DNA from: Acidimicrobiia bacterium
GTDB taxonomy: Bacteria > Actinomycetota > Acidimicrobiia > Acidimicrobiales > Acidimicrobilacustridaceae
DNA length: 56,552 nt
Direction of reading: 5' to 3'
NCBI GenBank assembly: GCA_020832495.1
Contig: JAFIEP010000025.1
Location: 1 to 56,552, forward strand
The notes under the pieces were generated by a model. It did no database searches and was not told the DNA's origin. It saw nothing but the letters and a program-made list of their open reading frames with translations. How positions within the stretch are numbered: the first letter of the stretch is position 1; each line of letters starts with the position of its first letter. A program made the position numbers and the translations under genes. Below are positions 1-56,552 of this stretch, one piece after another.

Positions 1-75
1 CATGGCGGCCTCCTTGCCGATGGACTGCTCGAGCTGGCTGAGCAGATGGTGGCGCTTCGCTTCGGTGATGGTCAC
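1..75 (-). CDS. small membrane protein, 5' part only (duplicate copy)
   Basis: Only the first 25 codons are in the window; the gene runs leftward off the edge. It begins with GTG at 75 behind a GGGAGAG ribosome site and is base-for-base the same as the start of the complete gene at 218-502, because both lie in a 202-bp direct repeat. The visible peptide (VTITEAKRHHLLSQLEQSIG and on) is a predicted amphipathic helix. Function unknown; the rest of this copy cannot be judged. Confidence 0.6.
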   Translation of the reverse strand, partial: MTITEAKRHHLLSQLEQSIGKEAAM

Positions 76-202
76 AGCACTCTCCCGGCGGCGTGAGAAC
101 GACTCGTCGACGGGAGCGGCAACTGCACGGGCCCGCTCCGAGCCCCACCACCAATGCTACCGAACCCCCACGACACCCACCGGCGCCCGCCACGGCAGCG
201 AC
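1..202. repeat. direct repeat, left copy (unit spacing 427 bp)
   Basis: Positions 1-202 match 428-629 with only a few substitutions. The repeat covers the first 25 codons of a small leftward gene plus about 127 bp upstream. Identity is complete over the coding part and about 94 percent over the upstream part, so this looks like a recent tandem gene duplication. The full extent to the left is outside the window. Confidence 0.9.
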
Positions 203-217
203 GAGACCGACCGGTGC

Positions 218-502
218 TCAGCCCCAGAGGTGCAGCAGCACGGTCATCAGCGCGGCGTTGGCCGTGAACGACAGGCCGAGGCCGCCCAACAGCACCGTCG
301 TGTGATGCCGCGTCTGCTGCTCGAGCCCCCGGTACAACTCAGCACGCAGCTCGGCGGCGAAGCGGTCGAGGTCGCGGGTGGTGGCCACGTCGGCCCAACC
401 GACGGGCGGCAGGTGTTCGGCGAGGGTCATGGCGGCCTCCTTGCCGATGGACTGCTCGAGCTGGCTGAGCAGATGGTGGCGCTTCGCTTCGGTGATGGTC
501 AC
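218..502 (-). CDS. small predicted membrane protein with coiled-coil-like N-terminus
   Basis: A 94-residue protein starting at GTG 502 behind a GGGAGAG site. The first 70 residues are charged and helical (heptad-like LLSQLEQ, FAAELRAELYRGLEQQ); the last 25 form one hydrophobic segment (VLLGGLGLSFTANAALMTVL), so it is probably a tail-anchored or single-pass membrane protein. The layout recalls small coiled-coil membrane proteins, but I do not recognise the family. A second copy of the gene begins at 75 in the same direction, giving a tandem pair. It lies divergent from the NO-responsive cluster at 679, with 176 bp between them. Confidence 0.6.
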   Translation of the reverse strand: MTITEAKRHHLLSQLEQSIGKEAAMTLAEHLPPVGWADVATTRDLDRFAAELRAELYRGLEQQTRHHTTVLLGGLGLSFTANAALMTVLLHLWG

Positions 503-629
503 AGCACTCTCCCGGCGGCGTGAGAACGACTCGTCGACGGGAGCGGTTGCTGCACGGGCCCGCTCCGAGACCCACCACCAATGGTACCGAACCCCCACGA
601 CACCCACCGGCGCCCACCACGACAGCGAC
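428..629. repeat. direct repeat, right copy
   Basis: Partner of 1-202. Similarity ends abruptly after 629, in the upstream region shared with the divergent Rrf2 gene. In the left copy an upstream in-frame TAG interrupts the reading frame that stays open in this copy, which supports the GTG at 502 rather than an upstream codon as the true start. Confidence 0.9.
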
Positions 630-666
630 CCGGTCACGCCGGGCGTGCAGGCACCACTACAACCAG

Positions 667-686
667 TAGTCTTACAGTATGAGACT
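667..686 (+). promoter_or_regulatory. leaderless promoter and inverted repeat over the Rrf2 gene start
   Basis: A -10 box TAGTCT (667-672) lies six bases before the ATG at 679, the spacing expected for a leaderless transcript. AGTCT (668-672) and AGACT (682-686) form an inverted repeat with a 9-bp spacer that spans both the -10 box and the start codon. This is a plausible autoregulatory operator for the Rrf2 protein; the binding is inferred. Confidence 0.5.
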
Positions 687-1092
687 TGAAGTTACCCGCA
701 AGAGCGACCTCGCCGTGCGGGCACTTCGGGCACTGGCCGACGACGGCAGGCGCATGAAGGGCCCGGCGTTGGCCGAGGCGGTGGGGTCGACGGCGGGGTT
801 CGTGTCCCAGGTGGTGAACCCGTTGGTGCGCCAGGGATGGGTGCGCTCCGATCCTGGACCGGCGGGCGGGTACTCGCTGGCCGTCGATCTGGAGTCGGTG
901 TCGGTGCTGGCGGTCATCGAGGCCATCGAGGGACCCACCGATGCCGGCCAGTGCGTGCTGGTCGACCGTCCCTGCGCCGAATCCGGCACCTGTGCCCTGC
1001 ACGTGCCGTGGTTGCGGGCCCGGGCCCAGTTGCTCGACGAACTCGACGGCACCTCCGTGGCCGACGCATCGCTGCAGGCGACCGCAACCTGA
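679..1092 (+). CDS. nsrR: Rrf2-family regulator, NsrR-like (iron-sulfur NO sensor)
   Basis: A 137-residue Rrf2 protein: winged helix in the first 75 residues (GPALAEAVG, FVSQVVNPLVRQGWV, GPAGGYSL), dimerisation helix, and three cysteines at 92, 99 and 105. Such a triad, together with an N-terminal Asp (SDLAVRAL, D10), binds the cluster in actinobacterial NsrR. NsrR senses nitric oxide through a [4Fe-4S] cluster and represses NO-detoxification genes. The neighbours fit: RIC repair protein, cupin and truncated hemoglobin follow on the same strand. Starts at ATG 679 with no ribosome site, consistent with the leaderless promoter. IscR-like or RsrR-like function is the alternative. Confidence 0.75.
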   Translation: MRLEVTRKSDLAVRALRALADDGRRMKGPALAEAVGSTAGFVSQVVNPLVRQGWVRSDPGPAGGYSLAVDLESVSVLAVIEAIEGPTDAGQCVLVDRPCAESGTCALHVPWLRARAQLLDELDGTSVADASLQATAT

Positions 1093-1160
1093 TGACCGTC
1101 GCCCACCCGACGACGCCGGGCGCAACGCCCGACCACATGACCCACCACACAGGAGCACCC

Positions 1161-1883
1161 ATGCCCACCACGATCGACCCGACCATCACCCTCGCCGAGC
1201 TCGTCATCGCCCGACCGGCGCTGACCGCTCCCCTCGAACGGCTGGGCCTCGACTACTGCTGCGGCGGCCGACGCGCCCTGGTCGACGCCGTCGACGACGC
1301 CGGGCTCGACCTGGCCGAGGTGGTGGCCACGCTCGACGCCGCCGACGCGCCGGCAACTCCGGCCGACTGGGCGACCATGGGGCCGGCCGAGCTGGTCGAC
1401 CACCTCGAGGCCACCCACCACGTCTACCTGCACGACGCCCTGCCCCGCCTCGACACCCTGGCCACCAAGGTGGCCGGCGTCCACGGCAGCCGCCACCCCG
1501 AGCTGGTCGAGGTGCAGGCGCTGGTCCGCCAGCTCCACACGGAGCTCGACCCGCACCTGGCCAAGGAGGAACAGGTCCTGTTCCCCATGATCCGCCAGCT
1601 CGACGGAGCCACCACGGCGCCCAGCTTCCACTGCGGCACCCTGGCCAACCCCATTCGGGTCATGCTGGCCGAGCACGACACCGCCGGTGCGCTGCTCGCC
1701 CGTCTCCGCACGACGACCGACGACTACCGGGTGCCCGACGACGGGTGCGCCAGCTACCGGGCGCTCTACGACGGGCTGGCCGAGCTGGAAGCCGACACCC
1801 ATCTGCACGTCCACAAGGAGAACAACGTGTTGTTCCCCGCCGTGCTCGCCGCCGAAGCAGCGTTGTCGGGCAGCACCCCGTGA
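1161..1883 (+). CDS. RIC-type iron-sulfur cluster repair di-iron protein (YtfE/ScdA family)
   Basis: 240 residues. The N-terminal ScdA_N domain carries the family's YCCGG motif at 32-36. A hemerythrin-like domain follows with paired His/Glu di-iron ligands (HLEATHHVYLH, PHLAKEEQVLFP, AEHD, HVHKENNVLFP). RIC proteins repair iron-sulfur clusters after nitrosative or oxidative damage. ATG 1161 is preceded by AGGAG at 1151. The next gene starts with a GTG that overlaps this stop codon, suggesting translational coupling. Its position right after an NsrR-like gene is the classical arrangement. Confidence 0.88.
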   Translation: MPTTIDPTITLAELVIARPALTAPLERLGLDYCCGGRRALVDAVDDAGLDLAEVVATLDAADAPATPADWATMGPAELVDHLEATHHVYLHDALPRLDTLATKVAGVHGSRHPELVEVQALVRQLHTELDPHLAKEEQVLFPMIRQLDGATTAPSFHCGTLANPIRVMLAEHDTAGALLARLRTTTDDYRVPDDGCASYRALYDGLAELEADTHLHVHKENNVLFPAVLAAEAALSGSTP

Positions 1884-2323
1884 GTGGCGATGTGGGCGGC
1901 GACCCACCCTGCTGGTCACACCTGCCCGACGGTCACGCCGACCCGGCCCCGGCCGATCAGCCGAGTGGTGCCGTGGTGGTCGACCTCGGGACCACCGACA
2001 CCCGAGGCCCCGCCGGGGTGGTGTGGAACCTGCCCCACAGCGGCGACCTCGACGCCAACCTCGTCCGCCTCCATGCCGACGGCGTCATCAGCGCGCACGT
2101 CAACGACGATGTCGACGTCTTGCTGTCGGTCATCGCCGGGCGCGGCGAAGTGTCGATCGACGGCATCACCCACGAGCTGCGCAGCGACATCGTCGCCCTC
2201 GTACCCAAGGGTGCTCGGCGGGAGATCCGGGCCGGCGCCGACGGCATCACCTACCTCAGCATCCACCGTCGCCGACCACCCCTGGCCGTCGACACCACCC
2301 CGAGGGACCGCAGTGACCCCTGA
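1880..2323 (+). CDS. small cupin-domain protein
   Basis: 147 residues from the GTG at 1880, which overlaps the TGA of the RIC gene (GTGA); GTG 1892 is an alternative. After a poorly conserved 45-residue N-terminus comes a single cupin barrel (ANLVRLHADGVISAHVNDDV, VLLSVIAGRGEVSIDG, DIVALVPKGARREIRAG). Only one His (SAHVNDDVD) of the usual metal set is obvious, so metal binding is uncertain. Such cupins often sit beside NO-stress hemerythrins and hemoglobins; the substrate is unknown. Confidence 0.7.
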   Translation: MSGDVGGDPPCWSHLPDGHADPAPADQPSGAVVVDLGTTDTRGPAGVVWNLPHSGDLDANLVRLHADGVISAHVNDDVDVLLSVIAGRGEVSIDGITHELRSDIVALVPKGARREIRAGADGITYLSIHRRRPPLAVDTTPRDRSDP

Positions 2324-2413
2324 CCACACCCTCACCACTGACCACACCCTCGCCACGGCCGGTGCGCACGGCGCCGACGCCTGGAACCTGTGCCAACCAA
2401 CAGGACCTCGACC

Positions 2414-2836
2414 ATGAGCGGCGCCGCAGGTGCGGAACCGCGCCATCGGGACCTCGACGACCGGGACGAGATCGCCGAGTTCGTCCGGCGCTTCTACCGC
2501 GACATCGCGCAGGACACCCGTTTCCACCACTACTTCGACACCCTCGCCCACGTCGACTGGCACGCCCACACCGCCGAGCTCACCGACTTCTGGTCCGGGG
2601 TGTTGATCGGCGGGCCCCATGAATCGGCCGACGAGGTGATCGAGGCGCATCGCTGGTTGCACGACGCCGAGCCGTTCGACGAGGCGCTGTTCGACCGGTG
2701 GCTCGAGATCTTCGACACCACGCTCGACGGAGGCTGGCACGGTCCGAACACCGAGATCGCCCGTCGGCGCGGCCACGGCCTGGCCTGGGCCATGGCCAAG
2801 CGCCTCACTGGACAGGCGAAGCGCCCCGGACCATGA
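2414..2836 (+). CDS. group III truncated hemoglobin
   Basis: 140 residues from ATG 2414; GTG 2390 in frame would add eight residues. The globin features match the group III family: FVRRFYRDIAQDTRFHHYF at the B/C region, HRWLHDAEPF holding the likely proximal His, and the strongly conserved FDRWLEIFDTTLD helix. Truncated hemoglobins bind O2 and NO; group III members are linked to microaerobic and nitrosative stress. It is the fourth gene of the NsrR-led cluster, so NO dioxygenation or sensing is the likely role (inference). Its stop overlaps the next start (ATGA). Confidence 0.85.
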   Translation: MSGAAGAEPRHRDLDDRDEIAEFVRRFYRDIAQDTRFHHYFDTLAHVDWHAHTAELTDFWSGVLIGGPHESADEVIEAHRWLHDAEPFDEALFDRWLEIFDTTLDGGWHGPNTEIARRRGHGLAWAMAKRLTGQAKRPGP

Positions 2837-2985
2837 GCGACCGCAGCGGCTCCTCCGCCACCGCCGGGCCGCCGACCCCTCCCCCACCCGGCGACGGTCC
2901 TTCGCACCCTCGATTGGCCGCCGCCCTGATGATGCTCGGCGTGGTCGTGTTCCTCGTCGCCGTCTCGCTGCTGTCGATCCGCTGA
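2833..2985 (+). CDS. 50-residue single-pass membrane protein
   Basis: Starts at ATG 2833, overlapping the hemoglobin stop codon (ATGA), so it is probably co-translated. A Pro/Ser-rich N-terminal half is followed by one transmembrane segment (LAAALMMLGVVVFLVAVSLL) at the C-terminus. No homolog recognised. Overlap and orientation place it in the NO-stress operon, perhaps as a small accessory to the respiratory membrane (inference). Confidence 0.55.
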   Translation: MSDRSGSSATAGPPTPPPPGDGPSHPRLAAALMMLGVVVFLVAVSLLSIR

Positions 2986-3029
2986 ACTCCCGCACCAGCG
3001 TCCCGCCCGGGCCGCAGCCGGGTGGCGGC

Positions 3030-3054
3030 TACGCTCCGGAGCGACGACGAGGGG
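3030..3054 (+). promoter_or_regulatory. promoter -10 and ribosome site of the DegV-family gene
   Basis: TACGCT at 3030-3035 fits the actinobacterial -10 (TANNNT). Transcription would start near 3042, leaving a 20-base leader with a GAGGGGG ribosome site just before ATG 3062. Confidence 0.45.
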
Positions 3055-3061
3055 GAACTCC

Positions 3062-3895
3062 ATGACCGTGCGCATCGTGACCGACAGCTCGTGCGACCTG
3101 ACTGCAGAGGAGGCGGCGGAGCTCGGCGTGCGCATCGTGCCGTTGAGCATCCACTTCGGGGAGAAGACCTACACCGATCGGGTGGACCTCTCCGCCGACG
3201 ACTTCTACCGCACCATGTCGTTGGTGCCGGAACTGCCCGGCACCTCGGCGCCGTCGCCGGGCTCGTTCGAGGAGGCGTTCCGCGGTGCCGCCGCCGAGGC
3301 CGATGCCGTGGTGTGCATCACCATCTCGAGTGAGCTGTCCGCCACCATGCAGTCGGCGGTGACCGCCGCCAAGACGCTCGAGGGTGAGATCGACGTGCGG
3401 GTGGTCGACTCGAAGTCGATCACATCGGGGCTGGGCACCATCGTCATCCACGCCGCCCGGGCTGCGGCCGAGGGGGCCGACGCCGAGAGCGTGTGCACCC
3501 TCGTCGACGAGTTGTCGGCCCGCACCCGGGTGTTCGGGGCGCTCGACACGCTCGACAACCTGAAGAAGGGTGGTCGCATCGGCGGCGCCCAGGCGCTGTT
3601 GGGCTCGATGCTGTCCATCAAGCCGGTCATCGACATCTCCACCGGCGTGGTCGAGCAGGCGGCCAAGCCCCGCACCCGCCGCAAGGCCATCGAGTGGCTG
3701 CGCGACAAGGTCGTGGCCGACATGCCCGTCGAGGACCTGTGCGTCACCCACGGCAACGCTCCCGACGTCGAACAATTGCTCGAGGCGTTGAACGAGCACG
3801 TGCCGCGCGACCAGATCCGTGTGGGCACCATCGGCGCCGTCATCGGTGCCCACGGTGGCCCGCGGGTGCTCGGCGTCACCTACCTCACCGGTTGA
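3062..3895 (+). CDS. DegV family fatty-acid-binding protein
   Basis: 277 residues, the normal DegV length. The N-terminal signature IVTDSSCDLT and the later GTSAPSPGSFEEAF, NLKKGGRIGGAQALLGSMLSIKPVI and GAVIGAHGGPRVLGV blocks are diagnostic of the EDD fold. DegV/FakB proteins bind a single fatty acid and, in Firmicutes, hand it to the FakA kinase; no fakA is present in this window. Monocistronic: the next gene has its own promoter about 100 bp downstream. Confidence 0.88.
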   Translation: MTVRIVTDSSCDLTAEEAAELGVRIVPLSIHFGEKTYTDRVDLSADDFYRTMSLVPELPGTSAPSPGSFEEAFRGAAAEADAVVCITISSELSATMQSAVTAAKTLEGEIDVRVVDSKSITSGLGTIVIHAARAAAEGADAESVCTLVDELSARTRVFGALDTLDNLKKGGRIGGAQALLGSMLSIKPVIDISTGVVEQAAKPRTRRKAIEWLRDKVVADMPVEDLCVTHGNAPDVEQLLEALNEHVPRDQIRVGTIGAVIGAHGGPRVLGVTYLTG

Positions 3896-3988
3896 CGCTC
3901 CCGGGCAGACCGCTGCCCACGGCGGTGCCGACGGGCCCGTTGCACGGTTCGGCGCGCCGGTTGACTCCCGTCGGGCCCGTCACCCCGG

Positions 3989-4001
3989 TACGGTCCTGAG
4001 C
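3989..4001 (+). promoter_or_regulatory. leaderless promoter of the kinase gene
   Basis: TACGGT (3989-3994) lies seven bases before the GTG at 4002, with no ribosome site in between. This is the leaderless layout seen repeatedly in this window. Confidence 0.4.
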
Positions 4002-5390
4002 GTGCCCGAGGCTTCTGAGCCCCCTGCTGCCGCGCCCGCGGCCACGACCGCCGCCGTCGGCCAGGTCCTCGCGGGCCGCTACCAGCTGGAGCGACTGTTG
4101 GCCATCGGCGGGATGGGCGAGGTGTGGCGAGCGCACGACAACGTGCTGGACCGCCCCGTGGCCGTGAAGGTGCTGCACCGGCACCTCGCAGCGGAGCCCA
4201 GCGTGCGGGTGCGTTTCGAGCGCGAGGCCCGCGGCGCCGGCCGCCTGCACCACCCCCACATCGTGCGCATCTACGACACGTGCACCGGCGAGGGGCTCGA
4301 AGCCATCGTGTTGGAGTTGGTCGACGGTCCCACCCTGCGCCAACTGCTCGACCGCCACAGCCCGCTCGACGCCACCACCGTGCGCACGCTCGGCATCGAG
4401 ATGGCCGGCGCCCTCGACGTGGCCCACCGAGCGGGGCTCATCCACCGAGACATCAAGCCAGCCAACATCTTGCTGGCCCCCGACGGTCGGTTCCTGCTCA
4501 CCGACTTCGGCATCGCCAAGGCCATGGACGCCTCCGAGCGAACGGCCACCGGTGCGATGTTGGGGTCGGTGAAGTACGTGTCCCCCGAGCAGGTGCAGGG
4601 CCACGCCGTCGACGCCCGCAGCGACCTGTTCTCGCTCGGCATCGTCCTCTACGAGTGCCTGGCCGGCCGGGTGCCGTGGCAGGGCGACTCGGCCACCGCC
4701 ACCGCCTTCGCCCGCCTGCAGGCGCCCCCGGCGCCACTGGCCGCCGCCGCACCTGACGCCCCCCAGGACCTGGTGGCGGCCATCGAGGCCTGCCTGGCGC
4801 TCGACACCGCCGACCGACCGGCGTCTGCCGAGGACCTGGTCGAGCTGCTCCGCCACCGCCGCGCCGCCCCACTGCCCGGCACCGTGCCCGGACGCTCAGG
4901 TGGCGGAACCACAGCCACCACCGCCGACCGGCGACCCCACGGCGACGGCACCCACGGCGAACCACCGATCCGGGCGCGCCAGGAGCAGGACCCCACCCCG
5001 CCCCAGGGCACCGCCCTGCCAGGGGCAGCCGACCTCGACGCCACCGCTGCCCACACGGTCACCACGGCCCAGCCCGCTGCGCCGCCGCCCGCCCCTGGGC
5101 CTGCCACCGCCGCCGGCCGGCCGGCGCCCCGACCGTCTGCCCGGCCACCCGCCGCGCAACCAGCGGCGCACTCGATGCCCACGGGGCCCGACCGGCCGCC
5201 GTCGTCGCGCGACGTGGCCCCGCGCCGCCGACGCTGGGTGGCCCCGCTGGTCATCAGCATCCTGATCCTCGTGGCCTTGGTGGTGGCTGCGATGCTGGTG
5301 TTGGGCACCGAGTGGGGCCAGCAGTGGCTGGACGACCTCGACCTGAGTGGGGCCACGGCGGCCAGTGTCATCGGCGAGGCCCGACCGTGA
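4002..5390 (+). CDS. PknB-type membrane Ser/Thr protein kinase
   Basis: 462 residues from GTG 4002. Kinase domain about 25-285: Gly-rich loop AIGGMGEV (34-41), catalytic Lys56 in VAVKVL, HRD at 148-150 followed by IKPANILL, DFG at 168-170, and SPEQVQG in the P+1 region. A Pro/Ala/Thr-rich linker (about 290-405) leads to one transmembrane helix near 412-435 and a short extracellular tail of about 25 residues, with no PASTA or other sensor domain. The sigma factor gene starts inside its stop codon, so kinase, sigma factor and anti-sigma candidate probably form one operon, and the kinase may modulate that sigma pathway (inference). Confidence 0.88.
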   Translation: MPEASEPPAAAPAATTAAVGQVLAGRYQLERLLAIGGMGEVWRAHDNVLDRPVAVKVLHRHLAAEPSVRVRFEREARGAGRLHHPHIVRIYDTCTGEGLEAIVLELVDGPTLRQLLDRHSPLDATTVRTLGIEMAGALDVAHRAGLIHRDIKPANILLAPDGRFLLTDFGIAKAMDASERTATGAMLGSVKYVSPEQVQGHAVDARSDLFSLGIVLYECLAGRVPWQGDSATATAFARLQAPPAPLAAAAPDAPQDLVAAIEACLALDTADRPASAEDLVELLRHRRAAPLPGTVPGRSGGGTTATTADRRPHGDGTHGEPPIRARQEQDPTPPQGTALPGAADLDATAAHTVTTAQPAAPPPAPGPATAAGRPAPRPSARPPAAQPAAHSMPTGPDRPPSSRDVAPRRRRWVAPLVISILILVALVVAAMLVLGTEWGQQWLDDLDLSGATAASVIGEARP

Positions 5391-5989
5391 CCCCCGCCAG
5401 CGGAGGGAGCCGTCGCCGCTTCGACGACGTCGACGACCCCGCCCTGGTGCAGTGCGCGCAGGACGGCGACCGCCACGCGCTCGACGCGCTGCTCCGTCGC
5501 CACCAGAGCCGCATGTACGGCATCTGTCGGCGCATGGCCGGCAACGACGCCGACGGCGCCGACGCCACCCAGGAAGCCATGGTGGCCGTGGTGCGGGGGC
5601 TCCACCACTTCGACGGGCGGGCCAAGTTCACCACCTGGCTGCACCGGGTGACGGTGAACGCCTGTCTCGACGAGCTCCGCCGGCGCACCCGCCGACCCGA
5701 CCCCGGGCTGCCCGAGACCGAACACGCCCCACCCGGCGGCCCACCGGCACTCGACGACACCGTCGGCGACCGGATGGCCATCGACGACGCCTTGGCCACG
5801 CTGGGCCCCGAGTACCGGGCGGCGGTGGTGCTGCGGGACCAACTGGGGCTCGACTACGCCGAGATCTCCGAGGTGCTCGAGGTGCCCGTGGGTACCGTCA
5901 AGTCACGCATCGCCCGCGGCCGCGGTGCGCTCGCCGACCGCCTCGGGAACCAATCGGCCCGCTCCGACGTCGAAGCACCTGAACGATGA
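5387..5989 (+). CDS. sigM: ECF RNA polymerase sigma factor, SigM-like
   Basis: 200 residues from GTG 5387, which overlaps the kinase stop. Region 2 (ALDALLRRHQSRMYGICRRM through FTTWLHRVTVNACLDELRRR) and region 4 (ALATLGPEYRAAVVLRDQLG, YAEISEVLEVPVGTVKSRI) are both complete. The gene precedes an anti-sigma candidate, trxB and trxA exactly as sigM does in mycobacteria, where SigM responds to envelope and oxidative stress. The symbol rests on this synteny. Confidence 0.85.
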   Translation: MTPASGGSRRRFDDVDDPALVQCAQDGDRHALDALLRRHQSRMYGICRRMAGNDADGADATQEAMVAVVRGLHHFDGRAKFTTWLHRVTVNACLDELRRRTRRPDPGLPETEHAPPGGPPALDDTVGDRMAIDDALATLGPEYRAAVVLRDQLGLDYAEISEVLEVPVGTVKSRIARGRGALADRLGNQSARSDVEAPER

Positions 5990-6008
5990 CCCCCGGACGA
6001 ACAGCGCC

Positions 6009-6962
6009 ATGACCACCCCCACCCCCACCCCCGACACCGACGAGCTGCTCAGCGCAGTGCTCGACGGCGACGCCTCCGCCGAGGAGGAGGCCCGCGTCCT
6101 CACCGACCCGGCGCTGGTCAGCCGCCTCGGGCAACTGCGCGCCGCCGCCGCGGCCGTGGCCGAGCCGGTGACGTGGCCAGCCGACGCCGGCGATCCGGTG
6201 GCCACTGCGCTGGCGCGCACCGGGGCCACCGCTGACCACGGCCCCTCAGCCGTCGTCGGCCCCGCCGACGCCCGGGCGGGCGGTGGCCCGGACACGCCGA
6301 CCGAACGACCGGGTGTGGTGGACAACACGCTGGATGCCCGTCGGGCACAGCGCGTGTACACCGTGCTCGGCGCGGCGGCCGCCGTGGTGATCATTGGCCT
6401 GGTCGCCGTGGCCATCACGTCGTCACAGGACGACACCGTCGACGTGGCGTCCTCACGCGCCGCCACCGAACGGTTCGAGGACGTCGGCGATGCCATGGCC
6501 GACGCCGAGATGTTCGACGGTGACATGGCCGACGAGGCCGACCTGTTCGCTGACGACGAGATGGCCGCCGGAGCACCTGAGGCGATGTTCGACAGCGTCG
6601 ACCCGCCGGTGACCACCACGACACCGGGTCCACCGCCGATCGACCTGGGCGGGTTGAGCCCGATCGATTCGCGGTTCAAGCTGGACACCTTGGCCGCCGA
6701 GGTGGCCGACCTGCTGGCCACGCCGGCCGCGCAGCGCTCCGATGACGCCGGATCAGACGCCACCGTCGGCGAATCGACCGTATCCGCCTTGGCGGTGCTG
6801 CGCGAGACGTGTGCGCACCTCGGGCTCGGCCCCGACCTCGAAGCTGTGGGGTTGGTCCTCGTGGAAGGGCTGCCGTACTTCTTCACGGTGCAGGACCGAG
6901 CGCTCATTCTCTACGAGCTGCCCGACTGCGAGCCGTCACTGCGCGCCCCGCTGCCCCGCTGA
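6009..6962 (+). CDS. membrane anti-sigma factor candidate (RsmA position)
   Basis: 317 residues from ATG 6009. A short acidic cytoplasmic domain (DTDELLSAVLDGDASAEEEARVL), rather like the start of anti-sigma domains but without a zinc HxxxCxxC motif, is followed by a disordered stretch, one transmembrane helix at about 116-138 (TVLGAAAAVVIIGLVAVAIT) and an acidic extracellular part. The C-terminal 70 residues contain two Cys (ETCAH, PDCEP). It follows the sigM-like gene by 19 bp, where mycobacteria have rsmA. The anti-sigma role is inferred from position and topology. Confidence 0.65.
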   Translation: MTTPTPTPDTDELLSAVLDGDASAEEEARVLTDPALVSRLGQLRAAAAAVAEPVTWPADAGDPVATALARTGATADHGPSAVVGPADARAGGGPDTPTERPGVVDNTLDARRAQRVYTVLGAAAAVVIIGLVAVAITSSQDDTVDVASSRAATERFEDVGDAMADAEMFDGDMADEADLFADDEMAAGAPEAMFDSVDPPVTTTTPGPPPIDLGGLSPIDSRFKLDTLAAEVADLLATPAAQRSDDAGSDATVGESTVSALAVLRETCAHLGLGPDLEAVGLVLVEGLPYFFTVQDRALILYELPDCEPSLRAPLPR

Positions 6963-6995
6963 CCGTGCCCGTGTTGCCGCTCGCCGATGCGGCAC

Positions 6996-7007
6996 TAGGC
7001 TCGTCCC
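6996..7007 (+). promoter_or_regulatory. leaderless promoter of the phage-holin-like membrane gene
   Basis: TAGGCT at 6996-7001, then exactly six bases to ATG 7008. No ribosome site is visible. Confidence 0.45.
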
Positions 7008-7382
7008 ATGGCCCTTCCCGGCGATCCCCAGCCGCCGCGCCACGATCCGCAGGCTCCGCCCGAGCAACTGATCCCTGCTGACTGGCCGCGCCAGGCCACC
7101 GACACCGTGGTGCGCACGGTCGACACGGTGCGCGACAAGACGACCGGCCCGATCATCACCATCGCCGGCGGTGTGGTCTACGGCCTCGTTGCGCTGGTGG
7201 CCGCCACCGTGGCCCTCGTCCTCGGCACCATCGGCGCCTTGCGGCTGCTGAACGCCGGGTTGGAGGACCGCCTCGGTGTGTGGGCCAGCTACCTGGTGCT
7301 CGGCGTCGTGTTCACCCTCGCCGGGTTCTTCTGTTGGTCGCGCCGACCACCAATGCCCCGCCCCGGCGAACTGCTCGATTGA
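7008..7382 (+). CDS. small membrane protein, putative actinobacterial holin-superfamily-like protein
   Basis: 124 residues with two transmembrane helices (IITIAGGVVYGLVALVAATVALVLG and WASYLVLGVVFTLAGFFC) separated by a short charged loop (RLLNAGLEDRLG). The pattern resembles the two-helix phage-holin-superfamily proteins common in actinobacteria; function unknown. It lies between the anti-sigma candidate and trxB, with its own leaderless promoter and 86 bp before trxB. Confidence 0.6.
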   Translation: MALPGDPQPPRHDPQAPPEQLIPADWPRQATDTVVRTVDTVRDKTTGPIITIAGGVVYGLVALVAATVALVLGTIGALRLLNAGLEDRLGVWASYLVLGVVFTLAGFFCWSRRPPMPRPGELLD

Positions 7383-7468
7383 ACCACGATCGTCGGCGCC
7401 GATTCCCGAGCAGGGAAGTATCCGACTCCGCACCGTGTTCTTCCCGGTAGACCAGTCAAGGACGTGAC

Positions 7469-8437
7469 ATGACCCCGCCCGAACCCCGCAACGTGGCCAT
7501 CGTGGGCTCCGGCCCCGCCGGCCTCACGGCCGCCATCTACGCCGCCCGGGCCAACCTGGCCCCGCTCATGCTCGAAGGTGAACCGTCGTCCACGAGCGAC
7601 CAACCCGGCGGGCAGCTCATGCTGACCACCGAGGTGGAGAACTTCCCCGGCTTCCCCGAGGGGATCATGGGGCCCGAGCTCATGACCCGGTTCCGCGAGC
7701 AGGCCGTCCGCTTCGGCACCGAGATCCACACCGAGCGGGCCTCAAAGGTCGATCTGTCCAGTCGTCCCTTCGGCATCTGGGTGGGCGATCCCGACACACC
7801 CGAGCCCACCCACACGGCCCACAGCGTCATCATCGCCACCGGCGCCAAGGCCCTCATGTTGGGCCTCGAGGCCGAGCAACGCCTGTTGGGCCACGGCCTG
7901 TCCACCTGCGCCACCTGCGACGGCTTCTTCTTCCGCGACCAGGACATCGTGGTGGTGGGCGGCGGCGACTCGGCCGTGGAGGAAGCCACCTTCCTCACCA
8001 AGTTCGCCCGCAAGGTCACCATCGTCCATCGCCGCGACGAGTTGCGGGCCTCGAAGATCATGCAGGACCGGGCCTTCGCCAACCCCAAGATCGAGTTCCT
8101 GTGGAACCACGTGGTCGAGGACCTCGTGGGCGACACCCGCCTCGAGGGGGCCAAGGTGCGCAACGTGCTCACCGACGAGGTCTCGACGCTCGACATCACC
8201 GGGCTGTTCGTGGCCATCGGACACCAACCCAACACCGACCTGTTCAAGGGTCAGCTCGACATGGAGGACAACGGCTACCTCGTTACACATGAAGGTAGTA
8301 AGACCAACGTGGAGGGTGTGTTCGCCTGTGGTGACGTGCAGGACCACGTGTACCGCCAGGCCATCACCGCCGCAGGGTCCGGCTGCATGGCCGCCATTGA
8401 CGCCGAACGCTGGTTGGAAGCCAACGTCCACGCCTGA
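7469..8437 (+). CDS. trxB: thioredoxin-disulfide reductase
   Basis: 322 residues, the low-molecular-weight bacterial length. FAD-binding [16 protein letters not shown] lies at the N-terminus, the redox pair is C147-A-T-C150 followed by DG, the NADPH site is GGGDSA, and the C-terminal FAD motif is FACGDVQD. It transfers electrons from NADPH to thioredoxin. AAGGA precedes ATG 7469. trxA follows 204 bp downstream with its own promoter, as in the mycobacterial sigM-trxB-trxC order. Confidence 0.95.
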
Positions 8438-8510
8438 ACACGCCTGCGCGCGCCACCGCCGGTCCGATCCGTAGGGGCCCGGACCACTGCGAGCGGGGTT
8501 CGCCACATCG

Positions 8511-8532
8511 GCGCCACCGGTGGCGCTAGCGT
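8511..8532 (+). promoter_or_regulatory. perfect 16-bp palindrome next to a -10 box upstream of trxA
   Basis: GCGCCACCGGTGGCGC (8511-8526) is a perfect palindrome immediately followed by TAGCGT (8527-8532), a good actinobacterial -10. The palindrome would sit in the promoter spacer of a trxA transcript starting near 8539. It could be an operator, or a hairpin ending trxB transcripts. Confidence 0.4.
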
Positions 8533-8641
8533 GGGCCTCGTCCCTGAGGCTCCCGACCGTCGCCGCCGGGAATGATCGCCACCGCCGCCGGGTTGTTCTG
8601 TCGAGAGCACCTGAGGCCACCCGCATTGTGAAGGACCACAC

Positions 8642-8965
8642 ATGTCAAACATCAGCACGTACTCCGATGCCGACTTCGAGGAGAGCGTCGGCTCCGCCGA
8701 CAACCCCGTGCTGGTCGACTTCTGGGCCGAGTGGTGCGGGCCCTGCAAGATGATCGCCCCCGTGCTCGAGGAAATCGCAGCCGAGCACGGCGACAAGCTC
8801 CAGATCGCCAAGCTCAACGTGGACGACAACCCTGACACCGCCATGCGCTTCGGCGTCATGAGCATTCCCACCATGATCATCTTCCAGGACGGCAACGAGG
8901 CCAAGCGCCTGGTGGGTGCCAAGGGCAAGGGCCAGCTCCTGCAGGAGCTCAGCGAGTTCCTCTGA
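8642..8965 (+). CDS. trxA: thioredoxin
   Basis: 107 residues with the active site W31-C32-G-P-C35-K, VDFWAEWCGPC preceding it, the cis-Pro loop SIPTMI, and FQDG after it: a textbook thioredoxin. It reduces protein disulfides using electrons from TrxB. The next gene begins four bases after its stop, so the CwlM-like gene is probably co-transcribed with it. Confidence 0.95.
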   Translation: MSNISTYSDADFEESVGSADNPVLVDFWAEWCGPCKMIAPVLEEIAAEHGDKLQIAKLNVDDNPDTAMRFGVMSIPTMIIFQDGNEAKRLVGAKGKGQLLQELSEFL

Positions 8966-8969
8966 TCGG

Positions 8970-10013
8970 GTGATGGCCCAGCCCGCCACCACCCCTCCCG
9001 CCGAGACCACCCCGCCCGGCGGCAGCGGGCAGCCACCCGGCCGACAACTCCCCCTCATTCGCGGTGCAACCGGACCTGAGGTCGAGGATCTCCAGGCCCG
9101 CCTGGCGGCCGCCGGCTTCGACGTCGACGGCGACGACCACGGCTGCTTCGGCGACCACACCGAGTCGGCCCTGCAACGCTTCCAGGCCACTCGCGGGTTG
9201 ATGGCCGACGGCGCCTGCGATCGGCACACCTGGGCTGCGGTGGTCGAGGCCAGCTTCCGCCTCGGCGATCGCCTGCTCTACCTGCGACGACCCATGTTCC
9301 GCGGCGACGACGTGGTCGACCTCCAGGCTCGGCTCGGCGGCCTGGGCTTCGACGCCGGCCGGGTGGACGGCATCTTCGGACCCGACACCGAACGGGCGCT
9401 GCGCGACTTCCAGCACAACACCGGGTTGACCATCGACGGGGTCTGCGGGCCCGACGTCACCGCCGCGCTGCGCCGCCTGGGTGAACCCCGCACCTCCGGC
9501 ACGGCGGTGGCCGGCGTGCGAGAACGCGAGCGCCTCCGCCAGGCGCCCCGTGAGTTGGCCGGCCGGCGCCTGGCCATCGGTGAGTGCGGTGGTCTCGACG
9601 CCCTCGCTCACGCCATCGCCCGCCACCTCCACGACGAGGGCTCCCAGGTGGCCGTGCTACAACACCCCGATCCGTCGGTGCAGGCCAGCCAGGCCAACGA
9701 GTTCGAGGCCGACCTCTTCGTCCACCTCTCGGTGGGTGAACCACCGTGCTGGACGTCGTACTACGCCACCGTCAGCTTCGAATCCGTGGGCGGCCACCGG
9801 CTGGCCGACCTGCTCAGCGCCTCGTTGCACCCGCTCGACGTCGTGTGTGACGAGCCTCGCCCCATGCGCCTGCCCGTGTTGCGCGAGACGCGCATGCCAG
9901 CCGTGGTGGTCCACCTGGGGCCGCCGTCGGTCGTGGTGCTCCACACCGCCGACGTCGCTCGCGCCACCCTCGAGGCCGTGCGCGCCTGGGTGACCACGCC
10001 GCTCGACCGCTGA
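8970..10013 (+). CDS. CwlM-like protein: two peptidoglycan-binding domains plus a degenerate amidase
   Basis: 347 residues from GTG 8970 (ATG 8973 is adjacent). Two PG_binding_1 repeats come first (LIRGATGPEVEDLQARLAAAG; MFRGDDVVDLQARLGGLG with GIFGPDTERALRDFQ). They are followed by an N-acetylmuramoyl-L-alanine amidase-3 fold whose catalytic motifs are lost: the DPGHGG site reads AIGECGG (His to Cys), the SIHAN His position is Ser in VHLSVG, and the catalytic Glu near the C-terminus is replaced (VVVHLGP). Mycobacterial CwlM occupies the same locus and regulates MurA instead of cutting peptidoglycan, so this is likely a regulatory pseudo-amidase. A regulatory phosphosite was not identified. 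Confidence 0.8.
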   Translation: MMAQPATTPPAETTPPGGSGQPPGRQLPLIRGATGPEVEDLQARLAAAGFDVDGDDHGCFGDHTESALQRFQATRGLMADGACDRHTWAAVVEASFRLGDRLLYLRRPMFRGDDVVDLQARLGGLGFDAGRVDGIFGPDTERALRDFQHNTGLTIDGVCGPDVTAALRRLGEPRTSGTAVAGVRERERLRQAPRELAGRRLAIGECGGLDALAHAIARHLHDEGSQVAVLQHPDPSVQASQANEFEADLFVHLSVGEPPCWTSYYATVSFESVGGHRLADLLSASLHPLDVVCDEPRPMRLPVLRETRMPAVVVHLGPPSVVVLHTADVARATLEAVRAWVTTPLDR

Positions 10014-10230
10014 TCGACCGCTGATCGACCACTGATCGCCGGGCGATCGCCCGCGCATCTGCACCCTCGACATCCGGGTGGCGAATCCCTCAGCTGTGAC
10101 GAATGTCGCACGTCCGGACGTTTACCACAGACTTTGTCACAGGCTGTGGATGACGGATGCACCTCACCCGAACGTTACCGTTCAGGGACTGAGCGATGAC
10201 ATGTAGGTTGTCATCAGGTGACGACGGTGT
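10014..10230. other. convergent intergenic region with DnaA-box-like site and hairpin
   Basis: Between convergent cwlM-like and parB genes. It starts with short direct repeats of CTGATCGACC. A DnaA-box-like TGTGGATGA lies at 10145-10153, and CCACAG pairs with CTGTGG around it. GATGACA (10195-10201) and TGTCATC (10209-10215) form a 7-bp stem with a 7-base loop that may terminate parB transcription, though no T-run follows. Confidence 0.4.
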
Positions 10231-11169
10231 TCACATACCGCTCGGCTCGGGGTCCGAATCTGCCTCGACCTCGGCCACCGGCTCAGCCCCACCATCGGTC
10301 ATGGCGCGGTAGATTCGCTCCAGATCCTCGAGTGTGGCGAACTCCACGACCAGCCGGCCTCGCTCGCCGTTCATCGACACCTGCACGTTGGTGTTGAGAT
10401 GGTCGCCCAGCAACCGCTCCAACTCGAGCAGCGGTGCGGGCTTGGTGGTCCCGGGCTGGGGGGCAGGCTCCTCCTCGTCAGCGTACTGGGCGGCCACCAA
10501 CTGCTTGAGGATCTGCTCGGTGGCCCGCACCGACAGGCCTTCGTCCACAATGCGCTGGGCCAGGGCCGCCTGTTGCTCCTCGTCGTCGAGGGCCAATAGC
10601 GCTCGGGCGTGACCGGCGCTGAGCAGGCGTTCGGCCAACAAGCGCTGAATGGACGGCGGGAGCTGGAGCAGACGCAGCGTGTTGGCCACCGCCGACCGGC
10701 TGCGACCGACCCGTTCGGCTACGGCGTCCTGAGTGAGTGAGAACTCGTCGATGAGTTGCTGGTACCCGGCCGCCTCTTCCAGCGGATTGAGGTCCTCACG
10801 GTGCAGGTTCTCCACCAGCGCCTGTTCGAGCGAACCGCCGTCGTCGGTGCTGCGTACCACGGCCGGAATGGAGGCCAGGCCAGCCAGCTGGGCCGCCCGC
10901 CACCGCCGCTCCCCTGCCACCAGTTCGAACAGGCCGTCATCGTTCGGTCGGACCAAGACGGGCTGGAGCACACCCAACACCCGGATCGACGCCGTCAGCC
11001 CCTCGAGGGACTCCTCATCGAAGACCGAACGCGGCTGGAAGCGGTTCGGGCGGATCTGATCGATGGGCAACTCGTGCAGACCACCGACATCGGTGGCCGC
11101 TGTGGGCGTCGCTGATTCGGGAAGCAACGCCCCGAGTCCCTTTCCAAGTCCGCTACGCCGGCCCACCAC
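10231..11169 (-). CDS. parB: chromosome-partitioning protein ParB
   Basis: 312 residues from GTG 11169 (a second GTG at 11166), behind AAGGAGG inside the end of parA; the two genes overlap by 17 bp. N-terminal box LPIDQIRPNRFQPR, the CTP-binding GERRWRAAQ, LVENLHREDLNPLEEA, the HTH LTQDAVAERVGRSRSAVAN and a C-terminal dimerisation domain are all present. ParB clamps onto DNA at parS and spreads; two parS candidates lie 1.4 and 2.4 kb upstream. It works with the adjacent ParA to segregate origins. Confidence 0.95.
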   Translation of the reverse strand: MVGRRSGLGKGLGALLPESATPTAATDVGGLHELPIDQIRPNRFQPRSVFDEESLEGLTASIRVLGVLQPVLVRPNDDGLFELVAGERRWRAAQLAGLASIPAVVRSTDDGGSLEQALVENLHREDLNPLEEAAGYQQLIDEFSLTQDAVAERVGRSRSAVANTLRLLQLPPSIQRLLAERLLSAGHARALLALDDEEQQAALAQRIVDEGLSVRATEQILKQLVAAQYADEEEPAPQPGTTKPAPLLELERLLGDHLNTNVQVSMNGERGRLVVEFATLEDLERIYRAMTDGGAEPVAEVEADSDPEPSGM

Positions 11170-12295
11170 TGACCTCCTTGGCAAGTTCCCGGTAGGCGAG
11201 AGCGCCTCGGGACGTCGGATCGAACACTGTGATCGGCTGCCCGAACGAGGGGGCCTCGGAGAGGCGGACCGTCCGGGGCACAACGGTGCGGCACACTTTG
11301 GGACCGAAGTGCGTCCGCACCTCAGTGGCCACCTGATCAGCCAACTTGGTACGGGCATCGAACATGACCAGCACAATGGCGCTCACCTCGAGCGACCGGT
11401 TCAAGTTGCGCTGCACCAGGTCAACGTTCTTGAGGAGCTGACCCAGCCCTTCGAGCGCATAGTACTCGCACTGGATGGGCACCAGGATCTCCGATGCCGC
11501 CGCCATGGCGTTCACCGTGAGCAAGCCCAGCGATGGGGGACAGTCGATGATGACGTAGTCGTAATCGTCGCTCACCTGCTCCAAGGCGTGACGTAGCCGG
11601 AGTTCACGGGAGAATGCCGGGACGAGTTCGATCTCGGCCCCGGCCAGGTCCAAGCTGGCCGGCGCCACGAACAGGTTGCGGACGCTGCTGCCCTCGATGC
11701 AGTCGTCGAGGGGGGTCTCCGTGAGCAGGACGTCGTACATGGAGGCGTCGAGCTGGCGGGTGTTGATCCCGAGTCCGGTACTGGCGTTGCCCTGGGGATC
11801 GAGATCCACCACCAGGGTGCGGTAGCCCAGTTCGGCCAGCGACGCTCCGAGGTTCACCGAGGTGGTCGTCTTCCCCACGCCACCCTTCTGGTTGGCCACG
11901 GCGATCAGGCGGGGGAGTGGTCGGCCCTCTGGACCCGGGCCCCGCATGATGGCGGCTGCCTCGGGGGGCGTGGGAATGGTGGGTGCCGCCGGAGCGTCGG
12001 TCACCGACACCGGTCCCGCCTCCGGTAGACCCGACGCACCGGGTGCACTCGGTCGTGCCGCCTCGGGGGCATCGGCTGCGGTCACCTGATCGGTGGCCAC
12101 GGCCCCGGGCGACCCGGCGCCGTCAACTCCGGCCTCCCCGACCTCCCCGACCTGAACGGCTGTTCCACTTACAGGCGATGAGTCGGTGGTGAGGCCACCA
12201 CCCGACCATCGATCGGTGGACTCAGGGATGCTGACGGGCTGCTGACCTTCCGGTGGGGACGCAGGAGCGTCCACACCCGGTTCCTGGGCGTGCAC
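11153..12295 (-). CDS. parA: chromosome-partitioning ATPase ParA (Soj)
   Basis: The deviant Walker A KGGVGKTTT (about residue 134), DLDPQGNAST, VIIDCPPSLGLLT and the C-terminal FGPKVCRTVVPRTVRLSEAPSFG segment identify a ParA ATPase. The core needs only about 255 residues; an acidic Pro/Ala/Gly-rich N-terminal extension of about 125 precedes it if translation starts at GTG 12295 (AAGGA nine bases upstream). The frame stays open much further up, but an upstream start would run through the parS site at 12598, which argues against it. The ATG at about 11948 is a later option. The exact start is uncertain. Confidence 0.9.
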   Translation of the reverse strand: MHAQEPGVDAPASPPEGQQPVSIPESTDRWSGGGLTTDSSPVSGTAVQVGEVGEAGVDGAGSPGAVATDQVTAADAPEAARPSAPGASGLPEAGPVSVTDAPAAPTIPTPPEAAAIMRGPGPEGRPLPRLIAVANQKGGVGKTTTSVNLGASLAELGYRTLVVDLDPQGNASTGLGINTRQLDASMYDVLLTETPLDDCIEGSSVRNLFVAPASLDLAGAEIELVPAFSRELRLRHALEQVSDDYDYVIIDCPPSLGLLTVNAMAAASEILVPIQCEYYALEGLGQLLKNVDLVQRNLNRSLEVSAIVLVMFDARTKLADQVATEVRTHFGPKVCRTVVPRTVRLSEAPSFGQPITVFDPTSRGALAYRELAKEVSGGPA

Positions 12296-12597
12296 CGGCC
12301 CATCCTTCACGCTGAGCACCCTCAGGTCAAGCACCGTCGGGAGGTTCTCCCCGTCTGAACCACGCAGGGTCGTCCGGGCAGCCCGTTCGGTGAGCAATTC
12401 CGACCATTTCCACCGAGGTCGACACCCGATGCCTGTCGACCTGCGATTGGCCCCCGTGGCATCCTGGGCCGGCAGATGCTGGGGCACGCCGGCGCGACCG
12501 ACGTTGTCCCCATCCACTTTCCTTGGCCGCCGATCCCCCGGCGGGCCCGCAAGGCCCACTGTCGTGCTTCGTGCGCACCAGCGATGGCGCCCCAAGT

Positions 12598-12611
12598 GTT
12601 TCACGTGGAAC
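12598..12611. promoter_or_regulatory. parS site (one mismatch)
   Basis: GTTTCACGTGGAAC, one base from the consensus GTTTCACGTGAAAC. About 300 bp upstream of the proposed parA start. Confidence 0.8.
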
Positions 12612-13602
12612 AACGAGAGGCTATCCCGGGCCTCATCCGCCCCCGAACCGCGGTCGATGAGCGGCCGAACGCTGGCATGCGACCCGACGGGCCGTCTCGG
12701 ACCGCGCCGGGGCAGCCGGTGACAAGTCCTGACGTCGATTGTCGGCAAGTGAGCGGTAGGTCACCCCTCGTTCCCGCCGAGCCGATCGGTTGGAGGCCCG
12801 GCCCAGCGCACGGGACCTGGTGGACCAGGGAGCCGACGCCGTCGGGGCACCCAACCGCCCTGGCGGGTTCCGCCGCCACGACGACTGCCGGTCGGTTGCT
12901 GGATTGGTCGGTTGCTCGGTCAACCAGGCGCCCACGTGGCCGATCGACCCGTCAGCGTCTCACCGTCCGCCGGGCCACCCCGCTTCATCACGTGGCCGTC
13001 GGTCGGTCCGCCGCCGGACCAGGTGACCACTCACCACGGCGACCACCCCGCCGGTCGGCCTGCGACCTGTCGACATCCGGCCCTTCCCCGGGGCCCCACC
13101 GCCACGACCAGTGGCTATCGGTCATTCGGCCAATCCAGGCGACCCGGTGAGCCCGTGGGAGGCGAACCCGTGACCAGACGAGCGCATGGTGCGATCAGGA
13201 GCGGGGAGTCCGCCCCTCGAGAGGCCAGTCAGGCGAGCGCCGCCCTCAGGCCTCGCTTCGACCGTGACAACGGCACCGGCGCCCGCGCTCGGGCGACACA
13301 CACATGACCGTGGTAGTGGAGTACATCCCACACCACTCGGGAGACTCCTCTTCTGCACCCGGTCACCGACGCCGTGTCACATACTTCCCCTGGCTGCGCC
13401 TCTGCCCCCGACCGGCACGCAGACACCACATCGTCAGCGCTGCTCCCACGCGCCGGCTGTTCCCCGAGGCGCGCCGGCCGTTCACCGAGCCTGGCGGCTC
13501 TCTCGCCATCCGGCGAGTTGCGGCCTCTCACCCAACCCCGGCCAACCCGCCGGGCTGATCGCTCTCCGGTGCACAACCACACAGGTGGCCGCAACAGGGC
13601 GT

Positions 13603-13616
13603 GTTTCACGTGAAAC
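13603..13616. promoter_or_regulatory. parS site (perfect)
   Basis: GTTTCACGTGAAAC, the exact 14-bp parS palindrome, 63 bp beyond the 3' end of rsmG. ParB loads here to form the partition complex near the origin. Confidence 0.93.
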
Positions 13617-13678
13617 GCACCGGGGTCGGGGTCCTCAGGAAACCCCGCCCGATGTACGGAGGCCAGAAAGCCAGATAC

Positions 13679-14548
13679 TCAGGAGGTCCACAGCGGGCGC
13701 TTCTTGGGCACGCCCGACCGGCGTGGTAGATCCGCTGGCGTCGGGCCATCCTTGATCATCACGTGGATGCCGTGGCGGGTGTCGAGCGAGCGAAGACCGA
13801 GGGCAGCGAGTTCGGCGGGTGGCCACCGACGCTCATCGGTCGTGGCTCCCGCGTCGGGCGGCTCGCTCACCAACAGGTGGCCACCGTGCCGCAGGAGCGC
13901 CGTGGCGCACTCGGCCACCACCGCCGGGGCCCCGAACGAGCGACTCACCACCACATCGAAGCTCTCCCGGAGCGCCGGGTCATGCGCCGCGTCCTCCGCT
14001 CGAGCGGTCACCACCGTCACCCGCTCTTCCAGGCCGGCATCGACGACCACTTCGTCCAGCACGGTGGTCCGTCGGGCCATGGCATCAAGCAGGAACCACT
14101 CGCTGGTGGAATCCTCCATGACCAGGGCAAATCCGGGCAGCCCACCCCCGGATCCCAAGTCGAGGGCGCGCTCGGGCCGAGGCAGCATCCGCAGGGCGGC
14201 AGCGAATCGGTTGGCCACCTCCAACTGTCCGTCGAGTGGGCCAGGGCCGAAGAAGCCCAGCGAGCGAGCCCGCTCCAGACCGGCGATGACGGCAGGTGGG
14301 AGCGGCGACGGGTCGCTACCGGCCGCCGTCGGCTCGGACTGCCCAGGCGCCGGCGAGGCGACCACCCCATGTGCGGGCATCACGGTGCCGGGCGACCGCT
14401 CGCCGGCGCCGACGGTCAAATGGTCCTCGACCCCGGCACCGTCAGCGGGGGAGGGAGTTGGCTCTCCTGACGCGCCACTGGTGGTGTCGTTGGGGACACC
14501 ACCAGTGGAGGGACGGCCTGCGTCGGCGCCCGAAACCTCGTCGTGCAC
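13679..14548 (-). CDS. rsmG: 16S rRNA (guanine(527)-N7)-methyltransferase RsmG (GidB)
   Basis: 289 residues from GTG 14548. The methyltransferase core starts near residue 85 (GPLDGQLEVANRFAAALRML). The SAM-binding loop is ALDLGSGGGLPGF at about 128-139, and the later VVSRSFGAPAVVAECATALLRHGG is typical. RsmG makes m7G527 in 16S rRNA. The 80-residue Gly/Pro/Asp-rich N-terminus is unusual; an internal GTG-ATG near residue 56 could be the real start. It lies five bases downstream of khpB in the leftward origin operon. Confidence 0.88.
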   Translation of the reverse strand: MHDEVSGADAGRPSTGGVPNDTTSGASGEPTPSPADGAGVEDHLTVGAGERSPGTVMPAHGVVASPAPGQSEPTAAGSDPSPLPPAVIAGLERARSLGFFGPGPLDGQLEVANRFAAALRMLPRPERALDLGSGGGLPGFALVMEDSTSEWFLLDAMARRTTVLDEVVVDAGLEERVTVVTARAEDAAHDPALRESFDVVVSRSFGAPAVVAECATALLRHGGHLLVSEPPDAGATTDERRWPPAELAALGLRSLDTRHGIHVMIKDGPTPADLPRRSGVPKKRPLWTS

Positions 14549-14553
14549 GAGGA

Positions 14554-15690
14554 TCAGTCGTCGGGGAGCACCACCACTCGACGGCGGGGCTCCTCGCCTT
14601 CGGAGGTAGTGGTGACGCCGTCGACCTCGTTCAGCACGTCGTGGACGACCTTGCGATCGGCTGGGTTCATGGGCTCGAGGACCCGACGGGTACCCGACGA
14701 GCGCACCTGCTCGGCCACATCCTGCGCAAAGCGCTGCAGCGCTTCACGACGCCGTTCCCGGTAGCCAGCCACGTCGACGCGGAGACGACCTTCGTGGCGG
14801 CCGGGCAGGCGTCGTTGCAGCACGGTGCGGGACAGGTCGCCCACGGCCTGCAGGGTGCGGCCCTTCTGGCCGATGAGCAGGCCCAGTTCGTCCCCTTCGA
14901 TGCGTACCTCGGACGTTTCGTCGTCGACGCTCACGGTGGACACCTCCCCATCGAGGCCGAAGGCGTCGAGCAACCCTTGCAGGAACTCTTCGGTGATCTC
15001 GGCCTGCTCCTCGAGTGATGCAGTCGACTCTGACATGGTGGCTCCCTGGGTGGTGTCGGATGAAGAGGTGGTATCGGCGCTCGCCTTGGATCGAGACCGC
15101 TCACGCTGGCGACCAGAGCGACGACGGGCGTCCACGGCACGGGCGCCGGCGGGCCCACGGTCAGCATCGCCGCCGTCGGAAGCGTCACCGGGCGCAGAAT
15201 GGGACTCGCCACCGCCGTCCGTTGCTGTCGGGCTGCTCGAGGCGCCCTGGTCGGTCCCGGTTGGGCTCTCGGTGCTCTCCGGCTCGTCGCCGTTCGCCGA
15301 GGCCGTGTCAGCGCCCTTGGCCGGCTTCGACCGGCCCTTCGAGGTCGATCCCTTCCCGGAGCCCTTGCCAGCCGACGCGCCACCGGCCGCCACGGCGCTC
15401 TTCGCCGGCTTCTTCTCAGAAGGCTTCGACGACTTCGTCTCCGAGCCCTTCGAGCCACCGCCCTTGGACCCGCTCGCCTTCTTGGTGCGGCGGCGCTCCA
15501 CCTTCGGTCGGGGCTGCGTCGGGCGAACCCGGGCCCGAACCCGGGCCTCGCGTCGCAGCATCCCGAACAGGCCCTGCTTTGCCTCTTCGACGATCTCGAA
15601 CTCTGCCTCGTCCTCGGCGATCCCGAGTTCGTCGAGCGCAGCGTCCTTGGCGTCGTCGACCGACTTGCCGGTCGTCTCAACCCACTCCAC
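14554..15690 (-). CDS. khpB: Jag/KhpB RNA-binding protein with long low-complexity insert
   Basis: 378 residues. Jag_N domain at 1-58 (MEWVETTGKSVDDAKDAALD, KQGLFGMLRREARVRARVRP); a roughly 165-residue Lys/Ser/Gly/Thr-rich linker; a KH domain (DELGLLIGQKGRTLQAVGDL); and a C-terminal R3H domain (RRREALQRFAQDVAEQV, EPMNPADRKVVHDVLNE). KhpB binds RNA and influences cell division and envelope growth. It begins six bases after yidC, its usual partner. The insert is far longer than in Firmicutes and is basic on one side and acidic on the other, suggesting disorder. Confidence 0.92.
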   Translation of the reverse strand: MEWVETTGKSVDDAKDAALDELGIAEDEAEFEIVEEAKQGLFGMLRREARVRARVRPTQPRPKVERRRTKKASGSKGGGSKGSETKSSKPSEKKPAKSAVAAGGASAGKGSGKGSTSKGRSKPAKGADTASANGDEPESTESPTGTDQGASSSPTATDGGGESHSAPGDASDGGDADRGPAGARAVDARRRSGRQRERSRSKASADTTSSSDTTQGATMSESTASLEEQAEITEEFLQGLLDAFGLDGEVSTVSVDDETSEVRIEGDELGLLIGQKGRTLQAVGDLSRTVLQRRLPGRHEGRLRVDVAGYRERRREALQRFAQDVAEQVRSSGTRRVLEPMNPADRKVVHDVLNEVDGVTTTSEGEEPRRRVVVLPDD

Positions 15691-15696
15691 AGGCCA

Positions 15697-16818
15697 TCAC
15701 CTCTTCTTGTTCTTGCGAGCACGCGGCTGCAAGACCGGATTGGTCACCGGGGCAGCGGCGGTGCGGCTGCCCGTATTGGCCGAGGGGCGTCGGGCGCTTC
15801 CGCGGCCGCCGCTCTTGCCACTCGACTTGGCGGACTTCGAACTGCCCGAACCCTTGGCCGACTTCTTGCCACTGCCGCCCGAGCGAGCAGCCGCTCGGGC
15901 TTCCTTCTGGGTCGGGGTCGGCCGACCCTTCTTGTCCTCGGCGGCGGCGCCGTCGTCGTCACCGTCCGGCTTGACCTCTTTGGACTTGGTGTCGACGGTC
16001 TCACCCCGCTTCAGCCCATAGATGCTCCGGCTGATGAACCACTGCTGGCCCACCCGGTAGATGTTCGACACGGCGAAGTACAGGACCAAGCCGCCAGCAA
16101 GGAAGAACGACACCACCGGCAGGAAGATCGGCAGGAACTTCATGATCATCTGCTGCTGCGGATTGACCTGATCCTTCGACATCCGGCCCTGGATCTGGCG
16201 CTGCTGCACGAAGCCGCTGACCGCCACGATGGCGATGAGAATGACGAAGGGGATGAACGCAATGATCGAGTCCTGCAAGACCTCGCTTGCACTGCGGGAC
16301 AGATCCATCCCGAAGGCCAGCATCTCGTTGCGGTCGGACAACGACTGATAGAGGCTGGTGTCCGGTGAGATGTAGGCCGGATCGAAGTCCCGCAGGACCT
16401 GTGGGGCCTCGCTGGGCTCGGCCCCCGCCTGCTGCAGGCCCTCGGCCCACCCCAGGGCGTAGCCCTCGTCGGAGTTCCGCCGGGTGAGACCCCGCAACAC
16501 CGTGTAGAGCACGATGAACACCGGTGCCTGCGCCAACAACGGCAGGCAACCCCCCACCGGGTTCACGTTGTTCTCCCGGTAGAACTTCATGAGCTCTTCG
16601 CTCTGCTTCTGCCGGTCGTCCTTGTACTTGTTCTGCAGCTTGCGGATCTCCGGCTGGAGCTTCTGCATCATCATCATCGACCGCGTGCCCTTGAGCGTCA
16701 GCGGGGTCAAGACGATCATGACCAACAGGGTCAACAGCATGATGATGAGCCCGTAGTTCGGCACCCAGTCGTAGAAGATGGCCAGCAGGTTGGCCATGCC
16801 GTCGAAGAGCCACTGCAT
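15697..16818 (-). CDS. yidC: membrane protein insertase YidC/Oxa1
   Basis: 373 residues. The first helix is followed by the conserved charged hairpin (LQPEIRKLQNKYKDDRQKQSEELMKFYRENNVNPVGGCLPLLAQ), and further helices (VFIVLYTVLRGL, SIIAFIPFVILIAIVAV, FLPIFLPVVSFFLAGGLVLYFAVSNIYRVGQQW). A basic Lys/Arg/Ser-rich tail of about 110 residues follows, as in other actinobacterial YidC proteins where it contacts the ribosome. It inserts membrane proteins alone or with SecYEG. ATG 16818 overlaps the yidD stop (TGATG). Confidence 0.95.
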   Translation of the reverse strand: MQWLFDGMANLLAIFYDWVPNYGLIIMLLTLLVMIVLTPLTLKGTRSMMMMQKLQPEIRKLQNKYKDDRQKQSEELMKFYRENNVNPVGGCLPLLAQAPVFIVLYTVLRGLTRRNSDEGYALGWAEGLQQAGAEPSEAPQVLRDFDPAYISPDTSLYQSLSDRNEMLAFGMDLSRSASEVLQDSIIAFIPFVILIAIVAVSGFVQQRQIQGRMSKDQVNPQQQMIMKFLPIFLPVVSFFLAGGLVLYFAVSNIYRVGQQWFISRSIYGLKRGETVDTKSKEVKPDGDDDGAAAEDKKGRPTPTQKEARAAARSGGSGKKSAKGSGSSKSAKSSGKSGGRGSARRPSANTGSRTAAAPVTNPVLQPRARKNKKR

Positions 16819-17174
16819 CAGGAGTTCCTCCGCTCAGTCGGCAGGTGCCCGCAGTCGGTCGTCCCCGTCGGCTCCGGGGCACGATGGCCGTCACGATCGG
16901 GCACCGGATCCCACCCACTCCCGCCCCACGGATGGCAGCGCGCCAGTCGACGCACGCTCAGCCAACTCCCCTTCAGGAACCCGTGGTGTTCGTAGGCATC
17001 CAAGGCATAGGTCGAGCACGATGGCACGAAACGGCATGGAGATGCACGTCCTGCCATAAGGCGCTGGTACAGGTGCACGAGCGCCGAGGCAGCGCGAGAT
17101 GCCAGGCCGGCGGAGCGCTCGGCTCCAGCCCCGGTCGACGCGACGGTCGTCACCGTCGGCCCCTGGCTTCGCAT
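16818..17174 (-). CDS. yidD: membrane protein insertion efficiency factor YidD
   Basis: 118 residues. The core [49 protein letters not shown] is the YidD signature with its three conserved Cys. The N-terminal 25 and C-terminal 20 residues are variable. The ATG at 17174 lies inside the end of rnpA (25-bp overlap), so rpmH, rnpA, yidD and yidC are all overlapping or tightly coupled. Confidence 0.92.
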
Positions 17175-17515
17175 CGTCGTAGTGCTCGTCGCACATGCCC
17201 TCGTAGTTCGTCCAAGCTGAGCCCCTTCGCTCCGGGCCGCACCACCACCAGGTAGGCCCCCGGCTCGAGTCCGTGCTCAGCAGCTTCTTGCGCTACTGCC
17301 ACCCGCAACTGCCGCCGCAGGCGGTTCCGCTCCACTGCGGAACCCACGCTCCGGCCAGCCGCATAGGCAACCCGAGGTGGCCCGTCGGGTACCACCGTCG
17401 CCAGGGGATCGTGCTCCGCTGGGAGGTGGACGACGGTGATCGGTCCGTCAGAACCCGAACGCCCGTGGCGCCGGAACGCCTCGAACGTCCGCCGTTCGCG
17501 GACCCTCCAGATCAG
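17150..17515 (-). CDS. rnpA: ribonuclease P protein component, apparent CTG start
   Basis: 121 residues if translation starts at CTG 17515, which overlaps the rpmH stop (CTGA). The N-terminus then reads [19 protein letters not shown], matching the start of the RnpA fold. The RNase P signature [18 protein letters not shown] follows. In this frame there is no ATG, GTG or TTG for a long way upstream, and none downstream without removing the conserved beta-core, so a non-canonical start coupled to rpmH termination is the best reading. GGAGG lies just after, not before, the CTG. The protein pairs with RNase P RNA in tRNA 5' maturation. Confidence 0.88.
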
Positions 17516-17646
17516 GCCGACAGGCGCAGGCGACCCTTCCGACGGCGCGACTGCACGATGCGTCGACCCGCCTTGGTGGACATGCGATGGCGAAATCCGT
17601 GACGGCGTGCCCGCCTCCGGACGTTGGGTTGGTACGTACGCTTCAC
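17512..17646 (-). CDS. rpmH: 50S ribosomal protein L34
   Basis: 44 residues: [20 protein letters not shown], then [19 protein letters not shown] and RLSA at the end. This is L34 from end to end. GTG 17646 stands six bases after AGGAGG. It heads the leftward operon rpmH-rnpA-yidD-yidC-khpB-rsmG and faces away from dnaA, the near-universal origin arrangement. Confidence 0.97.
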
Positions 17647-18171
17647 GAAATGCCTCCTGGGGCGGGGCCTGCGGGCCATCCGCCGGTGCAGCCCCGACCA
17701 TCACGAGGAGGGGCTTTGACCTGGACGATCTGTCAGCCAGACCCGTGCGGCAAGGCCGTCGAGCTGCCGCCGTGACACGGCAGCGGGTGACGTGGCGGCG
17801 GACCCCGTCTCGACACGCGAGAGGGGCAGCTTCGATCAGGGTAGGTCGCCGCCACCACCACCGCCAACTCACCCCCCTCCTCGAACGGCGCCGTCGGTGG
17901 GGCCATCCGACAACGCCGATGTCCACACCCGAGGTCCTGTGGATGACAACGGTGTCGTTCACCCGACCTGAGCAGGACCGATACCCCTGCCGTTCGACCC
18001 ATGTGCGCCCGCGCAGACTCGGTGCTACGTTCCGCCGTTCGTCGGCCGCCGCAGCCCGAGACCCAAGTGGGACAAGGCTTTCAGCCCTCCCCACATCAGT
18101 GGCGCCGACCGCAGTCCCCCTTATCCACAGGTGTGGACTGCACTGTGGATCGTTGAGCCGGACAGGAGGCG
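17647..18171. other. rpmH-dnaA intergenic region with DnaA boxes (part of the origin)
   Basis: 525 bp without a gene, between divergent rpmH and dnaA. DnaA-box-like sites: ATGTCCACA (17919-17927), TGTGGATGA (17938-17946), a perfect TTATCCACA (18121-18129), TGTGGACTG (18132-18140) and TGTGGATCG (18144-18152). The last three form a tight cluster 20-50 bp before dnaA and may serve both initiation and dnaA autoregulation. Promoters for both genes must lie here. Confidence 0.7.
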
Positions 18172-19650
18172 TTGAGGCTGGTGGACGACGCGGAACTCCT
18201 GTGGAAACAGTGTGCGGACATCCTGCGCGAGCAGGTCTCCGAAGCGGTGTGGCTCACGTCGTTCAACGCCGTGCGACCGCTGCGGATCGAGGACGGTCTC
18301 TTCGTCCTGGGCGTGCCGAGCGCTGTGTTCAAGGACCGCATCGAGAGCCGCTACCTGACCCTCGTCGAGAGCACGCTGCGCGACGCCAGCATCGAGGACC
18401 TCACCCTGCGCATCGAGGTCCGCGCCCCCAACGCCGAGGCCACCCAGGCCGCCGCCGAGACCCCCGAGTCCCGCGACGAGCGAGCGCGCAGCGAGGCGGG
18501 CACCGAGCCCACCAGCAGCCAGCCGGCGGCGCCGCCCAGCCCGGGCGGGAACGGCAGCTCGGCAGCCACCCACGCCGCCTCGGCAGCATCGACCAGCCAA
18601 AGCCACCCGGGCAACGGCGCCGCCGTGGGCATCAACCCTCGCTACACCTTCGACGCCTTCGTCACCGGCACCTCCAACCGGTTCGCCCACGCGGCGGCCC
18701 TCTCGGTGGCCGAGACCCCGGCCCGGTCGTACAACCCTCTGTTCATCTACGGCCAAGCCGGGCTGGGCAAGACCCACCTGCTGCAGGCCATCGGTCACTA
18801 CGTCGCCGAGAACTACCCGGGCTACGTGGTGCGCTACGTGACCACCGAAGCGTTCCTCAACGAGTACGTGGACACCATCCGCACCGGCGAGTGGGCCAAC
18901 TTCAAGAAGCGCTACCGCGACGTGAACGTGCTGCTCCTCGACGACATCCAGTTCATCGAAGGCCGCGAAGGGCTCCAGGAGGAGTTCTTCCACACGTTCA
19001 ACCACCTCCATCAGGCCAACAGCCAGGTGGTGCTCTCCTCCGACCGCCCCCCCGATGCCATCGCCACGCTCGAGGACCGGCTGCGCAGCCGCTTCAAGAT
19101 GGGCCTGACCACCGAGGTCAACCCACCGGATCTCGAGACCCGTCTGGCCATCCTGCGCAAGAAGTCCGAGTCGGAGCGTCAACCGCCCCCGCCCGACGTC
19201 CTCGAGTTCATCGCCACCAACATCACCAACAACATCCGCGAGCTCGAGGGTGCGCTCATCCGGGTGTGCGCCTACGCCAGCCTCACCAAGGAACAACTGT
19301 CCACCGAGTTGGCCGAGCGGGTGCTGGCCGACCTCATCACCGACAGCCGCCCTCGACCCATCACCCCCGAGAGCATCCTCAACGCCACCGAGGCCATGTT
19401 CGGGTTCAGCGTCGAGGAGATCCAGTCGAAGAGCCGGCGACGCCCGCTGGTGCAGGCCCGCCAGATCTCGATGTACGTGTTCCGCCAACTCACCGACATG
19501 AGCTACCCAGCCATCGCCCGGGAGTTCGGTGGCCGCGACCACACGACGGTGATCCACGCCGTGGAGAAGGTCGAAGGGCTCATGAAGGAGCGCCGCCAGG
19601 TCTACGACCAGGTGACCGAGCTCACCCAGATGATCCGCAACGGCGGCTGA
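18172..19650 (+). CDS. dnaA: chromosomal replication initiator protein DnaA
   Basis: 492 residues from TTG 18172; GTG 18181 (three codons in) is equally plausible, as AGGAGG lies two bases before the TTG and eleven before the GTG. Domain I at 1-80 (LLWKQCADILREQVSEAVWLTSF), an Ala/Ser/Glu-rich domain II linker to about 155, AAA+ domain III (FIYGQAGLGKTHLLQAIGH, VLLLDDIQFIEGR) and domain IV with the DNA-binding signature FGGRDHTTVIHAVEKV. It melts the origin by binding the boxes on either side of its own gene. Confidence 0.97.
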   Translation: MRLVDDAELLWKQCADILREQVSEAVWLTSFNAVRPLRIEDGLFVLGVPSAVFKDRIESRYLTLVESTLRDASIEDLTLRIEVRAPNAEATQAAAETPESRDERARSEAGTEPTSSQPAAPPSPGGNGSSAATHAASAASTSQSHPGNGAAVGINPRYTFDAFVTGTSNRFAHAAALSVAETPARSYNPLFIYGQAGLGKTHLLQAIGHYVAENYPGYVVRYVTTEAFLNEYVDTIRTGEWANFKKRYRDVNVLLLDDIQFIEGREGLQEEFFHTFNHLHQANSQVVLSSDRPPDAIATLEDRLRSRFKMGLTTEVNPPDLETRLAILRKKSESERQPPPPDVLEFIATNITNNIRELEGALIRVCAYASLTKEQLSTELAERVLADLITDSRPRPITPESILNATEAMFGFSVEEIQSKSRRRPLVQARQISMYVFRQLTDMSYPAIAREFGGRDHTTVIHAVEKVEGLMKERRQVYDQVTELTQMIRNGG

Positions 19651-20024
19651 CCGGTGCTGCGCCCCGCTGCCATCCCCCTACTCCCGACCCCCGCCCCGCG
19701 GAATCTTGCCTACGAGAGGCGGGCGCCGGCCTCGCGACCGCACGCAGGAAGGCCAGGGGCTGCGGCCCGAACACCGTCAGTGGCCCCGGCGGCGGCAGTG
19801 GACGACCCTGCGGAGGGACTGTGGACGACAGCGGTCCTGCCGGTGGAGAATGCCACGGCTATCCCCCGACGTTCCGCGACGGCGTGCCACCCTTGTGGAG
19901 CCACGCCCGGACCGGGGGACAACCGCACGCCGCTGACCAGGGCTTTTGGCTGTTCATCCACAATCCACAGGCTTATGACCACTATTGACGAGAGATCTCC
20001 TGTGCGACAGAAAGTGAGTAATCG
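19651..20024. other. dnaA-dnaN intergenic region, putative oriC
   Basis: 374 bp without a gene. DnaA-box-like sites: TGTGGACGA (19820-19828), TCATCCACA (19954-19962) and the overlapping CAATCCACA (19961-19969), followed by the only AT-rich run here (from 19970: GGCTTATGACCACTATTGAC), a possible unwinding element. In mycobacteria and streptomycetes oriC is in this interval. It also holds copy A of a 47-bp repeat (19704-19750). Confidence 0.65.
19704..19750 (+). repeat. 47-bp origin repeat, copy A
   Basis: 40 of 47 bases match 21155-21201 without gaps; the last 12 bases (CGCACGCAGGAA) are identical. It lies in the dnaA-dnaN gap, 275 bp before dnaN. Confidence 0.7.
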
Positions 20025-21119
20025 GTGAAGTTTCAGTGTGAGCGCGACCGATTGGCCGAAGCCCTGACGATTGCGGGCCGTGCGGTCAGTGCCCGCGCGT
20101 CGCTGCCCGTGCTCAGTGGCGTGCATCTCGAACTGCGCCACGGGACGCTGCGCGTCACCGGCTCCGATCTGGACCTGACCATCAGCTCGGTGGTCGACGT
20201 GGACGGCGACGACGACGGCATCGGTGTGGTGAACGCCAAGCTCCTCACAGACATCGTCCGCGTGCTCGACGAAGGCGCAGTCCGCATGGAGGTCGACGAC
20301 GAGGAGGCTCGCATCAGCGCTGGGCGTTCGGAGTTCGCCGTGCGCACCGTGGCCGCCGCCGAGTTCCCCAACCTTCCCGAACCCGCCACAGAAGGGGTCG
20401 AGGTGGAGGCGGCGATGTTCGCTGCTGCGGTGCGCCAGGTGCTGCCCGCGGCCAGCCAGGACGTCGACCGCCCCATCCTGCGCGGCGTGCAGATGGAGAC
20501 CGAGGACGCCGGCGTGCGCCTGGTGGCCACCGACTCCTACCGGCTGTCGGTCCGCGATCTGCCGGGCACCACGTTCCTGGCCGAGGGCCAGCAGGTGCTG
20601 GTGCCGCGTATCGCCCTCAGCGAGGTGGCACGCCTGCTCGACGACCAGCAGTCGTTGACCCTCCGGCTGGGCGAGCGGGACGCCACCTTCGAGGTGGGCA
20701 GCACCCAGATCGTCACCCGGCTCATCGAGGGAGCGTTCCCGAACTACCGCAGCCTGATCCCCTCGTCGCACCCCAACAAGCTGACGGTGGGTCGTGACGT
20801 GCTGCTCGACGCCGTGCGACGGGTGAAGGTCGTCGCCCGCGACACCGCCACACCGGTGCGCCTCAAGATGTCGGCCGACGGCCTCGAACTGTCGGTCACC
20901 ACCCAGGACTACGGCAACGCGCTCGAGCAGGTGGACGCCAAGTACGAGGGCAGCGAGCTCACGGTGGCGTTCAACCCCGAGTACCTCACCGCCGGTGTCG
21001 AGGCAGCCACCGGTGACGAGGTGACCATCGAGACCATCGACAACCTCAAGCCGTCGCTGGTCAGCTCTCCCGAGAGTCCCGAGTACCGCTACGTGCTCAT
21101 GCCGGTGCGCTTCCCCTAG
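20025..21119 (+). CDS. dnaN: DNA polymerase III beta sliding clamp
   Basis: 364 residues from GTG 20025. Three clamp domains are evident: MKFQCERDRLAEALTIAGRAV and RVTGSDLDLTISS in the first, GVQMETEDAGVRLVATDSYRLSV in the second, and FNPEYLTAGVEA with the C-terminal YRYVLMPVRFP in the third. The ring tethers the replicative polymerase. The start has no clear ribosome site and lies in the AT-richer end of the putative oriC. Confidence 0.97.
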   Translation: MKFQCERDRLAEALTIAGRAVSARASLPVLSGVHLELRHGTLRVTGSDLDLTISSVVDVDGDDDGIGVVNAKLLTDIVRVLDEGAVRMEVDDEEARISAGRSEFAVRTVAAAEFPNLPEPATEGVEVEAAMFAAAVRQVLPAASQDVDRPILRGVQMETEDAGVRLVATDSYRLSVRDLPGTTFLAEGQQVLVPRIALSEVARLLDDQQSLTLRLGERDATFEVGSTQIVTRLIEGAFPNYRSLIPSSHPNKLTVGRDVLLDAVRRVKVVARDTATPVRLKMSADGLELSVTTQDYGNALEQVDAKYEGSELTVAFNPEYLTAGVEAATGDEVTIETIDNLKPSLVSSPESPEYRYVLMPVRFP

Positions 21120-21154
21120 TGCGTCGCCGGGGCGCTGGCGACACCAGCTCGGGT

Positions 21155-21201
21155 TCTTGCGGACGAGACGCAGGCTCCGGCCTTGCGAACGCACGCAGGA
21201 A
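21155..21201 (+). repeat. 47-bp origin repeat, copy B
   Basis: Partner of 19704-19750 (40/47 identical). It fills half of the dnaN-recF gap and ends 25 bp before recF. A shorter related stretch (AGGCTCGGCCCTGCGAACG, one base shorter) begins at 23598 upstream of gyrB. Confidence 0.7.
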
Positions 21202-21226
21202 TCCCTGGGGGAGGGGGACGGCGTAG

Positions 21227-22369
21227 GTGCGACTGCAACGTCTGTGGCTCACCGACTTCCGGAACTTCGCCTCGGCGGAACTGGAGCTCGACGAGGGCCT
21301 CACCGTCGTGATCGGGCGCAACGGTCAGGGCAAGACCAATCTGCTCGAGGCCGTGGCCTACCTGGCCGAGCTGGGATCCTTCCGCGGGGTGTCCACCGAC
21401 GACCTGGTGCGGGCGGGCATGCCCTCGGCGGTGGTGCGGGCCGAGGGCGAACGCGACGGCCGGTCGCTGCTCGTCGAGGCGGAGATCAACCGGGTGGGGC
21501 GCAACCGGGTGATGGTGAACCGCCAGCGCCTGCAGCGGTCGCGTGACCTGCTCGGCGCCATGCGGGTGTCGGTGTTCGCGCCCGACGACCTGGCGGTGGT
21601 GAAGGGCGGGCCCGGCCTGCGACGTGACTACCTCGACGCCACGCTGGTATCGGCCCGACCACGCCTCGACGAGCTGCGCCTGGCGCTCGAGAAGATCCTG
21701 CGTCAGCGCAACGCCCTGTTGCGACAGTCCGGAGGACGCCTGAGCGACGACGTGGCCGTCACCCTCGACGTGTGGGACGCCCGGCTGGCCGAGACGGGCG
21801 AGAAGCTGGCAGCGGCCCGAGCGGCGTTGGTGGAACGCTTGGCCCCGGCCGTGGCGGCGGCGTACGAGCGGCTGGCCGAGGTCCCCAGCGAGGTGAGCGT
21901 TCGCTACGAGCCGTGGTGGCGACAGGAGGGGCTGGCCGCCGCCCTGGTGGTCGGGCGCGACGAGGACCTGCGGCGTGGTGTGACCGGGGTGGGCCCGCAC
22001 CGCGACGACCTCGAGCTGGCCATCGGTGGCATGCCCGCCCGCTCGCAGGCGTCGCAGGGTGAGCAGCGCACGCTGGCGTTGGCCCTGCGGTTGGCGGCCC
22101 ACGAGGTGGTGACCGACGAGGCCGGCTCGGCCCCGGTACTGCTGCTCGACGACGTGTTCTCCGAGCTCGACCCGGCCCGCCAGGCGGCCTTGGTGCGCTG
22201 GCTGCCCGAGGGCCAGACGTTGCTCACCACCGCCGGCGACCTGCCGGCGGGCATCGCCCCGGGTCGGGTCCTCACCGTCGAGGCGGGCACGCTGCGCCCC
22301 GGGGGTCCCGGCGGAGGTGACGGTGTTGATGGAGGCGCGGAGCCAGCGGACGCCGACGGAGGACCGTGA
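21227..22369 (+). CDS. recF: DNA replication and repair protein RecF
   Basis: 380 residues from GTG 21227. N-terminal LWLTDFRNFASAELEL; Walker A GRNGQGKTN near 32-40; ABC-type signature SQASQGEQRTLALALRLA; Walker B LLLDDVFSELD. It loads RecA at gaps together with RecO and RecR. The dciA-like frame overlaps its 3' end. Confidence 0.96.
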   Translation: MRLQRLWLTDFRNFASAELELDEGLTVVIGRNGQGKTNLLEAVAYLAELGSFRGVSTDDLVRAGMPSAVVRAEGERDGRSLLVEAEINRVGRNRVMVNRQRLQRSRDLLGAMRVSVFAPDDLAVVKGGPGLRRDYLDATLVSARPRLDELRLALEKILRQRNALLRQSGGRLSDDVAVTLDVWDARLAETGEKLAAARAALVERLAPAVAAAYERLAEVPSEVSVRYEPWWRQEGLAAALVVGRDEDLRRGVTGVGPHRDDLELAIGGMPARSQASQGEQRTLALALRLAAHEVVTDEAGSAPVLLLDDVFSELDPARQAALVRWLPEGQTLLTTAGDLPAGIAPGRVLTVEAGTLRPGGPGGGDGVDGGAEPADADGGP

Positions 22370-22730
22370 CCGGGTGGCGTTCCCGCTGGTCTGCTTGACT
22401 GCGTTGGTGCCCAGCTCGTCGCATCATGACAACGGTCCGAAGCCGGTGGTGGACGGACTCAACCGGGTGCTGCGGTCGTTCGACGCCCCGCCGGCCACCA
22501 CGCTGGCCCCGCTGTTCGCCGACTGGGACCGCCTGGTGGGACCGCAGGTGGCCGCCCACACTCGACCGGTGGCCCTCACCGGCACGACGCTGGTGGTGAG
22601 CGTGTCGGACCCGGCGTGGGCCAGTCAGTTGCGGTGGATGGGCGACGAGGTGGTCAAGCGCCTGACCGAAGGCCTCGGCCCCGGTGTGGTGGAGACCATC
22701 GAGGTGCGGGTGCGCGTCGACGAGCGCTGA
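22317..22730 (+). CDS. DciA-like DUF721 protein
   Basis: 137 residues if started at the GTG at 22317, within recF; GTG 22407, beyond the recF stop, would give 107 residues and keep the whole domain. The DUF721 core reads LRSFDAPPATTLAPLFADWDRLVGPQVAAHTRPVAL and LVVSVSDPAWASQLRWMGDEVVKRL. DciA proteins help load the DnaB helicase; the position between recF and gyrB equals Rv0004 in M. tuberculosis. Confidence 0.85.
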   Translation: MTVLMEARSQRTPTEDRDRVAFPLVCLTALVPSSSHHDNGPKPVVDGLNRVLRSFDAPPATTLAPLFADWDRLVGPQVAAHTRPVALTGTTLVVSVSDPAWASQLRWMGDEVVKRLTEGLGPGVVETIEVRVRVDER

Positions 22731-22763
22731 GGAGCACGAGGGCAGGGGAGCGGACGCCCGGGC

Positions 22764-23516
22764 TCACCGGCGGTGGAGCCGGCTGTCGAGACGGCACACG
22801 AACAGGTAGTCGGGCCAGTCGCCGGCCAGCCCGTAGCGGGTCACCACCTCGGGGCCGGGATCGAGCGAACTGTGCACCTCCACGGCGAACCCCACCGCCT
22901 CCAGGCGCTCGACGATGTCCAACCCGTAGTAGCGCACGTGGTCCTCGAGGCCGAAGCGGGCCCGACGCACCGCCGGGTCGGTCACCGTGGGGTCCTCGTC
23001 AGTGGGCCACGGATGGATGGGCACCATCACCGCGGCCAGCCCGCCGGGGGCCAGTACCCGGGCCAGTTCCGCCATGGCTGCCCGGTCGTCGGGAATGTGC
23101 TCGAGCAGGTGCGAGCAGTAGACGAGGTCCACCGAGGCCGACGGGACGTCCAGGTCGGTGAGGTCGAGCACCTCCATGGCCCGTCCGGGCACCAGGTCGC
23201 CCGAGCGGTAGGTGCCGGCTCTGGCCCGTAACCACCGGACGACGGCCGGTTCGGGGGCGAGGTGGAGCACCCGCGGTCCCTCCTCGAGCGCCGGACCCAG
23301 CACCAGCGCCGCCTGGCGGTGGCGCTCGAGTGACCCACACCGGGGGCACTGGGCGTCGGGCCGACGCCGTTCCGACCAGCCGTAGTCCACGAAACGCGCC
23401 CCCGACCAGCCACACATCGGGCACCAGCGCGCTGTTCCGCGCGAGCGTCGTGCCCACAGCGTCTGTACCTGCCGTCCGAGGCGTTCGACGGCCTCCGACG
23501 GTGGGGGGACGCGCAT
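22764..23516 (-). CDS. class I SAM-dependent methyltransferase with N-terminal zinc ribbon
   Basis: 250 residues from ATG 23516. A two-CxxC zinc-ribbon-like segment comes first (CPMCGWSG near residue 32, CPRCGSLERHRQ near 56). A methyltransferase core follows: VLHLAPEPAVVRWLRA, LDLTDLDVPSASVDLVYCSHLLEHIPDD and ELARVLAPGGLAAVMVPIHP. The target is unknown; related proteins sit in glycan and cell-envelope loci. It is the only leftward gene between dnaA and gyrA and separates dciA from gyrB, suggesting a lineage-specific insertion. No strong ribosome site precedes the start. Confidence 0.75.
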   Translation of the reverse strand: MRVPPPSEAVERLGRQVQTLWARRSRGTARWCPMCGWSGARFVDYGWSERRRPDAQCPRCGSLERHRQAALVLGPALEEGPRVLHLAPEPAVVRWLRARAGTYRSGDLVPGRAMEVLDLTDLDVPSASVDLVYCSHLLEHIPDDRAAMAELARVLAPGGLAAVMVPIHPWPTDEDPTVTDPAVRRARFGLEDHVRYYGLDIVERLEAVGFAVEVHSSLDPGPEVVTRYGLAGDWPDYLFVCRLDSRLHRR

Positions 23517-23585
23517 GGGGTGACGGTACCAGCGCACAGGGCCGTCTCCGGGCTCTGGTGGTCCGTTGTCGGGTGCTGCGGCTGG

Positions 23586-25667
<2,082 letters not shown>

Positions 25668-25727
25668 TTCCTCGACACCCGATCACACGACATCAGCCAT
25701 CCACGGCGCTGACCGGAGCCACCTGCC

Positions 25728-28193
25728 ATGCCCGACGACACCACTGAACCGACGAACGACAACGGGCGCGAACCGGGTTCGCTCGCCATCGAACCCATCG
25801 AGATCCAAGAGGAGATGGAACGCTCCTTCTTGGACTACGCCATGTCGGTCATCATGTCGCGCGCCCTGCCCGACGCCCGCGACGGCCTCAAGCCGGTGCA
25901 CCGCCGCATCCTGTGGGGCATGCACACCACCGGGGCCCGTCCCGACCGTCCCACGGTGAAGTGCGCCCGCATCGTGGGCGACGTCATGGGCAAGTACCAC
26001 CCCCACGGCGACTCGGCCATCTACGACGCCTTGGTGCGCATGGGCCAGGGCTTCTCCCTGCGCCACCCGCTCGTCACCCCCAAGGGCAACTTCGGTTCGC
26101 TCGACGATCCTCCCGCAGCCCAGCGCTACACGGAATGTCGCCTCGCTCCCATTGCCTCGCACATGCTCGACGGCATCGACGAGGAGACCGTCGACTTCGC
26201 CCTCAACTACGACGGCCAGGACAGCGAGCCCAGCGTCCTGCCCAGCCGCTTCCCCAACCTGTTGGTCAACGGCAGCCAGGGCATTGCAGTGGGCATGGCC
26301 ACCAACATCCCGCCCCACAACCTCGGCGAGGTCATCGACGCCGTCCAGCACCTGCTGGCCAACCCCGACGCCACCCCCGACGACCTCATGGAGTTCGTCA
26401 AGGGCCCCGACTTCCCCACCGCGGCGCTCATCATGGGTCGCCAGGGCATCCTCGACGCCTACCGCACCGGCAAGGGCTCCATCCGCCTGCGGGCCAAGGC
26501 CGAGATCGAGGAGGGGTCGCGCAACGACCGCATCATCGTCACCGAACTGCCGTATCAGGTCAGCCCCAACGCCGTGCTGAACAAGATCCGCGACCTGGTG
26601 GAGAACAAGGAGATCGACGGCATCGCCGACCTCAACGACGAGTCGTCGAAAGGTCAGCTGCGCCTGGTCATCAAGCTGAAGAAGGACGCGCCGGGTCTCG
26701 TCATCCTGAACAACCTCTACAAGCGCACGCCGTTGCAGACGAACTTCTCGGTCAACTGCGTGGCCCTGGTCGACGGCGTGCCCCGCACGCTGAACCTGCG
26801 CGACGCCCTGGTGGCCTATGTGGCCCACCAGAAAGAGGTCATCCGCCGCCGCTCTGAGTACCGGCTGCGCAAGGCGCAGGAGCGGGCGCACATCGTCGAA
26901 GGCCTGGTGAAGGCGCTCGACATGATCGACGCCATCATCGAGACCATCCGCTCGAGCGAGGACACGCCCACCGCCAAGGCGGCGCTCATGGCCGAACCCT
27001 TCGAGTTCTCCGAGGTGCAGGCCACCCACATCCTCGACATGCGCCTCCACCGTCTCACCCGTCTGGGGCGTGCCGACCTCGAAGAGGAGCTGGCAAAGCT
27101 TCGCCAGACCATCGCCGAGCTGGAGGCCATCCTGGCCGACGAGGTGAAGCTGCGGGCGGTCATCGCCGACGAGCTGGGCTCCATCCGCGACAGCTACGCC
27201 GAGGGTCGCCGCAGCCAGATCACCTACGACGTTGGCGACATCGACATCGAGGACCTCATCGACGACGAGGATCTCGTGGTCACCATGAGCGACAAGGGCT
27301 ACGTGAAGGCCGTGGTGGCCGACGCCTTCCGCGCCCAGGGGCGCGGCGGCAAGGGTGTGGCCGGGGCCAAGCTCCGCGACGAGGACTTCGTGCGCCACAT
27401 CGTGCACACCTCGGCGCACGCCTACCTGCTGTTCTTCTCGAGCCGCGGTCGGGTGTACCGCCTCAAGGCCCACGAGATCCCCATCAAGGACCGCACCGCC
27501 CGCGGCACGGCCATCGTCAACCTGCTGCCGCTGGCGCCCGGCGAGCGCATCCAGTCGATCATCGACACCCGCGACTACGAGACCAACCAGTACCTGTTCT
27601 TCTGCACCCGCAAGGGCCAGGTGAAGAAGACCAAGTTCACCGAGTACGACTCGTCGCTGCGCGCCGGCATCATCGCCCTGGGCCTGCGCGAGGGTGACGA
27701 GCTGGTGCGGGTCATCCCCTGCAACGACGGCGACGACATCTTCTTGGTGTCGAGTGGTGGCATGGCCATCCGCTTCGCCGAGTCCGACGTCCGTTCCATG
27801 GGCCGTGCCGCCGCTGGCGTGCGGGGCATGAAGCTGCGCGAAGAGGACGAGGTCGTGTCCTGCGACGTGGCCCGCGACGACGTGGCCATCCTGGTGGTCA
27901 CCGACGCCGGCTACGGCAAGCGCACCCAACTCGACAAGTTCAACACCCAAGGCCGCGGCGGCCAAGGGGTGCGAGGCATCAAGCTCACCGCACGCAAGGG
28001 CCACGTGGTGGCGGCGTTCATGGTGGGCATCGACGACGAGATCTTCGTCATCGCCAAGGGTGGCGGACTCATCCGCATGGCAGTGCGGGGCATCTCGTCG
28101 CAGGGTCGTGACGCCACCGGCGTGCGGGTCATGAACCTGGCCGAGGGCCAGCAGGTGGCCGCTGTCGCACCCGTGCTCACCGTCGACGACTGA
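25728..28193 (+). CDS. gyrA: DNA gyrase subunit A
   Basis: 821 residues from ATG 25728. The catalytic Tyr is in AAQRYTECRL. The quinolone-determining segment reads HPHGDSAIYDALVRMGQ, with Ser and Asp at the two key positions (wild-type, E. coli-like order, not the Ala-Ser of mycobacteria). The gyrase-specific box appears as QGRGGKG, and six C-terminal beta-pinwheel blades are present. It breaks and rejoins DNA in the gyrase heterotetramer with GyrB. Confidence 0.97.
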   Translation: MPDDTTEPTNDNGREPGSLAIEPIEIQEEMERSFLDYAMSVIMSRALPDARDGLKPVHRRILWGMHTTGARPDRPTVKCARIVGDVMGKYHPHGDSAIYDALVRMGQGFSLRHPLVTPKGNFGSLDDPPAAQRYTECRLAPIASHMLDGIDEETVDFALNYDGQDSEPSVLPSRFPNLLVNGSQGIAVGMATNIPPHNLGEVIDAVQHLLANPDATPDDLMEFVKGPDFPTAALIMGRQGILDAYRTGKGSIRLRAKAEIEEGSRNDRIIVTELPYQVSPNAVLNKIRDLVENKEIDGIADLNDESSKGQLRLVIKLKKDAPGLVILNNLYKRTPLQTNFSVNCVALVDGVPRTLNLRDALVAYVAHQKEVIRRRSEYRLRKAQERAHIVEGLVKALDMIDAIIETIRSSEDTPTAKAALMAEPFEFSEVQATHILDMRLHRLTRLGRADLEEELAKLRQTIAELEAILADEVKLRAVIADELGSIRDSYAEGRRSQITYDVGDIDIEDLIDDEDLVVTMSDKGYVKAVVADAFRAQGRGGKGVAGAKLRDEDFVRHIVHTSAHAYLLFFSSRGRVYRLKAHEIPIKDRTARGTAIVNLLPLAPGERIQSIIDTRDYETNQYLFFCTRKGQVKKTKFTEYDSSLRAGIIALGLREGDELVRVIPCNDGDDIFLVSSGGMAIRFAESDVRSMGRAAAGVRGMKLREEDEVVSCDVARDDVAILVVTDAGYGKRTQLDKFNTQGRGGQGVRGIKLTARKGHVVAAFMVGIDDEIFVIAKGGGLIRMAVRGISSQGRDATGVRVMNLAEGQQVAAVAPVLTVDD

Positions 28194-28222
28194 CGTCGTC
28201 CTCGTCCCCGTCCTCGTCGGGG

Positions 28223-28240
28223 CCCGGGCGGCCGCCCGGG
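28223..28240 (+). terminator. perfect 18-bp palindrome after gyrA
   Basis: CCCGGGCGGCCGCCCGGG, 30 bp past the gyrA stop, would form a very stable hairpin. No T-run follows, as is usual for terminators in high-GC actinobacteria. Confidence 0.5.
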
Positions 28241-28378
28241 TGACCCGACCACCGTCCCGACCACCGTTCCCGTGGGCGTTGCGCCCCGAGTGGGCGTGTC
28301 GGTCCCTGATCCTCGTGGCGTCGCCACCTCTCGCCGGTCGTGCCGGCCACCGCAGGGGTGAACGCCAGGAGGACACAG

Positions 28379-28732
28379 GTGACGACCGACGATGCCGGAC
28401 AGGCCACCATGCTGGCCGTGGTGTGGGTGGTGGTGGCCACCGTGGCCATTGCGGTGTGCGCGGCGGTGGGGGTGGTGGCCCACGATCGGGCGGTGGCCCG
28501 CACCGCCGCTGACGCCGCCGCCCTGGCGGCGGTGATGGGTGGTGAGCGAGCGGCGGCCGACGCTGCGGCCCGCCACGAGGCCACCGTGGTGGACCTGACC
28601 CGCCACCGTGACGGCAGCGTGGTCGTGCAGGTGCGGCGCGGCCGAGCCCAGGCGGCAGCGCGCGCCGTCTCCTCCGGAGGGCTTCCGGTGGTCGGCGCCG
28701 GTGGGGGAGGCGGGGGCGTGGGCAGTTGGTGA
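28379..28732 (+). CDS. TadE/TadG-like small membrane protein
   Basis: 117 residues from GTG 28379, six bases after AGGAGG. An N-terminal Asp/Gly-Gln segment leads into one long transmembrane helix (ATMLAVVWVVVATVAIAVCAAVGVV), then the RTAADAAALAAVMGG stretch typical of TadE-like pseudopilin partners and of the actinobacterial TadE-like Rv3654c group. The tail is Gly-rich. No tad secretion genes are near; it stands alone between gyrA and the P450 operon, so its partner genes, if any, are elsewhere. Confidence 0.65.
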   Translation: MTTDDAGQATMLAVVWVVVATVAIAVCAAVGVVAHDRAVARTAADAAALAAVMGGERAAADAAARHEATVVDLTRHRDGSVVVQVRRGRAQAAARAVSSGGLPVVGAGGGGGGVGSW

Positions 28733-28766
28733 TCGCCACGCCCCCGCGCCGCGTCGCACCGGGCCG

Positions 28767-28801
28767 TTGCAAAAGAATCGAACAACTGATATTTATTGTC
28801 C
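28767..28801 (+). promoter_or_regulatory. leaderless promoter of the P450 operon, with a short inverted repeat
   Basis: An AT-rich island in GC-rich DNA. TATTTA (28790-28795) lies six bases before ATG 28802; TTGCAA (28767-28772) is a -35 candidate with a 17-bp spacer. GAACAA (28780-28785) and TTGTCC (28796-28801) form an imperfect inverted repeat around the -10 that could be the operator of the TetR protein at the end of the operon. Confidence 0.5.
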
Positions 28802-30007
28802 ATGAGCAACCCACCTGTGGCTGACTGGGCCACCGACTTCGATCACACCGACGAACAGTGGGCAGCAGACCCCTTCCCCATCTGGGACGAGTTGCGGGGA
28901 ACGTGTCCGGTGGCGCACACCGAGCGCTATGGCGGAGCGTGGCTCCCGACGCGCCACGAGGACGTGTCGGCGATCGCCAACGACACCGAGCACTTCACCT
29001 CGCGCAGCATCATCGTCACCCCGCACCGCCCGCCCATGGAACTGGCGCCCGAGGGCATCGCCCCGCCGATCTCGTCGGATCCTCCGTTCCACGCGGCGGC
29101 TCGCAAGATGCTGCTGGCGGTGTTCTCGCCGCAGAGCATCGCCCGCCTCGAGGCGTCGACCCGCGCCTACTGCCAGGAGCTCGTGGACCTGCTGGCCGGA
29201 CGGGATGTGGTCGATGCCGCCACCGAGTACGCCCAGCACATCCCGGTGCGCGTCATCGCCGACATGTTGGGGCTCCCCGAGTCGGACGGCGACCGCTTCC
29301 GGGGCTTCGTGCACGACGTCCTCGAAGGGGTCGCCCGGCCGCTCGAGGAGAGGGTCGACATCCTGCTGGCACTGTACGAGTACCTCCTGCCCTACGTGGA
29401 GGAGCGCACGGCCAACCCCACCGACGACGTGATCTCGATGTTGGTGGGCAGCGACATCGACGGCGAGCCACTCACACCGTTCCACGTGATCCGCACCGTC
29501 GGTCTCCTGCTCATCGCCGGCATCGACACGACGTGGTCGGCCATCGGGTCGTCGATCTGGCATCTGGCGGCCACGCCGTCCGATCGTCAGCGCCTGGTGG
29601 CCCAGCCCGAGCTGCTGCCCACCGCCATCGAGGAGTTCCTCCGGGCCTACGCCCCGGTCACGATGGCGCGCCTGGTCAAGGAGGACGTCGAGTTCCAGGG
29701 GTGTCCGATGAAGGCGGAGGAGTGGGTGCTGCTGTCGTTCCCCGCAGCGAACCGCGATCCGGCGATGTTCGAGCGGGCCGATGAGGTCATCATCGATCGC
29801 CAGCCCAACCGCCATGCCGCCTTCGGGCTCGGCATCCACCGCTGCGCCGGATCACACCTGGCACGCATGGAGATGCGGGTGGCGCTCGAGGTGTGGCTCG
29901 AGGCCTTCCCCGACTTCCACCTTGCCGACCCGGCCGCGGTGAGTTGGTCGGTCGGGCAGGTGCGCGGTCCCCGGACGCTCCCCGTCTCGGTGACGAGGGG
30001 GGCGTGA
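28802..30007 (+). CDS. cytochrome P450
   Basis: 401 residues from ATG 28802. The I-helix oxygen-activation motif is AGIDTTWSAIG, the ExxR motif lies in EEFLRAY, and the heme-binding Cys loop is FGLGIHRCAG. It is a soluble bacterial class I P450 with no membrane anchor. A [3Fe-4S] ferredoxin gene starts two bases after its stop and can supply electrons; a TetR regulator follows. The substrate cannot be read from sequence. Related P450s act on terpenes, steroids and alkyl chains. Confidence 0.95.
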   Translation: MSNPPVADWATDFDHTDEQWAADPFPIWDELRGTCPVAHTERYGGAWLPTRHEDVSAIANDTEHFTSRSIIVTPHRPPMELAPEGIAPPISSDPPFHAAARKMLLAVFSPQSIARLEASTRAYCQELVDLLAGRDVVDAATEYAQHIPVRVIADMLGLPESDGDRFRGFVHDVLEGVARPLEERVDILLALYEYLLPYVEERTANPTDDVISMLVGSDIDGEPLTPFHVIRTVGLLLIAGIDTTWSAIGSSIWHLAATPSDRQRLVAQPELLPTAIEEFLRAYAPVTMARLVKEDVEFQGCPMKAEEWVLLSFPAANRDPAMFERADEVIIDRQPNRHAAFGLGIHRCAGSHLARMEMRVALEVWLEAFPDFHLADPAAVSWSVGQVRGPRTLPVSVTRGA

Positions 30008-30008
30008 C

Positions 30009-30200
30009 GTGAAGCTGCGACTCGACACCGAGCTCTGTCAGGGACACGGGCGGTGCTACTCGCTCGCGCCCGAGCTGTTCAGCTGTGACGACGAGGGCCA
30101 GGCAGTGCTGCTGGTCGAGGGCGAGGTGCCCGCTGACCTGGAGGCCGCCGCACGCACGGCGGTCGACAACTGCCCCGAGTACGCCATCGGCACCGAGTAG
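30009..30200 (+). CDS. [3Fe-4S] ferredoxin (P450 redox partner)
   Basis: 63 residues. Cluster ligands are in CQGHGRC (10 and 16) and NCPEYAI; the His in place of one Cys is the hallmark of P450-linked 3Fe-4S or His-ligated 4Fe-4S ferredoxins of actinobacteria. The GTG start lies just after the P450 stop, so the two are co-translated at a fixed ratio. No ferredoxin reductase gene is in the window. Confidence 0.92.
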   Translation: MKLRLDTELCQGHGRCYSLAPELFSCDDEGQAVLLVEGEVPADLEAAARTAVDNCPEYAIGTE

Positions 30201-30206
30201 CCCGCC

Positions 30207-30815
30207 GTGGGACGAATCGCCGGGGTCACCGCCGAGGAGACGCGGGCCAAGGTGCTGGCCAGCGCGGCATCAGTGTTCGCCCGCAAGGGCTACGACGGCG
30301 CCAGCATCGCCCAGATCGCTGCTGACGCCGGCGTCACCGGTGGGGCGATCTACTCGCACTTCCCCTCGAAGGCGGAGCTGTTCGTCGCCGCCCTGCACGC
30401 CCACGGCGCTCGCGAGGTCGACAACCTGCTCGACGTCGACGGTCCACCGCACGAAGCGATCAGCATGATCCGCGACCGTGGGCTGTTGCTCGTCGGCAAG
30501 CGCGACGCCCAGAGCTCGCTGATCGTCGAAGCCATCGTGGCCGCCAAACGCCACCCCGACGTGGCCGCACTCCTCGCCGTCCACTTCACGGCGAACGAGG
30601 CGAAGCTCGCCGCTCGCCTCGAGGCAGCGCAAGCGGCGGGTGCCCTCGACGGCACCGTGCCCGTCGAGGCCGTGTCGCGATTCCTCGTGATGCTCTCGCT
30701 CGGAGCGCTGCTCCTGCGTGCCATGGATCTGCCGCAGGTGGACGAGGACGACTGGTCCACCCTCATCACCGACCTGGTGAGCCGGTTCAGCTCCCAGTCC
30801 CCGGCGCCGCCCTGA
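30207..30815 (+). CDS. TetR-family transcriptional regulator
   Basis: 202 residues from GTG 30207. The N-terminal HTH is standard (TRAKVLASAASVFARKGYDGASIAQIAADAGVTGGAIYSHFPSKAELFVAAL). The C-terminal ligand domain is variable. Six bases separate it from the ferredoxin gene, so it is the third gene of the operon and probably a repressor of the leaderless promoter at 28.79 kb, responding to the P450 substrate (inference). Confidence 0.88.
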   Translation: MGRIAGVTAEETRAKVLASAASVFARKGYDGASIAQIAADAGVTGGAIYSHFPSKAELFVAALHAHGAREVDNLLDVDGPPHEAISMIRDRGLLLVGKRDAQSSLIVEAIVAAKRHPDVAALLAVHFTANEAKLAARLEAAQAAGALDGTVPVEAVSRFLVMLSLGALLLRAMDLPQVDEDDWSTLITDLVSRFSSQSPAPP

Positions 30816-30855
30816 ACGGGTCTGGCATCGGGTCGGCGAGGCGGCGCTCGCCGAG

Positions 30856-31044
30856 TTGGTTGCGCTCGATGGCACCAAGAAGCTCGCCATCAAGCGGTCG
30901 CTCCTCGCCGAGGTGAAGCGCCGGCGACGCAGCCAGGCCATGATCGATCTCATCGCTGCCTGGGAGGCCGAGGCCGGACCCATCGCGTCGGAGCACCTCG
31001 ACTGGGCCGACAGCGTTCTCGACCGACAGGGTGTCGGCCGTTGA
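30856..31044 (+). pseudogene. possible toxin-antitoxin antitoxin remnant
   Basis: A 62-residue frame from TTG 30856, basic at first (KKLAIKRSLLAEVKRRRRSQ), then acidic (AAWEAEAGPIASEHLDWAD), an organisation seen in short antitoxins. It lacks a ribosome site, and its 5' part runs back toward the TetR stop. Its TGA overlaps the TTG of a truncated PIN-domain fragment, typical VapBC spacing. Probably a decayed operon; weakly supported. Confidence 0.35.
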
Positions 31045-31151
31045 TCGTCGATGCCCACCTCGCTGTCGTTGCCGAGAGCCTCGGAACGTTCATCGTCACG
31101 ACCGACGCCGACGACATGACTCGCCTCGGTGCACGCTTCGAGCGCTACTGA
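31041..31151 (+). pseudogene. truncated PIN-domain (VapC-like) toxin fragment
   Basis: 36 residues from TTG 31041, overlapping the upstream stop codon (TTGA). It joins a toxin-like start (LIVDA) directly to the typical C-terminal PIN segment (HLAVVAESLGTFIVTTDADDM). About 80-90 residues of a normal VapC, including most acidic catalytic residues, are missing, so it is likely an internally deleted, inactive toxin. Confidence 0.45.
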
Positions 31152-31235
31152 TCGCAGTAGCCGACGGCCGGCGTCGGTGTGTGACGACTTCGTGACGGCC
31201 AGCCGGGCAGGCGGTGGCCGGTGGCGGTGTCGTCG

Positions 31236-31247
31236 TACACTCGTGGT
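31236..31247 (+). promoter_or_regulatory. leaderless promoter of the DUF3566 gene
   Basis: TACACT (31236-31241), then six bases to GTG 31248; no ribosome site. Confidence 0.5.
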
Positions 31248-31889
31248 GTGGCTTCCTCCCGTACCGAGTCGGTGCCCATCGGGCGCGACCCGATCGAGGG
31301 AGTACCACCTGACGACGACGAACCCCTCCCGCACCGCCGCAGTGGATCGGCCCGGCGTCCGGCCCGGGTGGTTGCGCCCGCCTCGACGGACGGCGACGGG
31401 GCTGCGGGCGATGTCCCCTCGACTGCCACCCGGGTGGCCCCCTCGCCCGGTACCGCCCCTGAGGGCCAGGTGGTGGCCCGTCGCCGAGTGCACATCGTGC
31501 GTCACATCTCGCCGTGGTCGGTCTTCAAGGTCGGGTTGTTGTGGTACCTGTGCCTGTGGGTGGTGGTCATGGTGGCCAGCGTCGTGTTGTGGCGCGTCGG
31601 CGAGGAGACCGGACTGCTGGCCAACGCCCAGAACTTCTGGGCCGAGGCCACGGGCCAGGAATCGGTCGAGTGGGACGGCGAGGCCATCTTCCGGGTGGCG
31701 GCCATCGCCGGGGGCATCTTCACGGCGGCAGCGGCCGCCTTCACCGTGCTCGGCGTCGTGCTGTTCAACGGCCTGTGTGACCTGACCGGCGGCATTCGGC
31801 TGCGCATCCTCGAGGTGGTCCCCACGCAGAAGGACGAGTCGACCGACGCCGGGGGCCGTGCTCGTGGACGCTTCCGACGTCGCCGGTGA
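31248..31889 (+). CDS. DUF3566 membrane protein
   Basis: 213 residues from GTG 31248. A 90-residue disordered, Pro/Arg/Asp-rich N-terminus is followed by the DUF3566 domain: VHIVRHISPWSVFKVGLLWYLCLWVVVMVASVVLW (helix 1), an Asn/Trp/Glu loop, and a second helix AAAAAFTVLGVVLFNGLCDLTGG. The homolog Rv0007 lies directly after gyrA and before tRNA-Ile in mycobacteria, so the position fits. Cellular role unknown, although family members are linked to growth and envelope functions. Confidence 0.85.
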   Translation: MASSRTESVPIGRDPIEGVPPDDDEPLPHRRSGSARRPARVVAPASTDGDGAAGDVPSTATRVAPSPGTAPEGQVVARRRVHIVRHISPWSVFKVGLLWYLCLWVVVMVASVVLWRVGEETGLLANAQNFWAEATGQESVEWDGEAIFRVAAIAGGIFTAAAAAFTVLGVVLFNGLCDLTGGIRLRILEVVPTQKDESTDAGGRARGRFRRRR

Positions 31890-31893
31890 ACGA

Positions 31894-31923
31894 TTGTGCC
31901 GCTGCGCGGAGAACGGCTAGCGT
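31894..31923 (+). promoter_or_regulatory. tRNA-Ile promoter
   Basis: TTGTGC (31894-31899) and TAGCGT (31918-31923) with an 18-bp spacer, 13 bases before the tRNA. Confidence 0.5.
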
Positions 31924-31936
31924 TTCGCTCTCGTTC

Positions 31937-32010
<74 letters not shown>

Positions 32011-32063
32011 CGTTCCGACCGCCGAGCACGTCGGCCCGACCCCACGGGGAGGACCCGGATCCG

Positions 32064-32201
32064 ATGAAGATGCTGCGTCGGGCGCTCATCGCCCTCGGCC
32101 TCGCCGGCATGATCGCTGCGGTACTCCGCCTGCGGGGCACCGGTGGTGCCCCCCCGACCGACGGTGGCTGGCGCGAGCTCGGTCCCGACGAGCTGGACTG
32201 A
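32064..32201 (+). CDS. DLW-39-like small protein
   Basis: 45 residues from ATG 32064 behind GGGGAGGA. A short basic-hydrophobic helix (MKMLRRALIALGLAGMIAAV) and an acidic C-terminus with GGWRELGPDEL. Size, topology and location (after gyrA, DUF3566 and tRNA-Ile) resemble the tiny actinobacterial DLW-39 proteins, although the exact DLW triplet is not present. Function unknown. Confidence 0.6.
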   Translation: MKMLRRALIALGLAGMIAAVLRLRGTGGAPPTDGGWRELGPDELD

Positions 32202-32206
32202 TCACG

Positions 32207-33229
32207 GTGCGCGTGGCGGTCCTGGGCGCCGGCGCGGTCGGTGCACGCACCTGTCGCCAACTGGTGACGGGTGAGGTGGTGACGGAACTGGTGGTGCGCG
32301 AGCACCGGGCAGGACGGCGCTCCGACGTGGTGACCAGCCTGGGTGAGCCCGCACGAGCCGACGAGGCCGACTACGACGCCCCCCTCGACGTGGACGCCGT
32401 GGTGGTGACCGGCCCTGCCGGCACCCAGGCGCCGCTGGCCCGCACCTTCCTGCGCCGAGGTCTGCCGGTGGTGACCACGGCGGACGGGGTGGAGGACATG
32501 CGTGCGTTGCTGGCCCTCGACGCCGAGGCGCGCGAGCGTGGGATCACAGTGGTGGCCGGGGCCGGGATGGCGCCGGGACTCACCGATGTGCTGGCCGCGC
32601 TGGGTGCGCGTCGGTTGACCGCGGTCGACGAGGTGCACGTGTCCAAGTGCGGTACCGCCGGTCCGGCGTGTGCTCGCGAGCACCACCGAGCGCTCGGCGG
32701 CCACTCCGTGGACTGGCGTGACGGCGGCTGGAGCGAACGGCCCGGAGGATCGGGCCGGGAGCTGCACTGGTTCCCCGATCCGGTGGGAGCCAAGGACTGC
32801 TACCGGGGTGCGCTGCCCGACGCCCTCACCCTGGTGCCGACCTTCCCCGGTGTGGCCCGGGTGACCGCTCGCATGGCGGCCACGCGCCGCGACCGGCTCA
32901 CCGCCCGCCTCCCCATGCTGCGTCGCCCCCATCCGGAGGCTGGTCCGGGCGCCGTGCGAGTGGAGCTGCGCGGCACCGTCGGCGAGGGTCGGGCCGTGGT
33001 GGTGTTCGGTGCCATGGATCGCCCCTCGGTGGCCGCCGGTGCCGTGGCCGCACAGGCGGTGGAGTGGTTGCTCGCCGGTCGAATGAACCGTTCGGGCGTG
33101 GCCGGTCTCGGTGAGCTGGTGGCACCCGGTCCGTTCCTGGCGGAGCTCGCCGCACGTGGTGTGCGCTGCGCCATCTTCGAGGGTGACGGCGCTGATCCGT
33201 TGCCCCAGCCCAGCCCCGCAGGCAAATGA
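32207..33229 (+). CDS. saccharopine dehydrogenase-like NAD(P)-binding protein
   Basis: 340 residues from GTG 32207, five bases after the small protein. A Rossmann N-terminus (VAVLGAGAVGARTCRQL) and VVVTGPAGTQAPLARTFLRRGLPVVTTAD are followed by VVAGAGMAPGLTDVLAALGA, the hallmark of the saccharopine dehydrogenase-like group (Gly-rich helix at the substrate domain). The C-terminus is a generic beta-rich domain. The substrate is unknown. Shared direction and tiny gaps make it co-transcribed with the tRNA-side small gene. Confidence 0.75.
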   Translation: MRVAVLGAGAVGARTCRQLVTGEVVTELVVREHRAGRRSDVVTSLGEPARADEADYDAPLDVDAVVVTGPAGTQAPLARTFLRRGLPVVTTADGVEDMRALLALDAEARERGITVVAGAGMAPGLTDVLAALGARRLTAVDEVHVSKCGTAGPACAREHHRALGGHSVDWRDGGWSERPGGSGRELHWFPDPVGAKDCYRGALPDALTLVPTFPGVARVTARMAATRRDRLTARLPMLRRPHPEAGPGAVRVELRGTVGEGRAVVVFGAMDRPSVAAGAVAAQAVEWLLAGRMNRSGVAGLGELVAPGPFLAELAARGVRCAIFEGDGADPLPQPSPAGK

Positions 33230-33324
33230 CACGCGTGAAGTTCACTGTCGTTGTCTGAGATTTCCTAAAGTCTCCCCCGGGGATGCTCCGATACCGGGGC
33301 AGTGGCCGACACGGAGGGAGACCG

Positions 33325-34173
33325 ATGGGCCAGCTGAGGGGGAATGGGTTGGACCACTCTGTCTTGATCGAGCAGCATCTGCCGCTGGTCAAGCACGTGG
33401 TGTTCCAGGTGGCGGTGCACTTTCCGCGTCACGTCGATCGGGAGGAGCTGGCGCACGCCGGCGCCCTCGGCCTGGTCGAAGCGGCGCGGCGCTACGACGC
33501 CGACCGTGGGGTGCCCTTCGAGCGGTTCGCCGCTCAGCGCATCCGGGGGGCCATCCTCGACGCCGTGCGGGCGGCCGACTGGGCGCCGCGCTCGGTGCGG
33601 AACCTGTCGCGTCGACTCGAGGCGGCCGAGCAGCAACTGGCCTCGGAGCTGGGACGGGTGCCCAGCATCGACGAGATGGCCGAGGCCCTCGACATGACGC
33701 CCGACGACCTGCGCCGCATCCAGGCCCGGGTGTTCCGTTCGGTGGTGTTGGCCCTCGAACACGAGGTCTACGACAGCACCGAGGACGACCTCACCCTGGT
33801 GGACGTGTTGGCCGACCGGGCCACCCTCGAACCCCTGGAGGAACTCGAGGCGCGTGAGCTGCACTCCTACCTGCGCGACGCCGTCGGGCTCCTGCCCGAG
33901 CGCCACCGGTTCGTGGTGGTCGGCTACTTCCTCGAGGGCCGCACCAGCCAGGACCTGGCTCGGTTCCTGGGCGTGACCGAGTCCCGCATCTCTCAGCTGC
34001 GCTCCGAGGGCCTGGCCATGCTCAAGGAAGGCATCGAGGCCCAGTACGCCGGTCGCACCGCCCCCGCCGACGGCCTGGTCGGCCGCACGGCTCGTCGTAA
34101 GGCCACCTACGCCAACGCCATTGCGGGGGCCAGCGACTGGAAGCACCGCCTCTCCCAGCGTCGTCCCGACTGA
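33325..34173 (+). CDS. FliA/WhiG-type RNA polymerase sigma factor
   Basis: 282 residues from ATG 33325 (GGAGGGAGACCG before it). Region 2 (HLPLVKHVVFQVAVHFPRHVDREELAHAGALGLVEAARRYD, FERFAAQRIRGAILDAVRAADW), region 3 (SVRNLSRRLEAAEQQLASELGRVPSIDEMAEAL) and region 4 (LPERHRFVVVGYFLEGRTSQDLARFLGVTESRISQLRSEGLAML) match the flagellar/sporulation sigma group. No flagellar gene is near, so the regulon is unknown. A basic 35-residue tail is an extra. TAAAGT about 50 bp upstream may be its -10. Confidence 0.9.
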   Translation: MGQLRGNGLDHSVLIEQHLPLVKHVVFQVAVHFPRHVDREELAHAGALGLVEAARRYDADRGVPFERFAAQRIRGAILDAVRAADWAPRSVRNLSRRLEAAEQQLASELGRVPSIDEMAEALDMTPDDLRRIQARVFRSVVLALEHEVYDSTEDDLTLVDVLADRATLEPLEELEARELHSYLRDAVGLLPERHRFVVVGYFLEGRTSQDLARFLGVTESRISQLRSEGLAMLKEGIEAQYAGRTAPADGLVGRTARRKATYANAIAGASDWKHRLSQRRPD

Positions 34174-34177
34174 GTTC

Positions 34178-34193
34178 CGGCTCGCCGGAGCCG
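34178..34193. terminator. hairpin between convergent genes
   Basis: CGGCTC (34178-34183), loop GCCG, GAGCCG (34188-34193), just after the sigma factor stop and before the end of the convergent mycothiol-type gene. Confidence 0.45.
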
Positions 34194-34207
34194 TTGCGGC
34201 CGCTCTC

Positions 34208-34930
34208 TCAGTACGCAGCCGCTCGTTGGTAGCGGTCCAAGATGGTGGCGTCCCCGAACACCTCGAGTGCCTCGGGCGATCGACGCGACCACAACAGGCC
34301 CAACAGGTCGAGCGCCGGGCCACGGGCGGCGACGTCGCCCTTGGCGTGACGCCGCTCCACCTCGACGCCGTCGGCGGTGAAGGTGAGGAGCCACTCGCCC
34401 TCGGTGTCGGTGGCGTGGAGGTGCACGGTCTCGCCCGTCGGCGCGAAGTCGGCCAGCGCGAACCGGTGGGCCACGAACACCTCGAGGAGTTCGTCGACGC
34501 CGTCCACGGCGGCGACGGGGTCGACGGCGAAGGGGCGGCCGGTGGCGTCGGCCACGTCGAGGGCGTGGATCACTGCCTCGTGGGTCATGCGTCGTGCCCA
34601 CCAACGCGCCGTCTGTTCGCCGGCCCAGCTGGTCACCGGTCGGTCGAGGTCGGTGGCCTCCAGCGCAGCGGTCAGCTCCGTGGCTCCCCGTCGGTACCAG
34701 TCGACCGGGTCCTCGTCGGGTCCGGGGCGCGGCGGGTCGGGGATGGGGGTGCCCGGTTCGGCGGCCAGTGCCAGCACCGCCCAGCGTTGCGCCCGACCCA
34801 CGTGGCGCAGCAGCCGGGCCACGTCCCAGCCCTCGCAGGCAGGGATGGCGGCGGTCAGCTCCTCAGCCGTGGTGGCGGCCAAGTGGGTGTCGGCTCGATC
34901 GAAGGTGGCGCGTCGCAGGTCGTCGTCCAT
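34208..34930 (-). CDS. maleylpyruvate isomerase-family mycothiol-dependent enzyme
   Basis: 240 residues from ATG 34930. DinB-like four-helix fold: EGWDVARLLRHVGRAQRWAV (first His ligand), then the diagnostic ARRMTHEAVIHALDVADATGRPF with two His and a Glu, and a C-terminal LHATDTEGEWLLTF domain. Such enzymes use mycothiol as cofactor or bind Zn/Ni through these His; the reaction here is unknown. It runs leftward behind the copper genes with a 68-bp gap. Confidence 0.82.
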   Translation of the reverse strand: MDDDLRRATFDRADTHLAATTAEELTAAIPACEGWDVARLLRHVGRAQRWAVLALAAEPGTPIPDPPRPGPDEDPVDWYRRGATELTAALEATDLDRPVTSWAGEQTARWWARRMTHEAVIHALDVADATGRPFAVDPVAAVDGVDELLEVFVAHRFALADFAPTGETVHLHATDTEGEWLLTFTADGVEVERRHAKGDVAARGPALDLLGLLWSRRSPEALEVFGDATILDRYQRAAAY

Positions 34931-34998
34931 GAGCCAAGCCTGCCCGCCCGGCTGCCGCCGCGCCACCGAGGACGAGGTCGACAGCCGGGCAGCGGGGA

Positions 34999-35814
34999 TC
35001 AGTCGGCGGGCGGGGGGCTGCTGCCGCGGTTGCGCAGGTAGAGGGTCGTGGCGCCACCGACGATGATGACCACCACCACGATCAGCACGATGAGCCCGGC
35101 GGTGCCGCCGGCGTTGGCGCCCTGGCCGATGTCGGAGGCTTCCTCGGCGGTGGTCTCGGCCTCGGCCACCAGCGGTTCGGGTTCGTCGCCGTCGGTCTCG
35201 TCGTCGGTGGTGGTGTCGTCTGCGGCGTCGTCGGTGGTCGTGGTGTCGTCTGCGGCGTCGTCGTGGCCTTCGTCACCTTCGTCGCCAGCGTGGCCGTTGT
35301 CGTCGTCGCCGTGGCTGTGGCCGCCGGGGGCGCTGCCGGTCTGGCCGACGATCACGGCTGGCGCCGGGTAGGACGCCTCGGCGTCCGGGTCGATCCAGGC
35401 CAGTTCGTCGTCGCCACAGCTCTGAATGGTGGGCAGCAGCACCCGCGTGCCGTCGGGTTCACCGAAGGTGACGTTCACCGTGAACGACATGGCGGTGTGG
35501 TCGGGCACCGAGCCGCCCGTCCAGCTCACCACCACGCCGGCATCCGTTTCGTCGACGTTCGACGTCCAGCCGTCCTCGTCCACGGGGTCGACGTCGGTGG
35601 TGCTCGACGGGAACAGCGCCTCGATGCCGGTGGTGGCGGCGCCGTCGCAGCCGTGGTCAAAGCTGAAGACCACGGTGGACGTCGTGCCCTCGATGGCGTC
35701 GATGCCCGCCGTCACGTGGGCGCCGGCTGTGCCGACGGCAGCCAGAGAGGCAGCGCCGAAGGCGCCGGCGGCGAGCAGCGCCGTGGTGCGACGGCGAGTG
35801 GAACGGTGCGGCAT
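34999..35814 (-). CDS. YcnI-like DUF1775 copper-associated membrane protein
   Basis: 271 residues from ATG 35814 behind AAGGAG. Signal peptide (RTTALLAAGAFGAASLAAVGTAG) followed directly by AHVT, which would expose the N-terminal His that binds copper in YcnI. The DUF1775 beta-sandwich follows, then an Asp/Thr/His-rich linker and a C-terminal transmembrane helix (AGLIVLIVVVVIIVGGATTLYL). The upstream gene encodes CopC-CopD; YcnI-CopC-CopD clusters are a known copper-acquisition or delivery module. The His/Asp linker (GGHSHGDDDNGHAGDEG) may also bind metal. Confidence 0.85.
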   Translation of the reverse strand: MPHRSTRRRTTALLAAGAFGAASLAAVGTAGAHVTAGIDAIEGTTSTVVFSFDHGCDGAATTGIEALFPSSTTDVDPVDEDGWTSNVDETDAGVVVSWTGGSVPDHTAMSFTVNVTFGEPDGTRVLLPTIQSCGDDELAWIDPDAEASYPAPAVIVGQTGSAPGGHSHGDDDNGHAGDEGDEGHDDAADDTTTTDDAADDTTTDDETDGDEPEPLVAEAETTAEEASDIGQGANAGGTAGLIVLIVVVVIIVGGATTLYLRNRGSSPPPAD

Positions 35815-35876
35815 GGAAGGTGTCTCCTTGGTCGTGCGGAAATGGCGGTGAACGGGGGAGTGGACAGGTCCAGTGG

Positions 35877-37742
35877 TCATGGTTCCCCGATGGGGACCTC
35901 GAAGCTGGACACCTCTTGGTTGAAGCCGTCGACACGGGCGGTCACCTCCACCTGCCACAGGCCGGCGACGGCCATGGCGTCGGTGGAGGCGATCCAGTGA
36001 CCGGGGCCCAGCCCGTTGGCGGGCACGGTGATGGGCGCCACGTCGGCAGCGGGCAGGGCGACGGTCACCGACACCGACCCCACTCGGTCGGTGGTGGCGT
36101 TGCCCGGTCCCAGATAGGTGATGTGCAAGGTGTTGGTGCCCACCTCGCCCGGGGTCAGGAAGAGGTTCAGGTCCACACCCTCGGTGACGGTGACCGTGTC
36201 ATTGAACGGGTCGGCGCCGAGTTCGCTGATGCGGGCGGGAGGTGTGGTGACCAACACGGCGGTGATGGCCACCACGGCCACCACGCCGATCAACTCGAGT
36301 CGCAGCGTGCCGCGGAGCTGCTGCCACGGGCCTGGATCGTCGCGCACCATGGTGAGCACCGACCCGCCTTCGTCGAGCGCTGCGGTCGGTTCGTCGCCGG
36401 GGCGGGCGGCGGTGGCCACGGGCGGTTCGCCGTCGGAGGCGGAGGAGGCGTCGTCATCGTCGGCTTCGTCGGCGAACTCGGGGAGCTGGCGGAGGATGTG
36501 GGGCACCAGGGCCCAACGGTTGTAGGCAGCGACGGCCAGCACGGCCAGCACCACCAGCACCTTCACCGCCAGTGTGCGGCCGTAGGCGGTGTCGATGAGG
36601 TCGCCGGGCCCCGAGAGCGTGCCGGTGGACAGGGCCAGCCCGCTGGCGAACAGCACCGCCACCGAGACGGCCGCGGCGGTGGACAGCCGCAGGGCGACCC
36701 CGGTGGTGTCGGCCAACTGCCCGGGCGAGCCGTTGCGACGCCAGCGCAGGAGCAACCACATGCCGAGGAGCCCCCCGACCCAAAGGGCGGCCACCGCCAC
36801 GTGGGTGACGTCGGCCAGCGCAGCCAACAACGGCTGGGGGGCATCGGCGGTGTGGCCGGTGAGGGCGAACGATCCCACTGCCAACAGCGATCCGTAGAAG
36901 CCGAGGCCGTCGGCCACGGTGGAGGACCGCAGGGCCGAGGCCACGTAGATGGCGGCCAGCCCCAGGGCCAGCACGGCCACCGACCAGCCCAACCCGCCGG
37001 TGCGGAGCACCGCGCCGGCGATGCCGTCGGAGGCAATGGCGTCCAATCCGCCCCCGGTGCCCTCGGCCGCCCGGGCGACGACCACACCGACCGCGCCGAC
37101 CGCTGCGACGACGCAGGCCACGCGGATGAACGGCGCGTAGCCCCCGCGGTCGGTAGCGCCGTCGTGGAGGAAGCGGCCGAAGAAGGTCAGTCCGGCGGCA
37201 ACGAGCACGCCGAGGAAGGCCAGCGTCTGCGCCAGGCGCCCGACGCCCACCACCAGCGGATCGTCGGAGATGGCCAGGCCGGCGACGGCATCGCGGTCGA
37301 GATCGTCCCCCACGGCGAACACCACGGCGCCGCTGATGACGTGGCCGTCAGCGGACACCACCCGGTAGCTGGCCAGGTAGGTGCCGACGTCAACGCCGTC
37401 GTCCAGTTCGACCTGGACGCTGTCGGACGAGGGTCGCAGGACGTCGCCCCGGTCGACTCGCTCCCCGGTCTGGTCGAGCACCGTCAAGCCACCCAGCTCG
37501 GTGCCCACCGGCTCGTTGAAGCGGATGGTGACGCTCTCGGGTGCCTCGCCCAGCCGTTCACCGTCGCCGGGGCTCGACCCGGTCAGCACGGCGTGCGCGC
37601 CCGCAGGGGAGGCCAGCAGCCATCCGCCGGACAGGACGAGCACGGCGCTGGCCAGCAGGACGCGCAGCACGGTCGTCCACCCCCCGACGGGGGGAGGAGC
37701 GGGCGAGCTGGGTGCGGTCGTCGCCTGGTCGACGCAAGGCAT
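35877..37742 (-). CDS. CopC-CopD fusion, copper resistance/uptake protein
   Basis: 621 residues. An N-terminal membrane segment (LLASAVLVLSGGWLLASPAGA) leads into a mature CopC domain beginning AHAVLTGSSPGDGERL, which has the N-terminal copper His and later SADGHVISG. About eight CopD transmembrane helices follow (TLAFLGVLVAAGLTFFGRF through VLVVLAVLAVAAYNRW). A C-terminal extracellular immunoglobulin-like domain (about the last 110 residues) resembles a second CopC/YtkA-like fold. It handles periplasmic or cell-surface copper and moves it across the membrane. The first gene of the leftward copper unit, divergent from the ECF sigma gene 170 bp away. Confidence 0.88.
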   Translation of the reverse strand: MPCVDQATTAPSSPAPPPVGGWTTVLRVLLASAVLVLSGGWLLASPAGAHAVLTGSSPGDGERLGEAPESVTIRFNEPVGTELGGLTVLDQTGERVDRGDVLRPSSDSVQVELDDGVDVGTYLASYRVVSADGHVISGAVVFAVGDDLDRDAVAGLAISDDPLVVGVGRLAQTLAFLGVLVAAGLTFFGRFLHDGATDRGGYAPFIRVACVVAAVGAVGVVVARAAEGTGGGLDAIASDGIAGAVLRTGGLGWSVAVLALGLAAIYVASALRSSTVADGLGFYGSLLAVGSFALTGHTADAPQPLLAALADVTHVAVAALWVGGLLGMWLLLRWRRNGSPGQLADTTGVALRLSTAAAVSVAVLFASGLALSTGTLSGPGDLIDTAYGRTLAVKVLVVLAVLAVAAYNRWALVPHILRQLPEFADEADDDDASSASDGEPPVATAARPGDEPTAALDEGGSVLTMVRDDPGPWQQLRGTLRLELIGVVAVVAITAVLVTTPPARISELGADPFNDTVTVTEGVDLNLFLTPGEVGTNTLHITYLGPGNATTDRVGSVSVTVALPAADVAPITVPANGLGPGHWIASTDAMAVAGLWQVEVTARVDGFNQEVSSFEVPIGEP

Positions 37743-37901
37743 CTCTCAGTCTGTCGTACCGCGCAGGCTCGAAGTTCCCGGCCAGGTCGGCTGCCGCTGG
37801 CCATTGCTTCAGGCGTGGGGTGCCCCGTGCGAGGACCCGGGCGCGGGACGCAGCGTCGCCGGGATCCGGCGGGCGGGTGGGGTTGCGAGGGTGCGGTGGG
37901 C

Positions 37902-37913
37902 CACACTGGAGTG
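37902..37913 (+). promoter_or_regulatory. possible leaderless promoter of the ECF sigma gene
   Basis: CACACT (37902-37907), six bases before ATG 37914; a weak match to TANNNT in the same spacing as the other leaderless genes. Confidence 0.3.
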
Positions 37914-38456
37914 ATGGACGAGCTCACCGAGGTGGCGATGGCGGCCGGTCGCGGCGACCGCCGTGCCCTCGAGGAGTTCGTTCGTCGCACCCAAGCCGAG
38001 GTGTGGCGGCTGTGCGCTCACTTGGTGGACCGGGGCGCAGCCGATGACCTGACCCAGGACACCTACATCCGGGCCATGGGATCACTCGGCCGTTTCGAGG
38101 GCCGTTCGTCGGCGCGCACCTGGTTGCTCGGTATTGCCCGTCGGGCCTGCGCCGATGAGATCCGGCGACGGGTGCGCGGCCGACGCCGCCAGGAACACTT
38201 GCTCGAGCGGGCTCGCACCGAGAGCTCCGCTGCTGTCGGCGGCCCGGAGCGGTCGGTGCCGTTGGTGGCGCTCCTCGACGCCCTGTCGCCCGACCGACGC
38301 GAGGCGATCGTGCTCACTCAGCTGTTGGGACTCTCCTACGCAGAGGCGGCCGAGGTGTGCGACTGCCCGGTGGGCACCATCAGGTCACGGGTGGCGCGAG
38401 CTCGCGAGGAGCTGGTGGCCGCCACCGGCGAGTCGGACGCCGAGCAGCATGGCTGA
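37914..38456 (+). CDS. ECF RNA polymerase sigma factor (SigC-like arrangement)
   Basis: 180 residues from ATG 37914. Region 2 (ALEEFVRRTQAEVWRLCAHLV, DDLTQDTYIRAMGSLGRFEG, RTWLLGIARRACADEIRRR) and region 4 (LDALSPDRREAIVLTQLLGLSYAEAAEVCDCPVGTIRSRVARAREELV) are complete. No anti-sigma gene follows. It is divergent from the copper genes and overlaps the ABC ATPase gene by 8 bp, so a link to copper or metal homeostasis is likely (inference). Confidence 0.88.
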   Translation: MDELTEVAMAAGRGDRRALEEFVRRTQAEVWRLCAHLVDRGAADDLTQDTYIRAMGSLGRFEGRSSARTWLLGIARRACADEIRRRVRGRRRQEHLLERARTESSAAVGGPERSVPLVALLDALSPDRREAIVLTQLLGLSYAEAAEVCDCPVGTIRSRVARAREELVAATGESDAEQHG

Positions 38457-39318
38457 ACCCGCTCGGTCGGACGAGCACACCCCCCAGCGCGGTGGTGGTC
38501 CCGATGTCATCGTCGCCCGTGGGGTCACGGTGACCAGGGGCAATCATGTGGCCTTGGTGGCCGACGACCTGCGGGTCCCCACCGGCGCCTTCACCGCCGT
38601 CGTCGGCCCCAACGGGTCGGGGAAGTCCACCCTGTTGCATGCCGTGGCCGGGCTGTTGGCGGTCCGCAGCGGCACGTTGTCGGTGCTGGGCACCACCCCG
38701 GTCGCCGGGCGACGCTCGGTGGCCTACGTGTTGCAGTCCGCTGCAGTGAACCCGTCGTTGCCCATCACCGTCCGCCAGGTGGTGGCCATGGGCCGCTACA
38801 GCACCGTCGGGCTCCTCGGCCGCCCGTCGCGGGCTGATCGCCAGGCGGTGGCCGAGGCCCTCGAGCGGGTGGAACTGTCCGACCTCGCCGACCGGCAGTT
38901 GCGGGAGCTCTCCGGCGGTCAGCGGCAACGAGCGTTCGTGGCGCAGGGACTGGCCCAGCAGGCCGACCTGTTGCTGCTCGACGAGCCGATGAGCGGCCTC
39001 GACATGGTCTCCGCAGAGGCCATCCTGGCCATCGCGGCGGAGGAACGAGATGCCGGTCGCAGCGTGGTCATGACCACCCACGACCTCGACCACGCCCGCC
39101 TGGCCGACCACTTGGTGGTGTTGTCGGGCAAGGTGGTCGCCCAGGGGCGACCGGCGGAGGTCCTGGTGCCCGACGTGCTCCGTCGCGCCTACGGCTCGCG
39201 GCTGTTGGTGCTCGACGACTCCACCGTGGCGGTGGTCGACGACGCCCACCACCACGCCACGGGTGCCGACCACTCGTTGTGCGCCCACGACGACGAGCAC
39301 GACCCGCCGCCCGGATGA
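38449..39318 (+). CDS. metal-type ABC transporter ATP-binding protein with His/Asp tail
   Basis: 289 residues from ATG 38449, overlapping the sigma factor stop by 8 bp. Walker A GPNGSGKST, signature LSGGQRQRAFVAQGL, Walker B LLLLDEPMSGLD, H-loop TTHDLDHA. The sequence looks most like Zn/Mn (ZnuC/MntB-type) ATPases. The C-terminus ends in DDAHHHATGADH and CAHDDEHD, probably metal-binding. No permease or binding-protein gene is adjacent; the next gene is convergent, so its membrane partner must be elsewhere. Confidence 0.82.
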   Translation: MAEPARSDEHTPQRGGGPDVIVARGVTVTRGNHVALVADDLRVPTGAFTAVVGPNGSGKSTLLHAVAGLLAVRSGTLSVLGTTPVAGRRSVAYVLQSAAVNPSLPITVRQVVAMGRYSTVGLLGRPSRADRQAVAEALERVELSDLADRQLRELSGGQRQRAFVAQGLAQQADLLLLDEPMSGLDMVSAEAILAIAAEERDAGRSVVMTTHDLDHARLADHLVVLSGKVVAQGRPAEVLVPDVLRRAYGSRLLVLDDSTVAVVDDAHHHATGADHSLCAHDDEHDPPPG

Positions 39319-39365
39319 TGCCGCTGGGGTGACCCCGCCCGGGTGACGCCGCCCGGGTGATGCTG
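39309..39365. repeat. short imperfect tandem repeat between convergent genes
   Basis: Units close to CCGCCCGGGTGACG recur three to four times in the 64-bp gap between the ABC ATPase and the HisN-like gene. They may form GC-rich hairpins acting as a bidirectional terminator. Confidence 0.4.
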
Positions 39366-39382
39366 GCCGCGCCGCGGTGCGG

Positions 39383-40165
39383 TCAGGCCCGGCCCATGAG
39401 TGCCAACAGTTCGTCGTGCAGCTTGCCGTTGGTGGCGATGCCGTCGCCCCCGTCGATCGTGTCCTGCCCCCGCAGGTCGGTGAAGCGACCGCCCGCCTCG
39501 GCCAGGATGACCGGCATCGGGGCGATGTCCCACGGTGCCACCTCGGGGTCGACCATGGCGTCGATACGCCCCGCCGCCACCAGGGCGTAGCCGTAGCCGT
39601 CCCCCCAGGTGCGCATGGCGCAGCCGCTGTGGCGCAGGGCCAGCAGCGCTTCGTCGGGCCACCGGCTGTAGGAACAGGTGGACACGTAGGCCGCCTCGAG
39701 GGTGGCCTTGTCGCTCACGCGGGCCGGCCGGTCGTTCTCGAAGCAGCCGAGCCCCCGTCCGGCGTACACGGTGAGGCCGATGGCGGGCACGTTGATGATC
39801 CCCACGGCGGGTCCGTCGGCGTCGTTGAGGGCCACGAGGTTGGTGTACAGGGGGATGCCCCGGGTGAACGCCTTGGTGCCGTCGATCGGATCGAGGATCC
39901 AGGTGCGCCCACTCGACCCCTCGGTGTCGGCCTCCTCCTCGCCGTTGACGGCGTCGTCGGGCCAGCGTTGCTCGATGGCCTCACGCAGGAAGCGCTCGGC
40001 CGCCTTGTCGGCCGCCGTCACCGGGGTGCCGTCACCTTTGCGCTCGACCTCGAGCGCCGGCGAGCGGAACCACTCGAGGGTCAACTCACCCGCAGCGCGG
40101 GTGATGGCGACGGCTTCATCCAACAGGGCTCGATCGACGGGCTGCACCGAGGCATCATCGCGCAC
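39383..40165 (-). CDS. hisN: inositol monophosphatase-family histidinol-phosphatase (HisN-like)
   Basis: 260 residues from GTG 40165 (the frame is open further up but loses similarity). Metal site 1: GEEEAD; motif WILDPIDGTKAFTRGIP; motif 2: WDIAPMPVILAEAGGRFTDL. The substrate-defining GIPLYTNLVAL region fits HisN of actinobacteria. It would hydrolyse L-histidinol phosphate in histidine synthesis; other sugar phosphates are possible. Confidence 0.8.
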   Translation of the reverse strand: MRDDASVQPVDRALLDEAVAITRAAGELTLEWFRSPALEVERKGDGTPVTAADKAAERFLREAIEQRWPDDAVNGEEEADTEGSSGRTWILDPIDGTKAFTRGIPLYTNLVALNDADGPAVGIINVPAIGLTVYAGRGLGCFENDRPARVSDKATLEAAYVSTCSYSRWPDEALLALRHSGCAMRTWGDGYGYALVAAGRIDAMVDPEVAPWDIAPMPVILAEAGGRFTDLRGQDTIDGGDGIATNGKLHDELLALMGRA

Positions 40166-40306
40166 GGACCCGCACCGCTCGACATGATCGCCGAGCGGTG
40201 CGGCCCGTCGCCGCGCTCCGTGGCTCCTGCTGCTCGGTCGCTGCACCGCTCAGTGTCGTCACTGGGGCGACCGAGGGGTTGCACCCCACGCGGCACCACC
40301 ACCACC

Positions 40307-40312
40307 TAGGAT
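40307..40312 (+). promoter_or_regulatory. -10 box upstream of the sigma-like membrane protein
   Basis: TAGGAT, giving a leader of about 120 bases before GTG 40442. The remaining gap from 40166 holds no gene I can support. Confidence 0.4.
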
Positions 40313-40441
40313 GGACGCGGTGCACATCGGTGCACCTCCGCCATCGAACTGACCGGGCAGCGATCGTCCGGGCATGTCGTGTGCTGCAGGCGCCAGCCGG
40401 GTGGTGAGCCAAGGGGGCGACCGGTACTCCGGGAGGACGAC

Positions 40442-42694
40442 GTGGCAGACCAAGAATCGGGATCATCGGCCGCAGGGCCCCTGCAGGAGACCGTCAGTCG
40501 TGCGCAGGTACGCCGCGAGGGCGACGAGCGACTGGCGGCATCGCTGCGAGTCGGTGACGACGAGAGCTTCGGTCGCCTGTACGACGCCTGGATCGATCCG
40601 GTTCACGACCACCTGGTGAACGCCGGCCTCGAGGGTGCGGAGCTGGACGAGGCGCTGGCCTCGGTTTTCTCCCGGGCCTGGGAAACGGTGAATGGCGGGG
40701 GAGGCGAAGCCTTCGGTGTGGTCGTCATGCGGTTGGCAGAAGGAGCCACCCGCGGGCGTCTCACCCCCGGTGGTGCGTCGCCCGTCGAGGTGTCGCCGGC
40801 ACCTGAGGACCGGCTCACCAAGGCCACCAGCCTCGGTTCTGCGGCGGGTGACCCCCAGATCACCGCCCTGCTGTGGCAGTCGGCGGCAGCCATGGGACCG
40901 CGCGGTCGCGAGACGCTCGACCTGCACTTCCGGCACGGACTGACGGCGGACGAGATCGCCGCCATCACCGGACGTTCCGCCGGTGAGGTGTCGGAACTGA
41001 TCACCAAGTTGCCGGCGGCCTACGACCAGGTGGTGCGCGCCCGGGTGTTGTGGCGCGGCGGGCGACCCGACGATCCGGCGCTGGCCGAGGCCCTGGGCGG
41101 TCGCACCGACGTGTTCGATGCCGACACCGTGCGCACGGTGGTGCGCCACCTGCGGTCCGACAGCAAGGCGCGGGCCCGGTCGATGGTGCCGCTGGGGCCC
41201 ACCGCCATCTTCGCGGCGATGCCCTTGGCCACCGCCGGACGCACGCTGAAGCGTTCGACGGCCACCTCCCTGGTGGCCGCAGGTGTGCCGCTGGGGCGCT
41301 CGGAGTTCGCCCCCGACGCTGCCTGGTCGAGCGACACCGACGTGGAGGAACCGACCGAGACCGCCGCAGCGGTGGTCGACGAGGCGCCCACCACCCCGGA
41401 GCCGGCCGACGAGGCGGGTTCGGACGACGCCGCGGCGGACACCGTCGGTGTGGCGGCGGTCGCTGACAGCACTGACGTGACCGACGAACCCGAGCCCGCA
41501 CCCGGCGACGCCGCCGGACCGGACGCTGCTGCCGACACCGACACCGACACCGACGCTGCTGCCGACACCGAGGACGAAGCGGACGACGACGATGCCGGTG
41601 CGGCAGGTGGCGCACTGGTGGCCGGAGCCGCCGCCGGTGGGCTGGTCGGTGCCGCCGCTGCGGGGGCTGCTGGCGCCGCGGAACCGGACGGTGACGAACC
41701 CATCGGCTCGGCCGAGGCCGACGAAGCCGCCGCTGACGACGCTGCGACCACTGACGGCGAACCCGACGGCTTGGACGACGGCGCTGACGACGCCGACGCC
41801 ACCGAGGAGGTGCCGCTGGTGGCGGCTGCCGCCGGCGGAGCAGGTGCCGGAGCCGGCGCTGGTGCAGCGGGTGGTGATGGCCTCCGCGGCGAGCCCACCG
41901 AACCGGTCAGCACGCTGTCGGGTCGTCCGGCCAGCGAGACCCACTACGAGCCCACGCCGGAACGCAACCGCACAGGCCTCTACGTCGGGGCCGGGGCCGC
42001 GGCCGCCGTGGTGGTGCTGATCGTGGCGCTCATCGTGTTCTCCGGAGGCGACGACGACGCCGACCTGGCCACGGGCGAGGGCAGCGTGGCGCGCGCCGAC
42101 CCCTCGGAGACGACGACCACACCCCCGCCGCCCACTCGACCGCCGCTGACCACCACCACGACCACCGAGGCACCCCTGGTCGAGGAGATCGAAGAAGAGA
42201 TCGAGGAACTGATCGAGGAACTCGAGGACGAGCTCGTGGTGACGACCACCGTGGCGCCTGGTGGTGGCGGCGGCGGTGGTGGCGGCGGCGGCGGTGGCGG
42301 TGGCACGAGCCCCGGCCCGGGTCCGGTCCCGGGACCGACGCCCACGACCGCACCTCCTCCCATCACCGCACCCCCGATCACGGCACCGCTGCAGTGGAAC
42401 TCGGGTATGAGCCTGCTTCCCGACCAGCGAATCTCGTCCGGTGGAACCCCGCCCACGCTCAGCTGGAGCGTCACAGCCAACCGCAACGTGGTGTCGGTCC
42501 AACTCTTCGGACCTGGGACGCCGAACGGCGGGGTCGGTGTGAGTGGGTCGATTCCCGGGATCTGTCCCGTCCCAGTGCAGGACGGAAGGTGCAATGCCAA
42601 CCCTGGTCCGTATCAGTACCGTCTGCGCGCACAGTTCCAGACCGGTGAGGTGCTGGAGGACGTGCGTACGCTCACGATCACCGAGCCGAACTGA
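40442..42694 (+). CDS. membrane-anchored sigma-factor-like protein with extracellular domain
   Basis: 750 residues from GTG 40442 (GGGAGGAC upstream). Residues ~35-95 resemble ECF region 2 (LRVGDDESFGRLYDAWIDPVHDHLV, DEALASVFSRAWETV) and ~140-205 resemble region 4 (WQSAAAMGPRGRETLDLHFRHG, TADEIAAITGRSAGEVSELI). A ~280-residue acidic Ala/Asp/Thr linker with Ala/Gly runs follows, then a transmembrane helix (GLYVGAGAAAAVVVLIVALIVF, about 520). Outside: Thr/Pro-rich spacer, a Glu-rich coiled coil (EEIEEEIEELIEELEDEL), sixteen Gly in a row, a Pro/Thr stretch, and a ~90-residue beta domain with two Cys (CPVPVQDGRC). Region 4 is better conserved than region 2. Whether it still binds polymerase is unknown. 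Confidence 0.7.
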   Translation: MADQESGSSAAGPLQETVSRAQVRREGDERLAASLRVGDDESFGRLYDAWIDPVHDHLVNAGLEGAELDEALASVFSRAWETVNGGGGEAFGVVVMRLAEGATRGRLTPGGASPVEVSPAPEDRLTKATSLGSAAGDPQITALLWQSAAAMGPRGRETLDLHFRHGLTADEIAAITGRSAGEVSELITKLPAAYDQVVRARVLWRGGRPDDPALAEALGGRTDVFDADTVRTVVRHLRSDSKARARSMVPLGPTAIFAAMPLATAGRTLKRSTATSLVAAGVPLGRSEFAPDAAWSSDTDVEEPTETAAAVVDEAPTTPEPADEAGSDDAAADTVGVAAVADSTDVTDEPEPAPGDAAGPDAAADTDTDTDAAADTEDEADDDDAGAAGGALVAGAAAGGLVGAAAAGAAGAAEPDGDEPIGSAEADEAAADDAATTDGEPDGLDDGADDADATEEVPLVAAAAGGAGAGAGAGAAGGDGLRGEPTEPVSTLSGRPASETHYEPTPERNRTGLYVGAGAAAAVVVLIVALIVFSGGDDDADLATGEGSVARADPSETTTTPPPPTRPPLTTTTTTEAPLVEEIEEEIEELIEELEDELVVTTTVAPGGGGGGGGGGGGGGGTSPGPGPVPGPTPTTAPPPITAPPITAPLQWNSGMSLLPDQRISSGGTPPTLSWSVTANRNVVSVQLFGPGTPNGGVGVSGSIPGICPVPVQDGRCNANPGPYQYRLRAQFQTGEVLEDVRTLTITEPN
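41522..41571 (+). repeat. 20-bp direct repeat with GACACC hexamers in the linker
   Basis: GACGCTGCTGCCGACACCGA occurs at 41522-41541 and 41552-41571, separated by in-frame GACACC hexamers. It encodes the Asp/Ala/Thr linker of the sigma-like protein and could change length in frame. Confidence 0.6.
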
Positions 42695-42723
42695 TCAGCC
42701 GAGCCGAACTGATCAGCCGAACC

Positions 42724-42754
42724 GAGCGACATCGCCGTTCAGGCGGCGTCGCTC
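42724..42754. terminator. bidirectional hairpin between convergent genes
   Basis: GAGCGAC (42724-42730) pairs with GTCGCTC (42748-42754), with an inner CGCC/GGCG stem and loop GTTCA. Just before it, a short sequence (GAGCCGAACTGATCAGCC) is present in tandem. It serves both the sigma-like gene and the AAA ATPase gene. Confidence 0.65.
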
Positions 42755-42764
42755 GTGTGGGCTG

Positions 42765-44264
42765 TCAGCCTGGCGGCGGGGGTGGTGGCGGAGCTGGCGG
42801 GGCCGGCGCCCCGGTGGCCTCACGGTGCTGCGCCAGCAGATCGCTGAGATCAGGTCCGTCGGAGCCCTGCCCGTCGGACGGTGCGGCGCCGGGTTGCGCC
42901 GGCGCCGCCGACTCGGGCGACCCCTCTGCGCCCGGGGCGTGTGAACTCGCATCCGCGCCGGGCAGCGATGAGCTGGACGACCCCGGCTTGCGGAGCTGCT
43001 CGAGAAGTTCGTTGCCTCGCATCTCGGCGGCCTGGGTGAAGTAGACCGAGGCCACCTGCTCGATGGCGGAGCGGTCGAGCACGGGCGGGGTGCCGTTGTA
43101 AACCGACACTGAGCGGAGGATGCGGCAGACCTCGCGGGGAAGGTAGGGACGGAGGTCGCCGTCGCCCATCTCCCGACTCACCTTTCGGAGGTAGTCGAAC
43201 GAGTCCTCGGGGATGGTCACGTCGAAGGCAACCGCTGCCCGACGGAGCACCTCGTCGAACTCGTCGTCGGCGATGGACGGCACGAGGATCTTGCTCTGGA
43301 TCCGCCGGAAGAAGGCCTCGTCGCCGAGGTCGGAAGGCTCGAGGTTGGTGGAGAACACCACCTTCACGTCGAAGGGGATCTGGAACTTCATGCCGTAGGA
43401 GAGCGACAGGTAGTCGACTCGCCGGTCGAGGGGCACGATCCAGCGGTTCAGAAGGGCTTCCGGGGTGATCTGCTGACGGCCGAAGTCGTCGATGACGAGG
43501 ATGCCGTTGTTGGCCTGCATCTGCAGCGGCGCCAGGTACACACCTGAGGTCGACTCGTAGGTGAGGTCGAGCATGGTGTTGGTCAGCTCGCCACCGGTCA
43601 GGATCGCTGGGCGGCTGCACAGCACCCACCGGGGGTCGATGCCCGTCGGCTGGGGATCCATCGGCACGTGGATGACCGGGTCGAACACCGTGATGATCTG
43701 GCTGTCGACCTCGACAGCGCGCGGGACCAGCACGTGGTCGGTGTGGATGCGGTTGAGGCGCTCGGCGATGGACGACTTGCCCGTACCCGGGGGGCCGTAG
43801 AGGAACATGGCGCCTTCGGAGATGAGGGCGGGGCCCAGCTGGTCCAACAGGCGCGTGTTGATCACCAGGTCGTTGAAGCCGTCCACCATGACCTGGCGAT
43901 TGATGGTCGGGTGAGCGGTCTGGGCGTTGACCACCCGGCGGTAGTCGTCGAGGCCGACGGGGGCTGCCGCTGCGTAGCGGCACTGGCCCAGGCGGTCGTT
44001 CGCCTGCTCCCGTCCGTACTCGGTCAGGGTCAGGATGTAGTTGTGGCCCTCGAGGCCGAGCACCTCCATGAGGCGGAGATCGCGCAACTCGTCGATCACC
44101 TCGGTCATGAGCTGCGGACTGAGACACAGGGTGGTCGACAGCTTCAAGGTCGACGTGCGCCCCTCGAAGAGCGCCCGTCGAAGTGTCAGGTCCTGTACCA
44201 GGCCCTGCGGAATGTCCAGCTGGTCCATGCTGCGCGGTGCGCGCAGCTCCAACGTGTCGCTCAC
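42765..44264 (-). CDS. AAA ATPase with N-terminal winged-helix-like domain
   Basis: 499 residues from GTG 44264, nine bases after GGGGAG (ATG 44288 is an alternative). Residues ~20-110 look like a winged helix (LTLRRALFEGRTSTLKLSTTLCLSPQLMTEVIDELRDLRLMEVLG). The ATPase has Walker A GPPGTGKSS, Walker B GILVIDDFG, sensor VVFSTNLEP and the arginine-finger-like FFRRI. A C-terminal lid helical domain (FDYLRKVSREMGDGDLRPYLPREVCRIL) is followed by a Ser/Ala/Pro tail ending in poly-Pro. The organisation suits a remodelling ATPase; the target is unknown. Convergent with the sigma-like gene. Confidence 0.75.
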   Translation of the reverse strand: MSDTLELRAPRSMDQLDIPQGLVQDLTLRRALFEGRTSTLKLSTTLCLSPQLMTEVIDELRDLRLMEVLGLEGHNYILTLTEYGREQANDRLGQCRYAAAAPVGLDDYRRVVNAQTAHPTINRQVMVDGFNDLVINTRLLDQLGPALISEGAMFLYGPPGTGKSSIAERLNRIHTDHVLVPRAVEVDSQIITVFDPVIHVPMDPQPTGIDPRWVLCSRPAILTGGELTNTMLDLTYESTSGVYLAPLQMQANNGILVIDDFGRQQITPEALLNRWIVPLDRRVDYLSLSYGMKFQIPFDVKVVFSTNLEPSDLGDEAFFRRIQSKILVPSIADDEFDEVLRRAAVAFDVTIPEDSFDYLRKVSREMGDGDLRPYLPREVCRILRSVSVYNGTPPVLDRSAIEQVASVYFTQAAEMRGNELLEQLRKPGSSSSSLPGADASSHAPGAEGSPESAAPAQPGAAPSDGQGSDGPDLSDLLAQHREATGAPAPPAPPPPPPPG

Positions 44265-44471
44265 ACCTACCAACTCCCCTGTCGTCATCCTGTCGTTGCC
44301 TATCGGCCGATACCGCTGCACTCATGAGCGGTGTCGACGAGCGCAGCGCATCCGACGGCGCCAACCCTACGAGAGATGAGCGAGGCTCGCTGGGGAGAGT
44401 CGTCGAGTGGGGCCGGGGACGGTCGGCCGAACGGCGGCCGCGACGTGCGCGAGGGCGGTGGACGGCGGCTC

Positions 44472-44483
44472 TACGCTCCGGGA
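44472..44483 (+). promoter_or_regulatory. leaderless promoter of the HAD-peptidase fusion gene
   Basis: TACGCT (44472-44477), then six bases to ATG 44484; no ribosome site. Confidence 0.5.
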
Positions 44484-47465
44484 ATGGCGCCCGACGACCG
44501 ACCTCAGTCCTGCTCGTCGCCTGGAACGTCGGATCGTGGGGCCGGCGGCATCGGTGCCGTCGCCTCGGAGCGTCCGGCCGGTTCCTCCACGTCGGCACGC
44601 CCTGCGGTACGGGTCATCAGCCTCGACGTCGGTGGCGTGCTGGTGCTGCCCCACACGGCCCTCGTCGGCCGCGCCCTCGACCGAGCCGGCGTGGCCCACG
44701 ACCACGAGGACCTTCGGCGCGTCCACTACCTGTCGATGGCGGCGGTGGATGCCGCCCGTTCCGCCCCGGAGGACTTCACCGACTACCTCGACGGTCTGCT
44801 CGACGCCGTGGACGCCAGCGGCGCGGCTCGGGATCGAGCTCGGACGCTGCTCGACGACCTGTTCGGTTCGCCGGTGTGGTGTCAGCCGGTGCCCGGCGCT
44901 CGCCGAGGGCTGGCGCGCCTGGTGGAGCTGGGCGTCCCGCTGGCGGTCACGTCCAACAGCGACGGGTCGGTGGCGCGCATCCTGGCCGATTTCGAGATCG
45001 CCCAGGTGGGCCCGGGGCCGGGGGTGGAGCTGGTCACCGTGGTGGACTCCGGGGCGGTGGGCGTGGCCAAGCCTGACCCGGCCATCTTCGCCATCACCGC
45101 CGAGCGGTGCGGGGTGATGCCGGCCGAGGTGCTCCACGTGGGTGACAGCGTGCACTACGACGTCGACGGAGCGACGGCGGCAGGCGCCCTGGCGGTGCAT
45201 TTCGACCCGTTCGGTCTCCGCCCCGACGACGGTCACCTGCGGGTGGCCAGCCTCGAAGCGCTCGAGCAGTTCCTGACCGTCGGTGGTCCGCCCGTGTCGG
45301 AGGCGACGGCGGCGGTGGAACCTGCCGGGCTCGCCCGTCAGTTCCCCGCCGAGCGCTACCGGCGGGCCGAGCAGTTCTGCGAGTGGAACGTCCGTCCCCT
45401 CGTGCGCAACGTCACGGTCACCCCGCAGTGGACCGGCGACGGCGACGAGTTCTGGTACGAGCGCCAGCTGCCCGGCGGCCGCACCGAGGTGGTGTCGGTC
45501 GACCCCGACGCAGCGACGGCCACCGTCGTGTCGGGACCACCTGGCGTCCCGTCGCCGCCTTCGACGGACCGAAACGTGGCACCCGACGGTTCGGCGGCGG
45601 TGCTGGTCGTCGATGGCAACCTGGTGGTGGAGGACAGCACCACCGGCCGGCGACAGGTGGTCACCGACGATGCCGAAGTCGGCTGCGCCTACGCGGCGTC
45701 GCCGCAGAGCAGCACCACCTGGGTGAGTGCTCGCCGGGCCGACCTGCCATCCCCGCCGGTGGGGGTGTGGTCGCCCGACGGGCGGCGCTTCCTCACCCAT
45801 CGGCTCGACGAACGAGCCGTCCCCGAGACCCCGCTGGTCGAGATGCGGCCCGACGAAGGCCACCGGCCCCGACTGTGGACCTACCGCATGCCCTTCCTGG
45901 GCGATGAGTTGGCTACCGCGCAGCTCGTGGTGGTCGACCTCGACGGCGAGGCACCGACAGTGCACGAAGTGGGCGACCCCCTGCTCGTCGAGTTCGTGTC
46001 GCCCCTCGAGTTGGGGTGGGTGTGGTGGTCGGCCGACAGCGACGAGGTGTGGTTCCTGCGCGAGGCACGCGGGGCCACGGCGCTCACCCTCTGCCGAGCT
46101 GTCCCGGGGGGTGCGGTCCGCGAGGTGATCACCGAGGCTGCCGACGACTATGTCGAGCCGCACCCGCTGTTGCCGTGGCCCTCGTCGGTGAAGGTCGGCG
46201 TGGACGGTGCAACCGTGGTGTGGCCGTCCGAGCGAGACGGCCACCGCCACCTCTACCTGCTCGACGCCGACACCGGCGAGGTCCTCCGCCAGCTCACCAG
46301 CGGCGACTGGACCGTGCGTGATGTGCTCGGACTCGACGGCGAGTGGATCTGGTGCACCGGCTGTGGCCGCGAACCCCGACGTGACCCGTACTTCCGCCAC
46401 CTGTATCGGGTGCCGTTGGCCAGTGGCGAGCCGGAACTGCTCACCCCCGAGGACGCCGATCACACCCCGCAGCTGTCCCCCAGCGGTCGATTCGTCCTCG
46501 ACACCTGCTCCACGGTGGCCACCGCACCGGTCACCCGATTGCGACGCAGCGACGGCACGCTGGTGCTGGACTTGGAGGAGGCCGACCTCAGCGAGCTGGC
46601 GGCACTCGGGTGGCGCCCGCCGGAACGCTTCTGCGTCACCGGCGCCGACGGCGTGACCGAGGTGCACGGCGTGCTCTACCTGCCGAGCGACTTCGATCCC
46701 CAGCGTCGCTACCCGGTGGTGGACAGCTGGTACCCGGGCCCGCAGCTCATCCGCACCCCCAAGAGCTTCACGGTGGACGACGACGCCGGGGTCGACGCCT
46801 GGCCAGGGCCGTGGGGCGCGCAGGCCATGGCCGAGCTCGGGCTGGTGGTGGTGAACGTGGACGGTCGGGGCACGCCGCTGCGCTCCCGTGCGTTCCATCA
46901 CGCCACCTACGGCAACCTGTCCGACCACGCCATCGCCGATCACCTGGCGGCCGTGGACGCCTTGGCGGCGGATCGGCCCTGGATGGACGTGGCACGGCTG
47001 GGCGCCCAGGGTCACTCCGCGGGGGCGGCGGCCACCGTGCGGGCCATGCTCGTCCGCCCGGACCGCTATCGCGTGGGCATCGCCGGCTCGGCGGTGAACG
47101 ACCTCCGCCGCTACATGGCCTACTGGGGCGAGAAGTACCAGGGGATGCTCGGCACCTTCGACGCCGACGAGCAGTCCAACCTGTCGCTGGTGGATCGACT
47201 CGAGGGACACCTGCTGTTGCTGCACGGGGAGCTGGACGACAACGTGCACCCCTCGAACACGTTCGCTCTCTACGACGCGTTCGTCCGTGCCGGGCGCGAC
47301 GTCGAACTGGTGGTGCTGGCCGGCGAGGCCCACCCGTGCTGGCGTCACCCGTACTACGTGCGGCGCTCGTGGGACACGGTGGTCCGCCACCTCCTCGATC
47401 TGGAACCGCCAGCCGGCTACCAGGTGAGCCCGCCCCCGGCAGCGGCTACCGGACCGGGCTGGTAG
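44484..47465 (+). CDS. HAD hydrolase - S9 prolyl oligopeptidase fusion
   Basis: 993 residues from ATG 44484. The first ~270 residues form a HAD domain: motif I VISLDVGGVLV (second Asp replaced by Gly, as in YihX-like members), VTSNSDG (motif II), GVAKPDPAIF (motif III) and VLHVGDSVHYDVDGA (motif IV). The rest is a dipeptidyl-peptidase IV-like beta-propeller (to about 740) and an S9 alpha/beta hydrolase with nucleophile S845 (GHSAG), Asp918/919 (GELDDN) and His950 (EAHPCWRH). The frame is continuous with no stop or RBS between domains. No signal peptide, so cytoplasmic. A monocistronic leaderless gene. Confidence 0.85.
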   Translation: MAPDDRPQSCSSPGTSDRGAGGIGAVASERPAGSSTSARPAVRVISLDVGGVLVLPHTALVGRALDRAGVAHDHEDLRRVHYLSMAAVDAARSAPEDFTDYLDGLLDAVDASGAARDRARTLLDDLFGSPVWCQPVPGARRGLARLVELGVPLAVTSNSDGSVARILADFEIAQVGPGPGVELVTVVDSGAVGVAKPDPAIFAITAERCGVMPAEVLHVGDSVHYDVDGATAAGALAVHFDPFGLRPDDGHLRVASLEALEQFLTVGGPPVSEATAAVEPAGLARQFPAERYRRAEQFCEWNVRPLVRNVTVTPQWTGDGDEFWYERQLPGGRTEVVSVDPDAATATVVSGPPGVPSPPSTDRNVAPDGSAAVLVVDGNLVVEDSTTGRRQVVTDDAEVGCAYAASPQSSTTWVSARRADLPSPPVGVWSPDGRRFLTHRLDERAVPETPLVEMRPDEGHRPRLWTYRMPFLGDELATAQLVVVDLDGEAPTVHEVGDPLLVEFVSPLELGWVWWSADSDEVWFLREARGATALTLCRAVPGGAVREVITEAADDYVEPHPLLPWPSSVKVGVDGATVVWPSERDGHRHLYLLDADTGEVLRQLTSGDWTVRDVLGLDGEWIWCTGCGREPRRDPYFRHLYRVPLASGEPELLTPEDADHTPQLSPSGRFVLDTCSTVATAPVTRLRRSDGTLVLDLEEADLSELAALGWRPPERFCVTGADGVTEVHGVLYLPSDFDPQRRYPVVDSWYPGPQLIRTPKSFTVDDDAGVDAWPGPWGAQAMAELGLVVVNVDGRGTPLRSRAFHHATYGNLSDHAIADHLAAVDALAADRPWMDVARLGAQGHSAGAAATVRAMLVRPDRYRVGIAGSAVNDLRRYMAYWGEKYQGMLGTFDADEQSNLSLVDRLEGHLLLLHGELDDNVHPSNTFALYDAFVRAGRDVELVVLAGEAHPCWRHPYYVRRSWDTVVRHLLDLEPPAGYQVSPPPAAATGPGW

Positions 47466-47475
47466 TGGGCGAGTC

Positions 47476-47489
47476 GGGGGTCGACCCCC
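47476..47489. terminator. 14-bp GC palindrome between convergent genes
   Basis: GGGGGTCGACCCCC, ten bases past the fusion gene stop and 16 bases from the end of the convergent DUF455 gene. Confidence 0.5.
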
Positions 47490-47504
47490 CCTCGGTCACC
47501 CCGG

Positions 47505-48320
47505 TCAGCCCGGTCGGCCGAGGGGCTCGGCTTCGAGGTCGGCCAACTCACCGCTGGTGAACCCCGCCCGCTGCCGGGCGGCGTGGTTGAACGGGGGCAC
47601 CACCACCACGCCGGCCTGGGTGCACAGGCGGCGGAAGGTGGCCTCGGGATCGAGCCCGCGGCCGGCACACAGCCAGCGGAACCACCGGTCGGCCACGGCC
47701 ACGTGGCCCACCTCGTCGGCCAGGATGCGCTCGAGCACCCGAGCCACCGACGGCTCACCGGCTGCGTCGAACCGTTCGATCATGGCGGGGGTCACGTCGA
47801 GCCCCCGGGCCTCGGAGACCCGTGGCACGAGGGCCATGCGGCGCAGCGGATCGTCGGCAGTGCGGGTGGCGACGCCCCACAGCCCGTCGTGGGCGGGCAG
47901 GTCGCCGTAGTCGAGGCCGAGGCGGCGCAACTCGTTGCGCAGGAGGCGGAAGTGCAGGGCTTCCTCGGCGGCAACGTCTGCCCACTGGTGGTAGTAGTCG
48001 TCGGGGAGGCCGTCGAAGCGGTGGACGGCGTCGAGGGCCAAGGCCACGGCGTTGGCCTCGATGTGGGCGACGGCGTGCACCGCGGCCTGACGACCGGCGA
48101 GCGTGCCCAACCGGCGACGCGGCACCTGGCGTGGCGCCACCAGCACCGGTCGATCGACTCGTCCGACCGCCTCCGGTGCCACGGGCTCGAGGTGCGCTTC
48201 GATGTGCACCTCACCCGTCCCCACCCGTTGCGCGAGCCGCTCGGTTCGTTCGAGGCGTTCGTCGAGGTCGCTGGTGACCAGGGCCTCGCCGGCGAGAGAT
48301 CGCAGCCCTGTGCGGGACAT
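47505..48320 (-). CDS. ferritin-like DUF455 protein
   Basis: 271 residues from ATG 48320 (ATG 48350 is possible). Ferritin-like four-helix bundle with carboxylate/His ligands: AVAHIEANAVALALDAVHRF, AAEEALHFRLLRNELRRLG, and ERILADEVGHVAVADRWFRWLC. DUF455 proteins are linked to tRNA modification or metal oxidation; the substrate here is unknown. Divergent from the membrane protein at 48556, with a palindromic operator candidate between. Confidence 0.82.
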   Translation of the reverse strand: MSRTGLRSLAGEALVTSDLDERLERTERLAQRVGTGEVHIEAHLEPVAPEAVGRVDRPVLVAPRQVPRRRLGTLAGRQAAVHAVAHIEANAVALALDAVHRFDGLPDDYYHQWADVAAEEALHFRLLRNELRRLGLDYGDLPAHDGLWGVATRTADDPLRRMALVPRVSEARGLDVTPAMIERFDAAGEPSVARVLERILADEVGHVAVADRWFRWLCAGRGLDPEATFRRLCTQAGVVVVPPFNHAARQRAGFTSGELADLEAEPLGRPG

Positions 48321-48418
48321 GGCAGCACACGCTACCGCTGGGTCGTCCATGGCGGCCTGGTGCGGGTGAAGCAACGGCCGGGTCGGGTGGCACTCGCGGC
48401 GGTGCTCGCCGTTCTGGT

Positions 48419-48452
48419 ACAAGTTACGGTGCTCTATGGGCCCATAACTTGT
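48419..48452. promoter_or_regulatory. nested palindrome, operator candidate
   Basis: ACAAGTTA (48419-48426) and TAACTTGT (48445-48452) are perfect inverted repeats. The right arm overlaps the perfect 12-bp palindrome TATGGGCCCATA (48435-48446). It sits between the divergent DUF455 and small membrane protein genes, 99 bases before the DUF455 start, in one of the few AT-rich spots of the window. Confidence 0.55.
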
Positions 48453-48517
48453 GTCAGTTCGGCTCGCCGACGTCCGGGCCGGTGCACGGTCAGCGCTCAC
48501 GTCGCCGGATCGGGCAC

Positions 48518-48523
48518 TAACGT
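48518..48523 (+). promoter_or_regulatory. -10 box of the small membrane protein gene
   Basis: TAACGT, giving a leader of about 26 bases with a GAGGAG ribosome site before ATG 48556. Confidence 0.4.
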
Positions 48524-48555
48524 CGCGACTCGGAGCCGTGCGAGAGGAGTTCCCC

Positions 48556-48843
48556 ATGGGATGCGGATGTCTGGTGGCGTTGGCGTCGGTCATCTCGCCC
48601 CGCTTGGCCCTCTTCTTGTTGTGGTTGTTCACCGACCGCCTCACCATCGCCTTCGAGAGCGGCTGGATCGGCCTCGCCGGCTTCTTCTTCCTGCCATGGA
48701 CCTCGCTGGCCTACGCCGTGGCCTTCATGCCCGGTCCCGGTGTCGGTGGCTTCGGGTGGTTCCTGGTGGGCTTCGCCTTCCTCGTCGACCTGGGGTCCTA
48801 CTTCAGCTCGGCCGACGCACGGCGCCGCCAGGCGTACGCCTGA
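48556..48843 (+). CDS. small conserved-type membrane protein
   Basis: 95 residues from ATG 48556 behind GAGGAG. It starts MGCGCLVALASVISPRLALFLLWLFTDR and has three hydrophobic stretches (AFESGWIGLAGFFFLPWTSLAY, FGWFLVGFAFLVDLGSYFSS). This short pattern occurs widely in actinobacterial hypothetical membrane proteins; no function is known. It ends with an acidic/basic tail. Confidence 0.7.
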   Translation: MGCGCLVALASVISPRLALFLLWLFTDRLTIAFESGWIGLAGFFFLPWTSLAYAVAFMPGPGVGGFGWFLVGFAFLVDLGSYFSSADARRRQAYA

Positions 48844-48929
48844 GCGAGCAGGACCCCGGTCCTCCGACGCTGCCGGCCGGCATCTCCCACTGAGTGTTGC
48901 GGGGTTGGTGGCGGTCACCGGCGCCGCCC

Positions 48930-48935
48930 TAGCCT
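48930..48935 (+). promoter_or_regulatory. -10 box of the acyl-CoA synthetase gene
   Basis: TAGCCT. The leader carries GGAGG nine bases before GTG 48991. Confidence 0.4.
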
Positions 48936-48990
48936 GCCCCGGGGGCGCACCACCGGCGCCGTCCAGCCGTCGTCAACGGAGGTAGTCGTC

Positions 48991-50691
48991 GTGGGGATGT
49001 CGTTCGATTCGGCCGTCGCCGAGCTGATCAAGCCCGGCGGTGGCTTCACCATCGTGGAGACCGAGGTGGCCGGTCGGTCGACCAAGGTGTTCGAGAACAC
49101 GCCGCCGTCGTTCCGTGCGCTGTGGGACCTCCTCCGTTTCAAGGACCCCGACGAGGTGTTCATCGTCTTCGAGGACGAGGAGTGGACCTTCGCCCGCCTG
49201 CTGGCTGAGATCGACGGGATCGCCGCCCTGCTGGTCGGCCGCTACGGCGTGCAGCCCGGCGATCGAGTGGGCATCGCCATGCGCAACTACCCCGAGTGGG
49301 TGGCCGCCTTCGCTGCCATCACGTCGGTGGGGGCGATCGCCGTGTGCTTCAACGCCTGGTGGACCACCGAGGAACTCGACTACGGCCTCGAGGACTCGGG
49401 CGTCAAGGTGGTGCTGGCCGACGACGAACGCCTCGAACGGCTGCAGCCGCTGCTGGCCGAGCGCCAGCTGTCGGTGTTGGCCGTGCGCACCGACGGCGAT
49501 CTGCCTGACGGCGTCGACCGTCTGTCGGAGGTCATCGACCGCACGGCGGCGATGCCCGAGGTGGCCATCGACGCTGACGACGACGCCATGATCCTCTACA
49601 CCTCGGGCACCACCGGCCATCCCAAGGGCGTGGTGTCCACGCATCGCGCCGTGCTCACCGCGCTGATGGCCTACGCCTGCCGTTCCATCGCCCAGGCGCT
49701 GGCCTCCGCGCCGGGGCCCGACGATCCGCCGGCCGAGCCGCATCCCTACCCGACGTCGTTCATCCTCACCGTGCCGCTGTTCCACGTCACCGGCCTGGTG
49801 CCGGTGCTCTTGGGGTCGGTGCTCGGCGGCTACAAGCTGGTGATGCTGTACAAGTGGGACCCGGCTCGGGCGCTCGAACTCATCGAGCGGGAGCGCGTCA
49901 CCACCTTCGTGGGCGTGCCCACCATGGCCTGGGACCTGCTCGAGTGCCCCGACTTCGCCGAGCGCGACACCTCGAGCCTGCAGGTGGTGGGCGGCGGCGG
50001 TGCGCCGGCGCCGCCCGAGTTGGTGCGCCGCATCGACTCCAGCTTCTCGGCCGGTCGGCCGACCATCGGGTACGGCATGACCGAGACCAACGCCTACGGC
50101 CCCCAGAACGTGGGTGACGACTACGTCCACAAGCCCACCAGCGCCGGTCGCACCGTGCCGGTGATGGAGGTGGCGGTCCTCGACGAGATGGGCCAGTTGG
50201 TGCCCACCGGAGAGGTCGGCGAGATCTGTTTCCGGGGGGCCAACCTGTTCCGGGCCTACTGGAACAAGCCCGAGGCCACCGCCGAGATCTTCACCGACGA
50301 GGGCTGGATGCGCACCGGTGACATCGGCCGGCTCGACGACGAGGGCTTCGTCTACGTCGAGGACCGGGCCAAGGACATCGTGATCCGCGCCGGGGAGAAC
50401 ATCGCCACCACCGAGGTGGAGGCCACCATCTACGAGCACCCGGCGGTGTACGAAGCGGCCGTGTTCGGCGTGCCCCACGAGCGTCTCGGTGAGGAGTTGG
50501 CCGCTGCGGTGGTGGTGCGCCCCGGGCTCACCCTCACCGAGGAAGAGCTGGCCGCGCACGTGGGTGAGCACCTGGCGTCGTTCAAGGTGCCCACCAAGAT
50601 CATCTTCACCGAGGAGCAACTGCCTCGCGGAGCCACCGGCAAGATCCTCAAGCGCACCTTGCGCGACCAGGTGGCCGACGGCCAGCACTGA
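48991..50691 (+). CDS. class I acyl-CoA synthetase (AMP-forming)
   Basis: 566 residues from GTG 48991 (ATG 48997 also possible). Adenylation motifs: P-loop MILYTSGTTGHPKGVVSTH, VPLFHVTG, IGYGMTETN, the ATP/AMP site WMRTGDIGRLDDEGFVYVEDRAKDIVIRAGENI, and the C-terminal Lys in PRGATGKILKRTLRDQ. It activates a carboxylic acid through an acyl-AMP to its CoA thioester. The chain length or substrate cannot be told from sequence; the hydrophobic-pocket region suggests a medium- to long-chain fatty acid group. Confidence 0.9.
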   Translation: MGMSFDSAVAELIKPGGGFTIVETEVAGRSTKVFENTPPSFRALWDLLRFKDPDEVFIVFEDEEWTFARLLAEIDGIAALLVGRYGVQPGDRVGIAMRNYPEWVAAFAAITSVGAIAVCFNAWWTTEELDYGLEDSGVKVVLADDERLERLQPLLAERQLSVLAVRTDGDLPDGVDRLSEVIDRTAAMPEVAIDADDDAMILYTSGTTGHPKGVVSTHRAVLTALMAYACRSIAQALASAPGPDDPPAEPHPYPTSFILTVPLFHVTGLVPVLLGSVLGGYKLVMLYKWDPARALELIERERVTTFVGVPTMAWDLLECPDFAERDTSSLQVVGGGGAPAPPELVRRIDSSFSAGRPTIGYGMTETNAYGPQNVGDDYVHKPTSAGRTVPVMEVAVLDEMGQLVPTGEVGEICFRGANLFRAYWNKPEATAEIFTDEGWMRTGDIGRLDDEGFVYVEDRAKDIVIRAGENIATTEVEATIYEHPAVYEAAVFGVPHERLGEELAAAVVVRPGLTLTEEELAAHVGEHLASFKVPTKIIFTEEQLPRGATGKILKRTLRDQVADGQH

Positions 50692-50778
50692 CCGGCCTGA
50701 GCGCTGCGCAGCTGTTCGTCCGACCACGGCCCGGCGGCGCGGGGCACAATGGTGGCGGATCGCCCCCTTGGAGGACCC

Positions 50779-51237
50779 ATGCTTGCTCTCATCGCCACCG
50801 ACGGCTCCGACGCCGCACTGGACGCCGGCCGTCGGGCGGCGTCGCTGCTCTGCTCGCCGGCCCGGATCGTGTTCGTCACCGTGATCCCCGAACCCGAGTC
50901 ACCACTCGACACCGCCGGGGGGATCGTCGGGCCGGCCATGACCGAGGCCGAAGCCGAGGAACAGGCCAGGGCCGAACGGTCGGCCGGGCAGACCGTGCTC
51001 GACGCCACCGTCGAGGCGCTCGGTGACGGCGCCGGTGAGCGGATGCTGGTCGAGGGCAACGAGGTGGGGCCCACGCTGGTTCGCCTCGCCGAGGAGATGG
51101 ACGCCGACGTGCTGGTGGTCGGGTCCGAGGGCAAGAACCTCTTCCAGCGTCTGCTGGTTGGGTCGGCCAGCTCGTACGTGGTGCGCCACGCCACCTGCCC
51201 GGTGTTGGTGGTGCCCGAGCACGAGGACGACGAGTAG
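50779..51237 (+). CDS. universal stress protein (UspA family)
   Basis: 152 residues from ATG 50779 (TTGGAGGACCC before it). LALIATDGSDAALDAGRRA at the N-terminus, and the ATP-binding VVGSEGKNLFQRLLVGSASSYVVRHATCPVLVVP, a near-canonical G-2x-G-9x-G(S/T) motif. CACAAT (50744-50749) is a possible -10. The family is induced by stress; partners unknown. Confidence 0.88.
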   Translation: MLALIATDGSDAALDAGRRAASLLCSPARIVFVTVIPEPESPLDTAGGIVGPAMTEAEAEEQARAERSAGQTVLDATVEALGDGAGERMLVEGNEVGPTLVRLAEEMDADVLVVGSEGKNLFQRLLVGSASSYVVRHATCPVLVVPEHEDDE

Positions 51238-51247
51238 GCCCGACGAC

Positions 51248-51514
51248 GTGGCCGTTGCGCTGGACCACTGGCTCCGCCTGCTCGGCGCCGCCCAGGGTTG
51301 GTCGGTGGACGAGGACCGGCTGGTGCTGCGTTTGGCGGCCAGCGGGGGTCTGCGTCGCCAGGTGCGCGCGTTGACGGCGGAGGCGTCCGCCGACGACGCC
51401 GCCGATCCGCTGCGCGTGATCGTGCGTGAAGGCGGGCCAGGACTGCTCGAGGTCGAACTGCGAGGGGCGACGGAGCTGCGCAGCAACCTGGCTGAGCGAC
51501 TTCCCACCGGGTAG
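51248..51514 (+). CDS. short uncharacterised protein
   Basis: 88 residues from GTG 51248, ten bases after the universal stress protein stop. It has a helical start (VALDHWLRLLGAAQGWSV), a short beta segment and a Leu/Glu-rich end (GLLEVELRGATELRSNLAERL). Not recognised. Codon use is like its neighbours, and its position downstream of the stress protein suggests the same transcript. Moderately likely to be real. Confidence 0.5.
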   Translation: MAVALDHWLRLLGAAQGWSVDEDRLVLRLAASGGLRRQVRALTAEASADDAADPLRVIVREGGPGLLEVELRGATELRSNLAERLPTG

Positions 51515-51632
51515 CGCCCCGGACCGCTTCCCGACGGTCGCCCGACCCGACCGGTGCGGGTGGGCCGACCCCGTCCACCGATCCGCTGTGCGATCGGCCC
51601 GGGGGCGACCTCTCTGGCGACCGTCGGGTTCG

Positions 51633-51644
51633 TACACTTCGCCC
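51633..51644 (+). promoter_or_regulatory. leaderless promoter of the lipoprotein candidate
   Basis: TACACT (51633-51638), six bases before ATG 51645; no ribosome site. Confidence 0.5.
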
Positions 51645-52340
51645 ATGGCCACCGCATCGAACCGATCTTCAGCCTCGGGTGTTGCCCGGCGGGCGGCCGG
51701 GTTCTTCCTGGCCGCCGCGCTGGTTGTCCCGTTGGCGTGCGCGGGCGACGACAGCGACGACGCCGACGCCGGTACCACCACCGAGGCCGGGGACACCCCT
51801 CCCGGCGGAACCGAAGGTGGCGACCCCGAGGGCGGCGTCGAAGGGCTCGAGGGTGTCGAGCTGGGTGATCCGGGCGAGGCCCCCGCCGCACAGATGGACA
51901 GCGAGTTGGGCGAGGAGTCCGAGGCGGAGGGCGGGCCGGCTGCGGTGGCGGCCGACGGCACGGTCACCGTGGACGGACGCTCCTATGCCATGGAGGAGAT
52001 CGCCGCCTGTGGGAATGCGGCGGAGGGCTGGATCGAGGCAGTGGTCGTCGGCAGCGGCGACGGCGAAGAGGGCCGGCTGGACATCGAGCTGACCCCCGGT
52101 GAAGGGCTGGCCACCCAGTTCGCGCAGTGGTCCGGACCGGAGGGGAACTACAGCACGAGCTTCCTGCAGTCGGGCGACGTCTGGTTGGGCTTCGACGACG
52201 AGGAGGTCGGCGACCAGCCGTACCGCATCGACGACGGCCGAGTGGTCGGTGCGGCGGCGCTCACGGCGCGCGACGGCAGCCGCTCGACGGTCGAGGTGAC
52301 CGTCGACGTGGCCGTGCCCGCCGACCTGGCCGCCTGCTGA
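51645..52340 (+). CDS. secreted or lipid-anchored acidic protein (LpqH-like layout)
   Basis: 231 residues from ATG 51645. Signal peptide (RRAAGFFLAAALVVPLACAG) ends in a Cys but is only an imperfect lipobox (Pro at -3). A disordered Asp/Glu/Gly/Thr region follows, then a beta-rich domain with two Cys (AACGNAAEGW and the terminal Cys). The layout of short VTVDG strands and paired Cys resembles mycobacterial LpqH-type lipoproteins, but similarity is only general. Probably surface-exposed. Confidence 0.6.
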   Translation: MATASNRSSASGVARRAAGFFLAAALVVPLACAGDDSDDADAGTTTEAGDTPPGGTEGGDPEGGVEGLEGVELGDPGEAPAAQMDSELGEESEAEGGPAAVAADGTVTVDGRSYAMEEIAACGNAAEGWIEAVVVGSGDGEEGRLDIELTPGEGLATQFAQWSGPEGNYSTSFLQSGDVWLGFDDEEVGDQPYRIDDGRVVGAAALTARDGSRSTVEVTVDVAVPADLAAC

Positions 52341-52390
52341 GCACCGCCGTCACCGGCTGAGCACCGCGTCACCGGCTGAGCACCGCCGTC
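52337..52390. repeat. 19-20-bp tandem repeat between convergent genes
   Basis: CTGAGCACCGCCGTCACCGG at 52337-52356, a 19-bp version at 52357-52375 and a partial third copy to 52390. The lipoprotein stop codon lies in unit one and the last unit abuts the convergent permease gene. Confidence 0.7.
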
Positions 52391-55268
52391 AGTCGACCAC
52401 CAGCGCCGGATCCACCGGCACGGGCCGGACCCGGTCTCGCAGGCTGGTGGCTGCCCAGGTGACCGCCGCGGCGGCCAGCGGCGCGCCGACCACCAGGGCG
52501 AGGATCGTCGGCCAGTCCACTCGCAGCTCGCCGAGCCCGACGTTCGAGGCGGCGGCCACTGCCGCCACCGGAGCGAGCCCGGCGGGGAGCGCCACCAGCG
52601 CCGCACCTCCGACCGTGAGGGCGGCGGCGGTCACCGACATGGCGCGCAGCCGCCGTGGTCCGGCACCCACCGCAGCCAGCACCACCCGCTCCTCGCGTCC
52701 GTCGCGACCGGCGAGGGCCAGGCTGAGCGCCATGACCGCCACCATGAGCGCCACCGCGCCGCCCAGGACGGCGGCCCGGACCTGCACCTCGGTCCACCCG
52801 GAGTCGTGGGGTCCGACACTGATCTCGATGGCCGTCGATGGCTGGCCGATCAGGGCACCGAGGCCGTTGTCAGCGTCGGCCTGCCACCGGAGATCGTCAG
52901 CCAGCAGTTCCACGGCACCGGCCTGGGCGGCGCTCAGGCCGTCAGGGGTGTCGACCACCCACATCGAGGAGGGGACGCCGTCGAGGCGCTCGGCCACCGA
53001 CGGCGACACCCACATCGCCGGCAGCCGCCACGCCACCCGATCGCTGGTCACGACGGTGACCGACAGGGCGATCGGGTCCCCGTCGCGGTCCACCAGGGTG
53101 ACGGTGGCATCGGCTTCGTCCACGTCGAACGGCAGCGGGAGGCCGGGGACATAGCCGCCCGAGGGGTGCGCCAGGGCCACGGCGTGGCCGTCGGCGATCG
53201 ATTGCCGGACGTGGGCCGGCAGGTCGAGGACGTCGAGGGTGTCCTCGGTGGCCACCCCCACCGGTGACGGCAACAGGCCGGAGGCCTGGGGCGGCGGCTC
53301 GCCGGGGTCGGAACTCTCGGGGTCGGGGACGACGGGCGGCGCGTCGGCGTGTACGGCGCTCACCTCGGCCACGGTGTCCACCCGGGTGGCCTCGGCGTCG
53401 GGTCCGACGGCGGCGGCGACGTCGGCGGCCACCTCGGCCAGCTGGTCGGCGTCGACGGCCCCGGCGGGTCCCAAGCTGGAGATCAGCACGGTGCCCGGTG
53501 GCGTCTCGGGCACGTATGCGTCGATGGCACGCCAGCCGCCGGTGGTGGCCAGCGTGGTGGAGAGGGCCACCACCACGGTGGCGGTGACGCAGATGGAGGC
53601 CACCGTGGCGCTGGCGCGCACCCGACTGCGCTCGAGCCCACGTGCGGCCAGGTGGGCGGTGGCCGACCGACGCCCGACGAGGCGGGCCATGAGCGACACC
53701 ACCCACGGCGACAGGACGCAGATGCCGGCCAGGACCGCCACCCCGCCGAGGACCCCGACCGTGGCGCCGATGTTCCCGCTGGTTCGCCACACCACCGCCA
53801 GGGCGGCCAGCGCAGCGCCGCTGCCGACGAGCAGCCATCCGACGACCGGCACGCGGGCCTGCACCGGGTGGGTGGGCACCCGTCCGGCCAAGGCGGTGAG
53901 CACCGGCAGGCGCGCCGCTCGGAGGGCGGGCACGGCGGCGGCTCCCACGCCGCAGGCCACCGCCAGCAGCGTCACCACGGCGACGTCCAGCGGCGTGGTC
54001 CACGGCACGGTGATCGCCCGGTCCACGGCGGAGGACCAGCGGGCGTCCCCGATGGCTCGGAGCAGGCCGTTGGTGGCGAGCACGGCCAGCACGGCACCGA
54101 GGAACGCAGCGGCCGCCCCCTGGGTGACGAGGATGCGGACCAGCCGGCGAGGTGGGGCGCCGGCGGCGGCCAACAGGCCGATGCGGTGGAGCTGTGCCCG
54201 TGCGCTGACAGCGAAGGCGGCGGCCACCAGCACGCCGGTGACGGCCAGCAGCAGCGCGCCGGCCACCGACACCGCTGCTCGGGGGCCGGCGGCGCCCTCG
54301 TCCCAGCCCCAGGTCGTCCACCTGGCGGCGTCGAGCTCCAACAGCCCGGCGCGGGAGAGTTCGATCGCCGGTCCCATGATGAGGTCGTCGGGCGGCTCGA
54401 TGGGGATGCCGTCCACCTCGAAGGTGTCGGTGCGGTCCCGGGCCGGAGGGTCGGCCGCCTCGGTCGGCGGCCCGACCATGCGGTCCGAGTCGCCGTCTGG
54501 GGTTCGGTCCCGTGCTTCGGTGAAGGTGTCCGCCAGCTCGGCGTCCACGGCGGTCCGCATCGCCCAACGGCTGTCGCGGTCGTCGACGCCGGCCACGTCG
54601 ATGAGCATCGTCTCTGCCCGTGCCGGCTCGTCGTCGAGCGTGCCGGGCGCCACGTGGGCGGCGCGGGTGCCGTAGGGAGAGCGGTAGCGCACGGTGCCCA
54701 CCACGGTCATCTCCTCGTCGGTCACCTGTGGGCGCACGGTGTCGCCGATGGCCACCCCCAGCGTCTGGGCCAGCGGCTCGGTGAGCACCACCTCGCCTGC
54801 CGAGGTGGGTAGGCGACCCGACAGGCCGGTGAACCGGTCGCGGGTGAGGGGGTGGTCGAGGGGAAGGTCGGTCAGGACGAAGGCGGCGGCCACGTCGTCG
54901 AGGCGCACCCGTTCGCGCACCGTTCGCTCGGTGAGCCAGCGACTCTCGTCGGGAAGGACGTCGGTGAGCAGCTCGTCGACGACCGGGGTGAAGCGTGCAT
55001 CGGCATCGAGGAGCGGGGTCAGCTCGTCGACCGGGACCTCCCTGGGCAAGGTGAGGGTGTGGTAGCGGTCGGCGTAGAGGACGAGGTCGACGGTGCCGTG
55101 CACCTCGGCGTGGCGTTCGGCCGCCGGGACTCCGAGGTGACTCACCCAGGTGAGCGCCACCAGGGTGGCGGTGCAGGGCACGGCCACCAGTAGCGCTACC
55201 AGCGCGAAGCGCAGCGGCCGCCGGCGCAGCTCGCGTCCGGCCAGGCGGAGGTCGAGGGGCACCCTCAT
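52389..55268 (-). CDS. FtsX-like ABC transporter permease
   Basis: 959 residues from ATG 55268, overlapping the ATPase stop (ATGA). N-terminal helix (RFALVALLVAVPCTATLVALTW), then a large extracellular domain and the first FtsX-like core (GALLLAVTGVLVAAAFAVSA, AAAAFLGAVLAVLATNGLLRAIG), a second extracellular domain, and a C-terminal pair of helices (GGAVALMVAVMALSLALAG, AALTVGGAALVALPAGLAPVAAVAA). This is the MacB/LolCE-type exporter that works with the adjacent ATPase, possibly on antimicrobial peptides, lipoproteins or envelope components. Confidence 0.88.
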   Translation of the reverse strand: MRVPLDLRLAGRELRRRPLRFALVALLVAVPCTATLVALTWVSHLGVPAAERHAEVHGTVDLVLYADRYHTLTLPREVPVDELTPLLDADARFTPVVDELLTDVLPDESRWLTERTVRERVRLDDVAAAFVLTDLPLDHPLTRDRFTGLSGRLPTSAGEVVLTEPLAQTLGVAIGDTVRPQVTDEEMTVVGTVRYRSPYGTRAAHVAPGTLDDEPARAETMLIDVAGVDDRDSRWAMRTAVDAELADTFTEARDRTPDGDSDRMVGPPTEAADPPARDRTDTFEVDGIPIEPPDDLIMGPAIELSRAGLLELDAARWTTWGWDEGAAGPRAAVSVAGALLLAVTGVLVAAAFAVSARAQLHRIGLLAAAGAPPRRLVRILVTQGAAAAFLGAVLAVLATNGLLRAIGDARWSSAVDRAITVPWTTPLDVAVVTLLAVACGVGAAAVPALRAARLPVLTALAGRVPTHPVQARVPVVGWLLVGSGAALAALAVVWRTSGNIGATVGVLGGVAVLAGICVLSPWVVSLMARLVGRRSATAHLAARGLERSRVRASATVASICVTATVVVALSTTLATTGGWRAIDAYVPETPPGTVLISSLGPAGAVDADQLAEVAADVAAAVGPDAEATRVDTVAEVSAVHADAPPVVPDPESSDPGEPPPQASGLLPSPVGVATEDTLDVLDLPAHVRQSIADGHAVALAHPSGGYVPGLPLPFDVDEADATVTLVDRDGDPIALSVTVVTSDRVAWRLPAMWVSPSVAERLDGVPSSMWVVDTPDGLSAAQAGAVELLADDLRWQADADNGLGALIGQPSTAIEISVGPHDSGWTEVQVRAAVLGGAVALMVAVMALSLALAGRDGREERVVLAAVGAGPRRLRAMSVTAAALTVGGAALVALPAGLAPVAAVAAASNVGLGELRVDWPTILALVVGAPLAAAAVTWAATSLRDRVRPVPVDPALVVD

Positions 55269-56029
55269 GACCGCACCTCGGTGCCGTGGGGTGCGTCGGT
55301 CTCGGCGCTGCTCACCGCCCGGGCGGCACCCCCGCCCTGTTCGGTGAGCACCCCGTCGCGCAGGCGCAGGATGCGCTCCGCGTGAGCGGCCAGGCGGGGT
55401 TCGTGGGTGACCACCACCACGGCGCAGCCGTCGTCGGCGGCCAGGTCGGCCAGCAGACCGAAGACAGCCTCGCTCGAGGCGGTGTCGAGGGCCCCGGTGG
55501 GCTCGTCGGCCAGCAGCAGGCGGCGCTGCCCGACGAGGCTGCGGGCGATGGCCACCCGTTGCTGCTGCCCACCGGACAGCGCGTCGGGGTAGCGGTCGAA
55601 GGGCGGCGTCAGGCCCACTCGTCGCAGCGCCTGGCGTGCCGCCGTGGTGGCCTCGCCGGCCGAGACGCCGTCCAGTTCGAGGGGGAGGGCCACGTTCTCC
55701 TCGGCGGTGAGCGTGGTGACCAGGTTGAGCCGTTGGAACACGACCCCCACGTGGTGGCGGCGCAGCGCAGCCAGCCCGGTGGCGTCGAGGGTGGCCAGAT
55801 CGGTGCCCTCGACGGTCACAGTGCCGCCGTCGGGTCGGTCCATGCCGGCGGCCAGGTGCAACAGGGTGGACTTCCCCGATCCCGAGGGGCCGGTCAGCGC
55901 CACCATCTCGCTGTGGTGCACGGTGCAGGTCACGTCGTGGAGGGCGACGATCTCGTCGGGTCCATCGCGGAAGCGCCGGTGGACGCCGGCCAGGGCGAGG
56001 GCCGGCGGGGATGTGGGCTGGGTGGTCAT
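55265..56029 (-). CDS. ABC transporter ATP-binding protein (MacB-type)
   Basis: 254 residues from ATG 56029. Walker A GPSGSGKSTLLHLAAGMDRP, signature ALSGGQQQRVAIARSL, Walker B LLLADEPTGALD, H-loop VVVVTHEPRLA. It powers the adjacent FtsX-like permease. ATG 56029 overlaps the stop of the PadR gene upstream, so the three genes form one operon. Confidence 0.93.
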   Translation of the reverse strand: MTTQPTSPPALALAGVHRRFRDGPDEIVALHDVTCTVHHSEMVALTGPSGSGKSTLLHLAAGMDRPDGGTVTVEGTDLATLDATGLAALRRHHVGVVFQRLNLVTTLTAEENVALPLELDGVSAGEATTAARQALRRVGLTPPFDRYPDALSGGQQQRVAIARSLVGQRRLLLADEPTGALDTASSEAVFGLLADLAADDGCAVVVVTHEPRLAAHAERILRLRDGVLTEQGGGAARAVSSAETDAPHGTEVRS

Positions 56030-56552
56030 GAGAGGCGCTCCGTGGGGTCGGTGCGGTCGGTCGTGGCCGGCTCGTTCTGCCGGGGGTCCGAGCTGGCGTC
56101 GGTGGGGTCGGTGGTGTCGGAGCTGACGTCGGTGGGGTGGGCCGAGGGCGCGGTCGGCCCGGCTCCGGCGGCGGCCGCTGCGGTGATGTGCATCTCGCAG
56201 CGGTCCAGCCAGTCGATGTCGGCGTCGAGGCGGGCGAGGAGGGCGTCGTGAGCCAGGCGCTCGGGGCCCGCAGCGCGGCGTCGTTGCTGGTGCTGGCCGC
56301 GGCGGAGCTCGTCGTAGAGCAGGTTCCGTTGGGTGTCGATGACGGCCAGTGCGGTGGTGGCCGATCGGCCGAGGGCCACCAGCACCTTGGTCAGCAGCTC
56401 GTCCCGTGGTGGTGCCTTGTCGCCGGATCCCGAGGCCAACCAGGCGGCCACCTCCCGCCGCCCGGCGTCGGTGATGGTGTAGCGGCGGTGGGTACGGCCG
56501 TCACCGTCGGCGCGGGCGGTGACGGGTTCGAGTTCGTCGACGAGACCGTCGC
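56026..56552 (-). CDS. PadR-family transcriptional regulator, 5' end missing
   Basis: Only the last 175 codons are present; the start lies beyond the window. The visible N-terminal part ends a winged helix (DGLVDELEPVTARADGDGRT, HRRYTITDAGRREVAAWL), the typical PadR wing with TxAGR. A helical domain follows (RDELLTKVLVALGRSATTALAVIDTQRNLL), then a charged Ser/Thr/Asp/Pro tail. PadR proteins are often repressors that respond to antibiotics or envelope stress, commonly paired with MacB-type exporters, as here. Confidence 0.8.
   Translation of the reverse strand, partial: DGLVDELEPVTARADGDGRTHRRYTITDAGRREVAAWLASGSGDKAPPRDELLTKVLVALGRSATTALAVIDTQRNLLYDELRRGQHQQRRRAAGPERLAHDALLARLDADIDWLDRCEMHITAAAAAGAGPTAPSAHPTDVSSDTTDPTDASSDPRQNEPATTDRTDPTERLS

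Follow-up and report, generated by a model that had tools for sequence, protein, structure and literature searches.

We describe a clade of membrane-anchored bacterial proteins that, judged by their residues, appear to have kept the fold of an ECF sigma factor and given up its function. The protein under study, 750 residues long, is encoded at positions 40442-42694 (stop codon included) of the window, the whole 56,552-nt stretch of Acidimicrobiia DNA analysed here; it and all its features lie on the forward strand. Profile search, structural model and phylogenetic tree agree on a predicted ECF sigma fold for this protein, and together they show its ancestry among membrane-tethered ECF sigma factors, which combine sigma2, sigma4, a zinc finger, a transmembrane (TM) helix and an outer domain. 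The loss of promoter- and core-binding positions throughout its clade, here called type B, while predicted fold, anchor and outer domain stay, is well supported by the alignments and models, and the window protein is very probably not a working sigma factor. Because the clade kept these parts and lost the promoter and core determinants, its sequences suggest that the retained parts serve some purpose other than transcription initiation. Our best explanation, which we put forward tentatively and with somewhat less than even confidence, is that the window protein acts as a transmembrane sigma mimic with an anti-sigma-type partner.

The open reading frame begins with GTG four bases downstream of GGGAGGA (40431-40437), a likely ribosome-binding site, and five of the seven type B members have a GTG start followed by S/A-D-D/Q at the matching place, in agreement with the frame and start given in the first-pass annotation. 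The chain opens with a degenerate sigma2-like part (residues 26-111, 40517-40774), which is recognised by fold and profile, has no Pfam region 2 match and has lost characteristic residues. A sigma4-like part with an altered recognition helix and a Pro at 191 (residues 138-204, 40853-41053) is indicated by a sub-threshold Pfam match, by fold and by alignment. Alignment also places a remnant of a ZAS-like zinc finger at residues 209-261 (41066-41224), where D211, H236, D240 and A243 replace C, H, C and C. The low-complexity linker that follows (residues 262-514, 41225-41983) is acidic, as had been claimed, with 59 Asp/Glu and 8 Lys/Arg, and its length is 253 residues, not the approximately 280 first given. 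Hydropathy places a single TM helix, also as annotated, at residues 515-533 (41984-42040), with Arg before it and Asp after it. Beyond the helix lie a Glu-rich segment of about 21 residues (580-600, 42179-42241), a run of 15 Gly residues (607-621, 42260-42304) that had been counted as 16, and a predicted Ig/PKD-like outer domain (approximately residues 650-749, 42389-42688) delimited by alignment and predicted fold. The Glu-rich segment had been taken for a coiled coil, and nothing similar was seen among the relatives printed; the proposed cysteine-bearing beta domain fared better, with Cys 708 and Cys 717 falling within the predicted beta sandwich.

The arrangement of sigma-like part, anchor and outer domain in one chain is upheld by relatives with the same layout. 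The frames of four other type B members (L004, L005, L007 and L009) are open through the sigma-like part, the TM helix and the C-terminal domain, and that of L006 is open until its contig ends ahead of the outer domain, which answers the earlier doubt about a frameshift in the linker. A frameshift or assembly fusion was ruled out because relatives in other Acidimicrobiales genera share this layout.

The sigma-like part lies at the edge of what the public family models recognise. In Pfam, the window protein had no match to region 2 and matched region 4 at 16.7 bits (E 0.005), below the curated cut-off of 24.1, and its match to the NCBIfam sigma70-ECF model was weak (21.2 bits vs a cut-off of 42.9); the statement that both regions could be read directly as motifs did not survive this comparison. 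A profile built from type B proteins only (6 rows) matched ECF sigma chains across both domains, with a best E of 1.4e-11. The AlphaFold2 model, computed from window residues 1-300 with 17 relatives (6 type B and 11 type A), reached a pLDDT of 89.3 and a pTM of 0.85, and may lean towards the sigma fold, 11 of its 18 rows being type A. Its best match in VIA-align was CnrH with CnrY (4cxf; Z 12.8, 153 aligned residues, 3.0 A, model residues 26-202), and further matches were SigW-RsiW (5wuq, Z 11.7), RpoE-NepR (9.9) and PhyR-NepR (2lfw, 7.5), all in a range below a Z of about 13 that can reflect a common helical arrangement. The top fold matches are thus sigma factors held by anti-sigma proteins. 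Foldseek alone, run with the same model against the PDB, returned nothing at 1e-3 (best 3e-3). Since middling Z scores come readily to helical models and intact sigma factors account for 11 of the aligned rows, we give more weight to the profile search.

A first scan of the genome contigs with the window protein as query gave no relative. The one other match to it in the window genome is L002, which matches Pfam regions 2 (42.3 bits) and 4 (27.8 bits) strongly and also carries HX3CX2C, a TM helix and an outer domain. Relatives were found in 14 of the 37 genomes of the family and 41 of the 148 of the order (both at 1e-3), and in 55 of the 296 of the class (1e-10), counts in which the weak matches include ordinary ECF sigma factors such as L049. 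Loci L025-L051 yielded 26 proteins for inspection (none came from L048), 24 of which have both HX3CX2C and a TM-like segment, and the chain of sigma, zinc finger, TM helix and outer part is therefore common in this order. These intact tethered relatives, with sigma2, sigma4, HX3CX2C, TM helix and outer domain, are referred to as type A.

Type B comprises the window protein, L004, L005, L006, L007, L009 and L010. We first delimited this set by eye, on the degenerate sigma2, and then put it to the test. A tree of 43 rows has these proteins on one side of a branch supported at 100/100, with a stem 0.95 changes per column long, and nests them in a group (98/96) that also holds L008, L017, L018, L019, L021 and L023; in a tree of 45 rows they are again a single clade (100/99). 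Four of the type B contigs carry names, all of metagenome-assembled genomes, assigned to Acidimicrobiales (two), Microthrixaceae (one) and Actinomycetes (one). The score of the class-wide search cannot separate divergent type B from type A proteins, L010 of type B falling inside the type A range at 183.5, and the diagnostic residues were checked in 28 loci from this search (L065-L092; L066 and L068 by eye, L075 and L084 with partial cover). One of the 28, L072 from genome G183 in another family of the class, is also degenerate, being without the Trp, the recognition-helix Arg/Lys and the zinc cysteines. The 45-row tree places it at the base of type B (98/89), a position that may be due to long-branch attraction because its branch is very long (1.91) and its DNA contains a masked stretch.

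Residues at positions that bind core polymerase and promoters are missing from type B. Pfam region 2 was recognised in none of the seven type B proteins vs all five type A proteins scanned. W94 and D74, which we take to be the region-2.3 Trp and the region-2.2 Asp, are kept in none of the seven, and position 191, presumably in the recognition helix, is Pro in all seven, whereas each of the 35 type A rows counted has Arg or Lys there. This position aligns with R178 of RpoE, which is named as a -35 contact in PMC7406223. Of 130 columns conserved in near type A proteins (7 rows), type B retains 48 and is variable at 78, and the remaining 4 are fixed in it for a different residue class; these four switched positions argue against plain decay. 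The hydrophobic core is retained, and over 83 columns in RpoE numbering the fraction kept is 0.64 for 7-45, 0.39 for 46-90, 0.66 for 125-160 and 0.33 for 161-185. Of the two ideas offered in the first-pass annotation, proteolytic release of a working sigma factor is disfavoured, and action as a decoy favoured, by this loss of core- and promoter-binding positions.

Further traits set type B apart. Every type A row that reaches the columns in question (33 to 35 of the 35) has C, H, C and C at 211, 236, 240 and 243. Four possible zinc ligands are kept in five of the seven type B proteins, as H, H, C, C in four and C, H, C, C in L010; the other two lack three or four of the usual ones, the window protein having D, H, D, A and L004 having D, R, S, T. 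Because the window protein and L004 are sisters in the tree (96/73), the alignment suggests that zinc binding was lost once, in their lineage. The linker between zinc finger and TM helix spans 137-288 residues in six type B proteins vs 46-168 in eight near type A proteins (P 0.003), and four of the six type B proteins measured have a run of 13-20 Gly past the TM helix, the longest in 20 type A proteins being 5. A TM helix is present in six of the seven. L010 (L057 8722-10110, genome G036) stops after a basic cluster where the helix would begin, no TM helix was seen downstream of it in other frames, and it is possibly a soluble form.

The outer domain, common to type B and near type A, was modelled from a 15-row alignment as a beta sandwich (pLDDT 88.8). 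Its fold matches are tied at a Z of 8.6 and lower, several of them PKD or Ig-like; the domain had no Pfam match in the window protein, and its profile had no significant match among PDB sequences (best E 0.011).

Sigma factors that carry their own membrane anchor are already on record. Self-tethered ECF sigma factors of Actinobacteria are described as ECF48, ECF52 and ECF53, and SCO4117 (ECF52) as a chain of sigma, zinc finger, TM helix, Pro-rich stretch and carbohydrate-binding module, in PMC5826349 and PMC8999054. The contrast drawn in the first-pass annotation, between a normally soluble sigma factor with a separate anti-sigma protein and a single chain, hence loses its novelty, the more so as intact tethered factors are common nearby. 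By published description, type A resembles these groups in layout (sigma, zinc finger, TM helix and outer part, with a Pro/Thr-rich outer stretch), and their TM helix follows the zinc finger much as residues 515-533 do in the window protein. In contrast to them, type B has no recognisable region 2 or recognition helix, and the window protein has no zinc site either; ECF52 carries a carbohydrate-binding module, and the outer domain of the window protein, in which Pfam recognised no such module, appears Ig/PKD-like. What is unusual is a clade of anchored proteins with a degenerate sigma part, and we found no such protein in the literature searched, which consisted of open-licence papers.

The closest functional parallel is PhyR of the alphaproteobacterial general stress response. 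As described in PMC4598750 and PMC8103513, PhyR is built like an ECF sigma factor whose promoter and core regions have degenerated, and it titrates NepR; according to the former, a review, CnrH-CnrY superimposes on PhyR-NepR. The window protein shares with PhyR an ECF-like fold and degenerate core and promoter regions. The two differ in that PhyR has a response-regulator receiver, whereas the window protein has a TM helix and an outer domain, and no receiver domain was matched by Pfam anywhere in its length. Their lineages differ as well, type B sitting inside the tree of tethered Acidimicrobiia sigma factors. PhyR binds the anti-sigma protein NepR, and by analogy the window protein may bind such a partner.

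If the window protein is a transmembrane sigma mimic, type B would no longer start transcription, and its sigma-like part would bind an anti-sigma-type partner. The simplest candidates would be a free-standing anti-sigma protein or, as the target that we consider most likely, the zinc-finger segment of a type A paralogue that is itself tethered. A signal at the outer domain would alter this binding, so that the real sigma domain of the partner would be freed or held; the action would be like that of PhyR on NepR, but from the membrane.

The distribution of the two types is weakly consistent with such a pairing. Near type A copies occur in six of the 37 family genomes, five of which also carry type B, which is found in two of the other 31 (Fisher P 0.0003, in a test that, like those below, treats genomes as independent though they are related). 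When 21 genomes of one small-genome genus are set aside, leaving 16, type B is present in 5/6 genomes with near type A vs 2/10 others (P 0.035); for any type A against type B, with the three distant copies of that genus also excluded, P is 0.15. Near type A copies thus accompany type B in five of its seven genomes, the exceptions being the window genome, which has only the more distant type A protein L002, and G036, in which no type A was found. Anti-sigma contact positions, taken from Table 2 of PMC7406223, were not better kept than other positions in a first test (P 0.34), and among conserved columns the kept fractions, 0.64 for contacts vs 0.48, did not differ significantly (P 0.08), in a test designed after seeing the first. 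At the positions equivalent to RpoE 47, 51, 150 and 178, type B has mostly or wholly different residues, which argues against the usual anti-sigma contact having simply been copied.

Gene neighbourhoods were compared all against all for six type B loci, the L002 locus and the window. Beyond the family itself, two genes are shared between other type B loci at 63% and 80% (L052 with L053, L052 with L054); against the six type B loci and the L002 locus, the window neighbourhood gave only weaker matches and no conserved neighbour pointing to another task. An ABC-ATPase-like gene two upstream of the window gene (38053-39315), matching a gene next to type B in L054 at 38%, was dismissed as generic, that L054 gene being nearer to window 55268-56500 (44%). 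Elsewhere on the forward strand of the window, 3819-6962 holds a Ser/Thr kinase (Pkinase, 148.9 bits), a canonical ECF sigma factor (region 2, 72 bits) and an overlapping ORF with one TM-like stretch and no Pfam match, which may encode the anti-sigma protein of that ECF sigma factor. A sigma-70 protein of the alternative-sigma kind, with regions 2, 3 and 4, lies at 33283-34173, and at 37914-38456 a short reading frame of about 180 residues looks ECF-like by eye. In genome G025 (L055, 697-7071), a distance of about 2.3 kb, which contains a transglycosylase-like gene, separates a type B gene from a near type A copy with an in-frame TAA.

Other readings account for parts of this evidence. The layout shared with intact tethered relatives, the predicted sigma fold and the sub-threshold region-4 match would suit a working self-tethered factor like ECF52 or IutY, whose N-terminal part is freed by proteolysis for unusual promoters. 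In IutY of Pseudomonas putida (ECF243), a sigma factor and a membrane anti-sigma part form one fusion, from which working sigma is released by proteolysis; a 2022 review names IutY as the only tethered sigma factor with experimentally characterised proteolytic activation (PMC8999054). The window protein has lost the residues for such work, and the absence of Pfam region 2, W94, D74 and the recognition-helix residues across type B makes this reading improbable. Decay to a pseudogene, or an assembly artefact, might be read from the lost functional residues, the low-complexity stretches and the draft state of the genomes; it is highly improbable given open frames of 612-796 codons in five type B relatives and 463 in L010, from separate genera, identities of 31-41% for the five relatives aligned, and residues fixed in type B but not in type A.

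Two further readings keep a function for the protein, and we consider either one unlikely. Type B might itself be an anti-sigma-like partner: with its zinc-finger part and the outer domain common to both types, it would hold the sigma domain of a type A paralogue, or join that paralogue in mixed complexes, and thereby keep it inactive. The possible zinc ligands in five type B proteins, the common outer domain and the near type A copies in the same genomes speak for such a partner, but the zinc site is gone from the window protein and L004. Alternatively, the sigma fold might be a structural leftover in a protein with a new task outside sigma control, such as an envelope sensor or scaffold, which would fit the long charged linker, the Gly runs, the residues fixed in type B only and the transglycosylase-like gene that comes next on the same strand in G025. 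Against it stand the preservation of both sigma domains and of the hydrophobic core despite large sequence divergence, and neighbourhoods in which no conserved gene points elsewhere. The transmembrane sigma mimic thus remains our preferred, if tentative, reading.

These proteins carry a warning for annotation, in that a weak region-4 match is insufficient for naming such ORFs sigma factors. Tethered sigma factors are known, yet their control has been little studied. We regard it as a rather doubtful but conceivable outcome that type B represents a second, independent invention of sigma mimicry, in which a duplicated tethered sigma factor became a transmembrane receptor. Its sigma-like part would strip the anti-sigma segment from intact paralogues or swap it, and a signal from outside would in this way be passed on to transcription by mimicry at the membrane. 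If the window protein is indeed a mimic, sigma mimicry would have a further origin beside that of the PhyR system, and this one in a membrane receptor.
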